A stretch of 64,000 nucleotides of DNA from Limosilactobacillus sp. (GTDB lineage Bacteria; Bacillota; Bacilli; Lactobacillales; Lactobacillaceae). Shown one piece after another: positions 1-64,000 of the stretch. A model generated the notes under the pieces. That model worked only from the letters and a program-made list of their open reading frames with translations. It had not been told where the DNA came from and did not search any database. The number at the start of each line of letters is the position of its first letter. Position 1 is the first letter of the stretch. The translations under genes were made by a program, and so were the position numbers. The stretch lies in NCBI RefSeq assembly GCF_022482365.1, contig NZ_JAKVPE010000001.1, forward strand, positions 1,550,001-1,614,000, in the 5' to 3' direction.

Positions 1-335
1 ACCGCAGCTATGTAGAGGGCTTCCCGATCATCAACGACAACAATTATGGTGGCGCCAAGCTGCGCGCTAACCAGCGGGGGACGGAGCACTACCTGTTGAG
101 CCTCTACACCGTGCAGGTACCGCTTCCGCTTGACGGCTCGACGGTCAAGCTGCCATCGACGGCGAGCGTTTTAAACCAGTTGCATGAAAACGGGCGCTTT
201 AAGAACGTCACGAATCTGCGGGTCGGCTACGAATGGAAGTCGGATTCGGAAAATCACCAGACCGTGAAGATCGAGCCGACGTACTTCGTTAAGTACCGTG
301 GCCGGTGGATCAACTACACCGATCTTTTAAAGTAG
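1..335 (+). CDS. walH: WalH (YycH) C-terminal part, truncated by window start
   Basis: The open frame enters from the left edge (first full codon at position 3) and stops at 335, giving about 110 residues. In this position, directly before walI and walJ, the product is the C-terminal part of YycH/WalH, the membrane-anchored extracytoplasmic protein that with WalI modulates the WalK sensor kinase of cell-wall homeostasis. The visible part has no membrane segment, as expected for the exported C-terminal domain. It ends with aromatic, basic beta-strand-like sequence (YFVKYRGRWINYTDLLK). walI begins 13 nt downstream, so the two are co-transcribed. Assignment rests mainly on gene order. Confidence 0.8.
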   Translation, partial: RSYVEGFPIINDNNYGGAKLRANQRGTEHYLLSLYTVQVPLPLDGSTVKLPSTASVLNQLHENGRFKNVTNLRVGYEWKSDSENHQTVKIEPTYFVKYRGRWINYTDLLK

Positions 336-348
336 GGGGGAGCAAAGA

Positions 349-1188
349 ATGAATTTCAAACGCATTCAGTGGATCTTTTTGTTTGCTTTCCTGATCTTTG
401 ACCTGGTAGTTGCGGGCTCGCTCTTTTTCCAAAACCGCTTCACGATCTCTAACAGCAGCCCGAACCGGCAGGAAATGGTGCTCAAGGAGATGAAGGCCGA
501 CGCGATTACCTGCAAGCCGCTGTCAAATCACCAGCGGCTCGGCTACTACATCGCGGGCAGCCGGTCCGGCGACAACGACAAGCTCGATTCGCAGACCAGC
601 AAGCTTCACGACCAAAACTACCGTTTCTCGTCCAATACGCTGGTAAGCATTTTTGATAATCCGGTCAAGATCAATCGGCGCCACCCAGAACGGCGGCTGA
701 ACCGGTTGGTTAAGAATTCCCATTCAGTTGCCCTGGGCAAGGAATATCATTATGACGCCCAACTGTCGGACCACAATACGGTCGTCTATACTCAGCATTT
801 GGCACACCAAGCCCTCGACTCAACGGACGGGCAGCTGCGTTTCCGCGTCAACAGCAACGGTGCGGTGACCGGCTACAGCCAAACCTATCTTGAAAACCGG
901 CGAATTCTGCGTCCCGAGGCACCGATCATCAGCCAGCAGCACGCGGTAACCTGGCTGTATAAGCACAACTTGATCCCCAACAACTCCCAAATCAGGTGGG
1001 CCAAACTGACCTATACGAAGCTGCTGGTGACTGATAGCCGCGACCAAAACGTCTACGTGCCAACCTGGGTTGTGGAGGTGCGGACAAAGAATGCCGACAC
1101 GGTTCAACATTTGCGGGTGAACGCCTTCAACAGCACGATTATGAAGAGCAGCCCGGATAGTGTTAATATGAGTTCAATCGATAAATAA
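349..1188 (+). CDS. walI: WalI (YycI) regulator of WalK
   Basis: A 279-residue protein with a short basic N-terminus, one membrane segment at about residues 9-28 (IFLFAFLIFDLVVAGSLFF) and a long extracytoplasmic domain. This is the YycI layout: WalI and WalH bind the WalK sensor kinase through their membrane helices and tune WalR-dependent wall-hydrolase genes. The ATG follows a GGGGGGAG ribosome site. It lies between walH (13 nt upstream) and walJ (13 nt downstream), the standard operon order in Firmicutes. Low sequence conservation is typical of this family, so order weighs more than motif here. Confidence 0.85.
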   Translation: MNFKRIQWIFLFAFLIFDLVVAGSLFFQNRFTISNSSPNRQEMVLKEMKADAITCKPLSNHQRLGYYIAGSRSGDNDKLDSQTSKLHDQNYRFSSNTLVSIFDNPVKINRRHPERRLNRLVKNSHSVALGKEYHYDAQLSDHNTVVYTQHLAHQALDSTDGQLRFRVNSNGAVTGYSQTYLENRRILRPEAPIISQQHAVTWLYKHNLIPNNSQIRWAKLTYTKLLVTDSRDQNVYVPTWVVEVRTKNADTVQHLRVNAFNSTIMKSSPDSVNMSSIDK

Positions 1189-1201
1189 GGAGTAGTCTGA
1201 C

Positions 1202-2008
1202 GTGAGTGAAAAGGATTTTTTGCGTTACAGTATACTAGCCAGTGGCAGCACGGGAAACGTCACCTATTTGGAAACCGCCCATCACCGGATCCTGATCGAT
1301 GCCGGCCTGAGTGGCAAGCGGATTGAAAACTTAATGAATAAGATCAACCGGACGCTCAAGGACGTCGAAGCCATCTTCGTCACCCACGAGCACGGCGATC
1401 ACAGCCACGGGGTCGGGGTCCTGGCCCGCCGCTACGGGATGGACGTTTACGCCAACGAGGGCACCTGGCAGGCAATGGCCAAACGGGTCGGCAAGATCCC
1501 GTTGGAGCAAAAGCACATCCTGGCACCCAATCACGTGGCCGATCTGGGCGACATGGAGGTGGAGAGCTTCGCGGTTTCCCACGATGCCGCCGAGCCCCAG
1601 TTTTACCAAGTTCACCATGACAACAAGACCTTCTGCATCCTGACCGATACCGGCTACGTCTCGGACCGGGTGGCGGGAACCATCAAGAACGCCGACGCCT
1701 ACCTGATGGAATGCAACCACGACACGGAAATGCTGCGGATGGGGCCCTACTCCTGGCCGCTTAAGCAACGGATCTTGGGTGACGAGGGCCACCTGTCCAA
1801 CGAGGAGGGTGCCGATGCCTTAATGGACGTGATCGGTCCACGGACGAAGGAGATCTTCCTTGGCCACCGCAGCCAGCACAACAACATGCGGTCCCTGGCC
1901 CACCTGACCGTGGCTAGCCTGATGGAACAGCACGATTTCGGGGTCGATCACGACTTCCAGCTGCACGATGCCGAACCGGCAACGCCCAGCGAGCTGTTAA
2001 CCCTGTGA
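1202..2008 (+). CDS. walJ: WalJ (YycJ) metallo-beta-lactamase-fold hydrolase
   Basis: A 268-residue metallo-beta-lactamase-fold protein starting at GTG. The metal-binding motif THEHGDHSHG holds H62, H64, D66 and H67; a later ECNHD (around residue 164) and the C-terminal GHRS region provide further ligands. Family members are cytoplasmic and are thought to act on DNA; in streptococci and Bacillus they are linked to the WalRK pathway and to cell division or mutation rate, but the substrate is not settled. Fourth accessory gene of the wal operon, 13 nt after walI. An 83-nt gap with an inverted repeat separates it from htrA. Confidence 0.9.
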   Translation: MSEKDFLRYSILASGSTGNVTYLETAHHRILIDAGLSGKRIENLMNKINRTLKDVEAIFVTHEHGDHSHGVGVLARRYGMDVYANEGTWQAMAKRVGKIPLEQKHILAPNHVADLGDMEVESFAVSHDAAEPQFYQVHHDNKTFCILTDTGYVSDRVAGTIKNADAYLMECNHDTEMLRMGPYSWPLKQRILGDEGHLSNEEGADALMDVIGPRTKEIFLGHRSQHNNMRSLAHLTVASLMEQHDFGVDHDFQLHDAEPATPSELLTL

Positions 2009-2040
2009 AAGTCAAATAATTGACACGTTAAATTCAACTT

Positions 2041-2070
2041 ATTTTCACAATTAACCCGTATTGTGAAGAT
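2041..2070. promoter_or_regulatory. Inverted repeat upstream of htrA
   Basis: TTCACAAT (2044-2051) and ATTGTGAA (2060-2067) form a perfect 8-bp inverted repeat with an 8-nt spacer, extendable to 11 pairs with one G-T. It lies 24-50 nt before the htrA start. No T-run follows, so an operator for a dimeric regulator, or an mRNA 5' hairpin, is more likely than a terminator. A TTGACA hexamer lies at 2020-2025 but no good -10 sits at the right distance. The regulator is unknown. Confidence 0.45.
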
Positions 2071-2091
2071 AAAAAGACTGGAGGAATTGGA

Positions 2092-3378
2092 ATGAGAAAT
2101 AGTGATCAGGAAGGGCCACACCGGTCCAACCGTTTCTGGGTCAAGGTTGCCGGCGTGGGATTGCTTGCCGGCTTGATCGGCGGCGGGGTAGCCGTCGGGG
2201 TCGGTAGTGCGATTCAGCACCACGAGTCCGTCGTCAGCACCCGGGTGCCAAGCGGCTCGAACAAGTCCGGCGGGACCAAGGTTAACAAGAACAAGGCCGA
2301 CTTGAACGGCGAGGCAACCAAGGCTTACAACTCCGTTCAAGAAGCCGTCGTTAGCGTGATCAATAAGCAAAACGTCCAACAGAATAATGGAATCATGGGG
2401 ATGTTTGGTTCTACCAGCCAGAACGGCAGCGACAGCTCTTCTAGTTCCAGCAGCAAGCTGGAGACGGCCAGTGAAGGTTCCGGGGTGATCTATAAGAAGA
2501 GCGGCAACACTGCCTACATCGTTACTAATAACCACGTGGTCAAGGGTTCTAGCGCCCTGCAGGTAATCATGAGCAACGGGAAGAAGGTCAATGCCCAATT
2601 GGTCGGCGCGGACTCCGCCACCGACCTGGCCGTCCTGAAGATCAACGCGGCGAACGTCACCACGGTAGCCCAGTTCGGAAACTCCAACTCGATTACCGCG
2701 GGTCAGGACGTCCTGGCGATCGGGTCCCCAATGGGCAGTGAGTACGCCAACACCGTTACCAAGGGGATTGTCTCGGCCAAGAACCGAACCCTGAAGGCCG
2801 GTACAGATGGCACCCTGACTTCGGTCATCCAGACTGACGCGGCGATCAACGCCGGAAACTCCGGTGGGCCGCTGATCAACATGGCCGGTCAGGTTATTGG
2901 GATCAATTCAATGAAGCTCTCCTCGGACAACGAGGGTTCCTCGGTCGAGGGGATGGGCTTTGCCATTCCAAGCAACGAGGTCGTTTCGATCATCAACCAG
3001 CTGATCAAGAACGGGAAGATTGAACGGCCCGCCCTGGGGATCGGCATGGTCGATCTGAGCAACGTCACCACCGACCAGCAGCAGTCCGTTCTGAAACTGC
3101 CGTCAAGCGTCACCAAAGGGGTGGTGGTGATGCAGGTCAGCAGCGGGTCGGCAGCCGACAGCGCCGGTCTCAAGCAGTATGACGTGATCACCCAGCTGGG
3201 CGACAAGAAGGTTACCAACGCCAGCACGCTGAAGGCGGCCCTGTACAAGTACAAGGTCGGCGACAGCACCAAGATCACTTACTACCGCGATGGTAAGCAG
3301 CAAACCACTACCATCCACCTGACTAAGGCGGCGACGGACAGCGATAGCCAGTCCAGCCAGCAGGATGATGGCCAATAA
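2092..3378 (+). CDS. htrA: HtrA (DegP-like) membrane-anchored serine protease
   Basis: 428 residues. An N-terminal membrane anchor (about residues 17-38, glycine-rich) is followed by a Ser/Asn-rich linker (about 95-125, including a run of serines), a trypsin-like domain with the catalytic triad H148 (TNNHVV), D178 (ATDLAVL) and S257 (GNSGGP), and one PDZ domain (about 310-410). HtrA degrades misfolded exported proteins and processes surface proteins; in Firmicutes the active site is outside. Start chosen at ATG 2092 after GGAGGA. Placement after walJ is typical of lactobacilli. Stress control via the upstream inverted repeat is possible but unproved. Confidence 0.95.
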   Translation: MRNSDQEGPHRSNRFWVKVAGVGLLAGLIGGGVAVGVGSAIQHHESVVSTRVPSGSNKSGGTKVNKNKADLNGEATKAYNSVQEAVVSVINKQNVQQNNGIMGMFGSTSQNGSDSSSSSSSKLETASEGSGVIYKKSGNTAYIVTNNHVVKGSSALQVIMSNGKKVNAQLVGADSATDLAVLKINAANVTTVAQFGNSNSITAGQDVLAIGSPMGSEYANTVTKGIVSAKNRTLKAGTDGTLTSVIQTDAAINAGNSGGPLINMAGQVIGINSMKLSSDNEGSSVEGMGFAIPSNEVVSIINQLIKNGKIERPALGIGMVDLSNVTTDQQQSVLKLPSSVTKGVVVMQVSSGSAADSAGLKQYDVITQLGDKKVTNASTLKAALYKYKVGDSTKITYYRDGKQQTTTIHLTKAATDSDSQSSQQDDGQ

Positions 3379-3389
3379 AACAAAACTAG

Positions 3390-3417
3390 TCTGGGATTTT
3401 CGTCCCGGGCTTTTTTA
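3390..3417 (+). terminator. Rho-independent terminator of htrA
   Basis: CTGGGA and TCCCGG arms around TTTTCG, followed by six T, starting 13 nt after the htrA stop. Confidence 0.85.
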
Positions 3418-3472
3418 TTGGCCGGGTGGTAGAATGAATGCAATTACTGTGAAAATGAAGGGGCGATAGGAA

Positions 3473-3970
3473 ATGAATAATCCGCAATTTAAGTATCCAG
3501 ATACCAAGGCCTATGAGTTCGTGGTAAACCGTCTTCAGGAGCGCGGCGTTCAGCTATCCGACCTGGTCGACATCATCTATCAGAGTCAGAAGGCCTTTGA
3601 ACCGACGCTGACGGTAGAGCGCTGTCAGGAATACCTGACGGATGCCCTCCACAAGCGGGAGCTGCTCAATAACGCCATGGTGATGCTGGAGCTGGACCGA
3701 CTGACGGAGGCCGGTCAGGTTGCCGAGCCGTTGTCGAGCATCATCAAAAACGACGTGGGTGTCTTTGGGGTCGACGAAACCTTGGCCTTGCAGATCGCCA
3801 ACATCTACGGCACGATCGGCACTACTAACTTTGGCTACTTTGATCGAGTCAAAAAGGGGATCATAGCACGTTACGACACCGCCGATAATCACGTCAACAC
3901 CTTCATCGACGACCTCTTGGCGGCGATTGTTGCGGCAGTTTGTGGGAAGATTGCCCACCAGTATGCCTGA
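3473..3970 (+). CDS. pgpA: Phosphatidylglycerophosphatase A-type protein (YutG/PgpA)
   Basis: 165-residue soluble protein of the YutG/PgpA family. Recognisable blocks are the N-terminal FKYPDTKAYEFVVNRLQERGV, an Asp-rich KNDVGVFGVDETLA region and the C-terminal GIIARYD...HVNTFIDDLLAA block, whose Asp residues match the metal-dependent phosphatase core. The enzyme is expected to remove phosphate from phosphatidylglycerophosphate, giving phosphatidylglycerol, the precursor of cardiolipin and lipoteichoic acid. A cardiolipin synthase lies 12 kb downstream. A weak extended -10 (TGG TAGAAT, 3427-3435) precedes the gene, so it probably has its own promoter. Family assignment is firm; substrate is inferred from relatives. 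Confidence 0.75.
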   Translation: MNNPQFKYPDTKAYEFVVNRLQERGVQLSDLVDIIYQSQKAFEPTLTVERCQEYLTDALHKRELLNNAMVMLELDRLTEAGQVAEPLSSIIKNDVGVFGVDETLALQIANIYGTIGTTNFGYFDRVKKGIIARYDTADNHVNTFIDDLLAAIVAAVCGKIAHQYA

Positions 3971-4037
3971 GTAAAAGGTCTTATCGGGAGAATAATCCGA
4001 ACAATTTTAGGAGAGAATATCGAGAAAGTTTATCAAG

Positions 4038-4077
4038 CCACGGGACGTTGCCTAATTAGCACGTTTCGTGGTATTTT
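4038..4077 (+). terminator. Hairpin terminator candidate after pgpA
   Basis: CCACGGGACGT (4038-4048) pairs with ACGTTTCGTGG (4061-4071), 11 pairs with two G-T, followed by ATTTTT. Confidence 0.65.
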
Positions 4078-4115
4078 TGGTTGGAATTTGATGAAAAATT
4101 GCCTAAAATGGTGGT

Positions 4116-4428
4116 TGTGGATAAGTCCGTGGATAAATAGCGGATTGAATGAGCCTTTTCAGAGAATGCCGATATAAAGGCAAAAAGTTAGGTTGAAAAG
4201 TTATCCACAGGAGCGCTGAGATTGTGTTGATAAGTGGAATTTTGACAATTTTAGTCAATTGAATCCCTTGGGCGAGAAGCGATTGGCCGTGAACGCCCCG
4301 AACGGTTGTTTTTGTGGAAAACTGTGGATAACCCCTTTTTCAGAAAGGGCTTTCGCCCGAATTTTTTGACCGAACATTCCGGTGTTGTGAATCAAAAGTT
4401 ATACACCTGTGGATAAGTATGTGGATAA
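4116..4428. promoter_or_regulatory. Cluster of DnaA boxes
   Basis: The stretch between pgpA and rlmH (about 480 nt, no gene) contains five perfect TTATCCACA boxes: 4116-4124, 4323-4331, 4408-4416 and 4420-4428 on the minus strand and 4201-4209 on the plus strand. One single-mismatch copy is at 4128-4136 and weaker ones at 4313-4321, 4399-4407 and 4431-4439. A random 313-bp segment should hold almost none. DnaA binding is the established meaning of this 9-mer; the role here (titration, rlmH control, or an auxiliary replication element) is inferred. A GGGC-TTTC-GCCC hairpin with a T-run at 4347-4367 lies inside the cluster. Confidence 0.8.
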
Positions 4429-4451
4429 AGTGTGGAAAGTGGTGGATTAGT

Positions 4452-4931
4452 GTGAATATCAAGATTATTGGTGTTGGAAAACTCAAGGAAAAGTATTTTA
4501 AGGCCGGAATTGCCGAGTATGGCAAACGCCTCGGCCGTTTCTGCAAATTTCAGGTTGTGGAGGTTCCGGATGAGAAGGCGCCCGAGTCGCTGAGCCAGGC
4601 CGAAATGGATGAGGTGATGGCCAAGGAGGGAGAGCGAATTCTGGCCAAGATCAAGGACCGGGAGTACGTTTTTGCCCTGGCAATCAAGGGGAAGGAACGG
4701 ACCTCCGAGGAATTCGCTAAGGAGATCAACCGCCTGGCAACCTATGGCCACAGCGACATTACCTTTGTCATTGGCGGCTCGCTAGGCCTCAGCCCGGCCG
4801 TCCTGAAACGGGCCGACACCCAAATTTCGTTCGGTCGCTTCACCCTGCCCCACCAATTGATGCGGCTGGTCTTGTCCGAGCAGATTTACCGGGCCTTCAC
4901 GATCATCAACGGGCTGCCTTATCACAAGTAA
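4452..4931 (+). CDS. rlmH: RlmH, 23S rRNA pseudouridine-1915 N3-methyltransferase
   Basis: 159 residues from a GTG start, exactly the usual family length; an upstream ATG at 4419 would add 11 residues absent from relatives and would overlap the DnaA boxes. The SPOUT knot motifs are clear: [10 protein letters not shown] (AdoMet-binding loop) and the C-terminal [28 protein letters not shown]. The enzyme methylates pseudouridine 1915 in helix 69 of 23S rRNA on the assembled 70S ribosome, working as a homodimer. In many Firmicutes this gene is near oriC and next to htrA, as here. Confidence 0.95.
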
Positions 4932-5089
4932 AGCGTTTGAATAAAATGAGAAAATGTTTGTGAAATTTGTGACGAGCATCCCCATTTGCCTAGTCGTTCT
5001 TTCATTGATGGGAGCGGTTACGCGATGATTGTGAAGATCTAGTGACACAAATGATAAAAATTGTTCAATTATGTACAGAATTATGCAAT

Positions 5090-5136
5090 TTGACTTGCAA
5101 ACCTGGGCAAATTATGCAAATATGGAAACGTATTCA
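5090..5136 (+). promoter_or_regulatory. Promoter with CcpA cre site for the alcohol dehydrogenase
   Basis: TTGACT at 5090-5095 and TATGCA at 5113-5118 are spaced by 17 bp. A 15-bp site at 5122-5136 (ATGGAAACGTATTCA) matches every defined position of the cre consensus WTGNAANCGNWNNCW and covers the expected start point. CcpA bound there would block initiation. A good AGAGGAGG ribosome site follows at about 5143. Confidence 0.75.
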
Positions 5137-5159
5137 AATGCCAAGAGGAGGCTATTTTT

Positions 5160-6332
5160 ATGAATAGACAATTTGATTTCTTAATGCCAAGCGTGAACTT
5201 CTTTGGACCTGGTGTTATCGCAAAGATCGGTGACCGTGCTAAGATGCTTAACATGCACAAGCCACTGATCGTTACCCAGGAAAGCTTGGAGAAGATTGAG
5301 AACGGTCCAGTTGCTCAAACCCGCCAATCACTGGAAAAGGCTGGCGTTGACTACGCCATCTTTACCGGGGTTGAACCAAACCCAAAGATTCGTAACATCA
5401 AGGCCGGTAAGAAGATGTACGAAGAAGAAAAGTGTGACTCCATCATCACTGTCGGTGGGGGTTCCGCTCACGACTGTGGTAAGGGTATCGGGATTATTCT
5501 GACCAACGGTGACGACATCACTAAACTGGCCGGAATCGAAACGCTGGACAATCCGCTGCCACCTCTGATGGCCGTTAACACGACTGCCGGGACCGGTTCC
5601 GAACTGACCCGTCACGCCGTTATCACGAACGAGGAAGACCACCTCAAGTTCGTTGTTGTTTCTTGGCGGAACATTCCATTGGTATCATTCAACGACCCAA
5701 TGCTGATGCTCGGTGTTCCACAATCAGTTACTGCTGCTACTGGTTGCGATGCCTTCGTTCAGGCCATCGAACCATACGTTTCCGTTGACCACAACCCAAT
5801 CACGGACAGTCAATGTAAGGAAGCTATCCAACTGATTCAGGAAGCTCTGCCAGAAGTCGTTGCCAATGGTCAAAACGTTGAAGCCCGGACCAAGATGGTT
5901 GAAGCTGAAATGCTTGCCGGCATGGCCTTTAACAACGCTAACCTGGGTTACGTTCATGCCATGGCTCACCAGCTGGGTGGTCAATACGACGCTCCTCACG
6001 GTGTCTGCTGTGCACTCCTGCTGACCACGGTTGAAGAGTACAACCTGATCGCTTGCCCAGACCGGTTCGCTGAACTGGCTGAAATCATGGGCTACGACAC
6101 GACTGGCCTGACGACGATGCAGGCTGCTCGCAAGTCCATCGAAGGCATGCGTGAAATGTGCAAGGCCGTTGGTATTCCAGCTTCCATCAAGGAAATTGGT
6201 GCTAAGCCAGAAGACTTCCCATTGATGGCTGAAAATGCCCTCAAGGACGGGAACGCCTTCTCCAACCCACGGAAGGGTACGAAGCAAGAAATCATCGACC
6301 TTTACCAAAAGGCATACGACGGTATCTACTAA
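5160..6332 (+). CDS. Iron-containing alcohol dehydrogenase, 1,3-propanediol dehydrogenase-like
   Basis: 390-residue group III alcohol dehydrogenase. The GGGSAHDCGKG loop (about 99-109) binds NAD(P), NTTAGTGSE follows, and metal ligands D197, H266 and H280 lie in TGCDAF, GYVHAMAH and APHG. The usual fourth ligand His four residues after D197 is Gln201 here. From memory the protein resembles the L. reuteri 1,3-propanediol oxidoreductase encoded next to rlmH, which reduces 3-hydroxypropionaldehyde and may use other aldehydes to regenerate NAD+. Codon use is strongly biased to GCT, GTT and CCA compared with neighbours, a sign of high expression. Controlled by a cre site. Confidence 0.85.
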   Translation: MNRQFDFLMPSVNFFGPGVIAKIGDRAKMLNMHKPLIVTQESLEKIENGPVAQTRQSLEKAGVDYAIFTGVEPNPKIRNIKAGKKMYEEEKCDSIITVGGGSAHDCGKGIGIILTNGDDITKLAGIETLDNPLPPLMAVNTTAGTGSELTRHAVITNEEDHLKFVVVSWRNIPLVSFNDPMLMLGVPQSVTAATGCDAFVQAIEPYVSVDHNPITDSQCKEAIQLIQEALPEVVANGQNVEARTKMVEAEMLAGMAFNNANLGYVHAMAHQLGGQYDAPHGVCCALLLTTVEEYNLIACPDRFAELAEIMGYDTTGLTTMQAARKSIEGMREMCKAVGIPASIKEIGAKPEDFPLMAENALKDGNAFSNPRKGTKQEIIDLYQKAYDGIY

Positions 6333-6377
6333 AATTAAATTAAGTGTGGGCGAGGCTAAGGCAGCTTAGCCAAAAGA

Positions 6378-6416
6378 ACGGCCGATCAAAATGAGCGATT
6401 CATTTTGACCGGCCGT
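6378..6416. terminator. Long hairpin after the alcohol dehydrogenase
   Basis: A 17-nt arm at 6378-6394 pairs with 6400-6416 with one mismatch. It is followed only by TTT before the next promoter, so termination efficiency is uncertain; it may insulate the two genes. Confidence 0.55.
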
Positions 6417-6417
6417 T

Positions 6418-6426
6418 TGCTATAAT
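6418..6426 (+). promoter_or_regulatory. Extended -10 promoter of the methyltransferase gene
   Basis: TG-C-TATAAT at 6418-6426 is a perfect extended -10. No good -35 is placed 17 bp upstream, where the hairpin lies. Confidence 0.6.
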
Positions 6427-6455
6427 GGGGATATTAAACTTTGTGAAAGAGGGAA

Positions 6456-7436
6456 ATGCCAGTGGCCAAGTCCGCCCGGAATAAAACAATTGATTTTTCA
6501 CTAACCGAAGCACCGGCCGGGGTCTTAGAACAGCTTCGAACGGCCGCTGACGATCTCGGAACGCTTGCCTTGGCCGGTGACCAGACGATTGTCGGGGACT
6601 CCTTTAAGGTCCTGCCCAAGCTGCCGGAGCACTGCGCTGACTTGGCCCTAGTCGACCCGCCCTACAACCTTAATAAGCGCTATGATGGCCTGACCTTTAA
6701 AAAGATGAATTCGGCCAGCTACCAGGAGTTCACCCAGCACTGGATTGACTGCCTCCTGCCTAAACTGGCACCAGACGCCACCGTCTACGTCTTCGCCGAT
6801 TGGGTGACCAGCATGGCCCTGGCCCCAATCCTGGCGCAAAACTTTACGATTAAGAACCGAATTACCTGGCAGCGCGAGAAGGGCCGGGGGTCGAAGCACA
6901 ACTGGAAGAACGGAATGGAAGACATCTGGTACCTGGTCGTCGATCCCAAGCACTACACCTTCAACGTCGATGCCGTCAAACAGCGGCGCCAGGTGATTGC
7001 CCCCTACCGGGAAAACGGCCGGGCCAAGGACTGGCAGGAGACCGCCCAGGGACGCTTTCGGGACACGATGCCGTCGAATTTTTGGGACGATATCTCGATT
7101 CCCTACTGGTCGATGCCGGAGAATACCGGCCACCCGACCCAGAAGCCAGAAAAACTGCTGGCCAAGCTAATCCTGGCGAGCTCTAACCCCGGCGACCTGG
7201 TCCTCGATCCCTTCGCCGGTTCCGGTTCCAGCCTGGTGACCGCTAAGAAACTGGGCCGTCACTACCTCGGGGTTGAGCAGAGCAAGCTCTATGCGGCCTG
7301 GGGGGCGTACCGGCTCCTGCAGGCGGATGGTGACAAGCGCATTCAGGGCTATACCGACGGCGTTTTCTGGGAACGCAATACCTGGCAAAGACAGCAAAAG
7401 AAGAAAAAATCTCGTGAGACGAAAAAAGAGCCTTAG
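6456..7436 (+). CDS. Orphan DNA methyltransferase, beta class (DPPY type)
   Basis: 326 residues. Motif IV (VDPPYNL, about residue 66) comes first and motif I with FAGSGSS (about 249) comes last, followed by a GVE acidic loop; this is the beta-class order IV-TRD-I. DPPY points to N6-adenine methylation, though N4-cytosine cannot be excluded. The TRD lies at about 90-220. No restriction endonuclease, specificity subunit or second methylase is encoded within many kb, so it is solitary and may serve regulation or protection. It has its own extended -10 promoter and shares a bidirectional terminator with the OsmC gene. Recognition sequence unknown. Confidence 0.8.
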   Translation: MPVAKSARNKTIDFSLTEAPAGVLEQLRTAADDLGTLALAGDQTIVGDSFKVLPKLPEHCADLALVDPPYNLNKRYDGLTFKKMNSASYQEFTQHWIDCLLPKLAPDATVYVFADWVTSMALAPILAQNFTIKNRITWQREKGRGSKHNWKNGMEDIWYLVVDPKHYTFNVDAVKQRRQVIAPYRENGRAKDWQETAQGRFRDTMPSNFWDDISIPYWSMPENTGHPTQKPEKLLAKLILASSNPGDLVLDPFAGSGSSLVTAKKLGRHYLGVEQSKLYAAWGAYRLLQADGDKRIQGYTDGVFWERNTWQRQQKKKKSRETKKEP

Positions 7437-7488
7437 CGTGCTTGGCTAGCCAATTCTGGCCTGACCAATAGTGCGCGGGCTCTTTTTA
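7422..7488. terminator. Bidirectional terminator between methyltransferase and OsmC genes
   Basis: AAAAAGAGCC (7423-7432) and GGGCTCTTTTT (7477-7487) are complementary, giving T-tracts on both strands between convergent genes. The methyltransferase stop codon lies within it. Confidence 0.7.
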
Positions 7489-7489
7489 A

Positions 7490-7915
7490 CTATTCCTTGA
7501 CGAAGCCATCCGCCACGAATTTGGTGCCGAATGCCAGGGTATTTTCAACCGGGCACTTGCGGGCGACGTCGGCGAGGAATTGCTTGATGTCTTCATCGGA
7601 TTCGGAACTACGCAGGTGTGGCTGGTAGCGAATCTCGGTGAACTTGTAACGGTTGTCGCCATCTGCCACGTCCTCGCGTCCAAGGTCGCCTTCGATGTCA
7701 ACCCAGAAGGACTGGAGGTCGAAGTGCCGTTTGCGAGCCAGTTCCGTTGCCGTGATGGCCTGGCAGGCGCCGAACGAGGTCAGCAGGATCTCGACCGGGT
7801 TCATCCCCGTGTTGGTGCTGCCGGGCTCGTCGAAGGTGACTTCAAAGCCGCGGGCGGTTCCGGAAACCTGCATCCCCGTAGTGGTCTTGGTGGCCTTTAC
7901 TTTATAGGTACTCAT
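7490..7915 (-). CDS. OsmC/Ohr-family peroxiredoxin-like protein 1
   Basis: 141-residue OsmC-family protein. The two redox cysteines of the family are present: C51 in TSFGACQA and C121 in RKCPVENTL. OsmC/Ohr proteins reduce organic hydroperoxides with a dithiol partner (often lipoylated protein or bacillithiol-type thiols). This is the most distal of three tandem paralogues transcribed away from a MarR regulator; 73 nt separate it from the next copy. It follows a GGGAGCG ribosome site. Subgroup (OsmC, Ohr or YhfA-like) is not decided from sequence reading. Confidence 0.85.
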   Translation of the reverse strand: MSTYKVKATKTTTGMQVSGTARGFEVTFDEPGSTNTGMNPVEILLTSFGACQAITATELARKRHFDLQSFWVDIEGDLGREDVADGDNRYKFTEIRYQPHLRSSESDEDIKQFLADVARKCPVENTLAFGTKFVADGFVKE

Positions 7916-7988
7916 AGAAAACGCTCCCTTGTTTTTTCTTCAGTGTAGCCGAAGGGGCAGGGGAGCGTCAATTTTAATGCCTAGGTGG

Positions 7989-8414
7989 CTATTCGGTTTT
8001 GATCTCTTTGAAGACCACCGGAACCTTATTAGCCAGGTTATCGCGAACCGGGCAAGTGTTTTCCATGAACTCAACGAACTTCTTGGCTTCGGCCTTGGAG
8101 TTCGGCGTCCGAAAATGAACCGTCATGTGAATGGCGTCCAGCCCCGGCCGCGAAGAATCTGTTTCCTTTTGTCCTTCGAGGGTGATGTAGAAGGAGCTGT
8201 AGTCGAAGTGCTGCTTGCGCTTGAAGGTCCCGGCGACGATTGATTCACAGGCGCCAAGGGAAGCCAGAATTGCCTCCTCTGGCTTCATCCCCAGCTCGTA
8301 GCCGTTGTCACGATCCGTCAGATCAAAATTGATCGTAAAGTCACGCACCTGGGCCTGGTAGATGTTTGGTGTGTCCGTGCTGGTGACCGTTGCTTGATAC
8401 GTTGTTATTGCCAT
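7989..8414 (-). CDS. OsmC/Ohr-family protein 2
   Basis: 141 residues, a diverged paralogue of its neighbours. Redox cysteines C56 (SLGACESI) and C121 (NTCPVRDNL) are both kept, with the conserved PEEAILASLGAC helix. Likely active as a thiol-dependent peroxidase on organic hydroperoxides, as known for the family. Only 20 nt separate it from the upstream paralogue, so these two are surely co-transcribed from the promoter at 8919-8946. Confidence 0.85.
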   Translation of the reverse strand: MAITTYQATVTSTDTPNIYQAQVRDFTINFDLTDRDNGYELGMKPEEAILASLGACESIVAGTFKRKQHFDYSSFYITLEGQKETDSSRPGLDAIHMTVHFRTPNSKAEAKKFVEFMENTCPVRDNLANKVPVVFKEIKTE

Positions 8415-8434
8415 AATTGATTAACCCCCGTTCG

Positions 8435-8872
8435 TTAATCCAAAACCACGCCGTCAACGACGATGCTAATGCCGTTGGTTAGGTTGTCGAGAATTGGTGA
8501 TTCCTGCTTGACCGCTTCAACGAATTGCTGGCAAGCGTCCTGTGACGCAGCGGTCTTAAAAGTCATTGCCACACGGATTTCCTGGAAGCCGTTCCGAATG
8601 TCGGGATCGCCCATGAAGCCACGGGGATCCATGTCGCCTTCAAGCTTAATCGTCAACTGATCGTAGTGAAAGTTCTTTTCCGGAGCCAGCTTGGCTGCGG
8701 TGGCCTCTAGGGATGCTCCCAGCGTGCTCAGTTCAAGCTCGACTGGATTCATTCCGGTGTTAGCGCCACCGGCATTTTTGGGTTCATCAATTGTGTAGTG
8801 GTTGCCGCGGGAGTGGGCATCGACCTGGAGCTTTGTCGCGGTCTTGCGGGTAGTCGTCTGATATCTCTTCAT
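8435..8872 (-). CDS. OsmC-family protein 3 lacking both redox cysteines
   Basis: 145 residues with the full OsmC fold signature (TGMNPVELELSTLGAS...; ESPILDNL), but both catalytic cysteines are replaced by serine: S54 where paralogues have C51/C56, and S125 where they have C121. The only cysteine, C114, is not in an active-site position. As read, it should not reduce peroxides by the family mechanism and may be a binding or regulatory homologue. It is the first gene of the three-gene unit, closest to the divergent regulator, and is intact with a good promoter and ribosome site, so it is not simply decaying. Confidence 0.8.
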   Translation of the reverse strand: MKRYQTTTRKTATKLQVDAHSRGNHYTIDEPKNAGGANTGMNPVELELSTLGASLEATAAKLAPEKNFHYDQLTIKLEGDMDPRGFMGDPDIRNGFQEIRVAMTFKTAASQDACQQFVEAVKQESPILDNLTNGISIVVDGVVLD

Positions 8873-8899
8873 CGTATTATTTCCCCTTTATTTAGAACC

Positions 8900-8983
8900 T
8901 ATAAGCGCTTACACCATCATTATATGAAATCAGTCTTTAAAGTCAATAGTTAACTAACTAATTATTATATCGGGTGGTATAAT
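8900..8983. promoter_or_regulatory. Divergent control region of the OsmC genes and marR
   Basis: Minus strand: -35 TTGACT (8946-8941), 16-bp spacer, -10 TATAAT (8924-8919), and a cre-like TGTAAGCGCTTATA at 8913-8900, 13 of 14 matches to TGWNANCGNTNWCA. Plus strand: extended -10 TGG-TATAAT at 8975-8983 for marR. Between them TAGTTAACTA (8947-8956) is a perfect 10-bp palindrome abutting the minus -35, with partial repeats to 8965. The palindrome is the obvious operator for the MarR protein, repressing both directions; the cre adds catabolite control of the OsmC side. Confidence 0.7.
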
Positions 8984-9020
8984 TCTAATTAAGAACAATC
9001 GCAGAAGGGAGGAGAAAACG

Positions 9021-9467
9021 ATGCAAAAGGTATTTGACCTGGAGGCCTGCATCATGTGCATTACAAGCCAGAGCAGTCGAATGTTTGGCGATGCTCTGGA
9101 CAAGGAGCTGCAGAAGACCAATATTAATCGTAACATTTGGTTGGCACTGTACTACATTGACCACCATGGATCAATTAACCAAAAGGCGCTGGCGGATCAA
9201 ATCGGGATTACCGGGGCCAGCATGACCAAAATCATCCAGAAAATGACGGCAGACAATTTTGTGACGGTTCAACAGAGTAAGGAGGACAAACGTCAAAAGG
9301 ACGTCAGTCTGACCGCGACGGGGCAAAAGCAGCTGATGGCGATCATTCCCCTGGTACAAAAATTTCAGGCGGAGATGACCGCGGGAATTAGCCAGCAGGA
9401 GCTCGACACGGTCGCCACGGTCATGGCAAAAATGCGGCAGAATGCCCAAAAAATTCAGGAAAATTAA
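9021..9467 (+). CDS. MarR-family regulator, OhrR-like
   Basis: 148 residues with a winged helix: the recognition region is INQKALADQIGITGASMTKIIQKM (about 54-77) and the wing contains SKEDKRQKDVSLT. C10 and C13 lie in the N-terminal helix (LEACIMC), close to where OhrR proteins carry their peroxide-sensing cysteine. Transcribed divergently from three OsmC/Ohr-like genes with a palindrome between, the ohrA-ohrR arrangement. The inferred role is repression relieved by cysteine oxidation. Which peroxide or other signal is sensed is unknown. Start at ATG 9021 after GGGAGGAG. Confidence 0.8.
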   Translation: MQKVFDLEACIMCITSQSSRMFGDALDKELQKTNINRNIWLALYYIDHHGSINQKALADQIGITGASMTKIIQKMTADNFVTVQQSKEDKRQKDVSLTATGQKQLMAIIPLVQKFQAEMTAGISQQELDTVATVMAKMRQNAQKIQEN

Positions 9468-9506
9468 AATAATCCGCAGAAGACTTGTTATTTCTGCGGA
9501 TTATTT
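9467..9506. terminator. Bidirectional terminator between marR and the hydroxyacid dehydrogenase
   Basis: A 15-nt perfect stem (9467-9481 with 9492-9506) around a 10-nt loop has T-rich tails on both strands. Confidence 0.9.
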
Positions 9507-9527
9507 TTATTGATTGCTAGTTAGTAA

Positions 9528-10520
9528 TTATTTCACCTCGTGCGGCGACTGCTTGCCGGCCAGGACCAGCAGGACGTCGTTGAGGGAGATGTCGACCATG
9601 TTCTTAACGGCCAGGTTGGTGAAGAAGGCGATGTGCGGGGTCAAAATGACATTGTCCATGTCGTGGAGCGCCTGAATTTGGGGCACGTCGGCCAGGCCGG
9701 TTTTGCTGCGGTCGGTTTGGATAACCGCCGTTTCACCCTCAAAGGTGTCCAGCGCGGCGGCCGCGATAGTGCCGGACTTCAGCGCCGCAATCAGGTCAGC
9801 CGTCTTGACGACCGGACCCCGGCTGGCGTTGACCAGGCCCGCCGTTGGTTTCATCAATTGAAAGTCGGCGGCCGTCATCAGCCCGATGGAGGTCGGGTTG
9901 AGGTCGACGTGGAGGCTAACCGCGTCGGCGCGCTTAAGGAGGTCTTCCTTGGTGGTGTATTCCACAACCTCCTTCATCTCGTCCCGGGGCTTGGTGTCAT
10001 AGCCGAGGACGGTCGCCCCGAGGGACTTGAGCAGCCGCGCCAGGGTGCCACCGATCCGGCCAACCCCGATGATGCCGATCGTGGCGGTGTGAATCTCGAG
10101 TGCCTGCTCGTCACTGAACCAGCGGAAGTCGCCCCGGGCAACCTGGGCGTCGAAGCGGTAGGACTTGCGCAGGAGCCGGAAGATCTGCATCAGGGCGTGC
10201 TCGGCAACACTGCGGGGCGAGTAGGCCGGGACGTTGGTGACGGTCAGCCCATGCTCGTGGGCAGCTTCGATATCGACCATGTCAAAGCCGGCGGTCCGGG
10301 TAGCAATCTGCTTGAGGCCGTTGGCAGCCAGCTTAGCGTAGACGCTCGGGTCAACCTTGCTGCGCTGCTGGATTACCAACCCGTCGACGCCCGCGGTCAG
10401 GTCAACCGCGTCGTCAATCAGCTTGGGGGTGGTTTCAATCTCGATCCCGTGTTCCTTGGCAAATTCCTTAATCGCCGGTTGCTCATCGTCCCGGACGCTG
10501 GTCATTAAAATCTTGGTCAT
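9528..10520 (-). CDS. D-2-hydroxyacid dehydrogenase (D-lactate dehydrogenase family)
   Basis: 330 residues. NAD-binding GVGRIG at 152-157 with D175 downstream in LGYDTK; catalytic Arg234 (NASRGP), Glu263 (DTFEGE) and His296 (TPHIAFF), the triad of D-LDH-type enzymes. It reduces 2-keto acids to D-2-hydroxy acids with NADH. The start is only 6 nt after the aminotransferase stop, so the two form an operon: amino acid to keto acid to hydroxy acid. With the aromatic leader peptide upstream, phenylpyruvate, hydroxyphenylpyruvate or indolepyruvate are likely substrates, giving aryl-lactates; pyruvate remains possible. Function of the pair is inferred. Confidence 0.85.
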   Translation of the reverse strand: MTKILMTSVRDDEQPAIKEFAKEHGIEIETTPKLIDDAVDLTAGVDGLVIQQRSKVDPSVYAKLAANGLKQIATRTAGFDMVDIEAAHEHGLTVTNVPAYSPRSVAEHALMQIFRLLRKSYRFDAQVARGDFRWFSDEQALEIHTATIGIIGVGRIGGTLARLLKSLGATVLGYDTKPRDEMKEVVEYTTKEDLLKRADAVSLHVDLNPTSIGLMTAADFQLMKPTAGLVNASRGPVVKTADLIAALKSGTIAAAALDTFEGETAVIQTDRSKTGLADVPQIQALHDMDNVILTPHIAFFTNLAVKNMVDISLNDVLLVLAGKQSPHEVK

Positions 10521-10526
10521 GCTTGC

Positions 10527-11708
10527 TTACGCCTCCACAAAGTTCTTGATTCGTTCAACCGCCGTCTTGATATTATCCAGGCTGGTGGCGTAACTGATCC
10601 GCAGGTGTCCCTGACCGCCGGCACCGAAGTAGGAACCGGGGATGACGGCTACCTTACCTTCGTTGGCGAGGTCGGTTGCAAACTTGATGTCGTCTGCTCC
10701 GAACTTCTCCGGCAGCTTGGCGAAGACGTAGAAGGCCCCGTTTGGCGTGGTGATGGTGAAGCCGAGCTTGCGCAGGGCGTCCACCAGGAAGTCCCGCCGC
10801 TTTTTGTAGGCAGCCTTCATCTTGAGGGTTGCCTCCTTACCAGCCTCCGTGGCAAAGGCAGCCGTGGCGGCGGCCATGGCCGGGTCGGAAGCGGCGGTCA
10901 CCATCATCGCGTGGGTAGCGCTGACCGGACCCATCAATTCCTTCGGGCCGGCGATGAAGCCGATCCGGTAGCCGGTCATGGCGTGGGACTTGGAAGCCCC
11001 GTTGAGGACCAGCGTCTGGTCGGGGATGAATTCGGCAATCGAGGTGTGGGTGCCGTCGTAGACCAGTTCGGAGTAGATTTCGTCGGCGATCACGACCAGG
11101 TTGGTATCCTTGACGGTGTCGGCAAGTGCCTTAACCTGGTCGCGGGTGTAGGTAACGCCGGTCGGGTTGGACGGGTAGTTGAGAACTAGGGCCTTGGCAG
11201 CTGGATGGTCAGCGAGTGCCTGCTTGAGTCGGTCCGGGGTCAGGACGAAATCGTCCGCGCTGGTGTCGATCTCGATGGCGTTGCTGCCGAGTAGGGTGGT
11301 GATGGCGCTGTAGAGCGGGAAGGTCGGGGTGGCGATCAGAACATCGTCGCCGGGATTGGTGACCGTTGCTAGGCTGGCGTAGATCCCCTCGGTGGCCCCG
11401 ATTGTGACGGCAATTTCACTGTCGGGGTCGTAGTCCAGGCCGTAGCGGTCCTTCATGAAGTGGGCGATCGCCTTCCGCAGTTCGACCGTCCCGTTGCCAG
11501 GCGCGTAATGGGAGTCGTTATCCTCAATGCTCTTGATGGCGGCTTCCTTCATGGGCTCGGGGACGTTGAAGTCGGGTTCGCCGAGGGTCAGCTTGACGAT
11601 CCCCGGGATAGTGCTGGCTTTGTAGTCAAATGCCCGGATGCCGACCGGCTTGAGGCGGGCGAAGTTCTTGTTGATGTTTTTCATAATTGCGGGTTTGGTA
11701 GTTGGCAT
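10527..11708 (-). CDS. PLP-dependent aminotransferase (class I, aromatic/PatA type)
   Basis: 393-residue fold-type I aminotransferase. YAPGNGTVELRKAI, the NYPSNPTGV Asn, the DEIYSELVY Asp-Tyr, the PLP lysine K240 in SKSHAMTGYRIG, and the Arg of LRISYA are all in place. The family includes aromatic (AraT), PatA and aspartate aminotransferases; sequence alone does not settle substrate. ATG 11708 has AAGGAGGA at ideal distance. The gene is first after a transcription attenuator whose leader peptide contains Tyr-Asp-Tyr-Trp-Phe, which argues for aromatic amino acids. Co-transcribed with the downstream D-2-hydroxyacid dehydrogenase. Confidence 0.85.
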   Translation of the reverse strand: MPTTKPAIMKNINKNFARLKPVGIRAFDYKASTIPGIVKLTLGEPDFNVPEPMKEAAIKSIEDNDSHYAPGNGTVELRKAIAHFMKDRYGLDYDPDSEIAVTIGATEGIYASLATVTNPGDDVLIATPTFPLYSAITTLLGSNAIEIDTSADDFVLTPDRLKQALADHPAAKALVLNYPSNPTGVTYTRDQVKALADTVKDTNLVVIADEIYSELVYDGTHTSIAEFIPDQTLVLNGASKSHAMTGYRIGFIAGPKELMGPVSATHAMMVTAASDPAMAAATAAFATEAGKEATLKMKAAYKKRRDFLVDALRKLGFTITTPNGAFYVFAKLPEKFGADDIKFATDLANEGKVAVIPGSYFGAGGQGHLRISYATSLDNIKTAVERIKNFVEA

Positions 11709-11730
11709 AATTTAATTCCTCCTTAAAGAT

Positions 11731-11832
11731 AAAAGGGCCCGAACGCTGAATCGCTTCAGTATCCGGACCCTTCATCAGATTGGAATGAGTATATAAAGAA
11801 GGCTTCCGGATACTTGGGGCTTATCCGGAAGG
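11731..11832 (-). promoter_or_regulatory. Attenuator hairpins between leader peptide and aminotransferase
   Basis: Four segments share the TCCGGA core. Read on the minus strand: segment 2 (11831-11822, CTTCCGGATA) pairs perfectly over 10 nt with segment 3 (11812-11803, TATCCGGAAG). Segment 3 also pairs over 8 nt with segment 4 (11767-11760, TCCGGATA). Segment 4 overlaps the 5' arm (11772-11764) of an intrinsic terminator whose 3' arm is 11741-11733, followed by TTTTATCTTT. Segment 1, CTTATCCG (11866-11859) inside the leader-peptide codons, pairs over 8 nt with 11827-11820 of segment 2. So 1:2 and 3:4 exclude 2:3 and the terminator. Confidence 0.8.
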
Positions 11833-11844
11833 CACAATGATAGA

Positions 11845-11925
11845 TCACTGCTGGCTAGCGGATAAGGACTTGCTAAACCAGTAGTCATACGCATGCTTCA
11901 GTTGGTGCAGTGCGTTCTCCATCAT
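11845..11925 (-). CDS. 26-residue leader peptide with Tyr-Asp-Tyr-Trp-Phe
   Basis: A short gene missed by length cut-offs. Ribosome site AAAGGAGGT, 6 nt spacer, ATG ATG start, 26 codons, TGA. The product is MMENALHQLKHAYDYWFSKSLSASQQ; residues 13-17 are YDYWF, using codons TAT GAC TAC TGG TTT in a row. Four aromatic codons of five, including the rare Trp, in a 26-codon gene followed by competing hairpins and a terminator is the design of amino-acid-sensing leader peptides (TrpL, PheL). The transcript starts from 11959-11986 (minus). The peptide itself probably has no other function. Confidence 0.85.
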   Translation of the reverse strand: MMENALHQLKHAYDYWFSKSLSASQQ

Positions 11926-11958
11926 TGGCGACCTCCTTTGATTAACTGATTGGCTCTT

Positions 11959-11986
11959 ATTTTAATCGTTTTCTAATAAAAGTCAA
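11959..11986 (-). promoter_or_regulatory. Promoter of the leader peptide-aminotransferase operon
   Basis: Minus strand TTGACT (11986-11981), 16-bp spacer, TAAAAT (11964-11959), about 25 nt before the leader's ribosome site. Confidence 0.75.
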
Positions 11987-12071
11987 CCACTAAATTAAAA
12001 AACACTGAGCAATTGTCAAAGAAGGCCGCCGAAAAAGTCAAAAAATATTTCACTTTTTTCGTATATTACAC

Positions 12072-12099
12072 TTGTGTTATACCACCGATGTGTTATAAT
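12072..12099 (+). promoter_or_regulatory. Promoter of the HTH gene and clpL
   Basis: TTGTGT (12072-12077), 16-bp spacer, TATAAT (12094-12099) with upstream TG (extended -10). Two GTCAAA hexamers lie upstream at 12015 and 12037. Confidence 0.7.
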
Positions 12100-12125
12100 A
12101 ATAACTGTAAAGGAAGTGAATAGCG

Positions 12126-12368
12126 ATGCGGATCGATATCAAGCGTTACTTGGAGGTGCACAATCTGACAATCTACCAGGTATCGAAACGTTCCGGCTAT
12201 GGCTACACGACTTTACACAAATCCTTTAACAAACCGCAATCGAGTTCCACATCGCTTAATTTGCGCGATCTGGATGCACTGGCCCGTGCCCAACACATGG
12301 CCATGTGGGAGGTGTTGCGTGAACTTGAGACGCACTATCTGGAACAAGATCGTGATGAGTCGTTGTAG
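12126..12368 (+). CDS. Small helix-turn-helix protein upstream of clpL
   Basis: 80 residues. The segment [19 protein letters not shown] followed by [21 protein letters not shown] is an XRE/Cro-like helix-turn-helix covering about residues 15-70; no other domain fits. It is followed after 50 nt by clpL, with no terminator between, and both appear to use the promoter at 12072-12099. Inference: a dedicated regulator of clpL or a protein whose translation is linked to stress. It is not CtsR or HrcA, which are longer. Specific family not recognised. Confidence 0.65.
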
Positions 12369-12418
12369 CCACGGCTTTTAATTCTGACTACAAAAAAATT
12401 ATGGGGAGGTACTGCATA

Positions 12419-14590
12419 ATGGCTCAAAATCCAATGGATCCATTTAACAGCGATATGAATGACATCTTTAACCAATTAATGGGTGGCATGAACGGTTACA
12501 ATTCCGAGAACCGCCGCTACATGATTAACGGACGCGAAGTTACACCAGAAGAGTTCGCCCAGTATCGGCGGACCGGTCAGCTGCCTGGTGGTGCAGCACC
12601 ACAGGCGCACCAACCAGGTCAACAGGCGGGTAATGGCAAGGACAGCGTTTTACAAAAGCTCGGCCGGAACCTGACTGAAGAGGCTCGGCAAGGCAAGCTT
12701 GACCCAGTAATTGGTCGGAACAAGGAAATTCAAGAAACCGCCGAAATTTTAAGTCGGCGGACGAAGAACAACCCCGTTCTAGTTGGGGACGCCGGTGTTG
12801 GTAAGACGGCCGTTGTCGAAGGCCTGGCTCAGGCAATCGTTAACGGTGACGTCCCGGCACCAATTAAGGACAAGGAAATCATCAGTATTGATATTTCCGG
12901 TCTGGAAGCCGGCACCCAATATCGGGGCAGCTTCGAAGAAAACATGCAAAAACTGATCGATGAAGTCAAGAAGGCCGGGAACGTCATCCTGTTCTTCGAC
13001 GAAATTCACCAGATCATCGGTGCCGGGTCAACCGGCTCCGACAGTGGCTCCAAGGGGATGGCCGACATCATCAAGCCAGCCCTGTCACGGGGTGAAATTA
13101 CCGTGATCGGTGCCACGACTCAGGACGAGTACAGAAACACCATCATGAAGGATGCTGCTTTGGCACGGCGGTTCAACCCGGTAACGGTTAACGCTCCAAG
13201 CAAGGCTGACACGCTGGAAATTCTGAAGGGCATTCGGAGCCTGTACGAACGTCACCACAACGTCAAGTTGCCGGATGACGTTTTGAAGGCGGCTGTGGAC
13301 TACTCCGTTCAGTACATGCCGCAGCGGTCCCTGCCGGACAAGGCGATTGACCTGGTCGACATGACGGCTGCGCACCTGGCAGCTAAGCACCCGGCTCACG
13401 ATGCAAAGCAGATTGAAGCCGAAATCGAATCCGAGTCGAAGAAGCAAAAGGAAGCAGCTAAGAAGGAAGACTACAAGGCTGCCCAGGCTGCCAAGGACAA
13501 GATTGCTGACTTAAAGAAGCAGCTGAGCCAGAACTCCGAGGACGAGAAGGTCACTGCAACGCCAGCCGATGTTGCCAATGCCGTTGAACAGATGACGGGC
13601 ATTCCGGTTTCCAAGATCGGGGCCTCCGACGTTGAATGGCTGAAGGACATGGACAAGCGGCTGGAAGGCAAGGTTATCGGTCAAGACGAAGCCGTTGAGG
13701 CCGTTGCCCGGGCCATCCGGCGGAACCGGGCCGGCTTTGACGAGGGCGACCAGCCAATTGGCTCCTTCCTCTTCGTTGGCCCAACCGGTGTCGGGAAGAC
13801 CGAATTGGCTAAGCAACTGGCCCTCGATATGTTTGGCTCCAAGAACGACCTGATCCGGCTCGACATGTCCGAATACTCAGACCGGACCGCCGTTTCCAAG
13901 TTGATCGGTGCTACTGCTGGTTACGTTGGCTACGATGATAACTCCAACACTCTGACGGAAAAGGTACGTCGGCACCCATACTCCATCATCTTGCTGGATG
14001 AAATCGAAAAGGCCAACCCGCAGGTCATCACGCTCCTGCTGCAAGTACTCGACGATGGTCGGCTGACTGACGGTCAGGGGAACACCATTGACTTCAAGAA
14101 CACGATCATCATTGCTACTTCCAACGCGGGCTACTCCAATGACGCACCAATCAAGCTCGGGAACGAAAAGGACGAGGAAGACTTGATCAAGAAGTTGACC
14201 AATTACTTCCGTCCAGAATTCCTCAACCGGTTCAACGCCATCGTTGAGTTCCACAGCCTGACTAAGGAAGACCTGCAGAAGATCGTTGACCTGATGCTGG
14301 CTGACGTTAACAAGACCCTGGCCAAGAAGGACATGGACGTTAAGGTAACGCCAACGGCCAAGAAGTTCCTGATCGATTCGGGTTACGACAAGGCCATGGG
14401 TGCCCGTCCGCTTCGTCGGGTGATCGAGCGGGAAATTCGTGACAAGGTCACTGACTACTACCTGGATCACCTCGAAGCTAAGCACCTGGTTGCCCAGATG
14501 CAGGACGGCAAGCTGGTCGTGGTCGATGCTAAGGACGCCGTTGACGATGACAGCAAGGAATACACGCCAAAGGATGACAAGGAAGACTAA
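12419..14590 (+). CDS. clpL: ClpL-type AAA+ chaperone
   Basis: 723 residues from ATG 12419 (GGGGAGGT before it; an upstream in-frame ATG at 12401 lacks a site). A short N-terminus with [25 protein letters not shown] replaces the Clp N-domain repeats. D1 has GDAGVGKT and FFDEIHQ; a middle coiled coil (about 325-375, Lys/Glu/Ala-rich) follows; D2 has GPTGVGKT and LLDEIEKA. No VGF/IGF ClpP-docking loop is seen between TSNAGYS and FRPEFLNRF, which fits ClpL, an autonomous disaggregase tied to heat and acid resistance in lactobacilli. Not ClpE (no zinc finger) or ClpC (no N-repeats). A structured repeat starts 10 nt after the stop. Confidence 0.85.
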
Positions 14591-14600
14591 TCATCTTTAA

Positions 14601-14711
14601 GTGGAGAAAAAGCTTTAAAGAGCTCCGTACAGCTAGCCTAGGACGGGAGTTGGCGCTGAAGGCGTCAGCTTTCGTTCGTAGCTAGATGCTAGGAGCTCGC
14701 TTTTTCTCCAC
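14601..14711 (+). repeat. Structured intergenic repeat, copy 1 (after clpL)
   Basis: About 111 nt forming nested stems. The outer stem GTGGAGAAAAAGC (14601-14613) pairs perfectly with 14699-14711; the inner stem GAGCTCC (14620-14626) pairs with GGAGCTC (14692-14698). The core contains GGACGGGAGTTGGCGC and the partner ending CGTTC. Core sequence is shared with copies at 43891 and 56696, but both outer stems differ in sequence while staying paired. Not followed by a T-run. Confidence 0.85.
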
Positions 14712-14725
14712 GTTATCATCCGAAA

Positions 14726-14773
14726 AAAACAGCAAGAAGCTGGTCGATTGCGACCGGCTTTTTGCTGTTTTAA
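14726..14773 (-). terminator. Terminator of the acetyltransferase gene
   Basis: AAACAGCAA..AGC and GCT..TTGCTGTTT arms with an inner GGTCG/CGACC stem; the minus-strand tail is TTTTTTT. It overlaps the stop codon of the minus-strand gene. Confidence 0.75.
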
Positions 14774-15363
14774 AGGCGATTATTATCGATGAGCGGCTTC
14801 ATGAAGTCATTGGTGACGTGGGTGAGCCGCGGGGCTTTCTTTTCGAGGTTGAGTTCAAAGGCGATCCGGTGGGTGTCGATCTGATCGGGCACTTCAACAC
14901 TTCCCCGGGCGACAAAGCCGAAACTCTTGGCCAGTCCCTGCATGGCCTGATTTTGCTCGTGGGTGTCGAGCCGGAAGTTGGTGATGCCCATGCTCAGCCC
15001 GATCGTCAGCAGGTTGGAAAACAGCAGCTTACCCAGGTGCTGCCCCCGGAAGCGATCGCTGAGGGCGACCCGGTGAAAGGTGGCGTAGGGTTGACTTGGC
15101 TGGGCCCAACTACCGTTTTTGATAACCCGGTAGCTCGGTTCCGGAGTGGTTAACATGGCGGTGTAGCCGGCCAGTTTCTGGTTGATGACTAGAACCCAGC
15201 CAATTTCCCGGGAAATATCCTCGGTGATCATCGTCAGATTGGGGTGACCGTCCTGCCATTGGTGACCACCGGCCCGCTTAATAGCGGCCTTGGCCTCGGT
15301 GATGATTTGCATGATGGCGGGGCGATCGGCCAGAGTGGCGCGGCGGAGATAGACTTGCTGCAT
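14770..15363 (-). CDS. GNAT-family N-acetyltransferase
   Basis: 197 residues. N-terminal LRRATLADRPAIMQIITEAK is the GNAT strand 1/helix 1; strand 4 FHRVALSDRFRGQHLGKLLF contains the acetyl-CoA loop in a degenerate R-G-Q-x-x-G-K form; FRLDTHEQNQAMQGLAKSFGF is the strand 5 to helix 4 region. The substrate cannot be told. Monocistronic and convergent with clpL. The ATG at 15363 has GGAGCCC upstream. Similar proteins are common in lactobacilli without known function. Confidence 0.75.
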   Translation of the reverse strand: MQQVYLRRATLADRPAIMQIITEAKAAIKRAGGHQWQDGHPNLTMITEDISREIGWVLVINQKLAGYTAMLTTPEPSYRVIKNGSWAQPSQPYATFHRVALSDRFRGQHLGKLLFSNLLTIGLSMGITNFRLDTHEQNQAMQGLAKSFGFVARGSVEVPDQIDTHRIAFELNLEKKAPRLTHVTNDFMKPLIDNNRL

Positions 15364-15485
15364 AATTCAGGGCTCCTTTGCATTTTTATGTCTAAAATAA
15401 CACAATTTGCCGGTCTTGCTGCTACTAGATTGTAGGCTCGTGCGTTAAAATAGAATCATGACTACTGGAAAAGGAGGGGACTGCG

Positions 15486-16952
15486 ATGGCGTTAACCTGG
15501 GCGATTGTGCGCTGGATCTTGCTATTAATCATCGTCCTAAACGAGGTTTTGGCAATCTATACCGTCTTTCGTGAAAAACGAGACATTGCCGCCACTTGGG
15601 CCTGGCTGTTGGTGCTGACCCTGATCCCGGTGCTGGGCTTTATCCTTTACGCCTTCCTCGGTCGAAAGCTGCCCCACCGGCGGCTGAATTTGATGAAGAC
15701 GCAGACCCAGCTGAAGCTGCAGGAGGCGATTGACCGCCAAAAGCAGCAATTTATCAATATGCCCAAGCCGCGTCACCAGGTCACCCAGATCTACCGGCGA
15801 ACGATCATGCTCTTTCAAAACATTGATGATTCGTTCCTGAGTCGTCATAACCACGTCGAGATTTTCACGACGGGGAACGATCTTTTTCACCGGATGTTTG
15901 ACGAAATCGCCGCCGCCACGAAGAGTATCCACATCGAGTTCTACTCCATTTACAACGACCGGATCGGCAACCAATTGCGGACCCTTTTGGAGCGAAAGGC
16001 CAGCGAAGGCGTCGAGGTTCGGGTGCTGTACGATTCCTGGGGGTCAATGGGGGTCCACCCGAGCTTCTATGACGGCCTGCGGGAACAGGGCGGCTTTGCG
16101 GAGCCGTTCCTATTATCGCGCAGCAACCTCTTTGACTTTCGGCTGAACTACCGGGATCACCGGAAAATCGTGGTGCTGGATGGCAAAATTGGCTACGTCG
16201 GTGGATTCAACGTTGGTGACCAGTACCTGGGGCGTTTTGAGAAGTTTGGCAACTGGCGTGATACCCACCTGCGCATCGTTGGTGGCGGGGTTTATGGCCT
16301 GCAGCGGCGGTTCATCAGCGACTGGAACGCCTCGGCTGCCAAACCGGAAGAAAAGCTGGAACACTACCGCAGCTACTTTCCGGAGATCAAGGTGCGCCAC
16401 GGCAGCACAGCCCTGCAGGTAGTTACCAACGGACCTGAGTCGGAAATGGAAAAGATCAAGTTGGGCTACCTGCGGCTAATCAATGCCGCCCAGGACCACA
16501 TCTGGATTCAGACACCCTACCTGATCCCGGACGACAGCGTCCTTGATGCCTTGCGGGTCGCCGCCCATTCCGGCGTTGATGTTCGGATCATGATTCCCTG
16601 CAAGCCGGACCACCCCTTTGTTTACCGGGCCACGCAGTACTACGCGCATGCCCTGGCGGGGGAAGGGGTGACCATCTATACCTACCAGAACGGCTTCCTG
16701 CATGCGAAGACGATGACGGTAGACGGCCGGATGGCTTCCGTCGGTTCGGCCAACATGGACATTCGCAGCTTCAAGCTTAACTTCGAAATCAACACCTTCA
16801 TCTATGACGCCGTGACTACCGACCAGCTCGAACAGATCTTTGTCAACGACATCCGAGACTGCCGAGTGATGACGAGCGAACGCTTTGACCAGCAGTCGCG
16901 CTGGCTGCACTTTAAGCAGCGCTTTTCGCGACTGTTGTCACCGATTTTATAA
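15486..16952 (+). CDS. cls: Cardiolipin synthase
   Basis: 488 residues, the usual length. Two N-terminal membrane helices (about 5-24 and 37-58) precede two phospholipase D domains with complete HKD motifs: H225-K227-D232 (HRKIVVLDG) and H406-K408-D413 (HAKTMTVDG). It condenses two phosphatidylglycerols into cardiolipin and glycerol at the membrane. AAAGGAGGGG ribosome site before ATG 15486. Own transcription unit ended by a strong terminator. PgpA, encoded at 3473, would supply its substrate. Confidence 0.95.
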   Translation: MALTWAIVRWILLLIIVLNEVLAIYTVFREKRDIAATWAWLLVLTLIPVLGFILYAFLGRKLPHRRLNLMKTQTQLKLQEAIDRQKQQFINMPKPRHQVTQIYRRTIMLFQNIDDSFLSRHNHVEIFTTGNDLFHRMFDEIAAATKSIHIEFYSIYNDRIGNQLRTLLERKASEGVEVRVLYDSWGSMGVHPSFYDGLREQGGFAEPFLLSRSNLFDFRLNYRDHRKIVVLDGKIGYVGGFNVGDQYLGRFEKFGNWRDTHLRIVGGGVYGLQRRFISDWNASAAKPEEKLEHYRSYFPEIKVRHGSTALQVVTNGPESEMEKIKLGYLRLINAAQDHIWIQTPYLIPDDSVLDALRVAAHSGVDVRIMIPCKPDHPFVYRATQYYAHALAGEGVTIYTYQNGFLHAKTMTVDGRMASVGSANMDIRSFKLNFEINTFIYDAVTTDQLEQIFVNDIRDCRVMTSERFDQQSRWLHFKQRFSRLLSPIL

Positions 16953-16953
16953 G

Positions 16954-16981
16954 GCTGGAGAGAATGCTCCAGCTTTTTTTG
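16954..16981 (+). terminator. Terminator of cls
   Basis: GCTGGAG/CTCCAGC 7-bp stem with six-nt loop and a run of seven T. Confidence 0.9.
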
Positions 16982-16986
16982 TTCGA

Positions 16987-17016
16987 TTGCTAGAACATGT
17001 GTTCGTATGGTAGAAT
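16987..17016 (+). promoter_or_regulatory. Promoter of rexBA
   Basis: TTGCTA (16987-16992), 18-bp spacer, TAGAAT (17011-17016). Transcription would start near 17023, which rules out the in-frame ATG at 17007 and supports ATG 17052 as the rexB start. Confidence 0.65.
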
Positions 17017-17051
17017 TAGACTATCAATCACCAGTGAAAGGACGCGACGAA

Positions 17052-20000
17052 ATGGGGAGCCTAGGATTTGTTTTGGGAACGGCAGCCGTTGATCACCAGC
17101 AGGTCTTGATCGATCAGCTGGTTGATCAATTGCGGATCGCACCGGCAGAGGATACTTTTTTCTATATTGTGCCGAACCACATTAAATTTGAAACCGAAAT
17201 CCACGTCTTGGAGGGGTTGCGCGCACGCCAGGGGAAAACGGACCAGGAACGGTTTGCGGCCAATCGGGTCCAGGTTCTGTCCTTCAGTCGGCTGGCCTGG
17301 TACCTCCTCCGCGACACGCCGCTTTTTCGCCGCACCCGCCTGTCCAAGGTCGGTATGGCGATGTTGACGACCAAGATTCTGCAGGAGCACCGGGACGAAC
17401 TGAGCCTTTACGCCAGCGAAATTCGTCAGGCCGGCTTTGTCCAAAAGCTGACGGACCAGTTGGAAGAACTGCAGGCCGCCAACATTACGGCGGATGATTT
17501 TGCCACGATTGTCCAGCGGGCCGGGGCAGATCCGGCAATCAAGGCCAACCCCGCCTGGCTGGCCAAGATGCATGACGTGGCCCTGATCTACCGCACCTAT
17601 GAGGAGCGCCTGCAGAAACATTTCCTGGGAAATAATGAACTCTACCAGCAGCTGGCCCAGTACTTCTATCAGGAGCCGGCCAGCCATCACATGCACTTTT
17701 TCATCGATCGCTTTGCCCAGTTCACGGCCGGGGAGCAGCAGATCGTTGATGCCATTGTGCTCAACGCCGCGACGACCACCGTTTCACTGACTCTGGACCG
17801 GGGCTATCCCGACCAGCGCCACCCGTCTCCTTCCGAACTGCCGGGGAAAAACGATCTTTTCTATAATTCGGCGATGCAGTACCACCGCTTATGGAAGTTT
17901 GCCCAGTCCCACCCGCAGGAGGTTTGCCTGCTGGATAACGTGGTTTATGCGCAGCGCCCGCGGGTGAGTGCGGACCTGCAGGAGTTTGACCACTTTTTCC
18001 GTCGGTACGCCGCCGAGCCGATCGACCTCAGTGCTGGCCACCCGCTCGCCGTGGCCGACAGCATCCAAGTCCAATCGGTTCCCAATCGGCTGGCCGAATT
18101 GGAGAACGTGGCGACCCAGATCCACCAGCTCGTTGCCACCGGCCGCTATCGCTACCGGGACTTCCTGGTGCTCAGTCGGCACTTGGATGGCTACCAGACG
18201 ATGATTGCCCCCGTCTTTCATGCTCATCAGATTCCGTTTTTTAACGATCACGAGCGGCGGATGGATAATCACCCGCTGGTCGTGTTGCTAGCGACCCTGC
18301 TCAAGATCCCACTTCACGGCTACAAGACGGCCGACATTATCCAGCTGCTCAAGACCTGGCTGCTCTTGCCGCCGGCTGTCGACCAGTCCCAGCTGACCGA
18401 AGCGGTGTTTACGACCGAGAATTGGTGCCTGAAGCAGGCAATTGAGGGTAAGCACGCCTGGACGACACGGGACCCGCAGGAGATTGCTGAATTGTGGCAG
18501 GTCAAGGGGACCGACACGACGGCGCCAAACTACCAAAATTCCCGCCAAAAACGGGTCAATGACCAACTGAAACTGATTCGCAATTTTGTGGGCCAGACAC
18601 TGGTCCCGTTCTTCGATGACTTGAAGCAGGTCCAGACCGGTCGGGAATTGGCGACCAAGCTCTACCAATTCTTGGCGGACAACGGCGTGACCGACCGCCT
18701 TCACGATTGGCAGCAATACCAGGTCGACCAGACCGGCGACCTCGACCTTGCCCGCCAGCCGCAGCAGGTCTGGGCAACCTTCTGTCAGATCCTGCAGGAA
18801 TACGTGACTATCCTCGGTGATGCCCAGGTGGGGGACTACAGTCGCGAGGAATTGCTGACGAACTTCAACGACCTTCTCCAGGCCGGGTTTGCCGCAGCTC
18901 AATACTCCCAGATTCCCGCCACCCTGGACCAGGTTGTGGTTTCGGAAACCGGGATCGTCCAAAGTCAGGGCCACCGCCTGGCCTTCGTGATCGGGGCTAC
19001 GGACGACGTTATGCCGGAGGTTCACGATGACGAGGGCCTGCTGACGGATAGCGACAAGGACATTCTAAGCCAGTACCTCGACCAGGACTACCAGTACCTG
19101 CCCGCCACCAGCAGTGATCAGTTGGCCGACGAGCCGTTTCTTCACTACCAGGGCTTCATGTCGGCACAGGAGCGGTTGGTCCTTTCCGCACCGCAATTTG
19201 GTAACGAGGATAAGGAACTGCAGATGTCACCGTATCTCCGGGATCTTGCAACCTACTTCCAAATGCAGATTGATACAGTTCCGCTGGTCACCAGTCCGGC
19301 CGGTCAGCAGTCCGCCACGCGCTTTGTCAGCACGCCACTGGCTACTACCAGCCAGTTGATTCAGGTGATGCGTCAGCTCGATGATGACCAGGGGATCCAA
19401 GGCGGGCACCGGCCGACCTTGCCGCGTGGCTGGCGCCAAGTTGCGGCAGTCTTAAATCAGCTTGCTAAGCAGGATCAAGGCCTGGCGGAGCGTTTCGCGG
19501 TGATCCACCGCGGCTTTGCCTACCGTAACCAGACAAAGAACATTAGCACCGAGATGGCGCAGGTGCTCTACTTGCACACGGCTGAAGACAGCGATGAACA
19601 GGTCCTCTACGCCTCAATTTCGCAGCTCCAGGATTTCTACATCAACCAGTACGAGTACTTCCTGAAGTACGGTCTGCGGTTGAAGAAGCGGGACGAATTG
19701 GCGATGTCCACCGACCGGATCGGGACCTACTTCCACCGGGCGATGGAGGTCTTCGTTAACCTGGTTCGGCAATCTGACCTTAGTTTTGCGGATCTCAGCC
19801 GGGCTGACCACCAGGACGCCCTGAATCGCTTTATCGGGCAGGCGCTGGACGCTGCCGACCAGCTTCAGCCAGAATTGCTGCGGCTGGTGGGGGCCTCGGC
19901 CCAGGCGCGCTTCCAGTACCAGCAGCTTACCACGATTGTCAAAACGATGCTGAAGACGCTCTGTCAGCAGGCGGCCAGCGCTCACTTTGTTCCCCGGGCG

Positions 20001-20816
20001 ACCGAGGTTCAGTTCGGTCGGATTGGCGGTCAGGACAAGGCGGAATTTGCGGCGCTTGACTACCCGCTCGACTCCCGGAACCACATCCATCTGCGGGGCC
20101 GGATCGACCGGGTGGACCAGATTGACATCGGGGATGCTAAATACCTGACAGTGGTGGATTACAAGTCCGGAGACCGCACCTTTGACCTCACGGCGGCCTA
20201 TTACGGGATCTCCCTCCAGCTTTTGACCTACCTGAGCGGGCTTTCGGCCAACCTCCAGAAACTCGGCTTGGAGTCGGCCGACCTTGCCGGCGCGCTTTAC
20301 CTGCACCTGAATAATCCAACGATTAAGGCGAGCGAGCTGGCGAACGTAGCGCCGTTACACGTGAAACAACGGTTGACGGAGCTGCGGATGAAAGCTCACA
20401 AGTACAAGGGAATTCTGCTAAACGATCCCGACCTGCTGGCCAACCTGGCCGAAAAGGGCAAGGCGGATCTGGTCTACCCACTCAGCCGGGACCTGAAACC
20501 GGGCAAGGGCGCCCTATTGGCAACACCGGAACAGCTTCACTGGCTGCAGGACAATAACCGCCGCCTGATTGTTGAAGCCGGCCAGGCCATCCTCAGCGGT
20601 CAGCTGAAGCTCAATCCGTATCGCTTGATCGACGGCAGTACCCGCCAGACCGGTCTGGATTATTCCGACTATCTCGACATTTACCAATTTGACAACATGC
20701 TGGACCAGGGCCTTTACCACGCCCTGGATGCCCGGATTGCCAAGGAAAAGTTTGATGCCGTTTCTCACCCGGCTGAAGACCACAAAGACGAAAATGAAAA
20801 GGGGGACCAGCACTAA
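17052..20816 (+). CDS. rexB: RexB (AddB-like) subunit of the ATP-dependent exonuclease
   Basis: 1254 residues from ATG 17052. RexB/AddB type: helicase-like but without a good Walker A at the N-terminus ([12 protein letters not shown]), as in streptococcal RexB. The C-terminal RecB-like nuclease has LRGRIDRVD and VVDYKSGD (about 1030-1040) and LQLLTYL. The cysteines that bind an iron-sulphur cluster in AddB are absent, as in RexB. With RexA it degrades linear DNA and recombines double-strand breaks at Chi. The stop overlaps the rexA ATG by one base. Confidence 0.9.
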
Positions 20817-23800
20817 TGGCAACATTTAAACCCACCGCTGCCCAGGCCCGGGCGATTGATGACCGGGGCAAGAACATCCTGGTTTCGGCCTCGGCCGGAT
20901 CCGGCAAGACCGCCGTCCTGGTTAACCGGGTGATTAAATTGCTGAAGGAAGGGCAGAGCATTGACCGGATGCTGCTGGTAACCTTTACCGATGCGGCGGC
21001 TAAAAACATGCGGGACAAGATTCGCCAGGCCCTGCAGAAAATCGCCCAGGATCCTAGTCAGCCCAAGGCACTGCGGGACCGAATGGTTAAGCAGCTAAAT
21101 CTCTTGGCCGCTGCTGACATCAGCACGATCCACGCCTTTTGCCTGCGCCTCATCAAGCGCTACTATTACCTAATCGATCTTGACCCGCAGTTTCGCCTGT
21201 TGACCGACGATACCGAACGGCTGCTGTTGGAAGAGGAGGTTTGGCAAGAAGTCAGCGAGCGTTTCTACGCCGATGCGGACGCGGTCAGTGACGATACGGC
21301 CTCGTTTCGTCAGTTGGTGTTGAACTTTTCCAGTGACCGGGACGACCAGGGACTCGACGACCTGGTTCTGCGCCTATATGACGTTGCCAATGCCCAGGCC
21401 CAGCCGGAAGAATGGTTGGCAAAGTTGCCGGAGAGCTATGACCTCGGTGATTCTGCCCTGCTGGAATCCAAGTTTTACCAGCAGCAGTTGAAACCGGTGC
21501 TGGTGGAACACTTGCAGCAGTTTCAACGTGATGACGATGAGGCGATTCGCCGCGCCCGGGACACCGGCCTGGACAAGGATGCGACAACACTGGGCCTTGA
21601 TCGGGCCGCCTTTCAGCAGCTGATTGATTCCCTGAATGGCGAGCGGGCCGGCAATGTCGCCGTGGCCCTTCAGCAGGTGCAGTTTGGCGCCTTCCGCGGC
21701 AAGCCCAAGGACGATGCCGACCAGCTGGCGGTTTACAACGAGCTGAAGGATCAACGAACTGCACTGAAGAAGGAGTGGACGAGTCTGGTAAAGGACTACC
21801 TCGGTGAACCGCTGGCGGCTGACCAGCTGGTTGACCGGGTTAGTGAGATTCAAACCCGGTTTGGTGAATTGACGGCCCGGGCTGAAGAGGCAGGCTTGTC
21901 CACGACCCAGCAGACCCTGACCACCGATCAACGACAGCTGCAGCTGGTTCTTAACCTCTTTGAACCGATAACCTGGAACTCGCTGCGGCTAGCCTTTCAG
22001 AACCTGCGCTTTGAGACGATGCCCCGCCTGCCCAAGGCGGCGGCCGATTCCAAACAGGACCACGCTGCGATCAAAGCCAGCCGGGACACGGTCAAGAAGC
22101 AGTTTGCCAAACTCACCGAGCAGTTCTTTGCCTATGACGAACAGCAGCTGCGGGACATTTCCGGCCATGCTCAGGCACTGCTAAAGAAGCTCAGCCTGGT
22201 TACCCGGGATTTTCTTCACCAGTACCAGCAGATCAAGCTTAATCGCCACGTCCTCGAGTTCAGTGACCTGGAGCACTACGCCTACCAGATTCTGACCCCG
22301 GCCAAGGATGACGCGGACTGGCAGGCCCTGGTACAGAGTCTCCAGCAGCACTACCAGGCGATCATGATCGACGAGTACCAGGATACCAATCAGCTGCAGG
22401 AAAGCATCCTGATGCACCTGGCCCGGCCCGGGGCTCACAATCTTTTCATGGTGGGGGATGTTAAACAGTCCATCTACCGCTTCCGGGAGGCCGATCCCTC
22501 GCTCTTCCTCGGCAAGTATCGCCGCTACCGGCAGTCGGCGGGGGACGAGGCGATTGTTCTGGGCGAAAATTTCCGCTCGATGAAAAACGTCACCGACTTT
22601 ACTAACCTGCTCTTTGGCCAATTGATGGATCCGGAGGTTGGGGAGATCGCCTATGATCAGGACGCGGAGCTCAAGTACGCGGCCCACTACTATGATGATC
22701 CGCAAAACGCGGCCCAGCCGGTCGAGGTCCTGCTCTACGATGCCAACGCTACCAGTCAAAAGAAACAGGCCAAAAGCCAACCGGAAGACCAATCGGCCGT
22801 CCACGAAGACGACAAGCTGGTTGGTGAATTTCGAATGGTGGGGGCCAAGATTCAGCAGCTGGTCGAAGGACACCAGCAGATTTACGATCCGGATCACCAG
22901 CGGATGCGTGACATCCAATATGGTGATATCGTCCTGCTGGAGCGGACCAAGAACAATAACAACACCCTGATGGAGGAATTTAGCAAGCTCGGTATCCCGC
23001 TGACCGTTCACGATGTCGAGAGCTATTTCCAGGCCACCGAGGTCCGGGTGATGCTGTCCCTGCTGAAGATCATCGACAATCCCCACCAGGATATTCCACT
23101 GGTGGCGGTCCTGCGCTCGCCAATTGTCGGCCTGAACAATCAGGAGCTGGCCTTCATCCGCCTGCAGAACCGGGCGGCGGATTACTATACTGCTCTTCGG
23201 ACCTTTATGGCGACCTATGCCGCCCATCACAAAATGCGCCCGTATAAAAAGGCCGACCAGTTGCTGGCCCCGGCGGATCAAAAGAAGCTTTATCAGAAAA
23301 TGACGCGTTTCCTGCACCAGCTTGAGGAGTTTCGTCAAACGTCCCGGCAGCAGACCCTGGTGGATTTGATCTGGCAGGTCTATGAGGAGACCGGCTACCT
23401 GGACTACGTGGGTGCCATGCGCGGAGGCCAGCAGCGCCAGGCCAACCTGCACGCCCTCTACCAGCGGGCCCACGACTACGAGCAGACCAGTTTCAAGGGC
23501 CTTTACCAGTTCATCCGCTTCATCGAAAAGATGCAGGAGCACGACAAAGATCTGGGGGTGGCCCCAACGCAGTTAACCGCCAACACGGTCAACGTGATGA
23601 CGATCCACGGTAGCAAGGGGCTCCAGTTCCCGATCGTCTTTCTGATTGACGCCACCCACGGCTTTAACAACGGAATCAAGCGGGTCAATGCGGTCGTCGA
23701 CGCCAAGGCGGGGATGGGTATTCGCTGGATGGACGCCGACCGGGTCGTCTACGATACTCCCCAGCGTCAGGTCGCCCTGGACACGATCGAACGCAGCGAA

Positions 23801-25066
23801 CGGGCCGAGGATCTGCGGGTGCTCTACGTGGCCCTGACCCGGGCGGAACAGCGCCTTTACATCACCGGTTCCTTCAATGAGGAGCTCAAAAATAAGAGCC
23901 TGACTAGCTCCTGGCAGCGGTGGCAAAAGGCCTTCCAGAGCAATGGCCAGGTTTTGAGCCCGCAGCCCCGGATCGGCGCTCAGTCGTTTATGGACTGGAT
24001 TGGCTTGGCCCTGACCCGTTACGCCAACCCAACCAACGGTTTTACCGCTAAGCAAATTTCCACGGGTGCGACCGAGCTGGATGACAGCAGTCTCGCTGGC
24101 TCCGGCCGGGTTGCGCCAACGACCGCCCAGTTTCGGGTGCACAGCTTTGCCGCAACCGACCTGGAAAAGTTGCGCCACGCCACTCAGCCAGCGAACGAGT
24201 CCGCGCCAACCCCGGCGCCGTCCGCTAGCGACCAGCCCCAGAGTAGTGAGCACCCCCTGGATATCACGGCGACACTGACCTACCAGTATCCACACCAGGC
24301 CGCCACGGTCACCACGGCCTACCAGTCGGTGACCGACGTCAAGCGGGTCTTCGAGGACGACGATCCGCGCCTGGGCCAGCCGGATTACTCAACGCCGGCA
24401 GTCGATGAGCAAGGTACGAATAAGGCGCGGCGCCGGCAAACGGGGATCTACATTAATCCCGATTTTGCCGTGCCCGACTTTATCCAACAGGACACCACTA
24501 AGCCTCGAGCAACTCAGGTGGGGACGGCGACCCACCTGGTCTTTCAGAAGCTGCCACTGACGGGCGGGGTGGTGACGGCCGCGGACGTTCAAGCAGAGAT
24601 TGATCGCCTGACTAAGGCAGGATTGATTACCCCCGCAGTGGCGGACCAAATTGACCGCGAGGGAATCGTTGGCTTCTTTGGGACCGCTGTCGGTAAGCAA
24701 ATTCTGGATCATCCGGAAAACTACCACCGGGAGGAGCCCTTTGCGATGATCATGAACGGTCACGAACCCTTCAGTGAGATTGCGGCCGAAGACGATGACA
24801 CCGTCCTGATTCACGGGATCATCGACGGCTACCTGGTCACGGATCAGGGCATCATCCTGGTGGACTACAAGACCGACCACGTGGCGGCGCCCGAAGAGAA
24901 AAATAAAAAGAAAATTATCCAGAAGTATAGCGGCCAGTTAAAGCTTTATGCCGAGGCGTTGAATATTATGCAGCCACGACCAGTTGTCCAAATGGGGCTC
25001 TACCTGTTAGAATTGAATGAGTTTATTTCAATTCAAGGTAGAGGTGAAAATCGTGGCGACCATTAA
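20816..25066 (+). CDS. rexA: RexA (AddA-like) helicase-nuclease subunit
   Basis: 1416-residue UvrD/RecB superfamily helicase-nuclease. Walker [10 protein letters not shown] near residue 30, [11 protein letters not shown] motif Ia, [13 protein letters not shown] (motif II, about 515), [18 protein letters not shown] (motif V), [14 protein letters not shown] (motif VI), and the C-terminal nuclease [10 protein letters not shown]...LVDYKTD. The RexAB enzyme processes double-strand breaks to 3' tails for RecA. Translationally coupled to rexB (TAATG). A 90-residue linker (about 1095-1150) is rich in Ala, Pro, Ser and Gln. Its 3' end overlaps the next gene by 14 nt. Confidence 0.95.
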
Positions 25067-25988
25067 GGACATTGCACGAGAAGCGGAGGTTTCAGTCTCC
25101 ACTGCTTCCCGCGCCCTAAATGATAATCCACGGATTAGTCAGGCCACGCGGCGCAAGGTGAAACGGGTTGCGGCAAAGCTGGGCTACCAGCCGAATTACA
25201 ACGCCCAGAACCTCACGCGTGGTGAATCAAACATGGTGGGACTCGTTTTCCCGGTGACCGGTGACACGGCCCCGGCCAACCCTTTCCACATCGATCTGAT
25301 GCGGGGGATCAGCAGCGCACTCAAGCCCCTCCACTACGAGATGGTGGTGGCGATTGCGCCCAACACGACGGAACTATTGGAGAGCGTTAAGTCGATGGTC
25401 ACCCAATCCAAGGTGCATAACTTCCTGGTCTTCTACACGATGATCAACGACCCGGTGACCGCCTACCTGCGGGACCACAACTTAAATTTCGTAGTGATTG
25501 GTCGGCCGACGGACAGTCATCCGGACCGCTACGTCGATAACGACAACGTGGCCGCGGGGATTGCGGCGACCGCCCATCTGATCGATCACTACGGAGTCAA
25601 GCAGCCGCTTTTCTTGGATTCCGGAACGAATTGGCCCTACGAGGTTGACCGGCGGGCCGGTTACCGGCAGTGCATGCAGGCACGTCACCTGCCGGCGATC
25701 ACCTGGTCGGAGAACCAGCAGGTGGGGATTGATACCTTTCTTGAAAAACATCCAGAAATCGACGGGATTATCTGTTATGACGATCTTCTCTTTGGCCGGT
25801 TGAACCGCCAGCTCCAGGCCTTTGATCTGCCGGTTGCCTGCTTTAATAACAGCCGACTGATGGGGATGCTGCTCAGACGCAGTGAGCGAATCGACCTACA
25901 GCCACGTCAGCTGGGCAAGGCGGCGGTGGAACTCCTGTTCAACTCTCGCAAGCACCACCAGCTCGTGGACTTTAAAATTTATGACTAA
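25053..25988 (+). CDS. LacI/GalR-family regulator, probably of the maltose genes
   Basis: 311 residues from GTG 25053, giving the canonical [30 protein letters not shown]-terminus; GAGGTG precedes it. The HTH is at 4-25, followed by [14 protein letters not shown] hinge and a sugar-binding-protein-like domain. The gene starts inside the last 14 nt of rexA and probably shares its transcript. Downstream, malT has two LacI-type operators, so this protein (MalR-like) is the likely binder; the thiolase between is unrelated. Effector is not known. Confidence 0.8.
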
Positions 25989-25993
25989 CCAAA

Positions 25994-26030
25994 GGTGGGT
26001 GCTCGATCGGGGCCCCGCCTTCTTTATTTG
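25994..26030 (+). terminator. Terminator candidate after the LacI-type gene
   Basis: GGTGGG (25994-25999) pairs with CCCGCC (26014-26019), T-rich tail TTCTTTATTT. Confidence 0.55.
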
Positions 26031-26091
26031 CGAAATTAAACGCAAACCGCTACACTTATCTGGTCAAGTCTCATTTTTGGGGGAATAATTC

Positions 26092-27270
26092 ATGGAAAAA
26101 GTTTATCTTGTCGCTGCCCAGCGGACACCGATTGGTAAATTCAGTGGGGAATTGGCACCCCTCAGCGCGGTTCAGCTTGGCGCCGCGGTGATTAAGGACG
26201 TGGTCGCCAAGGCCGGACTTATTGCCGACCAAGTGGATCAGGTCCTGATGGGCAACGTGATTCAGGCGGGAAGCGGCCAAAACCCGGCCCGCCAAGCGTC
26301 AATGGAGGCCGGGCTCGGTAAGGAGGTGCCGGCGATCACCATCAACGACGTTTGTGCTTCCGGACTTTCCAGCGTTAACCTAGCGGCTAGCCTGATCCAG
26401 TCCGGCCAGGCCCGGGTAGTCATTGCCGGGGGGATGGAAAGTATGACCAACGCCCCGTACATTCTCAAGCGTGCTCGCCACGGTTACGGTTTCGGCGATG
26501 ATACCCTGGTTGACGCCATGCAGGAGGACGCCCTCAAGGATGTGTGGGGCGGCTATCCGATGGGCATCACGGCTGAAAACATCAATGAGCGTTACCAGAT
26601 CAGCCGGGAGCAGCAGGACGAATTTGCGCTGGCTAGCCATCAAAAGGCCGTCGCGGCCCAGGAGCGGGGCGACTTCAATGCGGAGATCACCCCGATCGCA
26701 GTCGAGGATCGGCACGGCAGCCGGGTGGTGACCAGTGATGAGGCCCCACGACCAGACACGTCACTGGCGGCCCTGAGCAAGCTGCGCCCTGCCTTTAAGC
26801 AGGACGGATCGGTGACGGCCGGCAACGCTTCGGGAATCAATGACGGTGCCGCGGCGGTAGCCCTGGCTTCGGCGAGTGCGGTAGAACAGTACCACCTGAC
26901 CCCGCTGGCGGAGTGGAAGGCGGCCTCCCTGGTGGGGGTTGACCCCGCGGTGATGGGACTCGGTCCTTACTACGCCATCAAGAAGCTTTTCAAGGCGACC
27001 GGAATGACGGCCGAAGATATCGACCTCTTTGAGATCAACGAGGCCTTCGCCACCCAGGCCCTGGTCTGTCAGGACTGGCTGGGATTAGACCCGCAGCGGG
27101 TTAACCCGCGGGGCGGGGCGATTGCCCTGGGCCACCCGGTTGGCTGTTCCGGCGCCCGGATCCTGGTGACCCTGGTGCATGAATTAATTGATACGAAGAA
27201 AACGTGGGGCCTGGCCTCCCTCTGTGTTGGGGGCGGCATGGGGATTGCTACCACAATTAAGCGTGTTTAA
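26092..27270 (+). CDS. Acetyl-CoA acetyltransferase (thiolase)
   Basis: 392-residue thiolase with all catalytic residues: C88 (VCASGLSS), H348 (LGHPVGCSG) and C378 (LCVGGGMG), plus NEAFA. It condenses two acetyl-CoA to acetoacetyl-CoA reversibly; in lactobacilli this usually opens the mevalonate pathway to isoprenoids. No HMG-CoA synthase or reductase is encoded beside it in this window. ATG 26092 follows TGGGGGAA. Monocistronic between the LacI-type regulator and the maltose operon, so the name mvaA/atoB cannot be decided. Confidence 0.9.
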   Translation: MEKVYLVAAQRTPIGKFSGELAPLSAVQLGAAVIKDVVAKAGLIADQVDQVLMGNVIQAGSGQNPARQASMEAGLGKEVPAITINDVCASGLSSVNLAASLIQSGQARVVIAGGMESMTNAPYILKRARHGYGFGDDTLVDAMQEDALKDVWGGYPMGITAENINERYQISREQQDEFALASHQKAVAAQERGDFNAEITPIAVEDRHGSRVVTSDEAPRPDTSLAALSKLRPAFKQDGSVTAGNASGINDGAAAVALASASAVEQYHLTPLAEWKAASLVGVDPAVMGLGPYYAIKKLFKATGMTAEDIDLFEINEAFATQALVCQDWLGLDPQRVNPRGGAIALGHPVGCSGARILVTLVHELIDTKKTWGLASLCVGGGMGIATTIKRV

Positions 27271-27284
27271 AATTTTTTTAAGTC

Positions 27285-27317
27285 GTCCTGGCGCCCGCCA
27301 CGGCGGCTTTTTTCTTA
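27285..27317 (+). terminator. Terminator candidate after thiolase
   Basis: A GC-rich stem of CCCGC/GCGGC type with loop CACG and six T (27308-27314). Pairing is imperfect, so confidence is moderate. Confidence 0.5.
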
Positions 27318-27324
27318 AAAATCG

Positions 27325-27416
27325 TTGCAACCGTTTGCACAAATTTTGCGCAAACGGTTGCGCAATCAAATAAACTTTGGTATATTATTATGCGTAAAGT
27401 TTATGAAGCGCTTACA
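27325..27416 (+). promoter_or_regulatory. Maltose operon promoter with two LacI-type operators and a cre
   Basis: GCAACCGTTTGC (27327-27338) and GCAAACGGTTGC (27350-27361) are inverted copies of one 12-bp operator with centres 23 bp apart. The second overlaps the -35 TTGCGC (27358-27363), which is 17 bp from TATATT (27381-27386). A cre-like AAGCGCTTACA core lies at 27406-27416, just after the start point. The layout implies repression by the LacI-type protein and by CcpA. Transcription starting near 27393 supports ATG 27468 as the malT start. Confidence 0.8.
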
Positions 27417-27467
27417 AGTCGTTTTCATAAGAGAGCAATTATTGTTGTATTAAGGAGTTGTTTGTCA

Positions 27468-28811
27468 ATGAGTCAAGAAAAGACTGCTGGTGCTGGACTG
27501 CCAACACTTCCGAAGTCAACAATCTGGATGATGAACTTCGGATTCCTTGGTGTTCAGACCGCATTCACCTTGCAAAGTTCACAAATGAGTCGGATCTTCC
27601 AAACCATTGGTGCTGACCCGAACAATCTGGGATGGTTCTTCATCCTGCCACCACTGGCTGGGTTAATCGTTCAGCCAATCGTTGGTTACTACTCTGACCG
27701 GACTTGGATTCCAAAGCTCGGTCGGCGGTTGCCTTACCTCCTGTTGGGGGCTGCCGTTGCTGTTATCGTGATGTGCCTGCTGCCAAACTCCGGGAGCTTC
27801 GGCTTTGGTTATGCTTCCTTAGCTGCCCTCTGGTTTGGTGCCATCACGGTTGCCCTCTTGGACCTGTCATCAAACGTTGCCATGCAGCCATTCAAGATGA
27901 TGGTTGGGGACATGGTCAACGATGACCAGAAGAGTTATGCTTACGGGATTCAGAGTCTGCTGAACAACATCGGTTCTGTTCTGGCTGCCATCTTCCCATT
28001 CATCTTAACTTGGTTCGGTCTTCACAACACGGCTGCCAAGGGTGTCGTTCCACAATCTGTTCGCTGGGCCTTCTACCTCGGTGCCATCATCCTGGTTCTG
28101 ACCACCATCCTGACGGTTACCCGGGTTCACGAATACGATCCAGCAACCTACGCTAAGTACCACGGTATTTCCGAAGAGGATAACACGACCGGTGGTAACT
28201 GGATCGAACTGCTGAAGCACGCACCAAAGGCCTTCTGGACTGTTGGTCTGGTTCAGCTCTTCTGCTGGTTCGCCTTCCAGTACCTGTGGACTTACTCTGC
28301 CGGTGCTATTGCCCAGAACGTTTGGCACACGACCAACGCTTCCTCCGCTGGTTACCAGGCTGCCGGTAACTGGTACGGTGTTTTAGCCGCCGTTCAGTCC
28401 ATTGCCGCCGTTGTTTGGTCCTATGTTCTGGCCAAGGTTCCTAACAAGTACCACAAGGTCGGCTACGCTGGTAGTTTGTTCTTAGGTGCTTGCGGATTTA
28501 TTTCAATCGCCTTCATTCACTCACAATACGCTTTGATCTTCTCCTACATCCTTGTCGGGATTGCTTGGGCTGGTATCAACACCTACCCACTGACGATCGT
28601 TACCAACGCCCTCTCCGGGAAGCACATGGGTACTTACCTGGGTCTGTTCAACGGGACGATTTGTCTGCCACAGATCATCGCTTCCCTGTTGAGTTTCGCC
28701 CTCTACCCAATGATGGGTGGTTCCCAGGTCAACATGTTCTTTGTTGCAGCCATTGTGCTTGCCTGCGGTGCCTTAGCAGTTGGCGGAATCAAGGAAACCT
28801 TTGCTGAATAG
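27468..28811 (+). CDS. malT: Maltose/sugar:proton symporter (MFS)
   Basis: 447 residues with about twelve membrane helices and the SLC45/MFS sugar-porter look: NFGFLGVQTAFTLQSSQMSRIFQTIGA at the N-terminus, PIVGYYSDRTWIPKLGRRLPYL loop 2-3, and QSLLNNIGSVLAA. Relatives in lactobacilli take up maltose or other disaccharides. Start ATG 27468 after AAGGAG; an in-frame upstream ATG at 27390 lies at the transcription start and is rejected. Codon use is that of highly expressed genes. First gene of the malT-malP-pgmB operon. Confidence 0.85.
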   Translation: MSQEKTAGAGLPTLPKSTIWMMNFGFLGVQTAFTLQSSQMSRIFQTIGADPNNLGWFFILPPLAGLIVQPIVGYYSDRTWIPKLGRRLPYLLLGAAVAVIVMCLLPNSGSFGFGYASLAALWFGAITVALLDLSSNVAMQPFKMMVGDMVNDDQKSYAYGIQSLLNNIGSVLAAIFPFILTWFGLHNTAAKGVVPQSVRWAFYLGAIILVLTTILTVTRVHEYDPATYAKYHGISEEDNTTGGNWIELLKHAPKAFWTVGLVQLFCWFAFQYLWTYSAGAIAQNVWHTTNASSAGYQAAGNWYGVLAAVQSIAAVVWSYVLAKVPNKYHKVGYAGSLFLGACGFISIAFIHSQYALIFSYILVGIAWAGINTYPLTIVTNALSGKHMGTYLGLFNGTICLPQIIASLLSFALYPMMGGSQVNMFFVAAIVLACGALAVGGIKETFAE

Positions 28812-28835
28812 TTAATAGTTGAATATTAGATTTAT

Positions 28836-28864
28836 AATAAGGGCGTAGTTGATACACCCTTATT
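28836..28864 (+). other. Intercistronic hairpin between malT and malP
   Basis: AATAAGGG (28836-28843) pairs with CCCTTATT (28857-28864), followed by TTACG only. It may act as a processing or partial termination site that sets the malT to malP ratio. Confidence 0.5.
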
Positions 28865-28887
28865 TTACGAAAGGAATTGAGAATCCA

Positions 28888-31140
28888 ATGAAACGGACAT
28901 TTGATATCGCTCCATGGCACGTTGCTACGAAAACCTGGGATCCAGAAGACAAGCGCCTCCAAGAATCAATGACCAGCCTGGCCAACGAAAACCTGGGGAT
29001 GCGGGGCTTCTTTGAAGAAGGTTACTCTGGTGATCACATGCAGGGTCTCTACCTCGGTGGTGTTTGGTTCCCTGACAAGACCCGTGTTGGTTGGTGGAAG
29101 AACGGTTACCCGAAGTACTTCGGGAAGATGATCAACGCCGTTAACTTCATGAAGTTGGTCATCAAGGTCAACGAAGAACAGTTGGACCTGGCAAAGCAGA
29201 CACCAAAGGACTTCAACCTCGACCTTGATATGAAGCGCGGTGTCCTCACCCGTGAATTCACCGTTGAAATTGGTGGGACGACGATGTTCTTCCACTTCGA
29301 GCGGTTCGTTTCCGCCGTTCAAAAGGAACTGGTTGGCCAGCGCCTGCACATCGAAAACCGCGGCAACAGTGACGCCAAGGTTGAAATCACCAGCATGATC
29401 GATGCCGACGTCTACAACGAAGATTCCAACTACGACGAACAGTTCTGGAACGTTCTGGCCAAGAGCGCCCAGGGCGACCACGCCGAACTGACTTCTATGA
29501 CCAAGAAGAACGACTTCGGCACGCCACAATTCATTGTTGGCATGCAGACGACTTCCAAGACCGACCTGGACCACACCGGTGACGGCACCGACGAAAAGGA
29601 CGCCTACAACACCTTTGCGGGCACGGTTGCTGCCGGTGCCAGCGCCGACTTTGAAAAGCGGAGCCTGACGGTTACTTCCCGGGACTTTGACACCGAAGAA
29701 GCAATCGAAAAGCACCTGAACGAATTAAGTGCCAAGCTCGATGGCGTAAGCTTTGACGAGCTGCTCAGCGCCCACGTGGACGAATGGGCCGACCGTTGGA
29801 ACAAGTCCGACGTTGAAATTGCCGGTGACGAAGGGGCCCAACAGGGGATTCGGTTCAACCTGTTCCAGCTCTTCTCCACCTACTACGGCAAGGACTACCG
29901 TCTGAACATTTCACCAAAGGGCTTCACTGGTGAAAAGTACGGTGGTGCTACTTACTGGGACACCGAAGCTTACTGTATCCCAGTTTACCTGGGGGTTGCC
30001 AACCCAGAGATTTCCCGGAACCTGCTGATGTACCGTTACAAGCAGCTTGATGGCGCCTTCGTCAACGCCAAGGAACAGGGCTTAAAGGGTGCCCTCTTCC
30101 CGATGGTGACCTTCAACGGGATTGAATGCCACAACGAATGGGAAATCACCTTTGAAGAAATCCACCGGAACGGTGACATTGCCTATGCCATCTACCTCTA
30201 CACGAAGTACACCGGCGACAAGTCCTACGTTCTGCACGAAGGGGCCGAAGTACTGACCGAGATTTCTCGCTTCTGGGCCGACCGGGTTCACTACTCACAA
30301 CGCAAGAACAAGTACATGCTGCACGGCGTTACCGGTCCTGACGAATACGACAACAACGTTAACAACGACTGGTACACCAACCTGCTGTGCCAGTGGACGT
30401 TGAAGTACACCCTGCAGATTCTGCAAGAAGTCGACAGTGACGTTGCCAAGAAGCTGAACGTTTCCGAAGACGAAAAGCGGCAATGGCAAGCAATCGTCGA
30501 CAACATGTACCTGCCATACGACAAGGAACGCGACATCTTCCCAGAAAACGATGGCTTCATGGACAAGGATCTGAAGCCGGTTGCCGACATTCCAAGCGAC
30601 CAATTGCCAATCAACCAGCACTGGTCATGGGATAAGATCCTGCGGTCACCATACGTTAAGCAGGGTGACGTTATCCAGGGTCTCTGGGACTTCATCGACG
30701 ACTTTAGTCAGGAACAAAAGAAGCACAACTTCGACTTCTATGAACAATACACGGTTCACGAATCTAGTCTGTCCGCTTCCGTTTACTCCATCATCGCTGC
30801 CGACCTCGGCTACGAAGACAAGGCCGTTGAAATGTACGAACGTTCCGCACGGCTGGACCTGGACAACTACAACAACGATACCGTTGACGGTCTGCACATC
30901 ACTTCCATGACTGGTTCATGGCTCGACATCGTGCAAGGGTTTGCCGGCATGCGGGTTCGTGACGGCCAGCTCCACTACGCACCATTCCTGCCAAAGAAGT
31001 GGGACTCCTACCAATTCCGTCAAATGTTCCGTGGCCGCATCCTGAAGGTCAAGGTTGACAAGAACGGAACCCAGATTGAACTGGTTTCCGGTGACCCAAT
31101 CACCATCGACCTGGACGGCAAGAAGCTCGAATTAAAGTAA
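28888..31140 (+). CDS. malP: Maltose phosphorylase (GH65)
   Basis: 750 residues, the family length (about 753). Start ATG 28888 after GAAAGGAA. The general acid E486 lies in HGVTGPDEYDNN, and phosphate-loop residues follow near DGLHITSMTGSW. Maltose phosphorylase cleaves maltose with inorganic phosphate to glucose and beta-glucose 1-phosphate, saving one ATP. The downstream beta-phosphoglucomutase converts that product, and the anomeric match confirms the pathway; the upstream symporter supplies maltose. Kojibiose or trehalose phosphorylase are GH65 alternatives, less likely. Strong codon bias. Confidence 0.92.
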   Translation: MKRTFDIAPWHVATKTWDPEDKRLQESMTSLANENLGMRGFFEEGYSGDHMQGLYLGGVWFPDKTRVGWWKNGYPKYFGKMINAVNFMKLVIKVNEEQLDLAKQTPKDFNLDLDMKRGVLTREFTVEIGGTTMFFHFERFVSAVQKELVGQRLHIENRGNSDAKVEITSMIDADVYNEDSNYDEQFWNVLAKSAQGDHAELTSMTKKNDFGTPQFIVGMQTTSKTDLDHTGDGTDEKDAYNTFAGTVAAGASADFEKRSLTVTSRDFDTEEAIEKHLNELSAKLDGVSFDELLSAHVDEWADRWNKSDVEIAGDEGAQQGIRFNLFQLFSTYYGKDYRLNISPKGFTGEKYGGATYWDTEAYCIPVYLGVANPEISRNLLMYRYKQLDGAFVNAKEQGLKGALFPMVTFNGIECHNEWEITFEEIHRNGDIAYAIYLYTKYTGDKSYVLHEGAEVLTEISRFWADRVHYSQRKNKYMLHGVTGPDEYDNNVNNDWYTNLLCQWTLKYTLQILQEVDSDVAKKLNVSEDEKRQWQAIVDNMYLPYDKERDIFPENDGFMDKDLKPVADIPSDQLPINQHWSWDKILRSPYVKQGDVIQGLWDFIDDFSQEQKKHNFDFYEQYTVHESSLSASVYSIIAADLGYEDKAVEMYERSARLDLDNYNNDTVDGLHITSMTGSWLDIVQGFAGMRVRDGQLHYAPFLPKKWDSYQFRQMFRGRILKVKVDKNGTQIELVSGDPITIDLDGKKLELK

Positions 31141-31159
31141 TTACGGAGGCAGAGTGAGA

Positions 31160-31825
31160 ATGAAGTTTGAAGATCTGAAGGGTTTTGCTTTCGACCTTGA
31201 CGGGGTCATCGCCGACACCGCGCGGTTCCACGGTCAGGCCTGGCACCAACTCGCCGACAAGGTGGGCACCGAATGGACACCTGAACTGGCCGATTCCTTG
31301 AAGGGGGTCAGCCGGATGGACTCCCTCGAGCTGATCTTGAAGGCCGGTGGTCACGAAAACGACTACAGCCAGGATGAAAAGGTCGCTCTGGCAACCGAGA
31401 AGAACGACAACTACATCAAGCTGGTCGAAACTCTGACGCCAGCAGACATCCTGCCGGGGATGAAGAACCTGCTGGATGAGCTGAAGCAGGGTGGCTACCA
31501 CATCGTGCTGGCCTCCGCTTCCAAGAACGCCCCGAAGGTTTTGAAGTACCTGCAAATCACCGACTACTTCGAAGCCATCGTGGACCCTGCCAAGCTGACG
31601 CACGGGAAGCCAGATCCTGAAATTTACAGCGAGGCTGCTAAGCTGATGAACCTGCCGGCCAACCAGGTCGCAGGGTTGGAAGACGCCCAGGCCGGGATCG
31701 AATCGATCAACCGTGCCGGCGAAACCTCAATCGGCTTTGGGGCGACGCTGACGGATGCCGATGTAAAGTTCGCTCACACTGGTGATGTTTCATTGGCAGC
31801 CATTAAGGAACAAATGGACAACTAA
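31160..31825 (+). CDS. pgmB: Beta-phosphoglucomutase
   Basis: 221 residues from ATG 31160 (GGAGG 10 nt before); a GTG six nt upstream is too close to the site. HAD motif I FDLDGVIADT supplies the nucleophile D12 and the acid D14; SASKN is motif II, K near HGKPDPE is motif III, and EDAQAGIES is motif IV. It interconverts beta-glucose 1-phosphate and glucose 6-phosphate through beta-glucose 1,6-bisphosphate. Last gene of the maltose operon, 19 nt after malP. Confidence 0.92.
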   Translation: MKFEDLKGFAFDLDGVIADTARFHGQAWHQLADKVGTEWTPELADSLKGVSRMDSLELILKAGGHENDYSQDEKVALATEKNDNYIKLVETLTPADILPGMKNLLDELKQGGYHIVLASASKNAPKVLKYLQITDYFEAIVDPAKLTHGKPDPEIYSEAAKLMNLPANQVAGLEDAQAGIESINRAGETSIGFGATLTDADVKFAHTGDVSLAAIKEQMDN

Positions 31826-31884
31826 TTAATCACAAATGACTCTCATACTACAACCTATCAATCTTTAGCCATTTGTTTCTTAGT

Positions 31885-31920
31885 AAAAACGCGTTACCGT
31901 AACTGGTAGCGCGTTTTTTA
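31885..31920 (+). terminator. Terminator of the maltose operon
   Basis: AAAAACGCG with TACC/GGTA inner pairs and CGCGTTTTTT. Confidence 0.85.
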
Positions 31921-31936
31921 TTTTGCTTTCTTTCTT

Positions 31937-31950
31937 GTATATTTTGGATC
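31937..31950. repeat. Left 14-bp direct repeat flanking the IS30 element
   Basis: GTATATTTTGGATC, repeated exactly at 33230-33243 and directly abutting the element. Likely target duplication. Confidence 0.75.
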
Positions 31951-33229
31951 GGTAGATTATAGAATGAAGTTAGCCACCCAGTTGGTGGTAAATAAAAAAC
32001 GCCATTCGGCGTGACATCAGGTATCATATTAAGTGAACCAAACCTATATGAAAGGATGTCCGTCAAATGACGCACTTAAATGATACCATGTCTACTATTT
32101 TATTGACTACTCATAAAAAGAATGCTCATCTTACTAAAGAAGAACGTGTGATGATTGCGACTTTAAAGTCGCAAGGACTTTCCAATCGCGCAATTGGTCG
32201 CCAATTAGGAGTTAATCATCAAACAATTAATAACGAGCTCAACCGTGGTACGGTCCGCCAACTTCGTCGTCAAAAATCTAATGGTAAGATTTACGAATAT
32301 TCTTACTACATCTATAGTTATGAAGCTGGTCAGGCCACATATCTTGAACATCACCGCCATTCTGGTCGTCGTCGCTTATATTATTCTTCAAAGCAATTTT
32401 TACGATTAGCTGATCAGCTAATGCTTGGTGAGTTTGACGACCACCATTACTCCCCACAAGCGGTTATTTATAAGGCTCGAGATTTAATGAATGATGGCAC
32501 CCTGATCCCAAAGTCGGTTGTAACTTTATATCAATGGATTAATGAGGGTGTGCTTCGTACGTCCAATTTAGACCTCTTTGAAAAACCTAAACGTAAGCAT
32601 CATCAAACTCATCCGCAAGCTAAAAGGTGCTTAGGGCCTAATATTGCTCAACGACCTCAAACTGCGGACCAACGGTCCGAAATTGGCCATTGGGAACTGG
32701 ATACAGTTCAGGGACAGAAAAACGGTAATGACAGTGTTGTACTAGTAATGACTGATCGCCTTTCACGAGTTAATATCACGAGTAAAATTGCTGGTAAAAC
32801 TGCGCATGCAGTAAATCAGTTCTTTATAAATTTGCGCCAGAAAATGGGCACAGATGCTTACTATCGCATTTTTAAGACAATAACCTCTGACAACGGTTCA
32901 GAATTTAGTGAGTTAACACAAGTTCACGATCATGTTTTCTATGCTGATCCGTATTCCCCTTGGGAACGTGGATCCAATGAGATCAATAACCGGTTTCTCC
33001 GCAAGGAGATTACCAAAGGTGAAGCTATAAATAACTATAGTAGTGCTCAGATCATAGCGACTAATGATTGGATGAATCACTATCCACGAGCTATGTTTAA
33101 TGGACATTCGTCAATGGATATCTATCGTAAGGCCTTCTACCAAGAGATATCACAGCTCCATCAACCAATAATCAATTGGTCAGTATTATTTATTTGAGTC
33201 CAGTGGCTAACTTATTCTTGAAATTTAGG
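31951..33229 (+). mobile_element. IS30-family insertion sequence, apparently intact
   Basis: About 1.28 kb with one transposase gene. Imperfect terminal inverted repeats: the 25 nt from 31953 match the complement of the 25 nt ending at 33227 at 18 positions, with GTTAGCCAC identical on the inner side (ends near 31977 and 33203). Exact 14-bp direct repeats flank both ends. It sits between the pgmB terminator and the gshA promoter region, disrupts no visible gene, and is clearly more AT-rich than its surroundings, so it is a recent arrival. Confidence 0.85.
32067..33197 (+). CDS. IS30-family transposase
   Basis: 376 residues. N-terminal HTH region HLTKEERVMIATLKSQGLSNRAIGRQLGVNHQTINNELNRGT is the IS30 signature. 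The catalytic triad is D212 (ELDTVQG), D275 (TSDNGSEF) and E305 (RGSNEINNRF), so it should be active. Somewhat longer than the common 310-350 residues because of an N-terminal extension. ATG 32067 follows AAAGGATG. AT-rich codon use differs from the chromosomal genes. Confidence 0.93.
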   Translation: MTHLNDTMSTILLTTHKKNAHLTKEERVMIATLKSQGLSNRAIGRQLGVNHQTINNELNRGTVRQLRRQKSNGKIYEYSYYIYSYEAGQATYLEHHRHSGRRRLYYSSKQFLRLADQLMLGEFDDHHYSPQAVIYKARDLMNDGTLIPKSVVTLYQWINEGVLRTSNLDLFEKPKRKHHQTHPQAKRCLGPNIAQRPQTADQRSEIGHWELDTVQGQKNGNDSVVLVMTDRLSRVNITSKIAGKTAHAVNQFFINLRQKMGTDAYYRIFKTITSDNGSEFSELTQVHDHVFYADPYSPWERGSNEINNRFLRKEITKGEAINNYSSAQIIATNDWMNHYPRAMFNGHSSMDIYRKAFYQEISQLHQPIINWSVLFI

Positions 33230-33243
33230 GTATATTTTGGATC
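33230..33243. repeat. Right 14-bp direct repeat flanking the IS30 element
   Basis: Identical to 31937-31950. Longer than the 2-3 bp duplications usual for IS30 elements. Confidence 0.75.
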
Positions 33244-33297
33244 ATCGCGGTATATTACTAGAAATATTAGAAAATTCTAATTAAAGGAGGAAGCAGA

Positions 33298-34656
33298 ATG
33301 TTTAGCAGGATTGGTCAATTAATTTTTGATAGTGAAGCAGTTGCCAAGACATCCGATTTTACGATGGGCTTGGAGATTGAAATGCAACGGGTGGATGAAA
33401 CAGGCCACATTAGCAAGGAACCATATCCTGCTGGTATTGGTGACGAGAAAACGAATCCGTGGCTGACGAATGATTATTTAGAAACAATGTCTGAGATGGT
33501 CACCCCATCCGCCGAGCACGCGCTGGATGCAATGCACTACCTCTACGTCATTAACAATACCTTGCGCTCGGCACTGGCGCCGGGTGAGCTGCTGTGGCCA
33601 CTATCGATGCCGCCAGCGCTGCCAAAAGATAAGACCCAGCTGCAGCTTGCCAAGATGGGACCAAAGAAGGAGGCCTACCTAAAGGAGTGGACCAAACGGC
33701 ATGGTTACTCGAAAGGTACGCCGTGTGGAGCCCATATTAACCTCAGCATTGACCAGCATGTCATCCAGCTGGTCCTGGAAAACTGTCACGATCAGTATCC
33801 AGATGAAACGGCGGTACGCAACCACCTTTATACTGTGCTCGCCCAGGGCTTTGTCCGCTATCGCTGGTTTATTACCTATCTCTTTGGTGCAAGTCCAATC
33901 GCCGAGGAAAATTATTTTGAACCTGGACAGGAATTACCGCATCCCATTCGGAGCATTCGCCAAAGCAGCCATGGCTTCGGCACCAAATTTTCTGGGGACT
34001 ATACTAATGTTCAGCGCTATGTTGACAGAATTGAGGATGGGGTTAAGCAGGGCATCCTGACCTCAGACTATGAATTTCACGACTCGGTGCGCTTTAAGGG
34101 AACCCGTAATCTGCCCGAATTGCCCCAAAAGGGAGTTGAGTATTTAGAGCTACGGATGTTGGACCTGGACCCGAGCAGCTCGGTTGGTGTCCGCACGGGA
34201 ACGCTGCGCTTTATTCGCTTGTTAGCGAGCTATTTCATCATGCATCCGGCGTTAAAGGACGATGATGTGGAAAATGTCTTGGAGACGGCCAATCGAATGA
34301 ATGAGGAGGTTGCTGAAGAGCTGCCGACTGACACGTGCCGCTACCAGGCCAAGGCACTGGCCGTAATCAAGAGCTTGGAGCGCTACGCTAACCAGATCCA
34401 GCTAGGGCCGGAATATTCGGAAATTTTAGAGGATTTGGAAGATCGGATCATCACGCCGTCCACCACGCCAAGTGCCAAGCTGCTTAATTACGTCAAGGAT
34501 GGATCACTGACCGCTTATGCATTGCGGCGAGCAAAACGCTACCAGGAAGCGGCGCTCGAAACGATCCAGCCCTTCAAAGGCTTTGAAGATGGCAAGACCT
34601 ATACGGCCGATGAGCTGCGCCAGGAATTGGATGAGATCGGTGGGCGCTTACGGTAA
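33298..34656 (+). CDS. Glutamate-cysteine ligase family protein (gamma-glutamyl ligase)
   Basis: 452 residues. TMGLEIEMQRVD (about 22-33) is the metal-binding GLE(I/V)E strand, with YLETMSEMVTPS, PCGAHINLS and LELRMLDLDP completing the GshA-type active site. The C-terminal ATP-grasp domain of fused GshAB is absent, so the product would be gamma-glutamylcysteine or other gamma-glutamyl dipeptides, not glutathione. Several such ligases are known in L. reuteri relatives. AAAGGAGG before ATG 33298. The IS30 copy lies just upstream, but a ribosome site and AT-rich promoter-like stretch remain. Convergent with a gamma-glutamyl hydrolase gene. Confidence 0.8.
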   Translation: MFSRIGQLIFDSEAVAKTSDFTMGLEIEMQRVDETGHISKEPYPAGIGDEKTNPWLTNDYLETMSEMVTPSAEHALDAMHYLYVINNTLRSALAPGELLWPLSMPPALPKDKTQLQLAKMGPKKEAYLKEWTKRHGYSKGTPCGAHINLSIDQHVIQLVLENCHDQYPDETAVRNHLYTVLAQGFVRYRWFITYLFGASPIAEENYFEPGQELPHPIRSIRQSSHGFGTKFSGDYTNVQRYVDRIEDGVKQGILTSDYEFHDSVRFKGTRNLPELPQKGVEYLELRMLDLDPSSSVGVRTGTLRFIRLLASYFIMHPALKDDDVENVLETANRMNEEVAEELPTDTCRYQAKALAVIKSLERYANQIQLGPEYSEILEDLEDRIITPSTTPSAKLLNYVKDGSLTAYALRRAKRYQEAALETIQPFKGFEDGKTYTADELRQELDEIGGRLR

Positions 34657-34673
34657 GCTTGATTAAAAGACAG

Positions 34674-34712
34674 GCCCCTTGCAACTAGCTTAAGAGCTGC
34701 AAGGGGCTTGTT
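34674..34712. terminator. Bidirectional terminator between the ligase and hydrolase genes
   Basis: GCCCCTTGCA (34674-34683) pairs perfectly with TGCAAGGGGC (34698-34707). Confidence 0.85.
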
Positions 34713-34714
34713 AG

Positions 34715-35440
34715 TTATTTATTTTCTTTTGCTCGCTGGATTAGGTCCGCGAAGATTGCTTGCGAATACTGATAATGCTTAAACATGTTTTCTGGATGCC
34801 ACTGAACCGCGAGGACCCAGTCATTGGCAATCGATTCGACCGCTTCAGGAATTTGGTCGTCGGCCGTGGCGGTAACTTGAAGACTCGGTGCAATCTTGTG
34901 CAGCGCCTGGTGATGGCGAGAATTGACATAAGCCCGCTGACCGATGAGCTTAAAAATCCGGCTATCCGCAGCGACGCTAACGTGGTGGGACGGCAAATTA
35001 CCCGGGGCATCCTGGGAGTGCTTCAAAGTAGGGTGTGGGTATTCGGACAGATCCTGGTAGACGGAGCCACCCAGCGCAATATTAATCAGCTGCATTCCCC
35101 GGCAAATACCCATGAGCGCCTTGCCGGCATCCAACGCTTCCTTGACGAGGGCGATTTCAAAGAGGTCCCGTTTTCGATACGTCATTCCCAGCTTGAGGTG
35201 AGGCTCTTCATTGAAGAATGTCGGATCAACGTCTGCCCCACCCGCAAAGATGACTCCATCAAAAAGGGGGAGGTAGTTGACAGCCAGCTGGGGATCGACG
35301 CTCGGTAAAATGATTGGCAAGCCACCAGACTTCACGACGGCTTCAATCAATGGGCGTGGGGCAAAGGCGGCGTTCCGCTCGTTAATGATGTTGGTTGCCT
35401 CTGTAAGGGTATCAGCAGGAATTGCAATTCGTGGACGCAT
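34715..35440 (-). CDS. Gamma-glutamyl hydrolase-type class I amidotransferase (peptidase C26)
   Basis: 241 residues of the PuuD-like C26 family. The nucleophilic elbow GICRGMQ holds the catalytic Cys (about residue 113); the His-x-Glu of the triad is in VQWHPENM; GGADVDP lies near residue 67. The family hydrolyses gamma-glutamyl bonds (gamma-glutamyl-GABA or gamma-glutamyl peptides). Being convergent with a gamma-glutamyl ligase suggests turnover of the same peptides, an inference. GGAGGTTCC upstream of ATG 35440. Confidence 0.82.
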   Translation of the reverse strand: MRPRIAIPADTLTEATNIINERNAAFAPRPLIEAVVKSGGLPIILPSVDPQLAVNYLPLFDGVIFAGGADVDPTFFNEEPHLKLGMTYRKRDLFEIALVKEALDAGKALMGICRGMQLINIALGGSVYQDLSEYPHPTLKHSQDAPGNLPSHHVSVAADSRIFKLIGQRAYVNSRHHQALHKIAPSLQVTATADDQIPEAVESIANDWVLAVQWHPENMFKHYQYSQAIFADLIQRAKENK

Positions 35441-35592
35441 ATGGAACCTCCTTATTGTTGTGTTGCTAATAAAATAGCATAAAGCGAAGCGAAAGTCATG
35501 ACCATTGTGGTTATTCCTAGTTAATTGTACAATTAATGCGATCGAGTTTTTCTCGGCTTAAAACTATTGGGAAACTTTGATTGGAGAAAACG

Positions 35593-36060
35593 ATGAAAAG
35601 AAGAACTATCCCCCTTATTGTCCTGGTGGCGCTGGTAATTGGCGTTAGCGGCCCGTTAAACTGGACCAGTACAAACTGGCAAGAAGGGAGCGTTCAGGCT
35701 AGCAGCCAGGTTGCCCAATTGACGGACCAACAAATTGCCGTTTTGGTGGGCCTGGCCATTTATCCAGACTGGGTTAACCAGGCGACGCGGTCCGGCCAGT
35801 TGATCTATGGTTACGTTCAGCCGGCCGATAAAGTGCCCGCTGGCGTCCAGGGATACAGCTACCTGGTGGAAGACGCCGGTCCCCAGTTCTTCTTTAAGGT
35901 TCGAGCCAATCGCACGGTGACGGTGAAGTATGCCAGCAATGGGGCGGCACGGCTCAAAAAGAAAAAGTTCACGGTCCACCAATTGATCAGGAAAAACTAT
36001 CGCACCGCTCGCCAGCAAAAGCGAGTTAATCAGGATGTCAGCCGGTTGCGGACGGAATGA
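35593..36060 (+). CDS. Small secreted protein of unknown function
   Basis: 155 residues from ATG 35593 (TTGGAG 7 nt before; a TTG at 35581 lacks a site). Residues about 1-37 form a Sec signal peptide (KRR, LIVLVALVIGVSG, then VQASS). The mature part has a short conserved-looking block QLTDQQIAVLVGLAIYPDWV, a beta-rich middle and a basic C-terminal (LKKKKF, RKNYRTARQQKR). No enzymatic motif and no lipobox or LPXTG. It may bind the wall or lipoteichoic acid through its basic tail. Function not recognised. Confidence 0.7.
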   Translation: MKRRTIPLIVLVALVIGVSGPLNWTSTNWQEGSVQASSQVAQLTDQQIAVLVGLAIYPDWVNQATRSGQLIYGYVQPADKVPAGVQGYSYLVEDAGPQFFFKVRANRTVTVKYASNGAARLKKKKFTVHQLIRKNYRTARQQKRVNQDVSRLRTE

Positions 36061-36115
36061 TGGAGCTGCTTACTATTAAGCAGTATAATTAGGAGTATAA
36101 AAAGGGGCGATTACA

Positions 36116-36982
36116 ATGGTTGAATTAAAAAATATTAACTCACTTTATCACTTAAACAACGGGGTCACGATCCCCTGCGTCGGTTATGGGACTTTCCGCA
36201 CCCCCGCTGACGTGGCCGAGCAGGCGGTTGCCGACGCAATCGAGGTCGGTTACCGATTGATCGATACGGCGGCCGTTTACGGCAACGAAGAAGCGGTCGG
36301 CCGGGGGATCAAGGATTCCGGCATTAACCGGCACCGGCTCTTCGTCACCAGCAAGCTCTGGAATACCGAGCGGGGTTATGCGACCACGAAGAAGGCCCTG
36401 GACGAGACGCTGCGTAAGCTCCAGATGGACTACCTCGATCTCTACCTGATCCACTGGCCGGCCAACCAGAAGCAGTTCGGTGACCGGGCTGCTGAGATCA
36501 ATGCCGAAACCTGGCGGGCAATGGAAGACGCCTACCACGAGGGTAAGGTGCGGGCAATTGGGTTGAGCAACTTCATGCCCCACCACGTCATTGACCTGAT
36601 GGAGACGGCCAAGGTTGCGCCGGCGGTTGACCAGATCGAGATTCACCCCGGCTGGCCGCACACCCAGGAGATTAAGTATCTCCAGGCACACAACATCCTG
36701 GTTGAGGCTTGGGGCCCGCTCGGTGGCCAGGGGGCCAAGGTCCTGACCAACCCGACGATGCTGAAGCTGGCGGAGAAGTACGATAAGACACCGGCCCAGA
36801 TCAGTCTGCGCTGGATCATCCAGCAGGGAGTTCTCCCGCTGCCAAAGTCGGTTCACCCGGAGCGGATGGTGCAGAACACCCAACTCTTTGACTTTGAGTT
36901 GAGCGATGAGGACATGCAGACGATCAGCCAGCTGCCAAACCTGGGCGGGCAGTGTGCCGATCCAGATACGGTGGAATTCTAA
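36116..36982 (+). CDS. Aldo/keto reductase (AKR5-like)
   Basis: 288 residues with the tetrad D50, Y55, K80 and H113 and LDLYLIHWP, GLSNF and LPKSVHPERM (NADPH binding) motifs. Members reduce aldehydes and ketones such as methylglyoxal, diacetyl or 2,5-diketogluconate. AAGGGGCG before ATG. Own unit between the secreted protein and the AhpD-like pair. Substrate unknown. Confidence 0.88.
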   Translation: MVELKNINSLYHLNNGVTIPCVGYGTFRTPADVAEQAVADAIEVGYRLIDTAAVYGNEEAVGRGIKDSGINRHRLFVTSKLWNTERGYATTKKALDETLRKLQMDYLDLYLIHWPANQKQFGDRAAEINAETWRAMEDAYHEGKVRAIGLSNFMPHHVIDLMETAKVAPAVDQIEIHPGWPHTQEIKYLQAHNILVEAWGPLGGQGAKVLTNPTMLKLAEKYDKTPAQISLRWIIQQGVLPLPKSVHPERMVQNTQLFDFELSDEDMQTISQLPNLGGQCADPDTVEF

Positions 36983-37101
36983 ATTAAGTGAAGAAGGGAC
37001 GGGAAGCGACACAGATTCTCGTCTCTTTTTTACTAAGCGCATATATTTGTATAATTATGAAGCTGATGTTAGACTGGAAGCGTTATCAGGAGGTGTTGAT
37101 T

Positions 37102-37431
37102 ATGGGAGAGCCGAATACGGCATTTGTTGATTTTAAGGCGACCCTTGTGGACGTTCAGGCGGCCCGGCAAAAATTTCAAAAAGAATTTGGCACTGCTCAG
37201 CCTGAGGCACAGAACAAGAAGCTGGCAGCGCTGATGCGGGTAGCGATCGCGGTTCACGAGCGCAGCGACGAATATATTGCCTGGGAAGTTAAGCAGGCAA
37301 TAGACGCTGGGGTAACCCGTGACGAGGTTAAGGATGCAGTCGGAACCGCCCTGGAGATGAGCGGTGGTCCGGCATTTGAATACGGGATGCACGCCCTGCA
37401 TGCTTTTGATACGTTTACGAAGGGGGACTAA
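37102..37431 (+). CDS. AhpD/carboxymuconolactone decarboxylase-like protein without redox cysteines
   Basis: 109 residues from ATG 37102, which has CAGGAGGT 8 nt before; upstream in-frame starts lack sites. The second half aligns with the CMD fold of its downstream neighbour (DEVKDAVGTALEMSGGPAFEYG versus EEIKDAISVATEMSGGPSFVFG), but the CxxC-x3-H site is changed: C to S55, C to Y58, H to E62. It contains no cysteine at all. It is therefore not a disulphide reductase; a partner role in a mixed oligomer with the next gene product, 2 nt downstream, is possible. Confidence 0.75.
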   Translation: MGEPNTAFVDFKATLVDVQAARQKFQKEFGTAQPEAQNKKLAALMRVAIAVHERSDEYIAWEVKQAIDAGVTRDEVKDAVGTALEMSGGPAFEYGMHALHAFDTFTKGD

Positions 37432-37433
37432 TA

Positions 37434-37817
37434 ATGGCTAAAAAAGATTATGCCAAGGAATTGATGGGCTACTTAGACGACAACGATAAGTACAAGGAAG
37501 AAATTCCTGGTCCCGGCAAGGGCTTCGACGTGATGTACTGGGCGATCAACAACACCGGTGCCTGTTCTTCCAAGGAAAAGGAATTGATGGCCCTGGCAAT
37601 CGCCATCACGATGCGGTGCGAAGGCTGCATGGTTCAGCACACGGCCGGGTGCCTGATGGCTGGTGCTTCCCGTGAGGAGATTAAGGATGCTATCAGCGTG
37701 GCCACTGAAATGAGCGGCGGCCCATCCTTTGTCTTCGGTGCCCAGGTTCTGGACATCGTGGATCAGTTGCTGGCCAACGATCAGTTCCAACAAATGATGA
37801 AGCAAAAGCAGGGCTAA
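37434..37817 (+). CDS. AhpD-like carboxymuconolactone decarboxylase family protein
   Basis: 127 residues with the complete RCEGCMVQHTAG site: C62, C65 and H69, the AhpD-type redox dyad. Such proteins act as alkylhydroperoxidases or disulphide reductases; others decarboxylate. Extra cysteines C44 and C73 are present. It starts 2 nt after the stop of a paralogue-like gene that lacks the site, so the two are translated together and may form a heteromer. Followed by a terminator. Confidence 0.8.
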   Translation: MAKKDYAKELMGYLDDNDKYKEEIPGPGKGFDVMYWAINNTGACSSKEKELMALAIAITMRCEGCMVQHTAGCLMAGASREEIKDAISVATEMSGGPSFVFGAQVLDIVDQLLANDQFQQMMKQKQG

Positions 37818-37842
37818 GACAGCTCGGCTCCAAAAAGACAGC

Positions 37843-37877
37843 GGCGGTTGAGAAAATTCTCACCGCCCTATTTTTTT
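37843..37877 (+). terminator. Terminator of the AhpD-like pair
   Basis: GGCGGT-GAG with CTC-ACCGCC around AAAATT, then TATTTTTTT. Confidence 0.85.
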
Positions 37878-37954
37878 GCTTTTAACGGCTGAAATTACCG
37901 GTTCGCTCAGTATAATGGTTAGTGAAGCTTAAGTGAAGGAAGAGCGGATTTTTT

Positions 37955-39736
37955 ATGAAGAGTATCTACAATGAAATCCGGGCCGGCAGCCGGGAATTTC
38001 TCAAAAATTGGTGGCAATACCTGACCCTCTTCGTCAGCGTTGACCTGGTAATTCAGCTGGTGGTGATCCCCGTCTTTCGGTTCATCACCACCTTTGTCCT
38101 CCAGGAAGGGGAGATTCCCTTTGTCTCCTATCAAAACGTGGTGACGATTGTCAGCGAGCATCCGCTGGTGGTGGTTTGTCTGCTCCTGGAATTGCTGGCC
38201 CTGCTGCTGGTGATTTACTGGCAGTTCGCGATCGTTCTCCTGGGGGTTCGCGACATTCGCCAAGGAAAAGGCGGGGTGCGCCAGCTGTTGCTGGAAAGTG
38301 GTCGGTCCCTGCGTCAGCTGCGCTTTGCCTCGCTGGCGATTCTTCTAGGCTACTTTGTCCTGGTGATTCCCTTTGCCGATCTGGTCTTTCGGACGCCACT
38401 CCTATCCAAGGTCCAGATCCCGGCCTTTATCCTCGACTACATGACGCGCAGCAGTCTCCTGCTGACGATCCTGATCGTCTTCTACACCGTGATGCTTGTC
38501 CTGGGCGTTCGGTTTCTCCTGGCCCTGCCGCTGATGGTGTACCGGGAGCAGCGTCCTAAATTGGCCCTGCCGAATAGCTGGCGCCTGACCCGTGGCGGCC
38601 GGTGGTGGCCGTTATTGCTGCGCTTGATCATTATCGGCCTGTTGTCCGGTGCCGTGATGGTGGTCAGCTACGGCGTAATGGTCGGTTTTCAGCTGATTTT
38701 GGACATGCTTCCTGGCAAATTAGCCCTGGCAAGTGCGATCCTCAACCTTTCGCTGGTCCAATTGCTCAGTGAATTTTTCTCGGTTTGGACCGGGGTCCTG
38801 GCAATTGGCATCCTAACTCGTCCGGTGGCAACCTTTACCAGCCAGCCGGGGCCAGGGCGTGTTTCACGTGGAACCAAACGGGCACTGGTGATTGCCGTCA
38901 GCCTAGTCAGCCTGGTGACCCTGTTCAATAACGGCCTCTACCTGACGGAGGAGCTGCGCCGGCCGGTCACCATTTCGCACCGCGGGGTGGCCGAGGAAAA
39001 CGGGGTCCAAAACACGATCCCGGCGCTGAAAAAGACGCACCAACTGCACCCGGATTACGTTGAGATGGACGTCCACGAGACCAAGGACCACCAGTTTGTC
39101 GTGATGCACGACGAAAATCTCAAGGAGCTGGCGGGAGTCAACAAGGCACCCTACCAGCTGACCTTAAAGCAGCTGACTCACTTGACGGCCCACGAAAATG
39201 GCTACCGGGCCAAGATTGCCAGCTTTGATGACTATTTGCGGACCGCAGACCGGCTCCACCAGAAGCTCCTGATCGAGGTCAAAACCACCCCGCACGATTC
39301 CTCAGGGATGCTAAAAAACTTTGACCGGCGCTACGGGACCACCATCCTGCGGCACCACGATCAGGTCCAGTCCCTGGATTACAGTGTGGTAAAGGGCTTG
39401 AAGAAACTGGACCCGCAATTAACCGTGCTCTATATCCAGCCCTACAACTTTACCTACCCGAACACCGCAGCGGATGGCTACTCGATGGAGTATTCGACCC
39501 TGACCCACGACTTCATCAACCTGGCGCACCTCCAGCACAAGCAGGTGGCGGCCTGGACCGTCAACGACACGGACGTGATGCAGCAGATGATGTACAACCA
39601 CGTTGACGGCATCATCACCGACAACCTGGCGGACCTCAATGATGCCATCAAGACCTACGAAAGCCGCCAGTCCTATGCCCAGCGGATCCTGAACTACATT
39701 ATGGTGATCCCATCCAATCAGGAATTTGAACCGTAA
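37955..39736 (+). CDS. Membrane glycerophosphodiester phosphodiesterase
   Basis: 593 residues. About seven or eight hydrophobic helices in residues 20-330, then a GDPD TIM barrel starting ISHRGVAEENGVQNT with catalytic H342 and R343, VEMDVHETKD (Glu/Asp metal ligands) and VVMHD (second His). The topology matches the family with N-terminal GDPD membrane domain found in Firmicutes. Substrate may be glycerophosphodiesters or the poly-glycerolphosphate of lipoteichoic acid. AAGGAAGAG before ATG 37955. Monocistronic. Confidence 0.85.
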   Translation: MKSIYNEIRAGSREFLKNWWQYLTLFVSVDLVIQLVVIPVFRFITTFVLQEGEIPFVSYQNVVTIVSEHPLVVVCLLLELLALLLVIYWQFAIVLLGVRDIRQGKGGVRQLLLESGRSLRQLRFASLAILLGYFVLVIPFADLVFRTPLLSKVQIPAFILDYMTRSSLLLTILIVFYTVMLVLGVRFLLALPLMVYREQRPKLALPNSWRLTRGGRWWPLLLRLIIIGLLSGAVMVVSYGVMVGFQLILDMLPGKLALASAILNLSLVQLLSEFFSVWTGVLAIGILTRPVATFTSQPGPGRVSRGTKRALVIAVSLVSLVTLFNNGLYLTEELRRPVTISHRGVAEENGVQNTIPALKKTHQLHPDYVEMDVHETKDHQFVVMHDENLKELAGVNKAPYQLTLKQLTHLTAHENGYRAKIASFDDYLRTADRLHQKLLIEVKTTPHDSSGMLKNFDRRYGTTILRHHDQVQSLDYSVVKGLKKLDPQLTVLYIQPYNFTYPNTAADGYSMEYSTLTHDFINLAHLQHKQVAAWTVNDTDVMQQMMYNHVDGIITDNLADLNDAIKTYESRQSYAQRILNYIMVIPSNQEFEP

Positions 39737-39782
39737 GTCTAATTATCGTTGGAAGGTCACCGATTTCTTGAATAATATAAAA

Positions 39783-39818
39783 ACACCCGTTGCAGCAGAA
39801 ACGTTGCAACGGGTGTTG
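39783..39818 (-). terminator. Terminator of guaC
   Basis: AACACCCGTTGCA (39783-39795) pairs perfectly with TGCAACGGGTGTT; the minus-strand tail is TTTATA. Confidence 0.8.
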
Positions 39819-39835
39819 AATTTTGAAGTTAAATT

Positions 39836-40810
39836 TTAGTAGTCCCCATTCAAAATGGAGTTCTTGACGATCACGTAGTCAACCTTGCGAATTGACTCGA
39901 GGTCACGACCACCGGCGTAGGAGATCGATGACTGGAGGTCTTCCTGCATTTCCCGCAGCGTGTCCTTGATGGAGCCGCGGAACGGAACCAGCATTTGCTT
40001 CCCCTCGACGTTGCGGTAGGCGCCCTTTTGGACTTCGGAGGCCGAGCCCCAGTACTGCTTGTAGCGCTTGCCGTCAATCGTGATGATGTGGCCTGGCGAC
40101 TCGAGGTGCCCGGCCAGCATGGAGCCGATCATGACCATTGAGGCCCCGAAACGCACCGACTTGGCGATGTCGCCGTTGTGACGGATCCCCCCGTCGGCGA
40201 TGATTGGCTTCCGGGCCGCCTTGGCGCAGAGCCGGATGGCGGCCAGCTGCCAGCCCCCGGTCCCAAAGCCGGTCTTCAGCTTGGTGATGCAGGCCTTGCC
40301 GGGGCCCACGCCGACCTTGGTAGCATCGGCGCCGGCGTTTTCCAGGTCCCGGACCGCTTCCGGCGTGGCAACGTTGCCGGCCGTGACGAAACTGTTGGGG
40401 AGATTCTTCTTGATGTACTGGATCATCTTGATGACAAAATCCGAATGACCGTGGGCGACATCAATCGTGATGTATTCTGGTTCCAAATGTTCGGCTTTTA
40501 GCTGGTCGATGAAGTCGTATTCGGCGTCCTTGATCCCCACGGAGATGGAGGCAAAGAGCTTCCGGTCGTGCATCCGCTTCACGAAGCCGGCCCGATCTGC
40601 GGGTTGGAAACGGTGCATGACATAGTAGTAGCCGTTTTGGGCCAGCCAGCCGGCCAGGTCCTCATTGATTACACTTTCCATGTTGGCCGGGACGACCGGG
40701 ATCTTGAAGGTCCGGGGACCAAACTTAACGCTGGTGTCGGCATCGCGCCGGCTCTTAATGATGCACTTGTTTGGGACAAGCTGAATATCATCATAATCGA
40801 ACGTTTGCAC
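39836..40810 (-). CDS. guaC: GMP reductase
   Basis: 324 residues, the length of the short GuaC type. Catalytic C174 in [14 protein letters not shown], and the flap and phosphate sites [11 protein letters not shown] and GSMLAGH are present. The CBS domains of IMP dehydrogenase are absent. It converts GMP to IMP and ammonia with NADPH, balancing purine pools. Divergent from purA, which uses the same IMP for AMP; the gene pair thus links G-to-A conversion. Promoter TTGACG-17-CATAAT (minus). Confidence 0.95.
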
Positions 40811-40848
40811 AAGAATTGCTCCTTTTTATTATAAAATTACCAGATGCT

Positions 40849-40958
40849 ATTATGCGCTTTCTGCCCGCAATCGTCAATAAAAAGGTCGTACTATTTGAAA
40901 AATGGGCCAAAAAATCGTTCGGAAAGCTATTGACGGCGGAACCCTTTTTCGGTAGGAT
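40849..40958. promoter_or_regulatory. Divergent promoters of guaC and purA
   Basis: Minus: TTGACG (40877-40872) and CATAAT (40854-40849), spacer 17. Plus: TTGACG (40930-40935) and TAGGAT (40953-40958), spacer 17. GTTCGG with flanking A/T near 40917 resembles half of a PurBox (CCGAAC core), but only one copy is convincing. No purine riboswitch is seen. Confidence 0.65.
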
Positions 40959-40996
40959 AGGGAAGTAAAAACGTCTTTTACGAAAATAAACGATGA

Positions 40997-42298
<1,302 letters not shown>

Positions 42299-42312
42299 AA
42301 TAGCTGAATAAT

Positions 42313-42344
42313 AAAAGCGGATCACGTCAAGTGGTCCGCTTTTG
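42313..42344 (+). terminator. Terminator of purA
   Basis: AAAAGCGGATCAC pairs with GTGGTCCGCTTTT (one G-T) around GTCAA. Confidence 0.8.
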
Positions 42345-42392
42345 CTATCCGGGGTGGTACAATTAAAGAAAAGATAATTGGAGTGGGACATA

Positions 42393-43187
42393 ATGGCAGC
42401 ATTGACGATCACGACTGTCCGCCAGTACCTTGACTGGCCATTGGGGCAGACCATTAACCAGGAAGACTTAAAGCAGCAGCTCGGCGTTCACGCCACCGCC
42501 AGCGACGGGACAGACCTGACCAGTCAGGTTGTATTTAACCTGACCCAGGTCAACATTAACCAAGAAGGGGAGTACCCGGTCCTAGTCAGCGTGATGGACG
42601 CGACCGGCCAGACCGCCCAGGAGAGCGTGACTTTAAACGTCCGGCCAATGCGCAATCAAGCTAACCAGCAGACGACAACGACCCCGGCCGCCCCGGTGCA
42701 GCGCAAGCACCGTGGCTGGTTGTGGAGCCTGCTGGCAGTCGTCGTGGTTCTCTGCGTCATTTGGGCCCTGGTCAGCCACCACAATCAGCAGGCCGAGCAG
42801 GCGGCCAACAACAGCCAGCAGAGCAGCCAGATCGAGAAGAATTCCAGCAGTATCGACAAGCTCAGCGGCGATAACCAAAAGCTGGCCAACCAGGTGGCGG
42901 AGCTGAAAGGCGCGGCCAAGCAGTACCAAAAGGATCAGGATCAGGCGGCCCTCAACCAGCGGCTGAACCAGATTGAAAACAAGAACCAGCAGCTGGCCAA
43001 CCAGACCAGCAGCTCGACCACCCAGAACCAGCTCAATCAGGTCAACAACACGATTGAACAGGTACGGCAGGATCCGGACAACGGGACGCAGATTGTCAAC
43101 GAATTGAGGCACCAGGACGGCTTCAAGGAGATCTGGGCCAACATTACCAGCATGGTTCAAAATTGGATGGACAAGTTTGCGGAATAA
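42393..43187 (+). CDS. Membrane protein: N-terminal Ig-like domain, one TM helix, coiled coil
   Basis: 264 residues from ATG 42393 (GGAGTGGG before). Residues about 5-84 read as a bacterial Ig-like (DUF5011-type) beta sandwich (VHATASDGTDLTSQVV, GEYPVLVSVMDATGQTAQESVTLNV). Then a Gln/Thr/Pro linker, KHRG, one membrane helix at 109-127 (LWSLLAVVVVLCVIWALV) and a Gln/Asn-rich coiled coil (about 131-235). There is no signal peptide. Basic residues before the helix predict N-in topology, placing the Ig-like domain inside and the coiled coil outside, which is odd for this fold. Function not recognised. Confidence 0.65.
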   Translation: MAALTITTVRQYLDWPLGQTINQEDLKQQLGVHATASDGTDLTSQVVFNLTQVNINQEGEYPVLVSVMDATGQTAQESVTLNVRPMRNQANQQTTTTPAAPVQRKHRGWLWSLLAVVVVLCVIWALVSHHNQQAEQAANNSQQSSQIEKNSSSIDKLSGDNQKLANQVAELKGAAKQYQKDQDQAALNQRLNQIENKNQQLANQTSSSTTQNQLNQVNNTIEQVRQDPDNGTQIVNELRHQDGFKEIWANITSMVQNWMDKFAE

Positions 43188-43237
43188 CAGAATTGACAGG
43201 GTTGCCGTGGCACCTTAAAATAGTCTTAATTACCTTT

Positions 43238-43317
43238 AAAATGGTCCTGCGAGGTCATGAAGGCACGGCAGAAAGTTGCGCTCTTCTTTTGGTGTTCGAC
43301 CGGGAGAAGGGCTTTTT
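43238..43317 (+). promoter_or_regulatory. PyrR-binding attenuator upstream of pyrR
   Basis: GTCCTGCGAGG at 43244-43254 is the conserved PyrR-binding loop (anti-antiterminator). A terminator follows: GCTCTTCT (43280-43287) pairs with AGAAGGGC (43305-43312), then TTTTT. UMP-bound PyrR would stabilise the binding loop and favour termination, giving autoregulation. Confidence 0.8.
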
Positions 43318-43323
43318 GATTAA

Positions 43324-43881
<558 letters not shown>

Positions 43882-43890
43882 ATAAAGTGA

Positions 43891-44000
43891 GTGGGAAATA
43901 ATCATCAAGTGGGGCGTATGGCTAGCCTAGGACGGGAGTCGGCGCTGAAGGCGTCGGCTTTCGTCCGTAGCTAGACACTAGCCCCACGGTTATTTTCCAC
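43891..44000 (+). repeat. Structured intergenic repeat, copy 2 (after pyrR)
   Basis: 110 nt. Outer stem GTGGGAAATAATC (43891-43903) with GGTTATTTTCCAC (43988-44000), two G-T pairs; inner stem GTGGGGC (43909-43915) with GCCCCAC (43981-43987). The core from the inner stem to beyond GCCCCAC is identical to copy 3 and about 85% identical to copy 1. Confidence 0.85.
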
Positions 44001-44006
44001 GTTATT

Positions 44007-44041
44007 AAAAAAGTGATCGAGAATTTCTCGATCACTTTTTT
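44007..44041. terminator. Bidirectional terminator between pyrR and the DUF2628-like gene
   Basis: AAAAAGTGATCGAGA pairs with TCTCGATCACTTTTT around AATT. Confidence 0.9.
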
Positions 44042-44445
44042 CATTTTTCCCGCCAATAACGGGTCCTAGTCAGCAGTTCACGGGAACGCTGGTCGGCCGG
44101 GCGGTAACCTCGGTTAAAGAGGTGCTTGAAGTACATCATGTTGTAGAAAAAGCCAAAGAAAATTGACGGCCACGGGAACTGGATCATCCAGGTCCAACCG
44201 AAGAAAAGGGCCACGAGGGCGTAGTCCATGTCGAGGACGATCATCAAGATGAAGTTGTAGTAGTCCCCACGGAAGAGTGCCGGTAGGGGACCAAACCAAA
44301 GGGTCGTCCAGGAAAAGCCGACTTTGGCGATTCGGATGTCCCCCTGATCATTGACGATCTTCGCGTAGTTTGGTGGGAGGGGGAGATTATTTAGGTTAAA
44401 CGGGTTTTGGTCATTATCATTATTGTTGCCAAATGGGTTTTGCAT
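44041..44445 (-). CDS. DUF2628-like small membrane protein
   Basis: 134 residues. An Asn-rich N-terminus (NPFGNNNDNDQNPFNLNN) is followed by VGFSWTTLWFGPLPALFRGDYYNFIL, the recognisable DUF2628-type block, and two or three aromatic-rich membrane helices (about 63-82 and 84-108). Function of the family is unknown. GGAAGTGGAAGAG upstream. Monocistronic. Confidence 0.7.
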   Translation of the reverse strand: MQNPFGNNNDNDQNPFNLNNLPLPPNYAKIVNDQGDIRIAKVGFSWTTLWFGPLPALFRGDYYNFILMIVLDMDYALVALFFGWTWMIQFPWPSIFFGFFYNMMYFKHLFNRGYRPADQRSRELLTRTRYWREK

Positions 44446-44578
44446 ATCTCTTCCACTTCTTTCCTATTAGACTTTAATCATAACACAAACGGACGTTTTC
44501 TCCTACAATATCGGGTGTCGTCAGTATTGGTAAAATATGGTAAACTCAACTTGTGAAACAAGAAAAGGGGATCGACAA

Positions 44579-46123
44579 ATGCTATTCTTTCTAAATGACG
44601 GCATTCAAGAAAACAAGTCCGGAATTGAACACACGCAGATACAGCGTTTGAACCTGTTCAATCACTTTAAGCAACCGGCGATGATCGTCACTCGGCAGTA
44701 TTCCAACGAATTGCACCAAGTAACGAAGCACGCTGGAATTGCCGATGAAGACTTCGTCAACTTATTTGACTACTTCCAGAATGCCCGGATCGTTAAGCCA
44801 AAGGACGTGACTATCAAGGACGTCCAGATCGATGCGGACTGGCAGCGCAAGAGTGACGGCAATAACTACGTCTACACGCGCAACGGCCACCAGATTTTGT
44901 ACGTTCGGCGGCGCAATGATGCTAAAAAGCACATTATTAACCTGCAGTACTTTGACCACTTTGGCAAGCTGCTCAACGTAAAGTGGTATGACATCCGTGG
45001 TTTTATTTCCGTGGAACAAGTTTACGACTGGCAAGGCAACATTGCCACCGAAAACTACTTCCAGCCGAATGGTAAGCTGGCCCTTCAGCTGGCCCACTTG
45101 AAGGATAAGCGGGGACAAGAGGTCAAGACCTACCACCTGTTTGACTACCACGGTCAGGATTACCAATTCACGGGTCTGGACGAATTATCAGCCTTCTTCT
45201 TAGACCAGCTGGTCACCGACAAAGAAATCTGCGGTGACGGGCCGGTCGGGATCATCGTCGACCGGGTCTACGAGAACGGTTGGTCCGTCCTCCACATGAA
45301 GAATCGGGTGGCCCGCTACATGCAGCTGCACAACGACCACGTTAACCACAACGAGGACATGCTGCATTCCACTTTGAACTACAACTACGAATGGGGCCTG
45401 CGCCACATCAAGGACTGGGACGGGGTCATTGCCCTGACGCCGCAGCAGCAGGATGACGTTCGGGATCGGTTCGGCAAGTACGGCACCCCAATTTTCCGGG
45501 TACCGAGCGCGATTGTTTCCAACGAAACCATCAATGCCGAGCACGTGCCGTTTGAAAAGCGGAAGCTCCACCACGTTGTAACGGTGGCGCGGCTCTCACC
45601 AGAAAAGCAGCAGGAGCACATCATCGCGGCCTGGCCACAAATCCTGAAGGCCGTTCCTGACGCCACCCTGGATCTGTGGGGATACGCCAACGACAACTAC
45701 GACGAGAAGCTCAAGAAACAGGTAAAGGATCTGGGCCTGGAGAAGTCAGTTCACTTCCGTGGCTACACGACCAACGTTGGTCAGGTTGATGACGAGGCCC
45801 AGCTGATGGTCCTGCCGACCCGGGTCGAGGGGCTGTCGATTGCCCTGGTTGAGGCTGGTGCCCACGGGCTGCCGGCCATTGCCAACGACGTTAAGTACGG
45901 CCCGAGCGACGTTATCATCGACGGTCAGGACGGCCTGTTGACGCAAAACGGTGACATTGATGGCTTGGCAAAGGCGGTCATCAGCCTGCTGACGGATCAG
46001 AAGCGTCTGGCCCAGATGAGTCAAAACGCCTACAAGGACAGCTATCGCTACTCGGAGCCGAGCGTGATGAAGCTCTGGCAGAAGATTATCGATGACATGA
46101 ACGAAAAGGAGGCCAATAAATAG
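44579..46123 (+). CDS. TagE/TarM-like glycosyltransferase 1 (GT4)
   Basis: 514 residues from ATG 44579 (AAAAGGGGATC before it; upstream ATG 44537 has none). The N-terminal half (FLNDGIQENKSGIEHTQIQRLNLFNHF) is the DUF1975-type domain of poly(glycerol-phosphate) alpha-glucosyltransferases; the C-terminal half is GT-B with VARLSPEKQQEHII and the retaining EX7E motif in VEGLSIALVEAG. No signal or membrane helix, so it acts in the cytosol on wall teichoic acid or a protein acceptor. The stop overlaps the next gene's GTG by one base. Confidence 0.78.
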   Translation: MLFFLNDGIQENKSGIEHTQIQRLNLFNHFKQPAMIVTRQYSNELHQVTKHAGIADEDFVNLFDYFQNARIVKPKDVTIKDVQIDADWQRKSDGNNYVYTRNGHQILYVRRRNDAKKHIINLQYFDHFGKLLNVKWYDIRGFISVEQVYDWQGNIATENYFQPNGKLALQLAHLKDKRGQEVKTYHLFDYHGQDYQFTGLDELSAFFLDQLVTDKEICGDGPVGIIVDRVYENGWSVLHMKNRVARYMQLHNDHVNHNEDMLHSTLNYNYEWGLRHIKDWDGVIALTPQQQDDVRDRFGKYGTPIFRVPSAIVSNETINAEHVPFEKRKLHHVVTVARLSPEKQQEHIIAAWPQILKAVPDATLDLWGYANDNYDEKLKKQVKDLGLEKSVHFRGYTTNVGQVDDEAQLMVLPTRVEGLSIALVEAGAHGLPAIANDVKYGPSDVIIDGQDGLLTQNGDIDGLAKAVISLLTDQKRLAQMSQNAYKDSYRYSEPSVMKLWQKIIDDMNEKEANK

Positions 46124-47625
46124 TGTTTTTCTTTGTCAATCAATACCTACTGAGTAGCAACTCCAGCGTTGAACACGCGGAGATCAAGCGCCTCAAGCTG
46201 TTCAAGGCCAACCACACCGCGGCTAAGCTGGTCACCCGGGACTTTGACCCGATTATCCACGCCACCCTGCGACGCTTTGGCCTGGATGACAGCCAGCTGG
46301 TCAACATGTTTGACTTCTTTGCCGGAACAATTGACTACCAGGGACAAATGATGCACACGGAAGATCTGCACCTGCCGTTTGACTACCAGGTTGGGACGGG
46401 GAACAACTCCCGTGACGTGATGGACGGTCAGCGGCTGGTGGCCCAGGTATTCTTCGTCGGCGGAACAGTCGGCCAGGTCGATCGTGTCGACTGGTATGAT
46501 CCGGCCGGCAACATGACCTTGCGGGAACGCTATGACCTGCGGGGCTACAAGGCGGTGGATCAATTCTTCGGCCAAAACGGCCAGACCCACTTTGAACGTT
46601 ACTACCGTCCGGATGGCACCTGCTACATGGAGCGCTACTACGTTCAATCCGTCCAGAACACCCCAATCAACTCGCTGAACGTTTTGCGGGATTACCAGGG
46701 GAAGGACTACTACTTCGATACCATTGACGACCTTTACGTCTTCTTCTTAAACGAGCTCAACAAGTCGACCGACGGCACCAACACCTTTATCGCTGATCGG
46801 CCGGCCATGGCTATCCAACCGGTCCTGAAGGTTGACGATGCCAGAAGATACTTGTGGCTGCCAATCAACCACGTCAACGACGGTCAGGATCTGTTGAACG
46901 GCCCAATGAACGGGATGCTGCAGGATCCGTTCACCACGAACCTGAAGAAGTGGGATGGCATCATCGTGATGACCGAACAGCAGGCACACAACCTGCGGAA
47001 GCGGCTTGGCAAGAAGGCCCCGATCTTGGCGATCAACGGGGTTCCGGTCAAGCAGCCACTGAAGCGGATCAATATGAACAAGCGGACGCCTGGCCAGCTG
47101 ATTTACGTTGGCCGGCTGGGTGAAGACAAGCAGATCAGTCAGCTGATCAGCATCTTCGCTGGCGTTCACCAGCAGACGCCAACGGCTCGGTTGACGCTTT
47201 ACGGTTACGGGGCACCCGCCGATGTTCAGCGTTACAAGGATCAGGTCAAGCAGGCCGGCTTGGATGATGCGGTGACCTTCGCCGGCTACCAGGTCAATCT
47301 GCAGCAGGCTTACGACCAGGCCCAGCTGTTCGTTGACACCAGCCGGATCGACGCCCAGCCACTGGCCATGGGCGAGGCCCTGAGTCACGGGGTTCCGGTG
47401 GTTAGCTACAACTACCTTTACGGTCCGGCCGGGATGGTTGAGTCCGGAGTCAACGGGGAATTAATTCCGTTGAACAATCAGGAAAAGTTTATTGCCACCC
47501 TGGTTTCCCTGCTGAAGGATCCAAAACAGCTGCAGAGCCTGAGCAACGGGGCTTATGCTCACTTGGACGCCATCAGCAACGAAGCAACCTGGCGGCAATG
47601 GGCACCAGTTGTGGAAAATAAATAA
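46123..47625 (+). CDS. TagE/TarM-like glycosyltransferase 2 with altered EX7E
   Basis: 500 residues from GTG 46123, overlapping the previous stop (TAGTG), with AAGGAGG ahead. Same architecture as gene 1 (NSSVEHAEIKRLKLF N-terminus; YVGRLGEDKQ GT-B domain) but strongly diverged. The EX7E motif reads D-AQPLAMG-E, Asp replacing the first Glu. In GtfA/GtfB-type pairs the second subunit is a non-catalytic partner; that, or altered activity, is possible here. Followed by a terminator. Confidence 0.75.
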   Translation: MFFFVNQYLLSSNSSVEHAEIKRLKLFKANHTAAKLVTRDFDPIIHATLRRFGLDDSQLVNMFDFFAGTIDYQGQMMHTEDLHLPFDYQVGTGNNSRDVMDGQRLVAQVFFVGGTVGQVDRVDWYDPAGNMTLRERYDLRGYKAVDQFFGQNGQTHFERYYRPDGTCYMERYYVQSVQNTPINSLNVLRDYQGKDYYFDTIDDLYVFFLNELNKSTDGTNTFIADRPAMAIQPVLKVDDARRYLWLPINHVNDGQDLLNGPMNGMLQDPFTTNLKKWDGIIVMTEQQAHNLRKRLGKKAPILAINGVPVKQPLKRINMNKRTPGQLIYVGRLGEDKQISQLISIFAGVHQQTPTARLTLYGYGAPADVQRYKDQVKQAGLDDAVTFAGYQVNLQQAYDQAQLFVDTSRIDAQPLAMGEALSHGVPVVSYNYLYGPAGMVESGVNGELIPLNNQEKFIATLVSLLKDPKQLQSLSNGAYAHLDAISNEATWRQWAPVVENK

Positions 47626-47633
47626 TGAATTTG

Positions 47634-47666
47634 AAAATGGGGCACCAGCACGGGAGCCCCATTTTT
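47634..47666 (+). terminator. Terminator after the glycosyltransferase pair
   Basis: AAAATGGGGC with GCCCCATTTTT around ACCAGCACGGGA; it sits only 20 nt before the next gene's ATG. Confidence 0.75.
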
Positions 47667-47685
47667 CGAAAGGACGATTAAAATC

Positions 47686-49368
47686 ATGAAGAATACGCAT
47701 TGGTGGAAGAACGCGGTTGTCTATCAGATCTATCCAAAGTCGTTTCAGGACAGCAATGGCGATGGGATCGGTGACCTTCGGGGGATCATCAACCGACTGG
47801 ATTACTTGCAAAAGCTCGGCGTCGACATCGTCTGGCTGAACCCAATCTACGAGTCGCCCCAGGTGGACAACGGCTACGACATCAGCAACTACCAGGCGAT
47901 CAACCCGACTCTGGGATCGATGGCTGACTTCACCGCACTGTTGGACGGCCTGCACCAGCGGGGGATGAAGCTGGTCATGGACCTGGTCGTCAACCACACC
48001 TCCGATCAGCATCCCTGGTTTTTGGAGTCGCGCAAGAGCAAGGACAATCCTTACCGTGACTTTTACATTTGGCGCGATGGTCGGGATGGCCAGGCACCGA
48101 ATAACTGGGGCTCCTACTTCTCCGGCCCGGCCTGGAAGTATGATTCAAAGACTAACCAGTACTATCTGCACCTCTTTGCGCCCGAGCAGCCGGATTTGAA
48201 CTGGGAAAATCCGCAAGTTCGCCAGCGTGTTTTTGACATGATGAACTGGTGGGCTGACAAGGGTGTCGACGGCTTCCGGATGGACGTCATCAACTTGATT
48301 TCAAAGCCGGCGGGCCTGCCGGATGGGCCGCAGCGCACTGACGAGAAGTATGCCAACGTGGAGGGCTTTGTTCCCAACGGTCCCCGGGTTCACGAATACC
48401 TGCGGGAGATGAATCGGCAGGTCATGAGCAAGCACAAGATGGTCACGGTGGGCGAGACGCCCAACGTGACGCCCGCCGATGCGAAGAAGTACGCCGACCT
48501 GCACAACCAGGAGCTCAACATGGTGTTCCAGTTTGAGCACATGAACCTCGATGCCAACCCGAACCCGGCCCTCACCAAGTGGAACGACCAGAAGCCCCGC
48601 CTGGCCGATCTGCGGGCCAACCTGACCAAGTGGCAGGCGGAATTGGCTGGTCAGGCCTGGAACGCCCTTTACTGGAACAATCACGACCAGCCCCGGGTGG
48701 TTTCCCGCTTTGGGGATGACTCGACTGAGGATTACCGGGTCAAGTCGGCCAAGATGCTGGCGACGATGACCCACTTCATGCAGGGGACCCCCTACATTTA
48801 CGAGGGGGAGGAAATCGGCATGACCAACGCCGGTTTCACCAAGCTTGATGATTATGTCGACCTGGAATCACGCAATGCCTACCGCCAGCTGGTCGAGGAG
48901 CAGCACCTGCTTGACGGTCCGACGATGTTGAAGTACCTGGCAATGCACTCACGGGATAATGCCCGGACACCGATGCAGTGGAACGACCAGCGCTACGCCG
49001 GCTTTTCCACCCATCAGCCCTGGGAGAAGCTGGCTGGCAACTATCGGCAGATCAACGTGGCCCAGGCCCTGGCCGACCCGAACTCGGTCTTTTACTACTA
49101 CCAAAAGCTGATCAAGCTCCGCCACGCCCTGCCGGTGATTACCGACGGCCGTTATGCGCTGGTAGCGGGTAATGATTCTGACGAGCAGGTCTTTGCCTAT
49201 ACCCGGCAGGACAAGGAAACTACCCTGCTGGTCATTCTGAACTACACGGCCCAAACCGTCAGTCGTCATTATGCCGTGCCGGACACGGCCAAATTGCTGA
49301 TCAGCAACTACGCTGACGACCAGGGGGACACAATCCGGCCGTACGAGGCGAAGGTTTACCAATATTAA
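47686..49368 (+). CDS. Alpha-glucosidase, oligo-1,6-glucosidase type (GH13)
   Basis: 560 residues. GH13 regions: DLVVNHTSDQH, DGFRMDVINLI (nucleophile Asp near 199), VGETPNV (acid Glu), and NNHDQPR. The sequence order and length fit GH13 subfamily 31 (oligo-1,6-glucosidase, isomaltase, or sucrose/dextran glucosidase). No signal peptide, so it works on imported oligosaccharides. It has CGAAAGGAC before ATG 47686, after the terminator of the glycosyltransferases, so its own promoter is either inside that region or readthrough is used. Linkage specificity cannot be assigned. Confidence 0.88.
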   Translation: MKNTHWWKNAVVYQIYPKSFQDSNGDGIGDLRGIINRLDYLQKLGVDIVWLNPIYESPQVDNGYDISNYQAINPTLGSMADFTALLDGLHQRGMKLVMDLVVNHTSDQHPWFLESRKSKDNPYRDFYIWRDGRDGQAPNNWGSYFSGPAWKYDSKTNQYYLHLFAPEQPDLNWENPQVRQRVFDMMNWWADKGVDGFRMDVINLISKPAGLPDGPQRTDEKYANVEGFVPNGPRVHEYLREMNRQVMSKHKMVTVGETPNVTPADAKKYADLHNQELNMVFQFEHMNLDANPNPALTKWNDQKPRLADLRANLTKWQAELAGQAWNALYWNNHDQPRVVSRFGDDSTEDYRVKSAKMLATMTHFMQGTPYIYEGEEIGMTNAGFTKLDDYVDLESRNAYRQLVEEQHLLDGPTMLKYLAMHSRDNARTPMQWNDQRYAGFSTHQPWEKLAGNYRQINVAQALADPNSVFYYYQKLIKLRHALPVITDGRYALVAGNDSDEQVFAYTRQDKETTLLVILNYTAQTVSRHYAVPDTAKLLISNYADDQGDTIRPYEAKVYQY

Positions 49369-49375
49369 GATGCAA

Positions 49376-49410
49376 AAAAACGTTCTGACGCAGGCAATCA
49401 GAACGTTTTT
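49376..49410. terminator. Bidirectional terminator
   Basis: AAAAACGTTCTGA pairs perfectly with TCAGAACGTTTTT between convergent genes. Confidence 0.9.
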
Positions 49411-49415
49411 GTATT

Positions 49416-49787
49416 TCATTCCCAATAATCCTCAAACTTGCTCGAGGCACCGGTGACCGCGTCCACATCCTGGGTGCTTGACGGGTCCTGACCCTCGTAG
49501 CGGAAGCGGAAGACGATTTTCTGAGCGGCCGGGTCCAGGTCGACCGTGGTCGTCAGGCCGGAGAAGAACCAGCCATCGCTGAAATTGATGTGGTAGTTGA
49601 CGCCATCTCTTTTCACCGTCAGTGCTGAATTTGTCAGGTCATCTTCCCGGGCAAATCCCTGGTGTGGACCGTGCTGAACGTGGTGGGGCTGGGTCGTCTT
49701 GCCGAAGAACCTGACCCCAGCACCTGCTTGGAGATTAAAGTGTTGCCGAAACCACTGGTCGGCGGCAGCGGTGATGATTAGCTGCAC
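49416..49787 (-). CDS. HesB/YneR-like protein with a C-terminal flavinylation-type motif
   Basis: 123 residues. The body (LIITAAADQWFRQHF, VRFFGK, DGVNYHINFSDGWFF) follows the HesB/IscA-like YneR family of lactobacilli. It contains no cysteine, so it cannot bind iron-sulphur clusters in the IscA way. The C-terminal extension has D109-A-V-T112-G-A-S115, the Dxx[ST]GA[TS] pattern on which ApbE places FMN through the Thr. An ApbE gene lies 3.5 kb away. It is 34 nt downstream of the rlmD-type gene on the same strand, with GGAGGGAG as ribosome site. Flavinylation is inference. Confidence 0.7.
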   Translation of the reverse strand: MQLIITAAADQWFRQHFNLQAGAGVRFFGKTTQPHHVQHGPHQGFAREDDLTNSALTVKRDGVNYHINFSDGWFFSGLTTTVDLDPAAQKIVFRFRYEGQDPSSTQDVDAVTGASSKFEDYWE

Positions 49788-49821
49788 GGGTGCTCCCTCC
49801 TTTCTAAGTCAAGGCATGACC

Positions 49822-51225
49822 TTACTTTTGGGCTTCCCGCAGTGAGAGCTTGACGACGGCCTCGCACCGGGCGGTCTGCGGCATCATATCGATCGGTTGG
49901 ATATAGTCCACGTGGTAGACGCTGGTCAGCCGGCGCAGGTTGCGGGCCAAGGAAGCCATCCCGCAGGAAACGTAGACGAACTTCTTTGGCTTGGCGGCGA
50001 GGATTGCCTTGATTAATCCCTCGTCGAGCCCGGCCCGTGGCGGATCGACGACCAACGCGTCAAAGTGCAGGCCATCATGTTCCCACTGGGGCATCAGGTC
50101 TTCCGCCTTGCCGACCTCATAGTGAGCGTTGGTAATCCCGTTGCGCTCGGCATTGGCGTTGGCATCGGCGACCGCCTCGGGGATGATTTCCATCCCCCGG
50201 ACCGTCTTGACCCGGGAGGCCAGGGAAAGCCCAATCGTCCCGATCCCGGCGTAGGCGTCGATCAGGGTGTCGTCGGGCGACAGTTCCAGGGCCGTGGCCG
50301 CCTCCTCATAGAGGGTTTCGGTCTGTTCCGGGTTGAGCTGCAAGAAGGAGCGGGCGGACAGGTTAAAGTCCAGGCCCATCAGGCTCTCGGTGATCGTTTC
50401 CTTGCCGGCCAGGTGAATCATCTGGTCACCCCAGACCAGCGGGGTATCGCCGGGGTTGACGTTTTGCATGACTGAGACCACCTCGGGCAGCTGATCATGG
50501 ATGGCCTCCAGGAGCTGGCGCTTGTGGATTAGCTTCGGGGTATTGGTGATGAAGGTCAGCTGGAGTTCTCCAGTGGCCCAGGATTCGCGCACGACCAGGG
50601 TCTTGATGATCCCACTGTTGGCCTTTTCGTCATAAACGGGGATTTGGAGCTGTTCAATCAGCTGCACGACGGTCCGGATAACCTTCATGGTGTGGGGCAT
50701 CTGGACGGCGCACTCTTCCATGTCAACCAGGTCGTGGCTGTCGGGCTTGTAGAGCCCAGCGGCAACGTGGCCGTCAATCATTCGCACTTGGAACTGGGCC
50801 TTGTTGCGGTAGCCATACTCGGCCGGTGCCGGAATCGTCGGCCGGACGTCGTAATTGCGATAACCGTAGGGCTGGAACTTGGCCAGGCTATCGATTACCA
50901 CCTGGCGCTTGAACTTTAATTGTTCCGAGTAGGCCAAATTTTCGAGTTCAAACCCGCCGGCCACGTCGGCATAGGCATCCCGGGGCTGGACCCGGTGCCG
51001 GCTGGCCTTGCGAAGACGATGGATCTTAGCCTCCAGGTAGCGGGGCATGACCTTCGTGACCTCGGCAACGACGATCTCGCCGGGCAGGGCGCCGGGGACG
51101 AAGCAGACCTTGTGCTTAAAGTAGCCGATCCCGTGACCGTTGACGCCGAGCCGCTTAATGCTCAGCGGGAAGCGGTCGCCAACGCTGACGGCGACGGAAG
51201 TAGTTGTTTGACTGTGTTTGTTCAT
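49822..51225 (-). CDS. 23S rRNA (uracil-5-)-methyltransferase, RlmD/RlmCD type
   Basis: 467 residues. An N-terminal TRAM-like domain (about 15-75) precedes the class I methyltransferase: SFLQLNPEQTETLY, DAYAGIGTIGLSLA (AdoMet), VVDPPRAGLD, and the catalytic Cys in VYVSCGMASLARNL. Firmicute members methylate U747 and/or U1939 of 23S rRNA. The four-cysteine iron-sulphur site of E. coli RlmD is not present. Followed by the HesB-like gene in one transcript. Confidence 0.88.
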   Translation of the reverse strand: MNKHSQTTTSVAVSVGDRFPLSIKRLGVNGHGIGYFKHKVCFVPGALPGEIVVAEVTKVMPRYLEAKIHRLRKASRHRVQPRDAYADVAGGFELENLAYSEQLKFKRQVVIDSLAKFQPYGYRNYDVRPTIPAPAEYGYRNKAQFQVRMIDGHVAAGLYKPDSHDLVDMEECAVQMPHTMKVIRTVVQLIEQLQIPVYDEKANSGIIKTLVVRESWATGELQLTFITNTPKLIHKRQLLEAIHDQLPEVVSVMQNVNPGDTPLVWGDQMIHLAGKETITESLMGLDFNLSARSFLQLNPEQTETLYEEAATALELSPDDTLIDAYAGIGTIGLSLASRVKTVRGMEIIPEAVADANANAERNGITNAHYEVGKAEDLMPQWEHDGLHFDALVVDPPRAGLDEGLIKAILAAKPKKFVYVSCGMASLARNLRRLTSVYHVDYIQPIDMMPQTARCEAVVKLSLREAQK

Positions 51226-51431
51226 GGTATTTCTCCGTTCTCTTGATGATGTGCCCCTATTTTAGCACAGACCGTTCACCATCCTCATTCTCACAGCTGC
51301 TTTTATAACCAAATACTTGCAAAATGCTTAATAAACCAAATATTTACTAATAATCCGTGTTGCTAACCGGCAAAATATAGTAGAATGGACCTGTGAAATG
51401 CTGCATAAATAATTGAAGGAAGTGACAGATC

Positions 51432-52034
51432 TTGAAGATTGCTGCAATTGCCGGTTCCAATGCCAACCATTCCTACAACCGGATGCTGCTGGAATTTATC
51501 GCCGACCAGTACCGGGACACGGATGAGGTCGACGTCATTGACATTCGCAAGGTACCGATGTTTAACGAAAACTACAAGGGGAAGGCGCCGGAAATCATCG
51601 CCGACCTGGATCAACGGGTCAACGCGGCTGACGCGGTCATTATCGCTAGCCCCGAATACAACCACTCGATCACCTCAGCCCTAAAGAGCGTGGTGGAATG
51701 GATGTCATACGAGGTACACCCGCTGGAAAACAAGCCGGTCCTAATCGTGGGTGCATCCACCCATGAGCAGGGCTCGTCCCGTTCCCAGGTTCAGCTCCGG
51801 GACATCCTGATTTCACCGGGAGTGAACGCCCAGGTTTACCAGGGAAATGAGTTTTTCATGAGTGACGCGGCCAATGTCATCGATGAGGATGGCAAGATCA
51901 ACGATGAGATGACGGTCAAGTTCCTCGACAAGTGCATTGACGACTTTAAGGTTTACGCCCGGGCAATCAACAAGATGGTTGCGGACCAGGCAACGGCCGC
52001 AGAGGACCAGAAGGAGGCGGCAAAGGACAAATGA
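51432..52034 (+). CDS. NAD(P)H-dependent FMN reductase-like flavoprotein 1
   Basis: 200 residues from TTG 51432 (AAGGAAGTG before it), the only start giving the canonical MKIAAIAGSNANHSYNR phosphate-binding N-terminus. SPEYNHSITSALKSVVEWM is the flavin ring loop of the FMN_red family. Such enzymes reduce FMN, quinones or azo dyes with NAD(P)H in the cytosol. The C-terminal 25 residues are charged (Ala/Glu/Lys/Asp). It overlaps the start of the next gene (ATGA) and belongs to the three-gene flavin operon ending with apbE. It has no flavinylation motif itself. Confidence 0.85.
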   Translation: MKIAAIAGSNANHSYNRMLLEFIADQYRDTDEVDVIDIRKVPMFNENYKGKAPEIIADLDQRVNAADAVIIASPEYNHSITSALKSVVEWMSYEVHPLENKPVLIVGASTHEQGSSRSQVQLRDILISPGVNAQVYQGNEFFMSDAANVIDEDGKINDEMTVKFLDKCIDDFKVYARAINKMVADQATAAEDQKEAAKDK

Positions 52035-53278
52035 TGAAGATCTTAGCGTTAGTTGGGACGAATGCCAACTTTTCTTACAACCGTTTACTGCTGAAGTTCA
52101 TGAAGAAGCACTTCAAGCAGATGGCGGACATCGAGCTCTACGAAATCAGCAAGCTGCCACCGTTTGGGGTTGACGTGCCGCTAGAAGAGCAAACCGAGGT
52201 TTGGAAGCTCAAGCAGAAAGTCAAGGCGGCCGACGGGGTGATCTTCTCCACGCCGGAATACGACCACGGCATTCCGGCCGCCCTGAAGAGTGCCGTTGAA
52301 TGGCTGTCCTACCACACCAAGGTGCTTGACCGCAAGCCAGTGATGGTCGTGGGAGTTTCCTACGGTCGCCAGGCTTCGGCGCGCTCCCAAGTGCAGATGC
52401 GCCAGATCCTGATTTCCCCAGACTGCAACACCAACCTGCTCCCCGGCAACGAGGTGCTGATCGGTGGCGCCACCCACGTCTTTTCCGAGGACGGTCGGCT
52501 GATCGATCCGGGAATGCGGGACAACCTGGAAAAATGCTTTACCAATTTTATTGAATACATTCAAGTCTTTCAACACGTGGACGAGGAGGAAGTAACGATG
52601 CCGATCAAGCAACCAAGTATTAGCGATGCCTATATCAAGTTTCCAACCGGACGGCTGTCCTTAAAGGAGGTCCAGCAGATCTTCAGTACGATTCCGTTCG
52701 AGATTGACCTCATCGACAGCTCCGACAACTTCAGCTGGTTCTCGGACAAGCCAAACCGGGAGCACGTTCGGGACGTGGCTTCGCTGAACGAACCGGTAAC
52801 GGAATGCCACCCACCGAAGGCCGTTCCGGGGGTCATGAGCATCATCAACAGCTTCCGGGATGGCAAGCGCGACGTTGTGACCCGGCCGCTGTGGATGCAC
52901 GGTCACCGCTCCCTGATCCAATACTACGCCCTGCGTGACGTTGATGGTCACTACCTCGGTACCATCGAATTCACCGGGAACGTGGAATACATCCTCAACC
53001 TCTTTGAAAATGGGGCTTGGGACAAGGGTGCCGATGCCACGACCGGTGCTTCTAAGCACGAAGCTTCCGCGGAGACCGCTGCCGCTCCGGTCACCGAAAC
53101 CGCGGATGCCACGACCGGTGCCTCCGAATCCAGCGACGAGGGTGCCGATGAAACGGCAACTGACCCGGACGTGGCCGCGGATGATGACGCCGACGCCTCC
53201 ACCGGCGCTTCCGAATCCGGTAGCGTGGACGCCGACGATGAAGCCGCGGACGCCACGACCGGTGCTTCCGAAAACTAA
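52031..53278 (+). CDS. Multidomain flavoprotein with four ApbE-type flavinylation motifs
   Basis: 415 residues. Domain 1 (1-190) is a second FMN_red-type flavodoxin fold (LALVGTNANFSYNR; STPEYDHGIPAALKSAVEWL). Domain 2 (about 200-325) resembles the PAS-like part of DUF438 proteins (FPTGRLSLKEVQQIFSTIPF, NFSWFSDKPN, SLIQYYALRDVDGHYLGTIEF). The Ala/Asp/Glu/Thr-rich tail (330-415) carries four motifs: DATTGAS at 335, 359 and 407 and DASTGAS at 388, with acceptor Thr 338, 362, 391 and 410. ApbE transfers FMN to this Thr in other proteins. apbE starts 5 nt downstream. No signal peptide, so it is expected in the cytosol and could carry up to four covalent FMNs plus bound FMN. Confidence 0.82.
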   Translation: MMKILALVGTNANFSYNRLLLKFMKKHFKQMADIELYEISKLPPFGVDVPLEEQTEVWKLKQKVKAADGVIFSTPEYDHGIPAALKSAVEWLSYHTKVLDRKPVMVVGVSYGRQASARSQVQMRQILISPDCNTNLLPGNEVLIGGATHVFSEDGRLIDPGMRDNLEKCFTNFIEYIQVFQHVDEEEVTMPIKQPSISDAYIKFPTGRLSLKEVQQIFSTIPFEIDLIDSSDNFSWFSDKPNREHVRDVASLNEPVTECHPPKAVPGVMSIINSFRDGKRDVVTRPLWMHGHRSLIQYYALRDVDGHYLGTIEFTGNVEYILNLFENGAWDKGADATTGASKHEASAETAAAPVTETADATTGASESSDEGADETATDPDVAADDDADASTGASESGSVDADDEAADATTGASEN

Positions 53279-53283
53279 GCACC

Positions 53284-54213
53284 ATGGCTGTGAATGAGCA
53301 ATTGGCCAGCCAGGTCCATTCGCTGACCCACCACGCTCTGGGGACGCGGATCGTGCTGACGGTCTTTGGGGACCAGTTTTGCGACCTGCTCCAGTCATCG
53401 ATGGACCTGATCGACGGCTTTGAGGACCGACTGACGGTCAACCGGGACCAGTCGGAGGTGATGGACGTCAACCACGCCGCCGGACAGGGAGCCCGGGTGG
53501 TGTCGCCTTCGACCTATGACCTGATTAAAATGGCGGTGCACTACAGCCGGGAGAATTTCGGCTTTAACGCCCTGATCGGCCCCCTGGTGAAGCTTTGGAA
53601 GATCGGCTTTCAAGGTGCCAACGTGCCGGCGGACCGGGACATTCAGGAACGCCTGCAGTTAATTGACCCCTTCCAGGTTGAACTCGACGACACCCGTCGG
53701 TCCGTTTACCTTAGGCAGGCGGGGATGGAACTGGACCTCGGCGGGATTGCCAAGGGTTACATTGCCGATCAGGTCCGCGCCTTTTGGGAAGCCCATGGGG
53801 TGACGGCAGGGATCATCAACCTCGGGGGCAACCTGGTCATGGTTGGTTCCTCTCCCCGGCGTGCGGACGGTCAGTGGAACATTGGCGTCCAGGACCCGCA
53901 GCTGCACCGCGGCGAAAACATGGAGATTGTCCGTCAGCCGGCCTGCTCGGCGGTGACGTCGGGCATCTACGAACGGTTCCTAATTAAAGATGGGCACCGC
54001 TACCACCACCTGATTGATCCGCGGACGGGTTACCCGCTGAAAACCGACCTCAGCAGCGTGACCGTCTTTACCGACCAGTCGGTGCTGGGGGAGATCGAGG
54101 CCAAGCGTCTCTTCTTCAACGGCCGGCCAATTCCCGGCTGGCTGCACCGCCCCGGCAACCGGGCAGCGGTCTTCATTCATAATGACGAACACGTGGAAAA
54201 CGTGGGAATTTAA
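53284..54213 (+). CDS. apbE: FAD:protein FMN transferase (ApbE), without signal peptide
   Basis: 309 residues. ALGTRIVLTVFG at the start, MELDLGGIAKGYIADQ, LGGNLVMVG and HLIDPRTGYPL are ApbE signatures (FAD binding and Mg site). It moves FMN from FAD onto Thr of Dxx[ST]GA[TS] motifs. Most ApbE proteins are lipoproteins; this one lacks any signal peptide or lipobox and should be cytosolic. It begins 5 nt after the stop of a protein with four such motifs and has no strong own ribosome site, implying translational coupling. The substrate assignment follows from this context. Confidence 0.9.
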   Translation: MAVNEQLASQVHSLTHHALGTRIVLTVFGDQFCDLLQSSMDLIDGFEDRLTVNRDQSEVMDVNHAAGQGARVVSPSTYDLIKMAVHYSRENFGFNALIGPLVKLWKIGFQGANVPADRDIQERLQLIDPFQVELDDTRRSVYLRQAGMELDLGGIAKGYIADQVRAFWEAHGVTAGIINLGGNLVMVGSSPRRADGQWNIGVQDPQLHRGENMEIVRQPACSAVTSGIYERFLIKDGHRYHHLIDPRTGYPLKTDLSSVTVFTDQSVLGEIEAKRLFFNGRPIPGWLHRPGNRAAVFIHNDEHVENVGI

Positions 54214-54217
54214 CGAC

Positions 54218-54264
54218 AAAACGGGGCACTGAATCCATTTGACTGGTTCAGTGCCCCGTTTTTA
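54218..54264. terminator. Bidirectional terminator after apbE
   Basis: AAACGGGGCACTGAA pairs with TTCAGTGCCCCGTTT; T-tracts on both strands. Confidence 0.9.
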
Positions 54265-54273
54265 ATGATTGAA

Positions 54274-55041
54274 TTATTCTTCTTCGTTCCAATCCAGGGC
54301 GAGTCCCTGCTGTTGAAGAGCAACTGGCAGCTTGTCCCGACTGCTTTCCTGACGGTCCAGCTTTGGTCCGCAGATTTGATGGGTAAAGGAGTCGATCCGC
54401 CGATTAGCGTCACGCAGGTCGTAGTACTGGGTCACCTCAGCATCATAGTCCTTGAGGTCGCTGGCGTGAAAGTCGCGATTGTAGTCATTTTCAAAGACCA
54501 GCTGGTCGAGTGGCAGCCGAGGCTTTAATTGCGGCTCCTGATCCGGAATGCCGACCTGGAGGCCCAGCAGCGGGAAGACCATCTTCGGCAGGTCGAGGAT
54601 CTTAACCAGCTCGACCGGATCATTCTTGATTGAACCAAGGATCACGCCGCCCAGTCCCATGCTTTCGGCGGCGACCAGGGTGTTTTGGACGGCCAATACG
54701 GTGTCTTCGACGGCCTGCTGGAAGACGTCGGCGGTGTGCAGGCGGCCGTCGTCCTTCCCGTTGTCCTGGCGAATTCGTTGGTTGCGGAAAATGTCGACCA
54801 GGAAGATCAGGAGGTCGCCGTTCTTGCCGATGTAGGGTTGCTTGCCCAGCTGGCGAATCGCGGCCCTTTTCTTTTCATCGGTCACGTGAAGGATGCTGAA
54901 CTCCTGCCAGTAGTTGCTGGTCGAAGTGTGGCGGGCAACCTCGTACAGGGTGGTCAGCTGCTCTTGGCTGAGCGCTTGTGGCTTGAACGCCCGAATTGAG
55001 CGGTGGTTGAGTTGGTGGTCAATGGTGGAATTATGAATCAT
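54274..55041 (-). CDS. NfsA-like nitroreductase
   Basis: 255 residues. N-terminal HRSIRAFKPQALSQEQL is the FMN-binding start of the nitroreductase fold; ESMGLGGVILGSIKNDP and LLGLQVGIPDQ are further family motifs, giving the NfsA/FRP-type layout. It reduces nitro compounds, flavins or quinones with NAD(P)H using bound FMN. Convergent with the flavin operon, forming a small redox island. GGAGGCC ribosome site. Substrate unknown. Confidence 0.85.
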   Translation of the reverse strand: MIHNSTIDHQLNHRSIRAFKPQALSQEQLTTLYEVARHTSTSNYWQEFSILHVTDEKKRAAIRQLGKQPYIGKNGDLLIFLVDIFRNQRIRQDNGKDDGRLHTADVFQQAVEDTVLAVQNTLVAAESMGLGGVILGSIKNDPVELVKILDLPKMVFPLLGLQVGIPDQEPQLKPRLPLDQLVFENDYNRDFHASDLKDYDAEVTQYYDLRDANRRIDSFTHQICGPKLDRQESSRDKLPVALQQQGLALDWNEEE

Positions 55042-55116
55042 AAAAAGGCCTCCTTACTAGATTTAACTTTATTATGGGCAGTATTTCCCGGGAAATGCAA
55101 ATTTGGTTTCCCCTTG

Positions 55117-55371
55117 TTGCTAAAATGAACAGGATGTAATATGATAGTGGCAATAAGAAACACGAATGCATTTCAAGTAGATCGTCCAGAGAGGCCGCGG
55201 CTGGTGTGAGCGGTTGATCGAAACTCCGGTGCAGGTAAATGTGGGCGGGTAATGCCGCACGGTTGGTAGCCGTTATCTACCACGAGGGTGACAATTTTGT
55301 CAAACTTGGGTGGTACCGCGGAACTAAGAGCCATTTCGTCCCAAAATATTGGAGACGAAATGGCTCTTTTT
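55117..55371 (+). promoter_or_regulatory. T-box riboswitch (serine) with promoter
   Basis: Promoter TTGCTA (55117-55122), 17 bp, TATGAT (55140-55145). The leader has AGAGAG near 55189, the T-box sequence TGGGTGGTACCGCGG at 55307-55321, and a terminator GAGCCATTTCGTC (55328-55340) pairing with 55354-55366 plus TTTTT. TCC at 55225-55227 in GAAACTCCGG is a candidate Ser specifier codon. Uncharged tRNA-Ser would favour antitermination and serS expression. Confidence 0.9.
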
Positions 55372-55388
55372 ATTGGAGGTTTTTAACA

Positions 55389-56705
55389 ATGTTAGACATT
55401 AAGAAGATTCGCAAAGACCCCGACTTTTTCAAGCAAAAATTAGCAACCCGGGGCGTTAAGGCCGAAGAAATTGACGAGGTCCTGGAATTGGACCAAAAGC
55501 GACGCGATCTGTTGCAGGAAGTGGAAACGATGAAGGCCCAGCGTAACGCCGCTTCCAAGAAGATCGGTGAAGCCAAGCGCAACGGTGAGTCCGCCGACGA
55601 GGCCATCAAGGAAACCCGGGAACTTGGGGACAAGATCAAGGGCCTTGATGACCAGGTTGAAGCTAACGATGCCGAACTGCATGACAAGATGGCCCACCTG
55701 CCAAACGTGCCACACGACGGCGTTCCAGTCAGCCTGACCGAGGAAGGCTCCGTGGAACTGCGCAAGGTCGGCACGATTCGGGACTTTGACTTCGAACCAA
55801 AGCACCACTGGGATGTTGGTGAGAACCTGGGGATCCTCGACTTCGACCGGGCGCGGAAGGTTTCCGGTGCGCGTTTTGTCTACTACCTTGGCCTGGGTGC
55901 CCAGCTGGAACGGGCCGTCTATAACTTCATGCTCGACGAACACATGAAGGACGGCTACACCGAAGTTCTGCCGCCGTACATTGTTAATGCCCAGTCAATG
56001 TACGGGACTGGTCAGTTCCCGAAGTTCAAGGAAGGGGTCTACCAGGTTAACGGTGAGGACATGACCCTGATCCCAACCGCCGAAGTGCCGTTGACTAACT
56101 ACTACCGCGGCGACATCATTCCAGAATCCGAACTGCCGGTCTACGTGACTGCGCTGACGCCGTGCTTCCGGTCCGAAGCCGGGGCCGCTGGTCGGGACAC
56201 CCGGGGGCTGATCCGGATGCACCAGTTTAACAAGGTTGAAATGGTGAAGTACACCAAGCCCGAGGACTCATGGGACGAACTCGAAAAGATGACCGCCAAC
56301 GCCGAGAACATCTTAAAGAAACTGGGCCTGCCGTACCACGTCATCACGCTGACCACCAGTGACATGAGCTTTACGGCCTCAATGACCCACGACCTCGAAC
56401 TCTGGATGCCTGCCCAGAACAAGTACCGGGAAGTATCATCCTGCTCCAACTGTCTGGACTTCCAGGCGCGGCGGATGCACACCCAGTACCGGGATGCGGA
56501 CGGTAAGCTTCACTACGTCCACACCCTGAACGGTTCCGGCCTGGCTGTCGGCCGGACCGTGGCTGCCATCCTGGAAAACTACCAGAATGAAGACGGCTCC
56601 GTCACGATTCCGGAGGTCCTGGTACCGTACATGCACGGCGTTACCAAGATTACGAAGGAAAATGCGGTTCCGTTCCGGAATAAGAAAAAAAGTGAGTGGG
56701 AATAA
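55389..56705 (+). CDS. serS: Seryl-tRNA synthetase
   Basis: 438 residues from ATG 55389 (TTGGAGG before); the longer open frame upstream lies in the T-box. [22 protein letters not shown] starts the N-terminal tRNA-binding coiled coil (about 30-105); class II motifs 2 ([30 protein letters not shown]) and 3 ([26 protein letters not shown]) are intact. The last codons (EWE and stop) lie within the 5' arm of repeat copy 3. Confidence 0.97.
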
Positions 56706-56804
56706 CCATCAAAGTGGGGCGTATGGCTAGCCTAGGACGGGAGTCGGCGCTGAAGGCGTCGGCTTTCGTCCGTAGCTAGACACTAGCCCCACGGTTATTT
56801 CCAC
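56696..56804 (+). repeat. Structured intergenic repeat, copy 3 (overlaps serS stop)
   Basis: 109 nt. Outer stem GTGGGAATAACC (56696-56707) pairs with GGTTATTTCCAC (56793-56804), one G-T; inner stem GTGGGGC with GCCCCAC. The core is identical to copy 2. The left arm contains the serS stop codon TAA (56703-56705), so folding would involve translated sequence. Confidence 0.85.
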
Positions 56805-56837
56805 GTTATCTTTTTATATTAGTATTCAAAATAAAAG

Positions 56838-56872
56838 GAAGATTTCCGTTTTACTACGGGAATCTTCTTTTT
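56838..56872 (+). terminator. Terminator of serS
   Basis: GGAAGATT-CCG with CGG-AATCTTC and five T. The following 215 nt to the next gene are AT-rich; I see no clear site in them beyond a ribosome binding site. Confidence 0.8.
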
Positions 56873-57090
56873 AAATCGTAAAGATTAAAAATAAATAAGA
56901 GTGATTATTTTCACTAAATGAACTGCTTAATTTAAATAAGAAAATTATGCTTCCTGCTTCTTAAATCATCATTTAAACCGGTTTCATCTTGGATTATTAC
57001 GGATATGGCTTAAAAGTCTTCACTTCTTTTTTTGCAGATGATAAGGTATTATCAACGTTAAAATTTGATTAGAAAAAAGGAGTCGGTAGT

Positions 57091-58551
57091 ATGCGGAAGA
57101 AGAGTTGGAAAAAATTCATTGCCAGCTTGATTGCAGTTGTGGCAATCGTGGTCGGGTGGCTGATTGTCGAACCGCAATCCGCCTCCGCTGATCAGACCTA
57201 CACCTTTGCCACCAACGGAACCTTTGCCCCGTTCGAAATGCAGGACAGCAAGGGCGGCTATTCTGGGAAGAACCCCGGGATCGAAATTGAAATGCTTCAG
57301 CAGATTGCTAAGCACGAACACTTCAAGTACCAGTTCAAGTCAATGAGCTTCAACGGGGACCTGCAAGCCTTGGAAGGTGGCCAGGTTGATGCCGTCATGG
57401 CCGGGATGAGTGTCACTAACGAGCGGAAGCAAAAGTACGATTTCTCCAAGGCGTACTACACCGATGGGGTCATGATGGCCGTTGCCAAGAACAGCAAGAT
57501 CAAGTCATTGAAGCAGCTGCGTGGCAAGACCGTTTCCGCCAAGTCCGGAACCAGTGCCGCCCTCTTCTTGAAGAAGAACCAGAAGAAATACGGTTACAAG
57601 ATTAAGTACTTCGATTCCTCAAACACGATGTGGAACGATGTCAAGAACGGGAACGCCGCGGCAACCTTCGATGATGGTCCAGTTCTTCAATACGGGATCC
57701 GGCAGGGGGTTGACCTCAAGATCGTTACCAAGAAGCCAATCGACGCCCAGCCGGTTGCCATTGGTTTCCAGAAGGGTCAAAACAAGGAACTGCAGGCCAA
57801 GATCAACGACGGGATTACCTGGATGAAGAAGACTGGCCGGATGCAGAAGATCATCAACAAGTACACGAAGAGCAAGGCTACCACGAAGAATTCAACTCAG
57901 GCCCACACGATTATGGGGCTCCTGAAGGCTAACAAGAGTGCCCTGCTGTCCGGACTGTGGATGACGCTGAAGCTGACGATTGTCGGGATCATCTTCGCCA
58001 TGATCTTCGGGATTATCCTCGGGGTCCTCGGGGTTGTCGAAAACAAGTTCGCTAACGGTCTCTCCAGTACCCTGATCTACATCTTCCGGGGGATTCCAAT
58101 GATCGTGCTGGCATTCTTCATCTACATGGGGTTGCCAAACGTGATTGGCCACAAGGTGCCACTCTTCCTTGCCGGGATCTTAACCCTGACCTTTGACGAA
58201 GGGGCCTACATCGGTGCGATCGTTAAGGGTGGATTTGAATCCGTCAACGTCGGCCAGTGGGAAGCGGCCCGGAGTCTGGGGCTGCCTTACAGCAAGGCTC
58301 TGATCAAGGTTATCGCGCCGCAAGGATTCAAGCTGATGGTGCCATCACTGGTTAACCAGTTCATCATCACCCTGAAGGATACCTCGATTCTTTCCGCGAT
58401 CGGGCTGATGGAATTAACCCAGACCGGGACCGTCATCATTTCCCAGAACATGGAAGGGTTCCGGATGTGGACGATCATTGCGGTAATCTACATCATCATC
58501 ATTACCTTACTGACCTGGTTATCGAATTACGTACAGAAGAGGATGGATTAA
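57091..58551 (+). CDS. Amino-acid ABC transporter: fused substrate-binding protein and permease
   Basis: 486 residues. A signal sequence (about 1-31, cleavage after SASA) leads into a type II solute-binding domain (about 34-265; [37 protein letters not shown]), then a HisM/GlnP-type permease (about 280-486) with [21 protein letters not shown] as the EAA loop contacting the ATPase. Such fusions import polar amino acids, often glutamine or arginine; the ligand cannot be decided. AAAGGAG before ATG. The ATPase gene follows after 1 nt. Confidence 0.9.
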
Positions 58552-58552
58552 T

Positions 58553-59296
58553 ATGGATGCGCAATACAAAGTTCAAATTAAAGATCTGCACAAGAGTTAC
58601 GGGGCCAACGATGTCTTGCAAGGAGTGAGTCTGAACGTTAAGCCGAGCGAAGTGGTCTGCATGATCGGTCCGTCCGGTTCCGGGAAGTCGACCTTCCTGC
58701 GCTGCATTAACAAGCTGGAAGAACCAAACAGTGGGCACGTCTACGTTGACGGTTACGATATTGCCGATCCGAAGGTGGACATCAACAAGGTGCGGCAGAA
58801 TATCGGGATGGTTTTCCAGCACTTCAACCTCTTTCCAAACATGTCGGTCCTGGAAAACATCACTCTGGCGCCAACCCAATTGGGTAAGGCCACCAAGGAA
58901 GAGGCCGAAAAGGAAGCCATGCACTACCTCGACCTGGTTGGCTTAAAGGAAAAGGCCAACGTCAACCCGCAGACCCTCTCCGGTGGGCAAAAGCAGCGGG
59001 TGGCGATTGCCCGGGCCCTGGCGATGAAGCCAGACGTGATGCTCTTCGATGAACCAACCAGTGCCCTCGACCCCGAAATGGTCGGTGACGTGCTGGGCGT
59101 AATGAAGACCCTGGCTAAGCAGGGGATGACGATGATCGTCGTTACCCACGAAATGGGTTTTGCCAAGCAGGTGGCGGACCGGGTTGTCTTCTTCCACGAC
59201 GGCAACATTCGGGAACAAGGGACGCCGGACCAGATCTTCGAGCATCCGCAGCACCCCGACACCAAGAACTTCCTGGACAAGGTCCTGAATGTTTAA
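58553..59296 (+). CDS. Amino-acid ABC transporter ATP-binding protein (GlnQ/HisP type)
   Basis: 247 residues with Walker [26 protein letters not shown] signature, [14 protein letters not shown]alker B and the His switch VVTHEMGF. It energises the fused permease encoded just upstream (1-nt gap). Typical polar amino-acid uptake ATPase. Confidence 0.95.
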
Positions 59297-59337
59297 GAGT
59301 AAAAGCAGAACTAATTTTCCTGATTGTCACAAATTGT

Positions 59338-59557
59338 TTGACTTTGGTGGGAAAATCATTATAATTATGAGTAACTTCTAATAAAGGTTGGCAAACAGAG
59401 AACCCGGTATTAGCTGAGAGCCGGGGCCAGCCAAATGGCAGAAACGGTGAATGGGTGGTTCCACTATCGACTGAAGAGGCGGTCAGATGACCGTGAAGAT
59501 GGGTGGAACCGCGTGTAAAAACGTCCCTGGTACTTAGATGTACCAGGGACGTTTTTT
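59338..59557 (+). promoter_or_regulatory. T-box riboswitch before the amino-acid permease
   Basis: Promoter TTGACT (59338-59343), 16 bp, TATAAT (59360-59365). T-box sequence TGGGTGGAACCGCG at 59500-59513; terminator AACGTCCCTGGTAC (59520-59533) pairs with 59540-59553 followed by TTTT. In the stem I region, CCAAATGGCAG holds ATG (59435-59437) and TGG (59436-59438): Met or Trp are the candidate specifiers. Choosing between them needs a structural alignment. Confidence 0.85.
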
Positions 59558-59588
59558 CGTTTCAGAAAATTTGAGAGGAGAGAAGACA

Positions 59589-60941
59589 ATGGACAAAGAA
59601 CAGCAGCAAAAACTTGAACGCTCACTGAAGAGCCGCCACGTGACAATGATTGCCATCGGTGGGGCGATCGGGACCGGGTTATTCCTGGGATCCGGTTCGG
59701 CGATTCATAAGGCCGGCCCATCGATCATTCTCTCGTACCTGATCGTCGGCATCTTTTGCTTCTTCATGATGCGGGCCCTCGGGGAATTAATTTTGGCCGA
59801 CATGACCAAGCACTCCTTCATCGATTCGGTCAAGGAATACCTGGGTGACCGGATGGAATTCGTTGCCGGTTGGATGTATTGGGCCTGCTGGCTGACGCTG
59901 GCGATGGCCGACCTGACCGCGACGGGGATCTACCTCAAGTACTGGTTCCCAAGCCTGCCGCAGTGGGTGGGCCCGCTTGTGATCGTGGTGTTGTTGATGC
60001 TGGTCAACATGGTCAACGTCGGCCTGTTCGGGGAGCTAGAGAGTTGGTTCTCGATGATTAAGGTGCTGGCGATCCTGGCCCTGATTGCAGTCGGTATTAT
60101 CCTGATCGTCCTGCATAGTTCGGTGGCAGGGCGGCCGGTTTCACTGGCGAATCTGGTCAACCACGGAGGCTTCTTCCCAACCGGACCGCGGGGCTTTCTG
60201 ATGTCCTTTCAGATGGTCGTCTTTGCCTTTGTCGGCATTGAAATGGTTGGTTTGACGGCCGGTGAAACCAAGAACCCGAACAAGGATATTCCCAAGGCCA
60301 TCAACACCCTGCCGGTTCGGATCGGCCTGTTCTACATCGGTTCCATGATTGCCCTGATGGCGATTTACCCGTGGAACCAGATCAAGACGACCTCCAGTCC
60401 CTTTGTCCAGGTCTTTGCGGCCATCGGGGTGCCGGGTGCGGCGGCCATTTTGAACTTCGTTGTGCTGACGGCGGCTATGTCGGCCACTAACAGTGCCATC
60501 TTTAGTACCAGCCGGTCCCTCTACTCACTGGCCCGGGGCGGAAATGCTCCCCGGCGGTTCGGTGAGCTGAGTGCCAAGGCGGTGCCGAACAATGCGCTGA
60601 CTTTTTCGTCCCTGATCCTGTTCATCACGGTAATCCTGAACTACATCATGCCGGCGGGAATCTTTGACATGATCGCCAGCATCTCGACGATTACCTTTAT
60701 CTTTACCTGGTTGATCATCCTCTGGGCCCATATCCAGTTTCGCCGCCAGCACCCGGCCGGGGTCAGTTTCTTCAAGATGCCGGGCTACCCGCTGACCAGC
60801 TGGCTGACGATCGCCTTTTTCCTGGCGATTCTGGTAATTCTGCTGTTTATCGACTCGACCCGGGTGCCGCTGCTGATCACGACCGCCATTTTTATTATCC
60901 TGGCGGTAGGTTACGGATTCTTTACCAAAAAAGAAAAATAA
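59589..60941 (+). CDS. AAT-family amino-acid permease
   Basis: 450 residues from ATG 59589 (AGAGGAGAG before); earlier in-frame ATG 59538 lies in the terminator stem. Twelve helices; MIAIGGAIGTGLFLGSGSAI and the GETKNPNKDIPKAI loop are APC/AAT signatures. It imports an amino acid by proton symport. The T-box upstream means expression responds to an uncharged tRNA, so the substrate should be the matching amino acid (Met or Trp by the candidate specifier). Confidence 0.88.
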   Translation: MDKEQQQKLERSLKSRHVTMIAIGGAIGTGLFLGSGSAIHKAGPSIILSYLIVGIFCFFMMRALGELILADMTKHSFIDSVKEYLGDRMEFVAGWMYWACWLTLAMADLTATGIYLKYWFPSLPQWVGPLVIVVLLMLVNMVNVGLFGELESWFSMIKVLAILALIAVGIILIVLHSSVAGRPVSLANLVNHGGFFPTGPRGFLMSFQMVVFAFVGIEMVGLTAGETKNPNKDIPKAINTLPVRIGLFYIGSMIALMAIYPWNQIKTTSSPFVQVFAAIGVPGAAAILNFVVLTAAMSATNSAIFSTSRSLYSLARGGNAPRRFGELSAKAVPNNALTFSSLILFITVILNYIMPAGIFDMIASISTITFIFTWLIILWAHIQFRRQHPAGVSFFKMPGYPLTSWLTIAFFLAILVILLFIDSTRVPLLITTAIFIILAVGYGFFTKKEK

Positions 60942-61066
60942 ATTTTTGGATAATATAGTAAGCAAAATTAGCTAAAACAGTTCAAAATTGATTTAATAAA
61001 CCGGTAAAGCACTGAAAAATGTCTAGATTATGAAACCGCAACCATCACCGGTACGACGCGGTTTGT

Positions 61067-61095
61067 TTGAACTTTTTGGACTGATCTACTATACT
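61067..61095 (+). promoter_or_regulatory. Promoter of the stand-alone RNA
   Basis: TTGAAC (61067-61072), 17-bp spacer, TATACT (61090-61095). Confidence 0.75.
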
Positions 61096-61101
61096 AAAGA
61101 T

Positions 61102-61415
61102 GTGGAAAGGTGATTGGCCCTTTTGATACGAACATCTTCTCATAATAAACTACTTTGAAGCTAGTTAATTAAAATGGCTTTACATGATAATTAACAACAC
61201 CCCACTCCACATGAAACGCTTTAGTTTCCTTGAAAAGTATGTTAGCTAAAATTAGTGGCCATATCTACAACCTAAATGATTATAAGCTGTAAGGGTTCTT
61301 CACATAGGCGAAAGAACTGCAGATAAAGACACAATAACGGATCTTGATACATTAACAGGTGGCCGACATCTTTCCATTCGGAAGCACGGAGACATTCGAT
61401 TGTCTCCGTTTTTTT
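61102..61415 (+). ncRNA. Candidate structured non-coding RNA, about 315 nt
   Basis: No open frame of note exists from 60942 to 61491. The transcript begins about 7 nt after a good promoter and ends at a perfect terminator (ACGGAGACA/TGTCTCCGT, 61386-61409, seven T). The ends pair: TGGAAAG (61103-61109) with CTTTCCA (61370-61376), continuing G-T, TG/CA and GGCC/GGCC. Internal hairpins include GTTAATTA with TAATTAAC and GTTCTT with AAGAAC. The next gene is on the other strand, so this is not a leader. I do not see tmRNA, SRP or RNase P signatures; 6S RNA is not excluded but the length is large. Confidence 0.65.
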
Positions 61416-61421
61416 GTGGAT

Positions 61422-61463
61422 AAAAACAACCGCGAGCTAAGTCCTAGCCCGCGGTTGTTTTTG
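61422..61463 (-). terminator. Terminator of the aldo/keto reductase gene
   Basis: AAAAACAACCGCG pairs with CGCGGTTGTTTTT with an inner GCTA/TAGC stem; T-tracts on both strands. Confidence 0.85.
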
Positions 61464-61491
61464 ATAATAATTTATTTCCCGGGAAATACCC

Positions 61492-62481
61492 TTAGTCTGG
61501 ATCGGCCAATGACTTGCCACTCGTCGTGTTCTTGAAGCCCTCGAAGGCCTTTTCGATGATTTGGTATTCCTCTTCGGTCAGCTTTACGTCCATGGCCTTG
61601 GCGTTGGCCTTGACCTGATCGGCGTGCTTGGCCCCCGGAATTACAACGGAGATCAGTGGATTCTGCATGTACCAAGCCAGGACGGTTTGGGCAACCGTTG
61701 CCTGGTGGGCAGCGGCAATTGGCCGGATAACGTCGACGGCCTGGAGAACCTTGCTGAACCGTGGCTCACTGAAGTCGGCAATCTGACTCCGGATATCATC
61801 GGCTGGGAAGTCGATGTGGTGGTCATATTTACCGGTCAAAAGGCCTGATGCCAGTGGGAAGTATGGAACAAAGCTGATTTGGTGCTCGTGCAGGTAGTCA
61901 AGCATTCCCTCGGTCAGGTGGTCCTGGTGGAGGAGACTAAACTCGTCCTCGACGACGTCAACGTAACCATCGGCATTGGCTTCCTTGATTTGGTCCAGGC
62001 TGAAGTTGGAGATCCCAATGGCCCGGATCTTGCCGGCTTCCTTGAGCTTTTGCAGGGCACCGACCGCTTCGGCCTTCGGAGTGTCGTGGTCTGGGAAGTG
62101 GATGTAGTAGATGTCGATGTAGTCGGTCTGCAGCCGTTCCAGACTCTTGTTGACCTGGTCCGTCAAGAATTCAGGACTGTTGTCAATAACCTGTTCGCCG
62201 GTAGAGAAGTCTTGGGCCCCCTTGGTAGCGAGGACAATCTTGCTCCGGTCGTATTCCTTCAAAACCTGACCGACCAACTCTTCGGAATGGCCGAGCCCGT
62301 AAACAAAGGCGGTGTCCAGCAGAGTGATGCCACTGTCGAGACCGGCACGGACGAGCTCCCGACCGTCTTCATCCTTGAGGTTCGGGAAGAGGTTGTAGCC
62401 GCCGACCGCGTTGGTTCCGAGGCCCAGTGGGGTTGCATAAACGTCAGAGTGACCAATTTGTACTAATTTTGACTTATCCAT
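61492..62481 (-). CDS. Aldo/keto reductase (YccK/IolS-like)
   Basis: 329 residues with tetrad D56, Y61, K87 and H128 (LLDTAFVYG, ATKGA, YYIHFPD), GISNFS and the C-terminal VVIPGAKHADQV cofactor loop. AKR11/AKR-YccK type; probably an NADPH-dependent carbonyl reductase. A cre-like element just upstream suggests sugar control. The sequence around GAFGVGTN-like LGLGTNAVGG is typical. Substrate unknown. Monocistronic. Confidence 0.85.
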   Translation of the reverse strand: MDKSKLVQIGHSDVYATPLGLGTNAVGGYNLFPNLKDEDGRELVRAGLDSGITLLDTAFVYGLGHSEELVGQVLKEYDRSKIVLATKGAQDFSTGEQVIDNSPEFLTDQVNKSLERLQTDYIDIYYIHFPDHDTPKAEAVGALQKLKEAGKIRAIGISNFSLDQIKEANADGYVDVVEDEFSLLHQDHLTEGMLDYLHEHQISFVPYFPLASGLLTGKYDHHIDFPADDIRSQIADFSEPRFSKVLQAVDVIRPIAAAHQATVAQTVLAWYMQNPLISVVIPGAKHADQVKANAKAMDVKLTEEEYQIIEKAFEGFKNTTSGKSLADPD

Positions 62482-62496
62482 CTTTTAGTCTCCTTT

Positions 62497-62528
62497 CGTA
62501 AGCGCTTTCTTGCCATATCTCTATTATA
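62497..62528 (-). promoter_or_regulatory. -10 and cre-like site of the aldo/keto reductase
   Basis: Minus strand TATAAT at 62528-62523; AAGAAAGCGCTTACG at 62511-62497 matches 13 of 15 cre positions and lies just after the start point. Confidence 0.6.
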
Positions 62529-62579
62529 TCGTAGTCAGGGGAATGGGCGAAGCAATCTGGCCGATTCTTAAGAAATTTA

Positions 62580-62670
62580 TTGATCCTGGCCGGTAGAGTT
62601 ACTATAATGAGGTTCCTTGGCAGGGGCGGAGAAATTACTACCAACTTGGCGGCAATTTCTCTTCTTTTTT
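62580..62670 (+). ncRNA. Short terminated transcript (about 57 nt) upstream of nupC
   Basis: Promoter TTGATC (62580-62585), 17 bp, TATAAT (62603-62608). From about 62614 the RNA would end at GAGAAATT (62629-62636) paired with AATTTCTC (62654-62661) and a T-rich tail to 62670. No open frame. It could be a small RNA or a leader whose readthrough reaches nupC 290 nt later. Confidence 0.5.
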
Positions 62671-62783
62671 GTTAACGACTGACACCGCTTACAAAAACTT
62701 TTTGGCTTTTGTGAAATAGGACTTTTACTAGGATTAGTGCCAAAAAGTGCCGTAAGTAAAACGTTACAGCGATTTCAATTGCC

Positions 62784-62819
62784 TTGTAAACGATCTCATT
62801 TCACAAATGACGTTATAAT
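62784..62819 (+). promoter_or_regulatory. nupC promoter region with perfect cre
   Basis: TTGTAAACGATCTCA (62784-62798) matches all positions of WTGNAANCGNWNNCW. TATAAT at 62814-62819 follows; the cre covers the -35 region, so CcpA would compete with polymerase. The rest of 62671-62956 holds no gene; a GGGGGGAG at 62831 is not linked to a useful start. Confidence 0.7.
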
Positions 62820-62956
62820 TTCTTCTTTACAGGGGGGAGTATTTAAGATATTCTAAAGATGTCGCAAATGTTGACCCGCAAAACAAAGCAATTATTTTTC
62901 AATTCTGAGGAGCGGGATCAACAAAATTCTCTATCTTTTTTATAAGGGGTGTAAAC

Positions 62957-64000
62957 ATGTATCTCGCAATCAATATTCTGGGACTGATTGTGTTCCTCGC
63001 GATTGGCTGGCTCTTCTCCAAGGACCGCAAAGCCATCAACTGGAAGACGGTTGGTATTATGATTGTTATTAACCTTATCCTGGCATGGTTCCTGACTGGT
63101 TCTGCCGCAGGACGTGCCGGTGTTAAGGCTGCCGCTGACGGTTTCGTTTGGATCGTTGACGTATCCGCAAAGGGGACCGTCTTTGCACTGGGTGCTTGGT
63201 ACAACACTAAGAACCTGAACTTCATCTGTTCGGCACTGATGCCAATTCTGATGATTGTTCCATTGTTCGATATCTTGACTTACATTGGCTTCTTGCCATG
63301 GATCATCAAGTGGATCGGACGGGGACTTTCATTCATTACTGGTCAACCAAAGTTCGAATCATTCTTTGCCGTTGAAATGATGTTCTTAGGGAACACTGAA
63401 GTGCTGGCCGTTTCTGGTATGCAGATTCGGAAGATGAGCAAGGAACGTAACCTGACTCTGGCCATGATGTCAATGTCTTGTGTTACCGCCTCAATCCTTG
63501 GTTCATACATTCTGATGATGCCTGGTCAATACATTCTGACCGCCGTTCCAATCAACATCATGAACTCGCTGATTGCTACTAGTATGCTGAACCCAGTTAA
63601 GGTTGCTCCAGAAGACGACACCATCGAAAAGGTTGGTGCTACCGACAACGGTAAGAAGGAACCATTCTTCAGCTTCTTGGGTGACTCCATCCTGGGCGCT
63701 GGTAAGCTGATTCTGATCATCATCGCCAACGTTATTGCCTTCGTTGCCCTGGCTGCCCTGATCGACAAGATCCTGGGTCTGTTCTGGAAGCCACTGTCCC
63801 TGGAAAGCATCCTGGGTGTCATCATGTTCCCATTCTCCTGGCTGCTGGGTCTGCCAGTACACCAGGCATGGATGCTGTCTCAGGACATGGGGATGAAGCT
63901 GGTTACCAACGAATTCGTTGTTATGGGTAAGGTTACCGGTGCGATCAACCACTACCCAGAACACTTGAAGGCCGTTCTGACCGTCTTCGTTACCTCCTTC
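62957..64000 (+). CDS. nupC: NupC-type nucleoside:cation symporter, truncated by window end
   Basis: 348 codons are visible, with the frame open at the right edge. ATG 62957 follows ATAAGGGGTG. Multiple membrane helices and the concentrative nucleoside transporter signatures are clear: GSAAGRAGVKAAADGFVWIV, FFAVEMMFLGNTEVLAVSG, MMSMSCVTASILGSYI and FPFSWLLGLPVHQAW. Members import nucleosides with H+ or Na+. Codons are strongly biased (GCT, GTT, CCA), suggesting high expression. Under probable catabolite control through the upstream cre. Confidence 0.9.
   Translation, partial: MYLAINILGLIVFLAIGWLFSKDRKAINWKTVGIMIVINLILAWFLTGSAAGRAGVKAAADGFVWIVDVSAKGTVFALGAWYNTKNLNFICSALMPILMIVPLFDILTYIGFLPWIIKWIGRGLSFITGQPKFESFFAVEMMFLGNTEVLAVSGMQIRKMSKERNLTLAMMSMSCVTASILGSYILMMPGQYILTAVPINIMNSLIATSMLNPVKVAPEDDTIEKVGATDNGKKEPFFSFLGDSILGAGKLILIIIANVIAFVALAALIDKILGLFWKPLSLESILGVIMFPFSWLLGLPVHQAWMLSQDMGMKLVTNEFVVMGKVTGAINHYPEHLKAVLTVFVTSF

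Follow-up and report, generated by a model that had tools for sequence, protein, structure and literature searches.

Why should a bacterium keep ApbE, an enzyme whose flavinylation has been studied mainly as a way of retaining flavin on exported proteins, inside the cell and beside a reductase whose tail repeats the flavinylation motif four times? The question is raised by a locus in a Limosilactobacillus genome, within a stretch of 64,000 nucleotides that was analysed as a whole (hereafter the window). Our preferred answer, to which we give a probability of roughly 0.6 on the strength of sequence comparison, is that the operon provides a portable cytosolic flavin tag, with ApbE flavinylating the tail of its own operon partner and, in trans, other tagged proteins.

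A tight operon with a signal-less ApbE

The operon comprises three plus-strand genes, fmn1-fmn2-apbE, which the initial annotation had correctly described as overlapping or nearly overlapping frames for two FMN_red-type reductases and ApbE. The first, fmn1 (51432..52034, TTG start), encodes an untagged FMN_red protein of 200 residues (E 2.6e-35) and overlaps fmn2 (52031..53278) by 4 bases. The 415-residue fmn2 product combines FMN_red (residues 2-147, E 6.2e-32), the PAS-like middle domain already suspected at first reading, here matched to PAS_10 (residues 215-317, E 6.5e-13), and a tagged tail (residues 327-415); its Pfam-type matches are limited to FMN_red, PAS_10 and Flavodoxin_2, and its AlphaFold model has a mean pLDDT of 51, with low confidence in the PAS domain and tail. 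After a gap of 5 bases, apbE (53284..54213) encodes a FAD:protein FMN transferase of 309 residues (ApbE E 1.3e-68). An inverted repeat of 13 pairs followed by T (54221..54259, plus strand, 54221-54233 pairing with 54247-54259) gives the operon a terminator-like end; it was spotted by eye and is absent from the output of the terminator scan, which limits loops to 8 bases. A promoter scan returned 4 sites against a shuffle mean of 1.4, with one weak site (9/12) upstream of fmn1, and no RNA element within 49000-55300 reached Rfam gathering scores.

Neither ApbE nor the fmn2 protein shows a signal peptide or lipidation by Kyte-Doolittle hydrophobicity or inspection of the N-terminal sequence (best 19-residue means over the first 60 residues: fmn1 0.09, fmn2 0.63, ApbE 1.09), in agreement with the initial annotation, and the operon thus appears to fall outside the extracytosolic flavinylation class, of which a signal peptide is a criterion. 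The operon is present in 18/18 Limosilactobacillus loci, with ApbE identities of 69-94% over the matched part.

By profile and by structure the transferase is an ApbE, scoring 231.9 bits with PF02424 against a Pfam cut-off of 25.6, matching the FmnB structure 7esa at E 3.9e-55 and retaining conserved blocks such as TSGIYER and YHHLIDP. It carries Glu270 and Lys274 where solved ApbE proteins have Asp and Thr, residues near the C-terminus that we take to be metal-binding, and among the 39 of 55 rows of the cytosolic ApbE alignment that were counted, Glu occupies the Asp position in 39/39 and Lys the Thr position in 20/39. The exchange of Asp for Glu is probably mild, that of Thr for Lys probably not. 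These substitutions could mean that the ApbE of this lineage is altered, its tags being vestigial or serving another transfer reaction, but operon, enzyme and tags are all well conserved and the ApbE blocks intact, and we find this scarcely credible.

Tags on the fmn2 tail and on other proteins

Four seven-residue tags are spaced along the plus-strand fmn2 tail: DATTGAS at 53033..53053 (D335-S341), DATTGAS at 53105..53125 (D359-S365), DASTGAS at 53192..53212 (D388-S394) and DATTGAS at 53249..53269 (D407-S413). The initial annotation had recognised all four and proposed Thr338, 362, 391 and 410 as acceptors; as ApbE targets the last S/T of D-x-x-[ST]-G-A-[ST] (PMC12052999, available text), the predicted acceptors are instead Ser341, Ser365, Ser394 and Ser413. 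The core of that description has held, in that an ApbE lacking a signal peptide is encoded next to an FMN_red-PAS protein whose tail repeats the flavinylation motif; the choice of threonine has had to be given up. Loss of the motifs from an operon otherwise kept, which had been named as evidence that would speak against it, was not seen: all 18 operons hold three to five strict tags, and four tags are retained in 92 of 120 fmn2 homologues. Across 37 aligned homologues, tag positions 1, 4, 5, 6 and 7 (20 columns) have a mean identity of 97.6%, against 58% in the 61 columns of the tail linkers, whose lengths vary; conservation of the key positions above the linkers indicates that the tags exceed chance, in sequences that are related and hence provide no independent test.

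The genome has a single ApbE, no match to FMN_bind (PF04205) and four tag-ended proteins, each with its C-terminus 2-8 residues past the last tag. Besides the fmn2 protein these are two HesB/YneR-like proteins, one of them greA-linked, and one stand-alone PAS_10 protein. A bare count of the tag pattern says little, since a reversed control gives 21 matches genome-wide where the pattern itself gives 28; the signal lies in conservation, in reading frame and in placement at the end of the protein. In-frame matches inside longer frames (L003, L004, L009, L014, L018) were set aside.

One HesB/YneR-like gene lies in the window on the minus strand (49416..49787), 34 bases downstream of a tRNA_U5-meth_tr/TRAM methyltransferase gene (49822..51225, minus strand) that stands between it and the operon as a bystander. 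Its product is a protein of 123 residues with a tail, DAVTGASSKFEDYWE, that carries DAVTGAS (49443..49463, minus strand; predicted acceptor Ser115), the fifth tag of the window and one that the initial annotation had overlooked. A sequence search found no convincing solved HesB relative; fold comparison did find one, and the core has the HesB/IscA fold. The Fe-S carriers IscA and SufA hold their cluster by conserved cysteines; the 123-residue protein has no Cys and does not qualify as an A-type carrier, and 75 of 87 HesB frames in the genus are likewise Cys-less.

Among stand-alone PAS proteins, the tail conforms to the strict motif in 4 of 13 genomes, and one genome (G331) gave no HesB match. 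HesB-like proteins of other genera are mostly untailed among the matches listed: family-level calls, judged by the end of the profile match over the listed genomes, scored 2 of 115 outside the genus as tailed and 113 as untailed (Fisher p 0.012 against the 15 Limosilactobacillus genomes scored as tailed, relatedness ignored). Direct checks outside the genus covered 15 untailed loci and 20 stretches, mostly doubtful, of which 1 was tailed (G024). Four tailed HesB proteins were found outside the genus among the matches listed, each in a genome bearing ApbE (46-62% identity to that of the window, open frames of 318-338 residues), although in G337 HesB is untailed with an ApbE of 62% identity present.

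Such a distribution bears on a narrower account, which we think unlikely, whereby the protein of the operon itself is the sole substrate, covalent FMN anchors its FMN_red cofactor, the extra tags are spares and the HesB tails go unlabelled. Flavinylation of Lactococcus FMN_red proteins is shown, anchoring is what Huang et al. suggest for sites predicted near the FMN site (PMC11334425, available text), apbE adjoins the gene of the tagged protein in 18/18 loci, and ApbE is present in 81 of the 113 listed outside-genus genomes with untailed HesB. It leaves unexplained, however, why tags also follow PAS_10 proteins whose frames hold no FMN_red (G033, G249, G235), why three genomes (G308, G318, G328) have ApbE and HesB tails when neither an FMN_red-PAS protein nor FMN_bind was found in them, and why HesB tags track both the ApbE type and the cis tail of their host.

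Tag variants follow the ApbE type

Position 4 of the HesB tag is T in 63/63 tails from genomes with type-I ApbE; in those with type-II ApbE it is A in 15, S in 3 and G in 2 (n=20). Two short fragments of a broken gene in G325 are excluded from these HesB counts. FMN_red(-PAS) tails were read in 19 of the 35 genomes with type-I ApbE and in 9 of the 12 with type II, using a pattern that accepts any of S, T, A, G and N at this position; their motifs have T in 71/75 and A in 34/37 respectively. It is worth stressing that the HesB counts mostly reflect shared descent, because on the HesB tree position 4 switches just twice, each time together with the type of ApbE (p 0.5 by a sign test). Outside the genus, the tailed HesB proteins that have a cis tail to compare (G024, G393, G409) match it at position 4; in G393 the HesB protein ends SDATSGASEH and the FMN_red-PAS tail reads SDATSGASQH. 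Agreement of HesB and cis tail thus extends to 5/5 lineages, two Limosilactobacillus groups included, an outcome reached in 2% of random draws.

Could the HesB and PAS tails instead be flavin-free docking or stability motifs, tag-like through convergence or common origin? Position 5 tolerates G, S and A, with G in 48/63 type-I tails, G-to-S variants exclusively in G247, G303 and G319, and the strict consensus in 0/20 type-II tails. Several genomes have degenerate tails, HesB-A tails end in a conserved [FY]E-x-[YF]W past the tag, and G307 (93% complete) has the HesB tag DTVTGAS with ApbE not found, as is also the case for the HesB tags of G313 (66% complete) and G315 (75% complete). Against this, D1 and the final S/T are constant while the spacer varies, position 4 follows the ApbE type in 83/83 tails, a seven-residue motif is enough for ApbE, and in a different ApbE system a Gly-to-Ala change at position 5 leaves about half of the labelling (PMC12052999, available text). 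We regard docking without flavin as distinctly unlikely.

A candidate redox label and its known relatives

In the portable-tag reading, ApbE would use FAD to place FMN on the last Ser of the D-A-[TS]-T-G-A-S tags of the fmn2 tail, up to four per protein. Both FMN_red domains, each holding FMN non-covalently as is usual for them, would pass electrons from NAD(P)H to that tail, the PAS domain acting as a docking or sensing partner. The fmn2 protein may serve as a cytosolic electron relay or flavin-loaded sensor. In trans, the same enzyme would modify the single C-terminal tags of the two HesB-fold proteins and the stand-alone PAS_10 protein, so that a number of soluble proteins would share a single redox pool driven by NAD(P)H. 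As the tag ends three further proteins of the genome, a flavin tag may act as a redox label that can be moved between proteins in the cell interior too, and its occurrence on other folds, several times and in the variant of the host, points to intracellular wiring or sensing. Cys-less HesB-like proteins thereby gain a candidate job. More tentatively, at rather less than even odds, one ApbE may in lactobacilli label a set of unrelated soluble proteins in trans, YneR/PdhI-like ones included, through a co-evolving C-terminal motif, the FMN making a pyruvate dehydrogenase (PDH) regulator or small electron carrier responsive to NAD(P)H. The two ApbE types, with apparently different tag preferences (D-x-x-T-G-A-S and D-x-x-A-[SG]-A-S), could also prove useful for orthogonal flavin labelling.

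Flavinylation of FMN_red tails is already known, and the operon is not new in kind. Huang et al. (2024, mSystems; PMC11334425, available text) describe ApbE-associated FMN_red proteins, mainly from Firmicutes, among them Lactococcus FMN_red proteins with an unstructured C-terminal extension, one or two motifs and apbE nearby, flavinylated in lysate (by added Listeria ApbE according to the methods, by the cognate apbE according to the results). The window shares the FMN_red domain, the D-x-x-[ST]-G-A-[ST] extension and the adjacent apbE, but its lineage has three to five tags where theirs have one or two, and tags are seen here on HesB-like and stand-alone PAS_10 proteins, whereas the available text of that paper does not contain 'HesB', nor did the paper appear among the results of a literature search for 'PAS domain'. 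The same kind of operon occurs on Lactococcus plasmids, among them L. lactis pGdh442 (apbE, FMN_red, then FMN_red with PAS_10 and two DATSGAS); the plasmid-borne Lactococcus FMN_red-PAS_10 protein is 33% identical to the one in the window. Klebsiella pneumoniae likewise uses a signal-less ApbE on a cytosolic protein, there a soluble fumarate reductase (PMC12052999, available text), whereas the present genome has no FMN_bind match. Extracytosolic multi-flavinylated proteins also bear several covalent FMN per polypeptide (PMC8238504, available text; see also PMC10339131), but they are exported and use folded FMN-binding domains (PMC11334425), in contrast to the bare seven-residue tags on a putatively cytosolic tail. 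The matched chain of Bacillus subtilis YneR/PdhI, 95 residues long, is untagged because it stops at the core, whereas the HesB-like protein of the window is tagged; the resemblance is one of fold, and inhibition of PDH E1 is demonstrated for YneR only (PMC10090944, available text). What appears to be new, judged from the genome sequence, is the tag on HesB/YneR-like and stand-alone PAS_10 proteins in a cell with one ApbE and no FMN_bind domain.

The tagged flavoprotein and its operon

The window sits in a single-contig genome of 2.34 Mb. Open reading frames and domain searches bear out the initial annotation's description of three forward-strand genes: fmn1 (51432..52034), fmn2 (52031..53278) and apbE (53284..54213). 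The 415-residue product of fmn2, whose nearest named relative in the genome scan is that of Limosilactobacillus kribbianus (96%), comprises an FMN_red domain (residues 2-147), a PAS_10 domain (215-317) and, from residue 327, a tail of 89 residues, 24 of them acidic and two Lys or Arg. Within this tail lie four copies of the ApbE motif D-x-x-[ST]-G-A-[ST] (hereafter the tag). The acceptors were at first placed at Thr 338, 362, 391 and 410; because FMN goes to the tag's final residue, according to an excerpt of PMC12052999, the predicted acceptors are instead Ser341, 365, 394 and 413. The same excerpt reports that ApbE favours Thr over Ser, and that labelling drops by roughly half when position 5 is changed from Gly to Ala.

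Among the 120 listed of 423 homologues found, strict matches to the consensus number four in 92 proteins, three in 27 and two in one. A genome scan returned 19 loci, of which 18 belong to Limosilactobacillus or lactobacillus MAGs; the nineteenth, from Yinghuangia, is a distant FMN_red match and was set apart. All 18 have fmn1, fmn2 and apbE adjacent and encode four (15 loci), three (two) or five (one) strict motifs, so that loss of tags from a retained operon, named at the outset as evidence against flavinylation, was seen in none. Across 37 aligned proteins, key tag positions average 97.6% identity vs 58% for 61 linker residues, and linker lengths between tags differ. Most linker positions vary; a GSVDA block ahead of the last tag (53219-53233, residues 397-401) is invariant in all 37, and is perhaps a candidate docking site.

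Further tagged proteins in the same genome

Profile searches of the whole genome gave one ApbE match and none to FMN_bind. A motif pattern scan gave 28 DNA hits vs 21 in the control; reading in frame left four proteins with tags near their end. Besides the 415-residue protein, on the forward strand of the window, these are: a 123-residue HesB-like protein (49416..49787, reverse strand), encoded 34 bases past the end of a methyltransferase gene oriented divergently to the operon; a 130-residue HesB-like protein near 706 kb (L049:7162-7554, reverse strand), with the tail DASTGASQHQQK, beside what we take from translated sequence to be greA and udk; and a 183-residue stand-alone PAS_10 protein near 1.186 Mb (L050:6554-7105, forward strand), beside a gene similarly presumed to be hflX. 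This last protein ends DATTGASKKDE; in its relatives the ending is DGVSSASINENK or similar. A degenerate tag, DSTTAASRDFEDFWE, closes a third HesB-like protein, and no tag was seen in the genome's third PAS protein. Proximity of the window HesB-like gene to the operon is seen in 4/18 loci, several of the 18 ending early. Elsewhere in the genus, one genome (L169, G301) has the stand-alone PAS gene in two frames separated by about 2 kb, and in another (L165, G325) a HesB-like gene is split into two frames, kept here as separate pieces.

Tag residues, ApbE types and the optional HesB tag

ApbE is present in 47 of the 50 genomes of the genus and was not found in G307 (93% complete), G313 (66%) and G315 (75%). 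We label as type I the ApbE of 35 genomes (53-100% identity to that of the window) and as type II that of 12 (40-46%). Position 4 of the FMN_red(-PAS) tail motifs, read in 19/35 type-I and 9/12 type-II genomes, is T in 71/75 motifs with type I and A in 34/37 with type II. HesB tails, gathered with a pattern that left position 4 free, have T in 63/63 cases with type I, A in 15, S in three and G in two of 20 with type II, and T in all four tails of genomes in which no ApbE was found; 48/63, 0/20 and 4/4 respectively fit the strict consensus. Relatives of the L049 HesB-like protein retain its DASTGAS in many type-I genomes. A tree built from the HesB core, with the tail removed, places two switches at position 4, each coinciding with a change of ApbE type; two events are too few to be significant.

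In type-II lineages (L171-L184) D-[AT]-x-A-[SG]-A-S recurs in two to five copies, departing from the published consensus at position 4. Three genomes with type-II ApbE (G308, G318 and G328; 88, 92 and 86% complete) yielded neither an FMN_red-PAS protein, save a weak FMN_red fragment in G318, nor FMN_bind, absences that are provisional because of that incompleteness; the HesB-like proteins of these three have the endings DTVASAS, DGISSAS or DTVAGAS. Across the genus, FMN_bind matched a small frame of 92-103 aa in twelve genomes, frames of 146-773 aa in others, and nothing in 30/50.

HesB-like proteins of other Lactobacillaceae mostly end directly after the core. Match ends indicated two tailed proteins among 115 listed genomes outside the genus; in the sequences read, 15 untailed ones were confirmed, and 19 of 20 further stretches were likewise untailed. 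An enlarged sample (397 genomes, 194 with a HesB match) added two more among the matches listed. The four tails contain DGTSGASQHA (G024), DGVSSASYHGE (G254), SDATSGASEH (G393) and two copies of DTSTGAS (G409), and each genome has an ApbE, encoded by an open frame of 318-338 aa, that shares 46-62% identity with that of the window. HesB is untailed in four genomes of the same genus as G393 (G011, G156, G358, G367) and in G337, yet the ApbE of G337 is 62% identical to the window's. Tags on the FMN_red(-PAS) tails agree with the HesB tag at position 4 in G024 (S, 2/4), G393 (S, 3/3) and G409 (T, 1/1), G254 having no such tail for comparison. With the two Limosilactobacillus groups included, agreement holds in 5/5 lineages; 2% of draws made at random from 17 such tails, whose majority residues were entered by hand, match this. 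The HesB tag is an option rather than a rule: some ApbE is also present in 81/113 of the listed genomes whose HesB is untailed.

A proposed flavin relay and its relatives

In the likeliest scheme, cytosolic ApbE charges the tags with FMN, the flavins of FMN_red are reduced by NAD(P)H, and from there electrons would move on to the flavins of the tail and possibly to singly tagged partners; we infer every chemical step, from FMN loading through reduction to electron transfer. Against this relay stand the degenerate tags, the tagged HesB of G307 (ApbE not found, 93% complete), the few independent events (two switches on the HesB tree), and the window ApbE itself (53284-54213), which has Lys274 in place of the usual Thr at a position presumably near the metal site. 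Among cytosolic ApbE sequences Lys replaces this Thr in 20/39, all 20 from Limosilactobacillus, and Glu replaces the usual Asp of the C-terminal region in 39/39.

Twenty ApbE neighbourhoods of other genera, hand-picked mainly for short, presumably signal-less frames, include ten with a tagged FMN_red-PAS or PAS protein near ApbE. In three of the ten (G033, G249, G235) the tag comes after a PAS protein whose frame lacks FMN_red; therefore the PAS domain can, judging from these sequences, carry the tag along. Near apbE, L230 and L231 (genus g30) and L227 (g14) encode proteins of 813-817 aa headed by FMN_red; they look like fumarate-reductase-type fusions, those of g30 with DAVSGAS near the end.

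Available listings of open-licence PubMed Central literature, on which this judgement largely rests, disclosed no paper describing the tag on HesB-like or PAS_10 proteins, nor did the single apbE passage of PMC13132842, in a Limosilactobacillus context; in the portions covered, literature joining ApbE and HesB comprises iron-response studies, and that joining flavinylation and a PAS domain concerns flavoprotein engineering. An operon of apbE, FMN_red and FMN_red-PAS, thus of the window's three genes, is found with PAS_10 and two to three tags (some degenerate) on plasmids (L273, L274, L275) of Lactococcus lactis, Lacticaseibacillus paracasei and Enterococcus faecium, with IS elements nearby in the latter two. 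The Lactococcus plasmid match ties the window to Huang et al. 2024 (PMC11334425; preprint PMC10979944), excerpts of which report that FMN_red proteins of L. lactis and L. taiwanensis are flavinylated at the predicted residue. The enzyme is given as cognate apbE in the results of PMC11334425 and as Listeria ApbE, supplied to lysate, in the methods.
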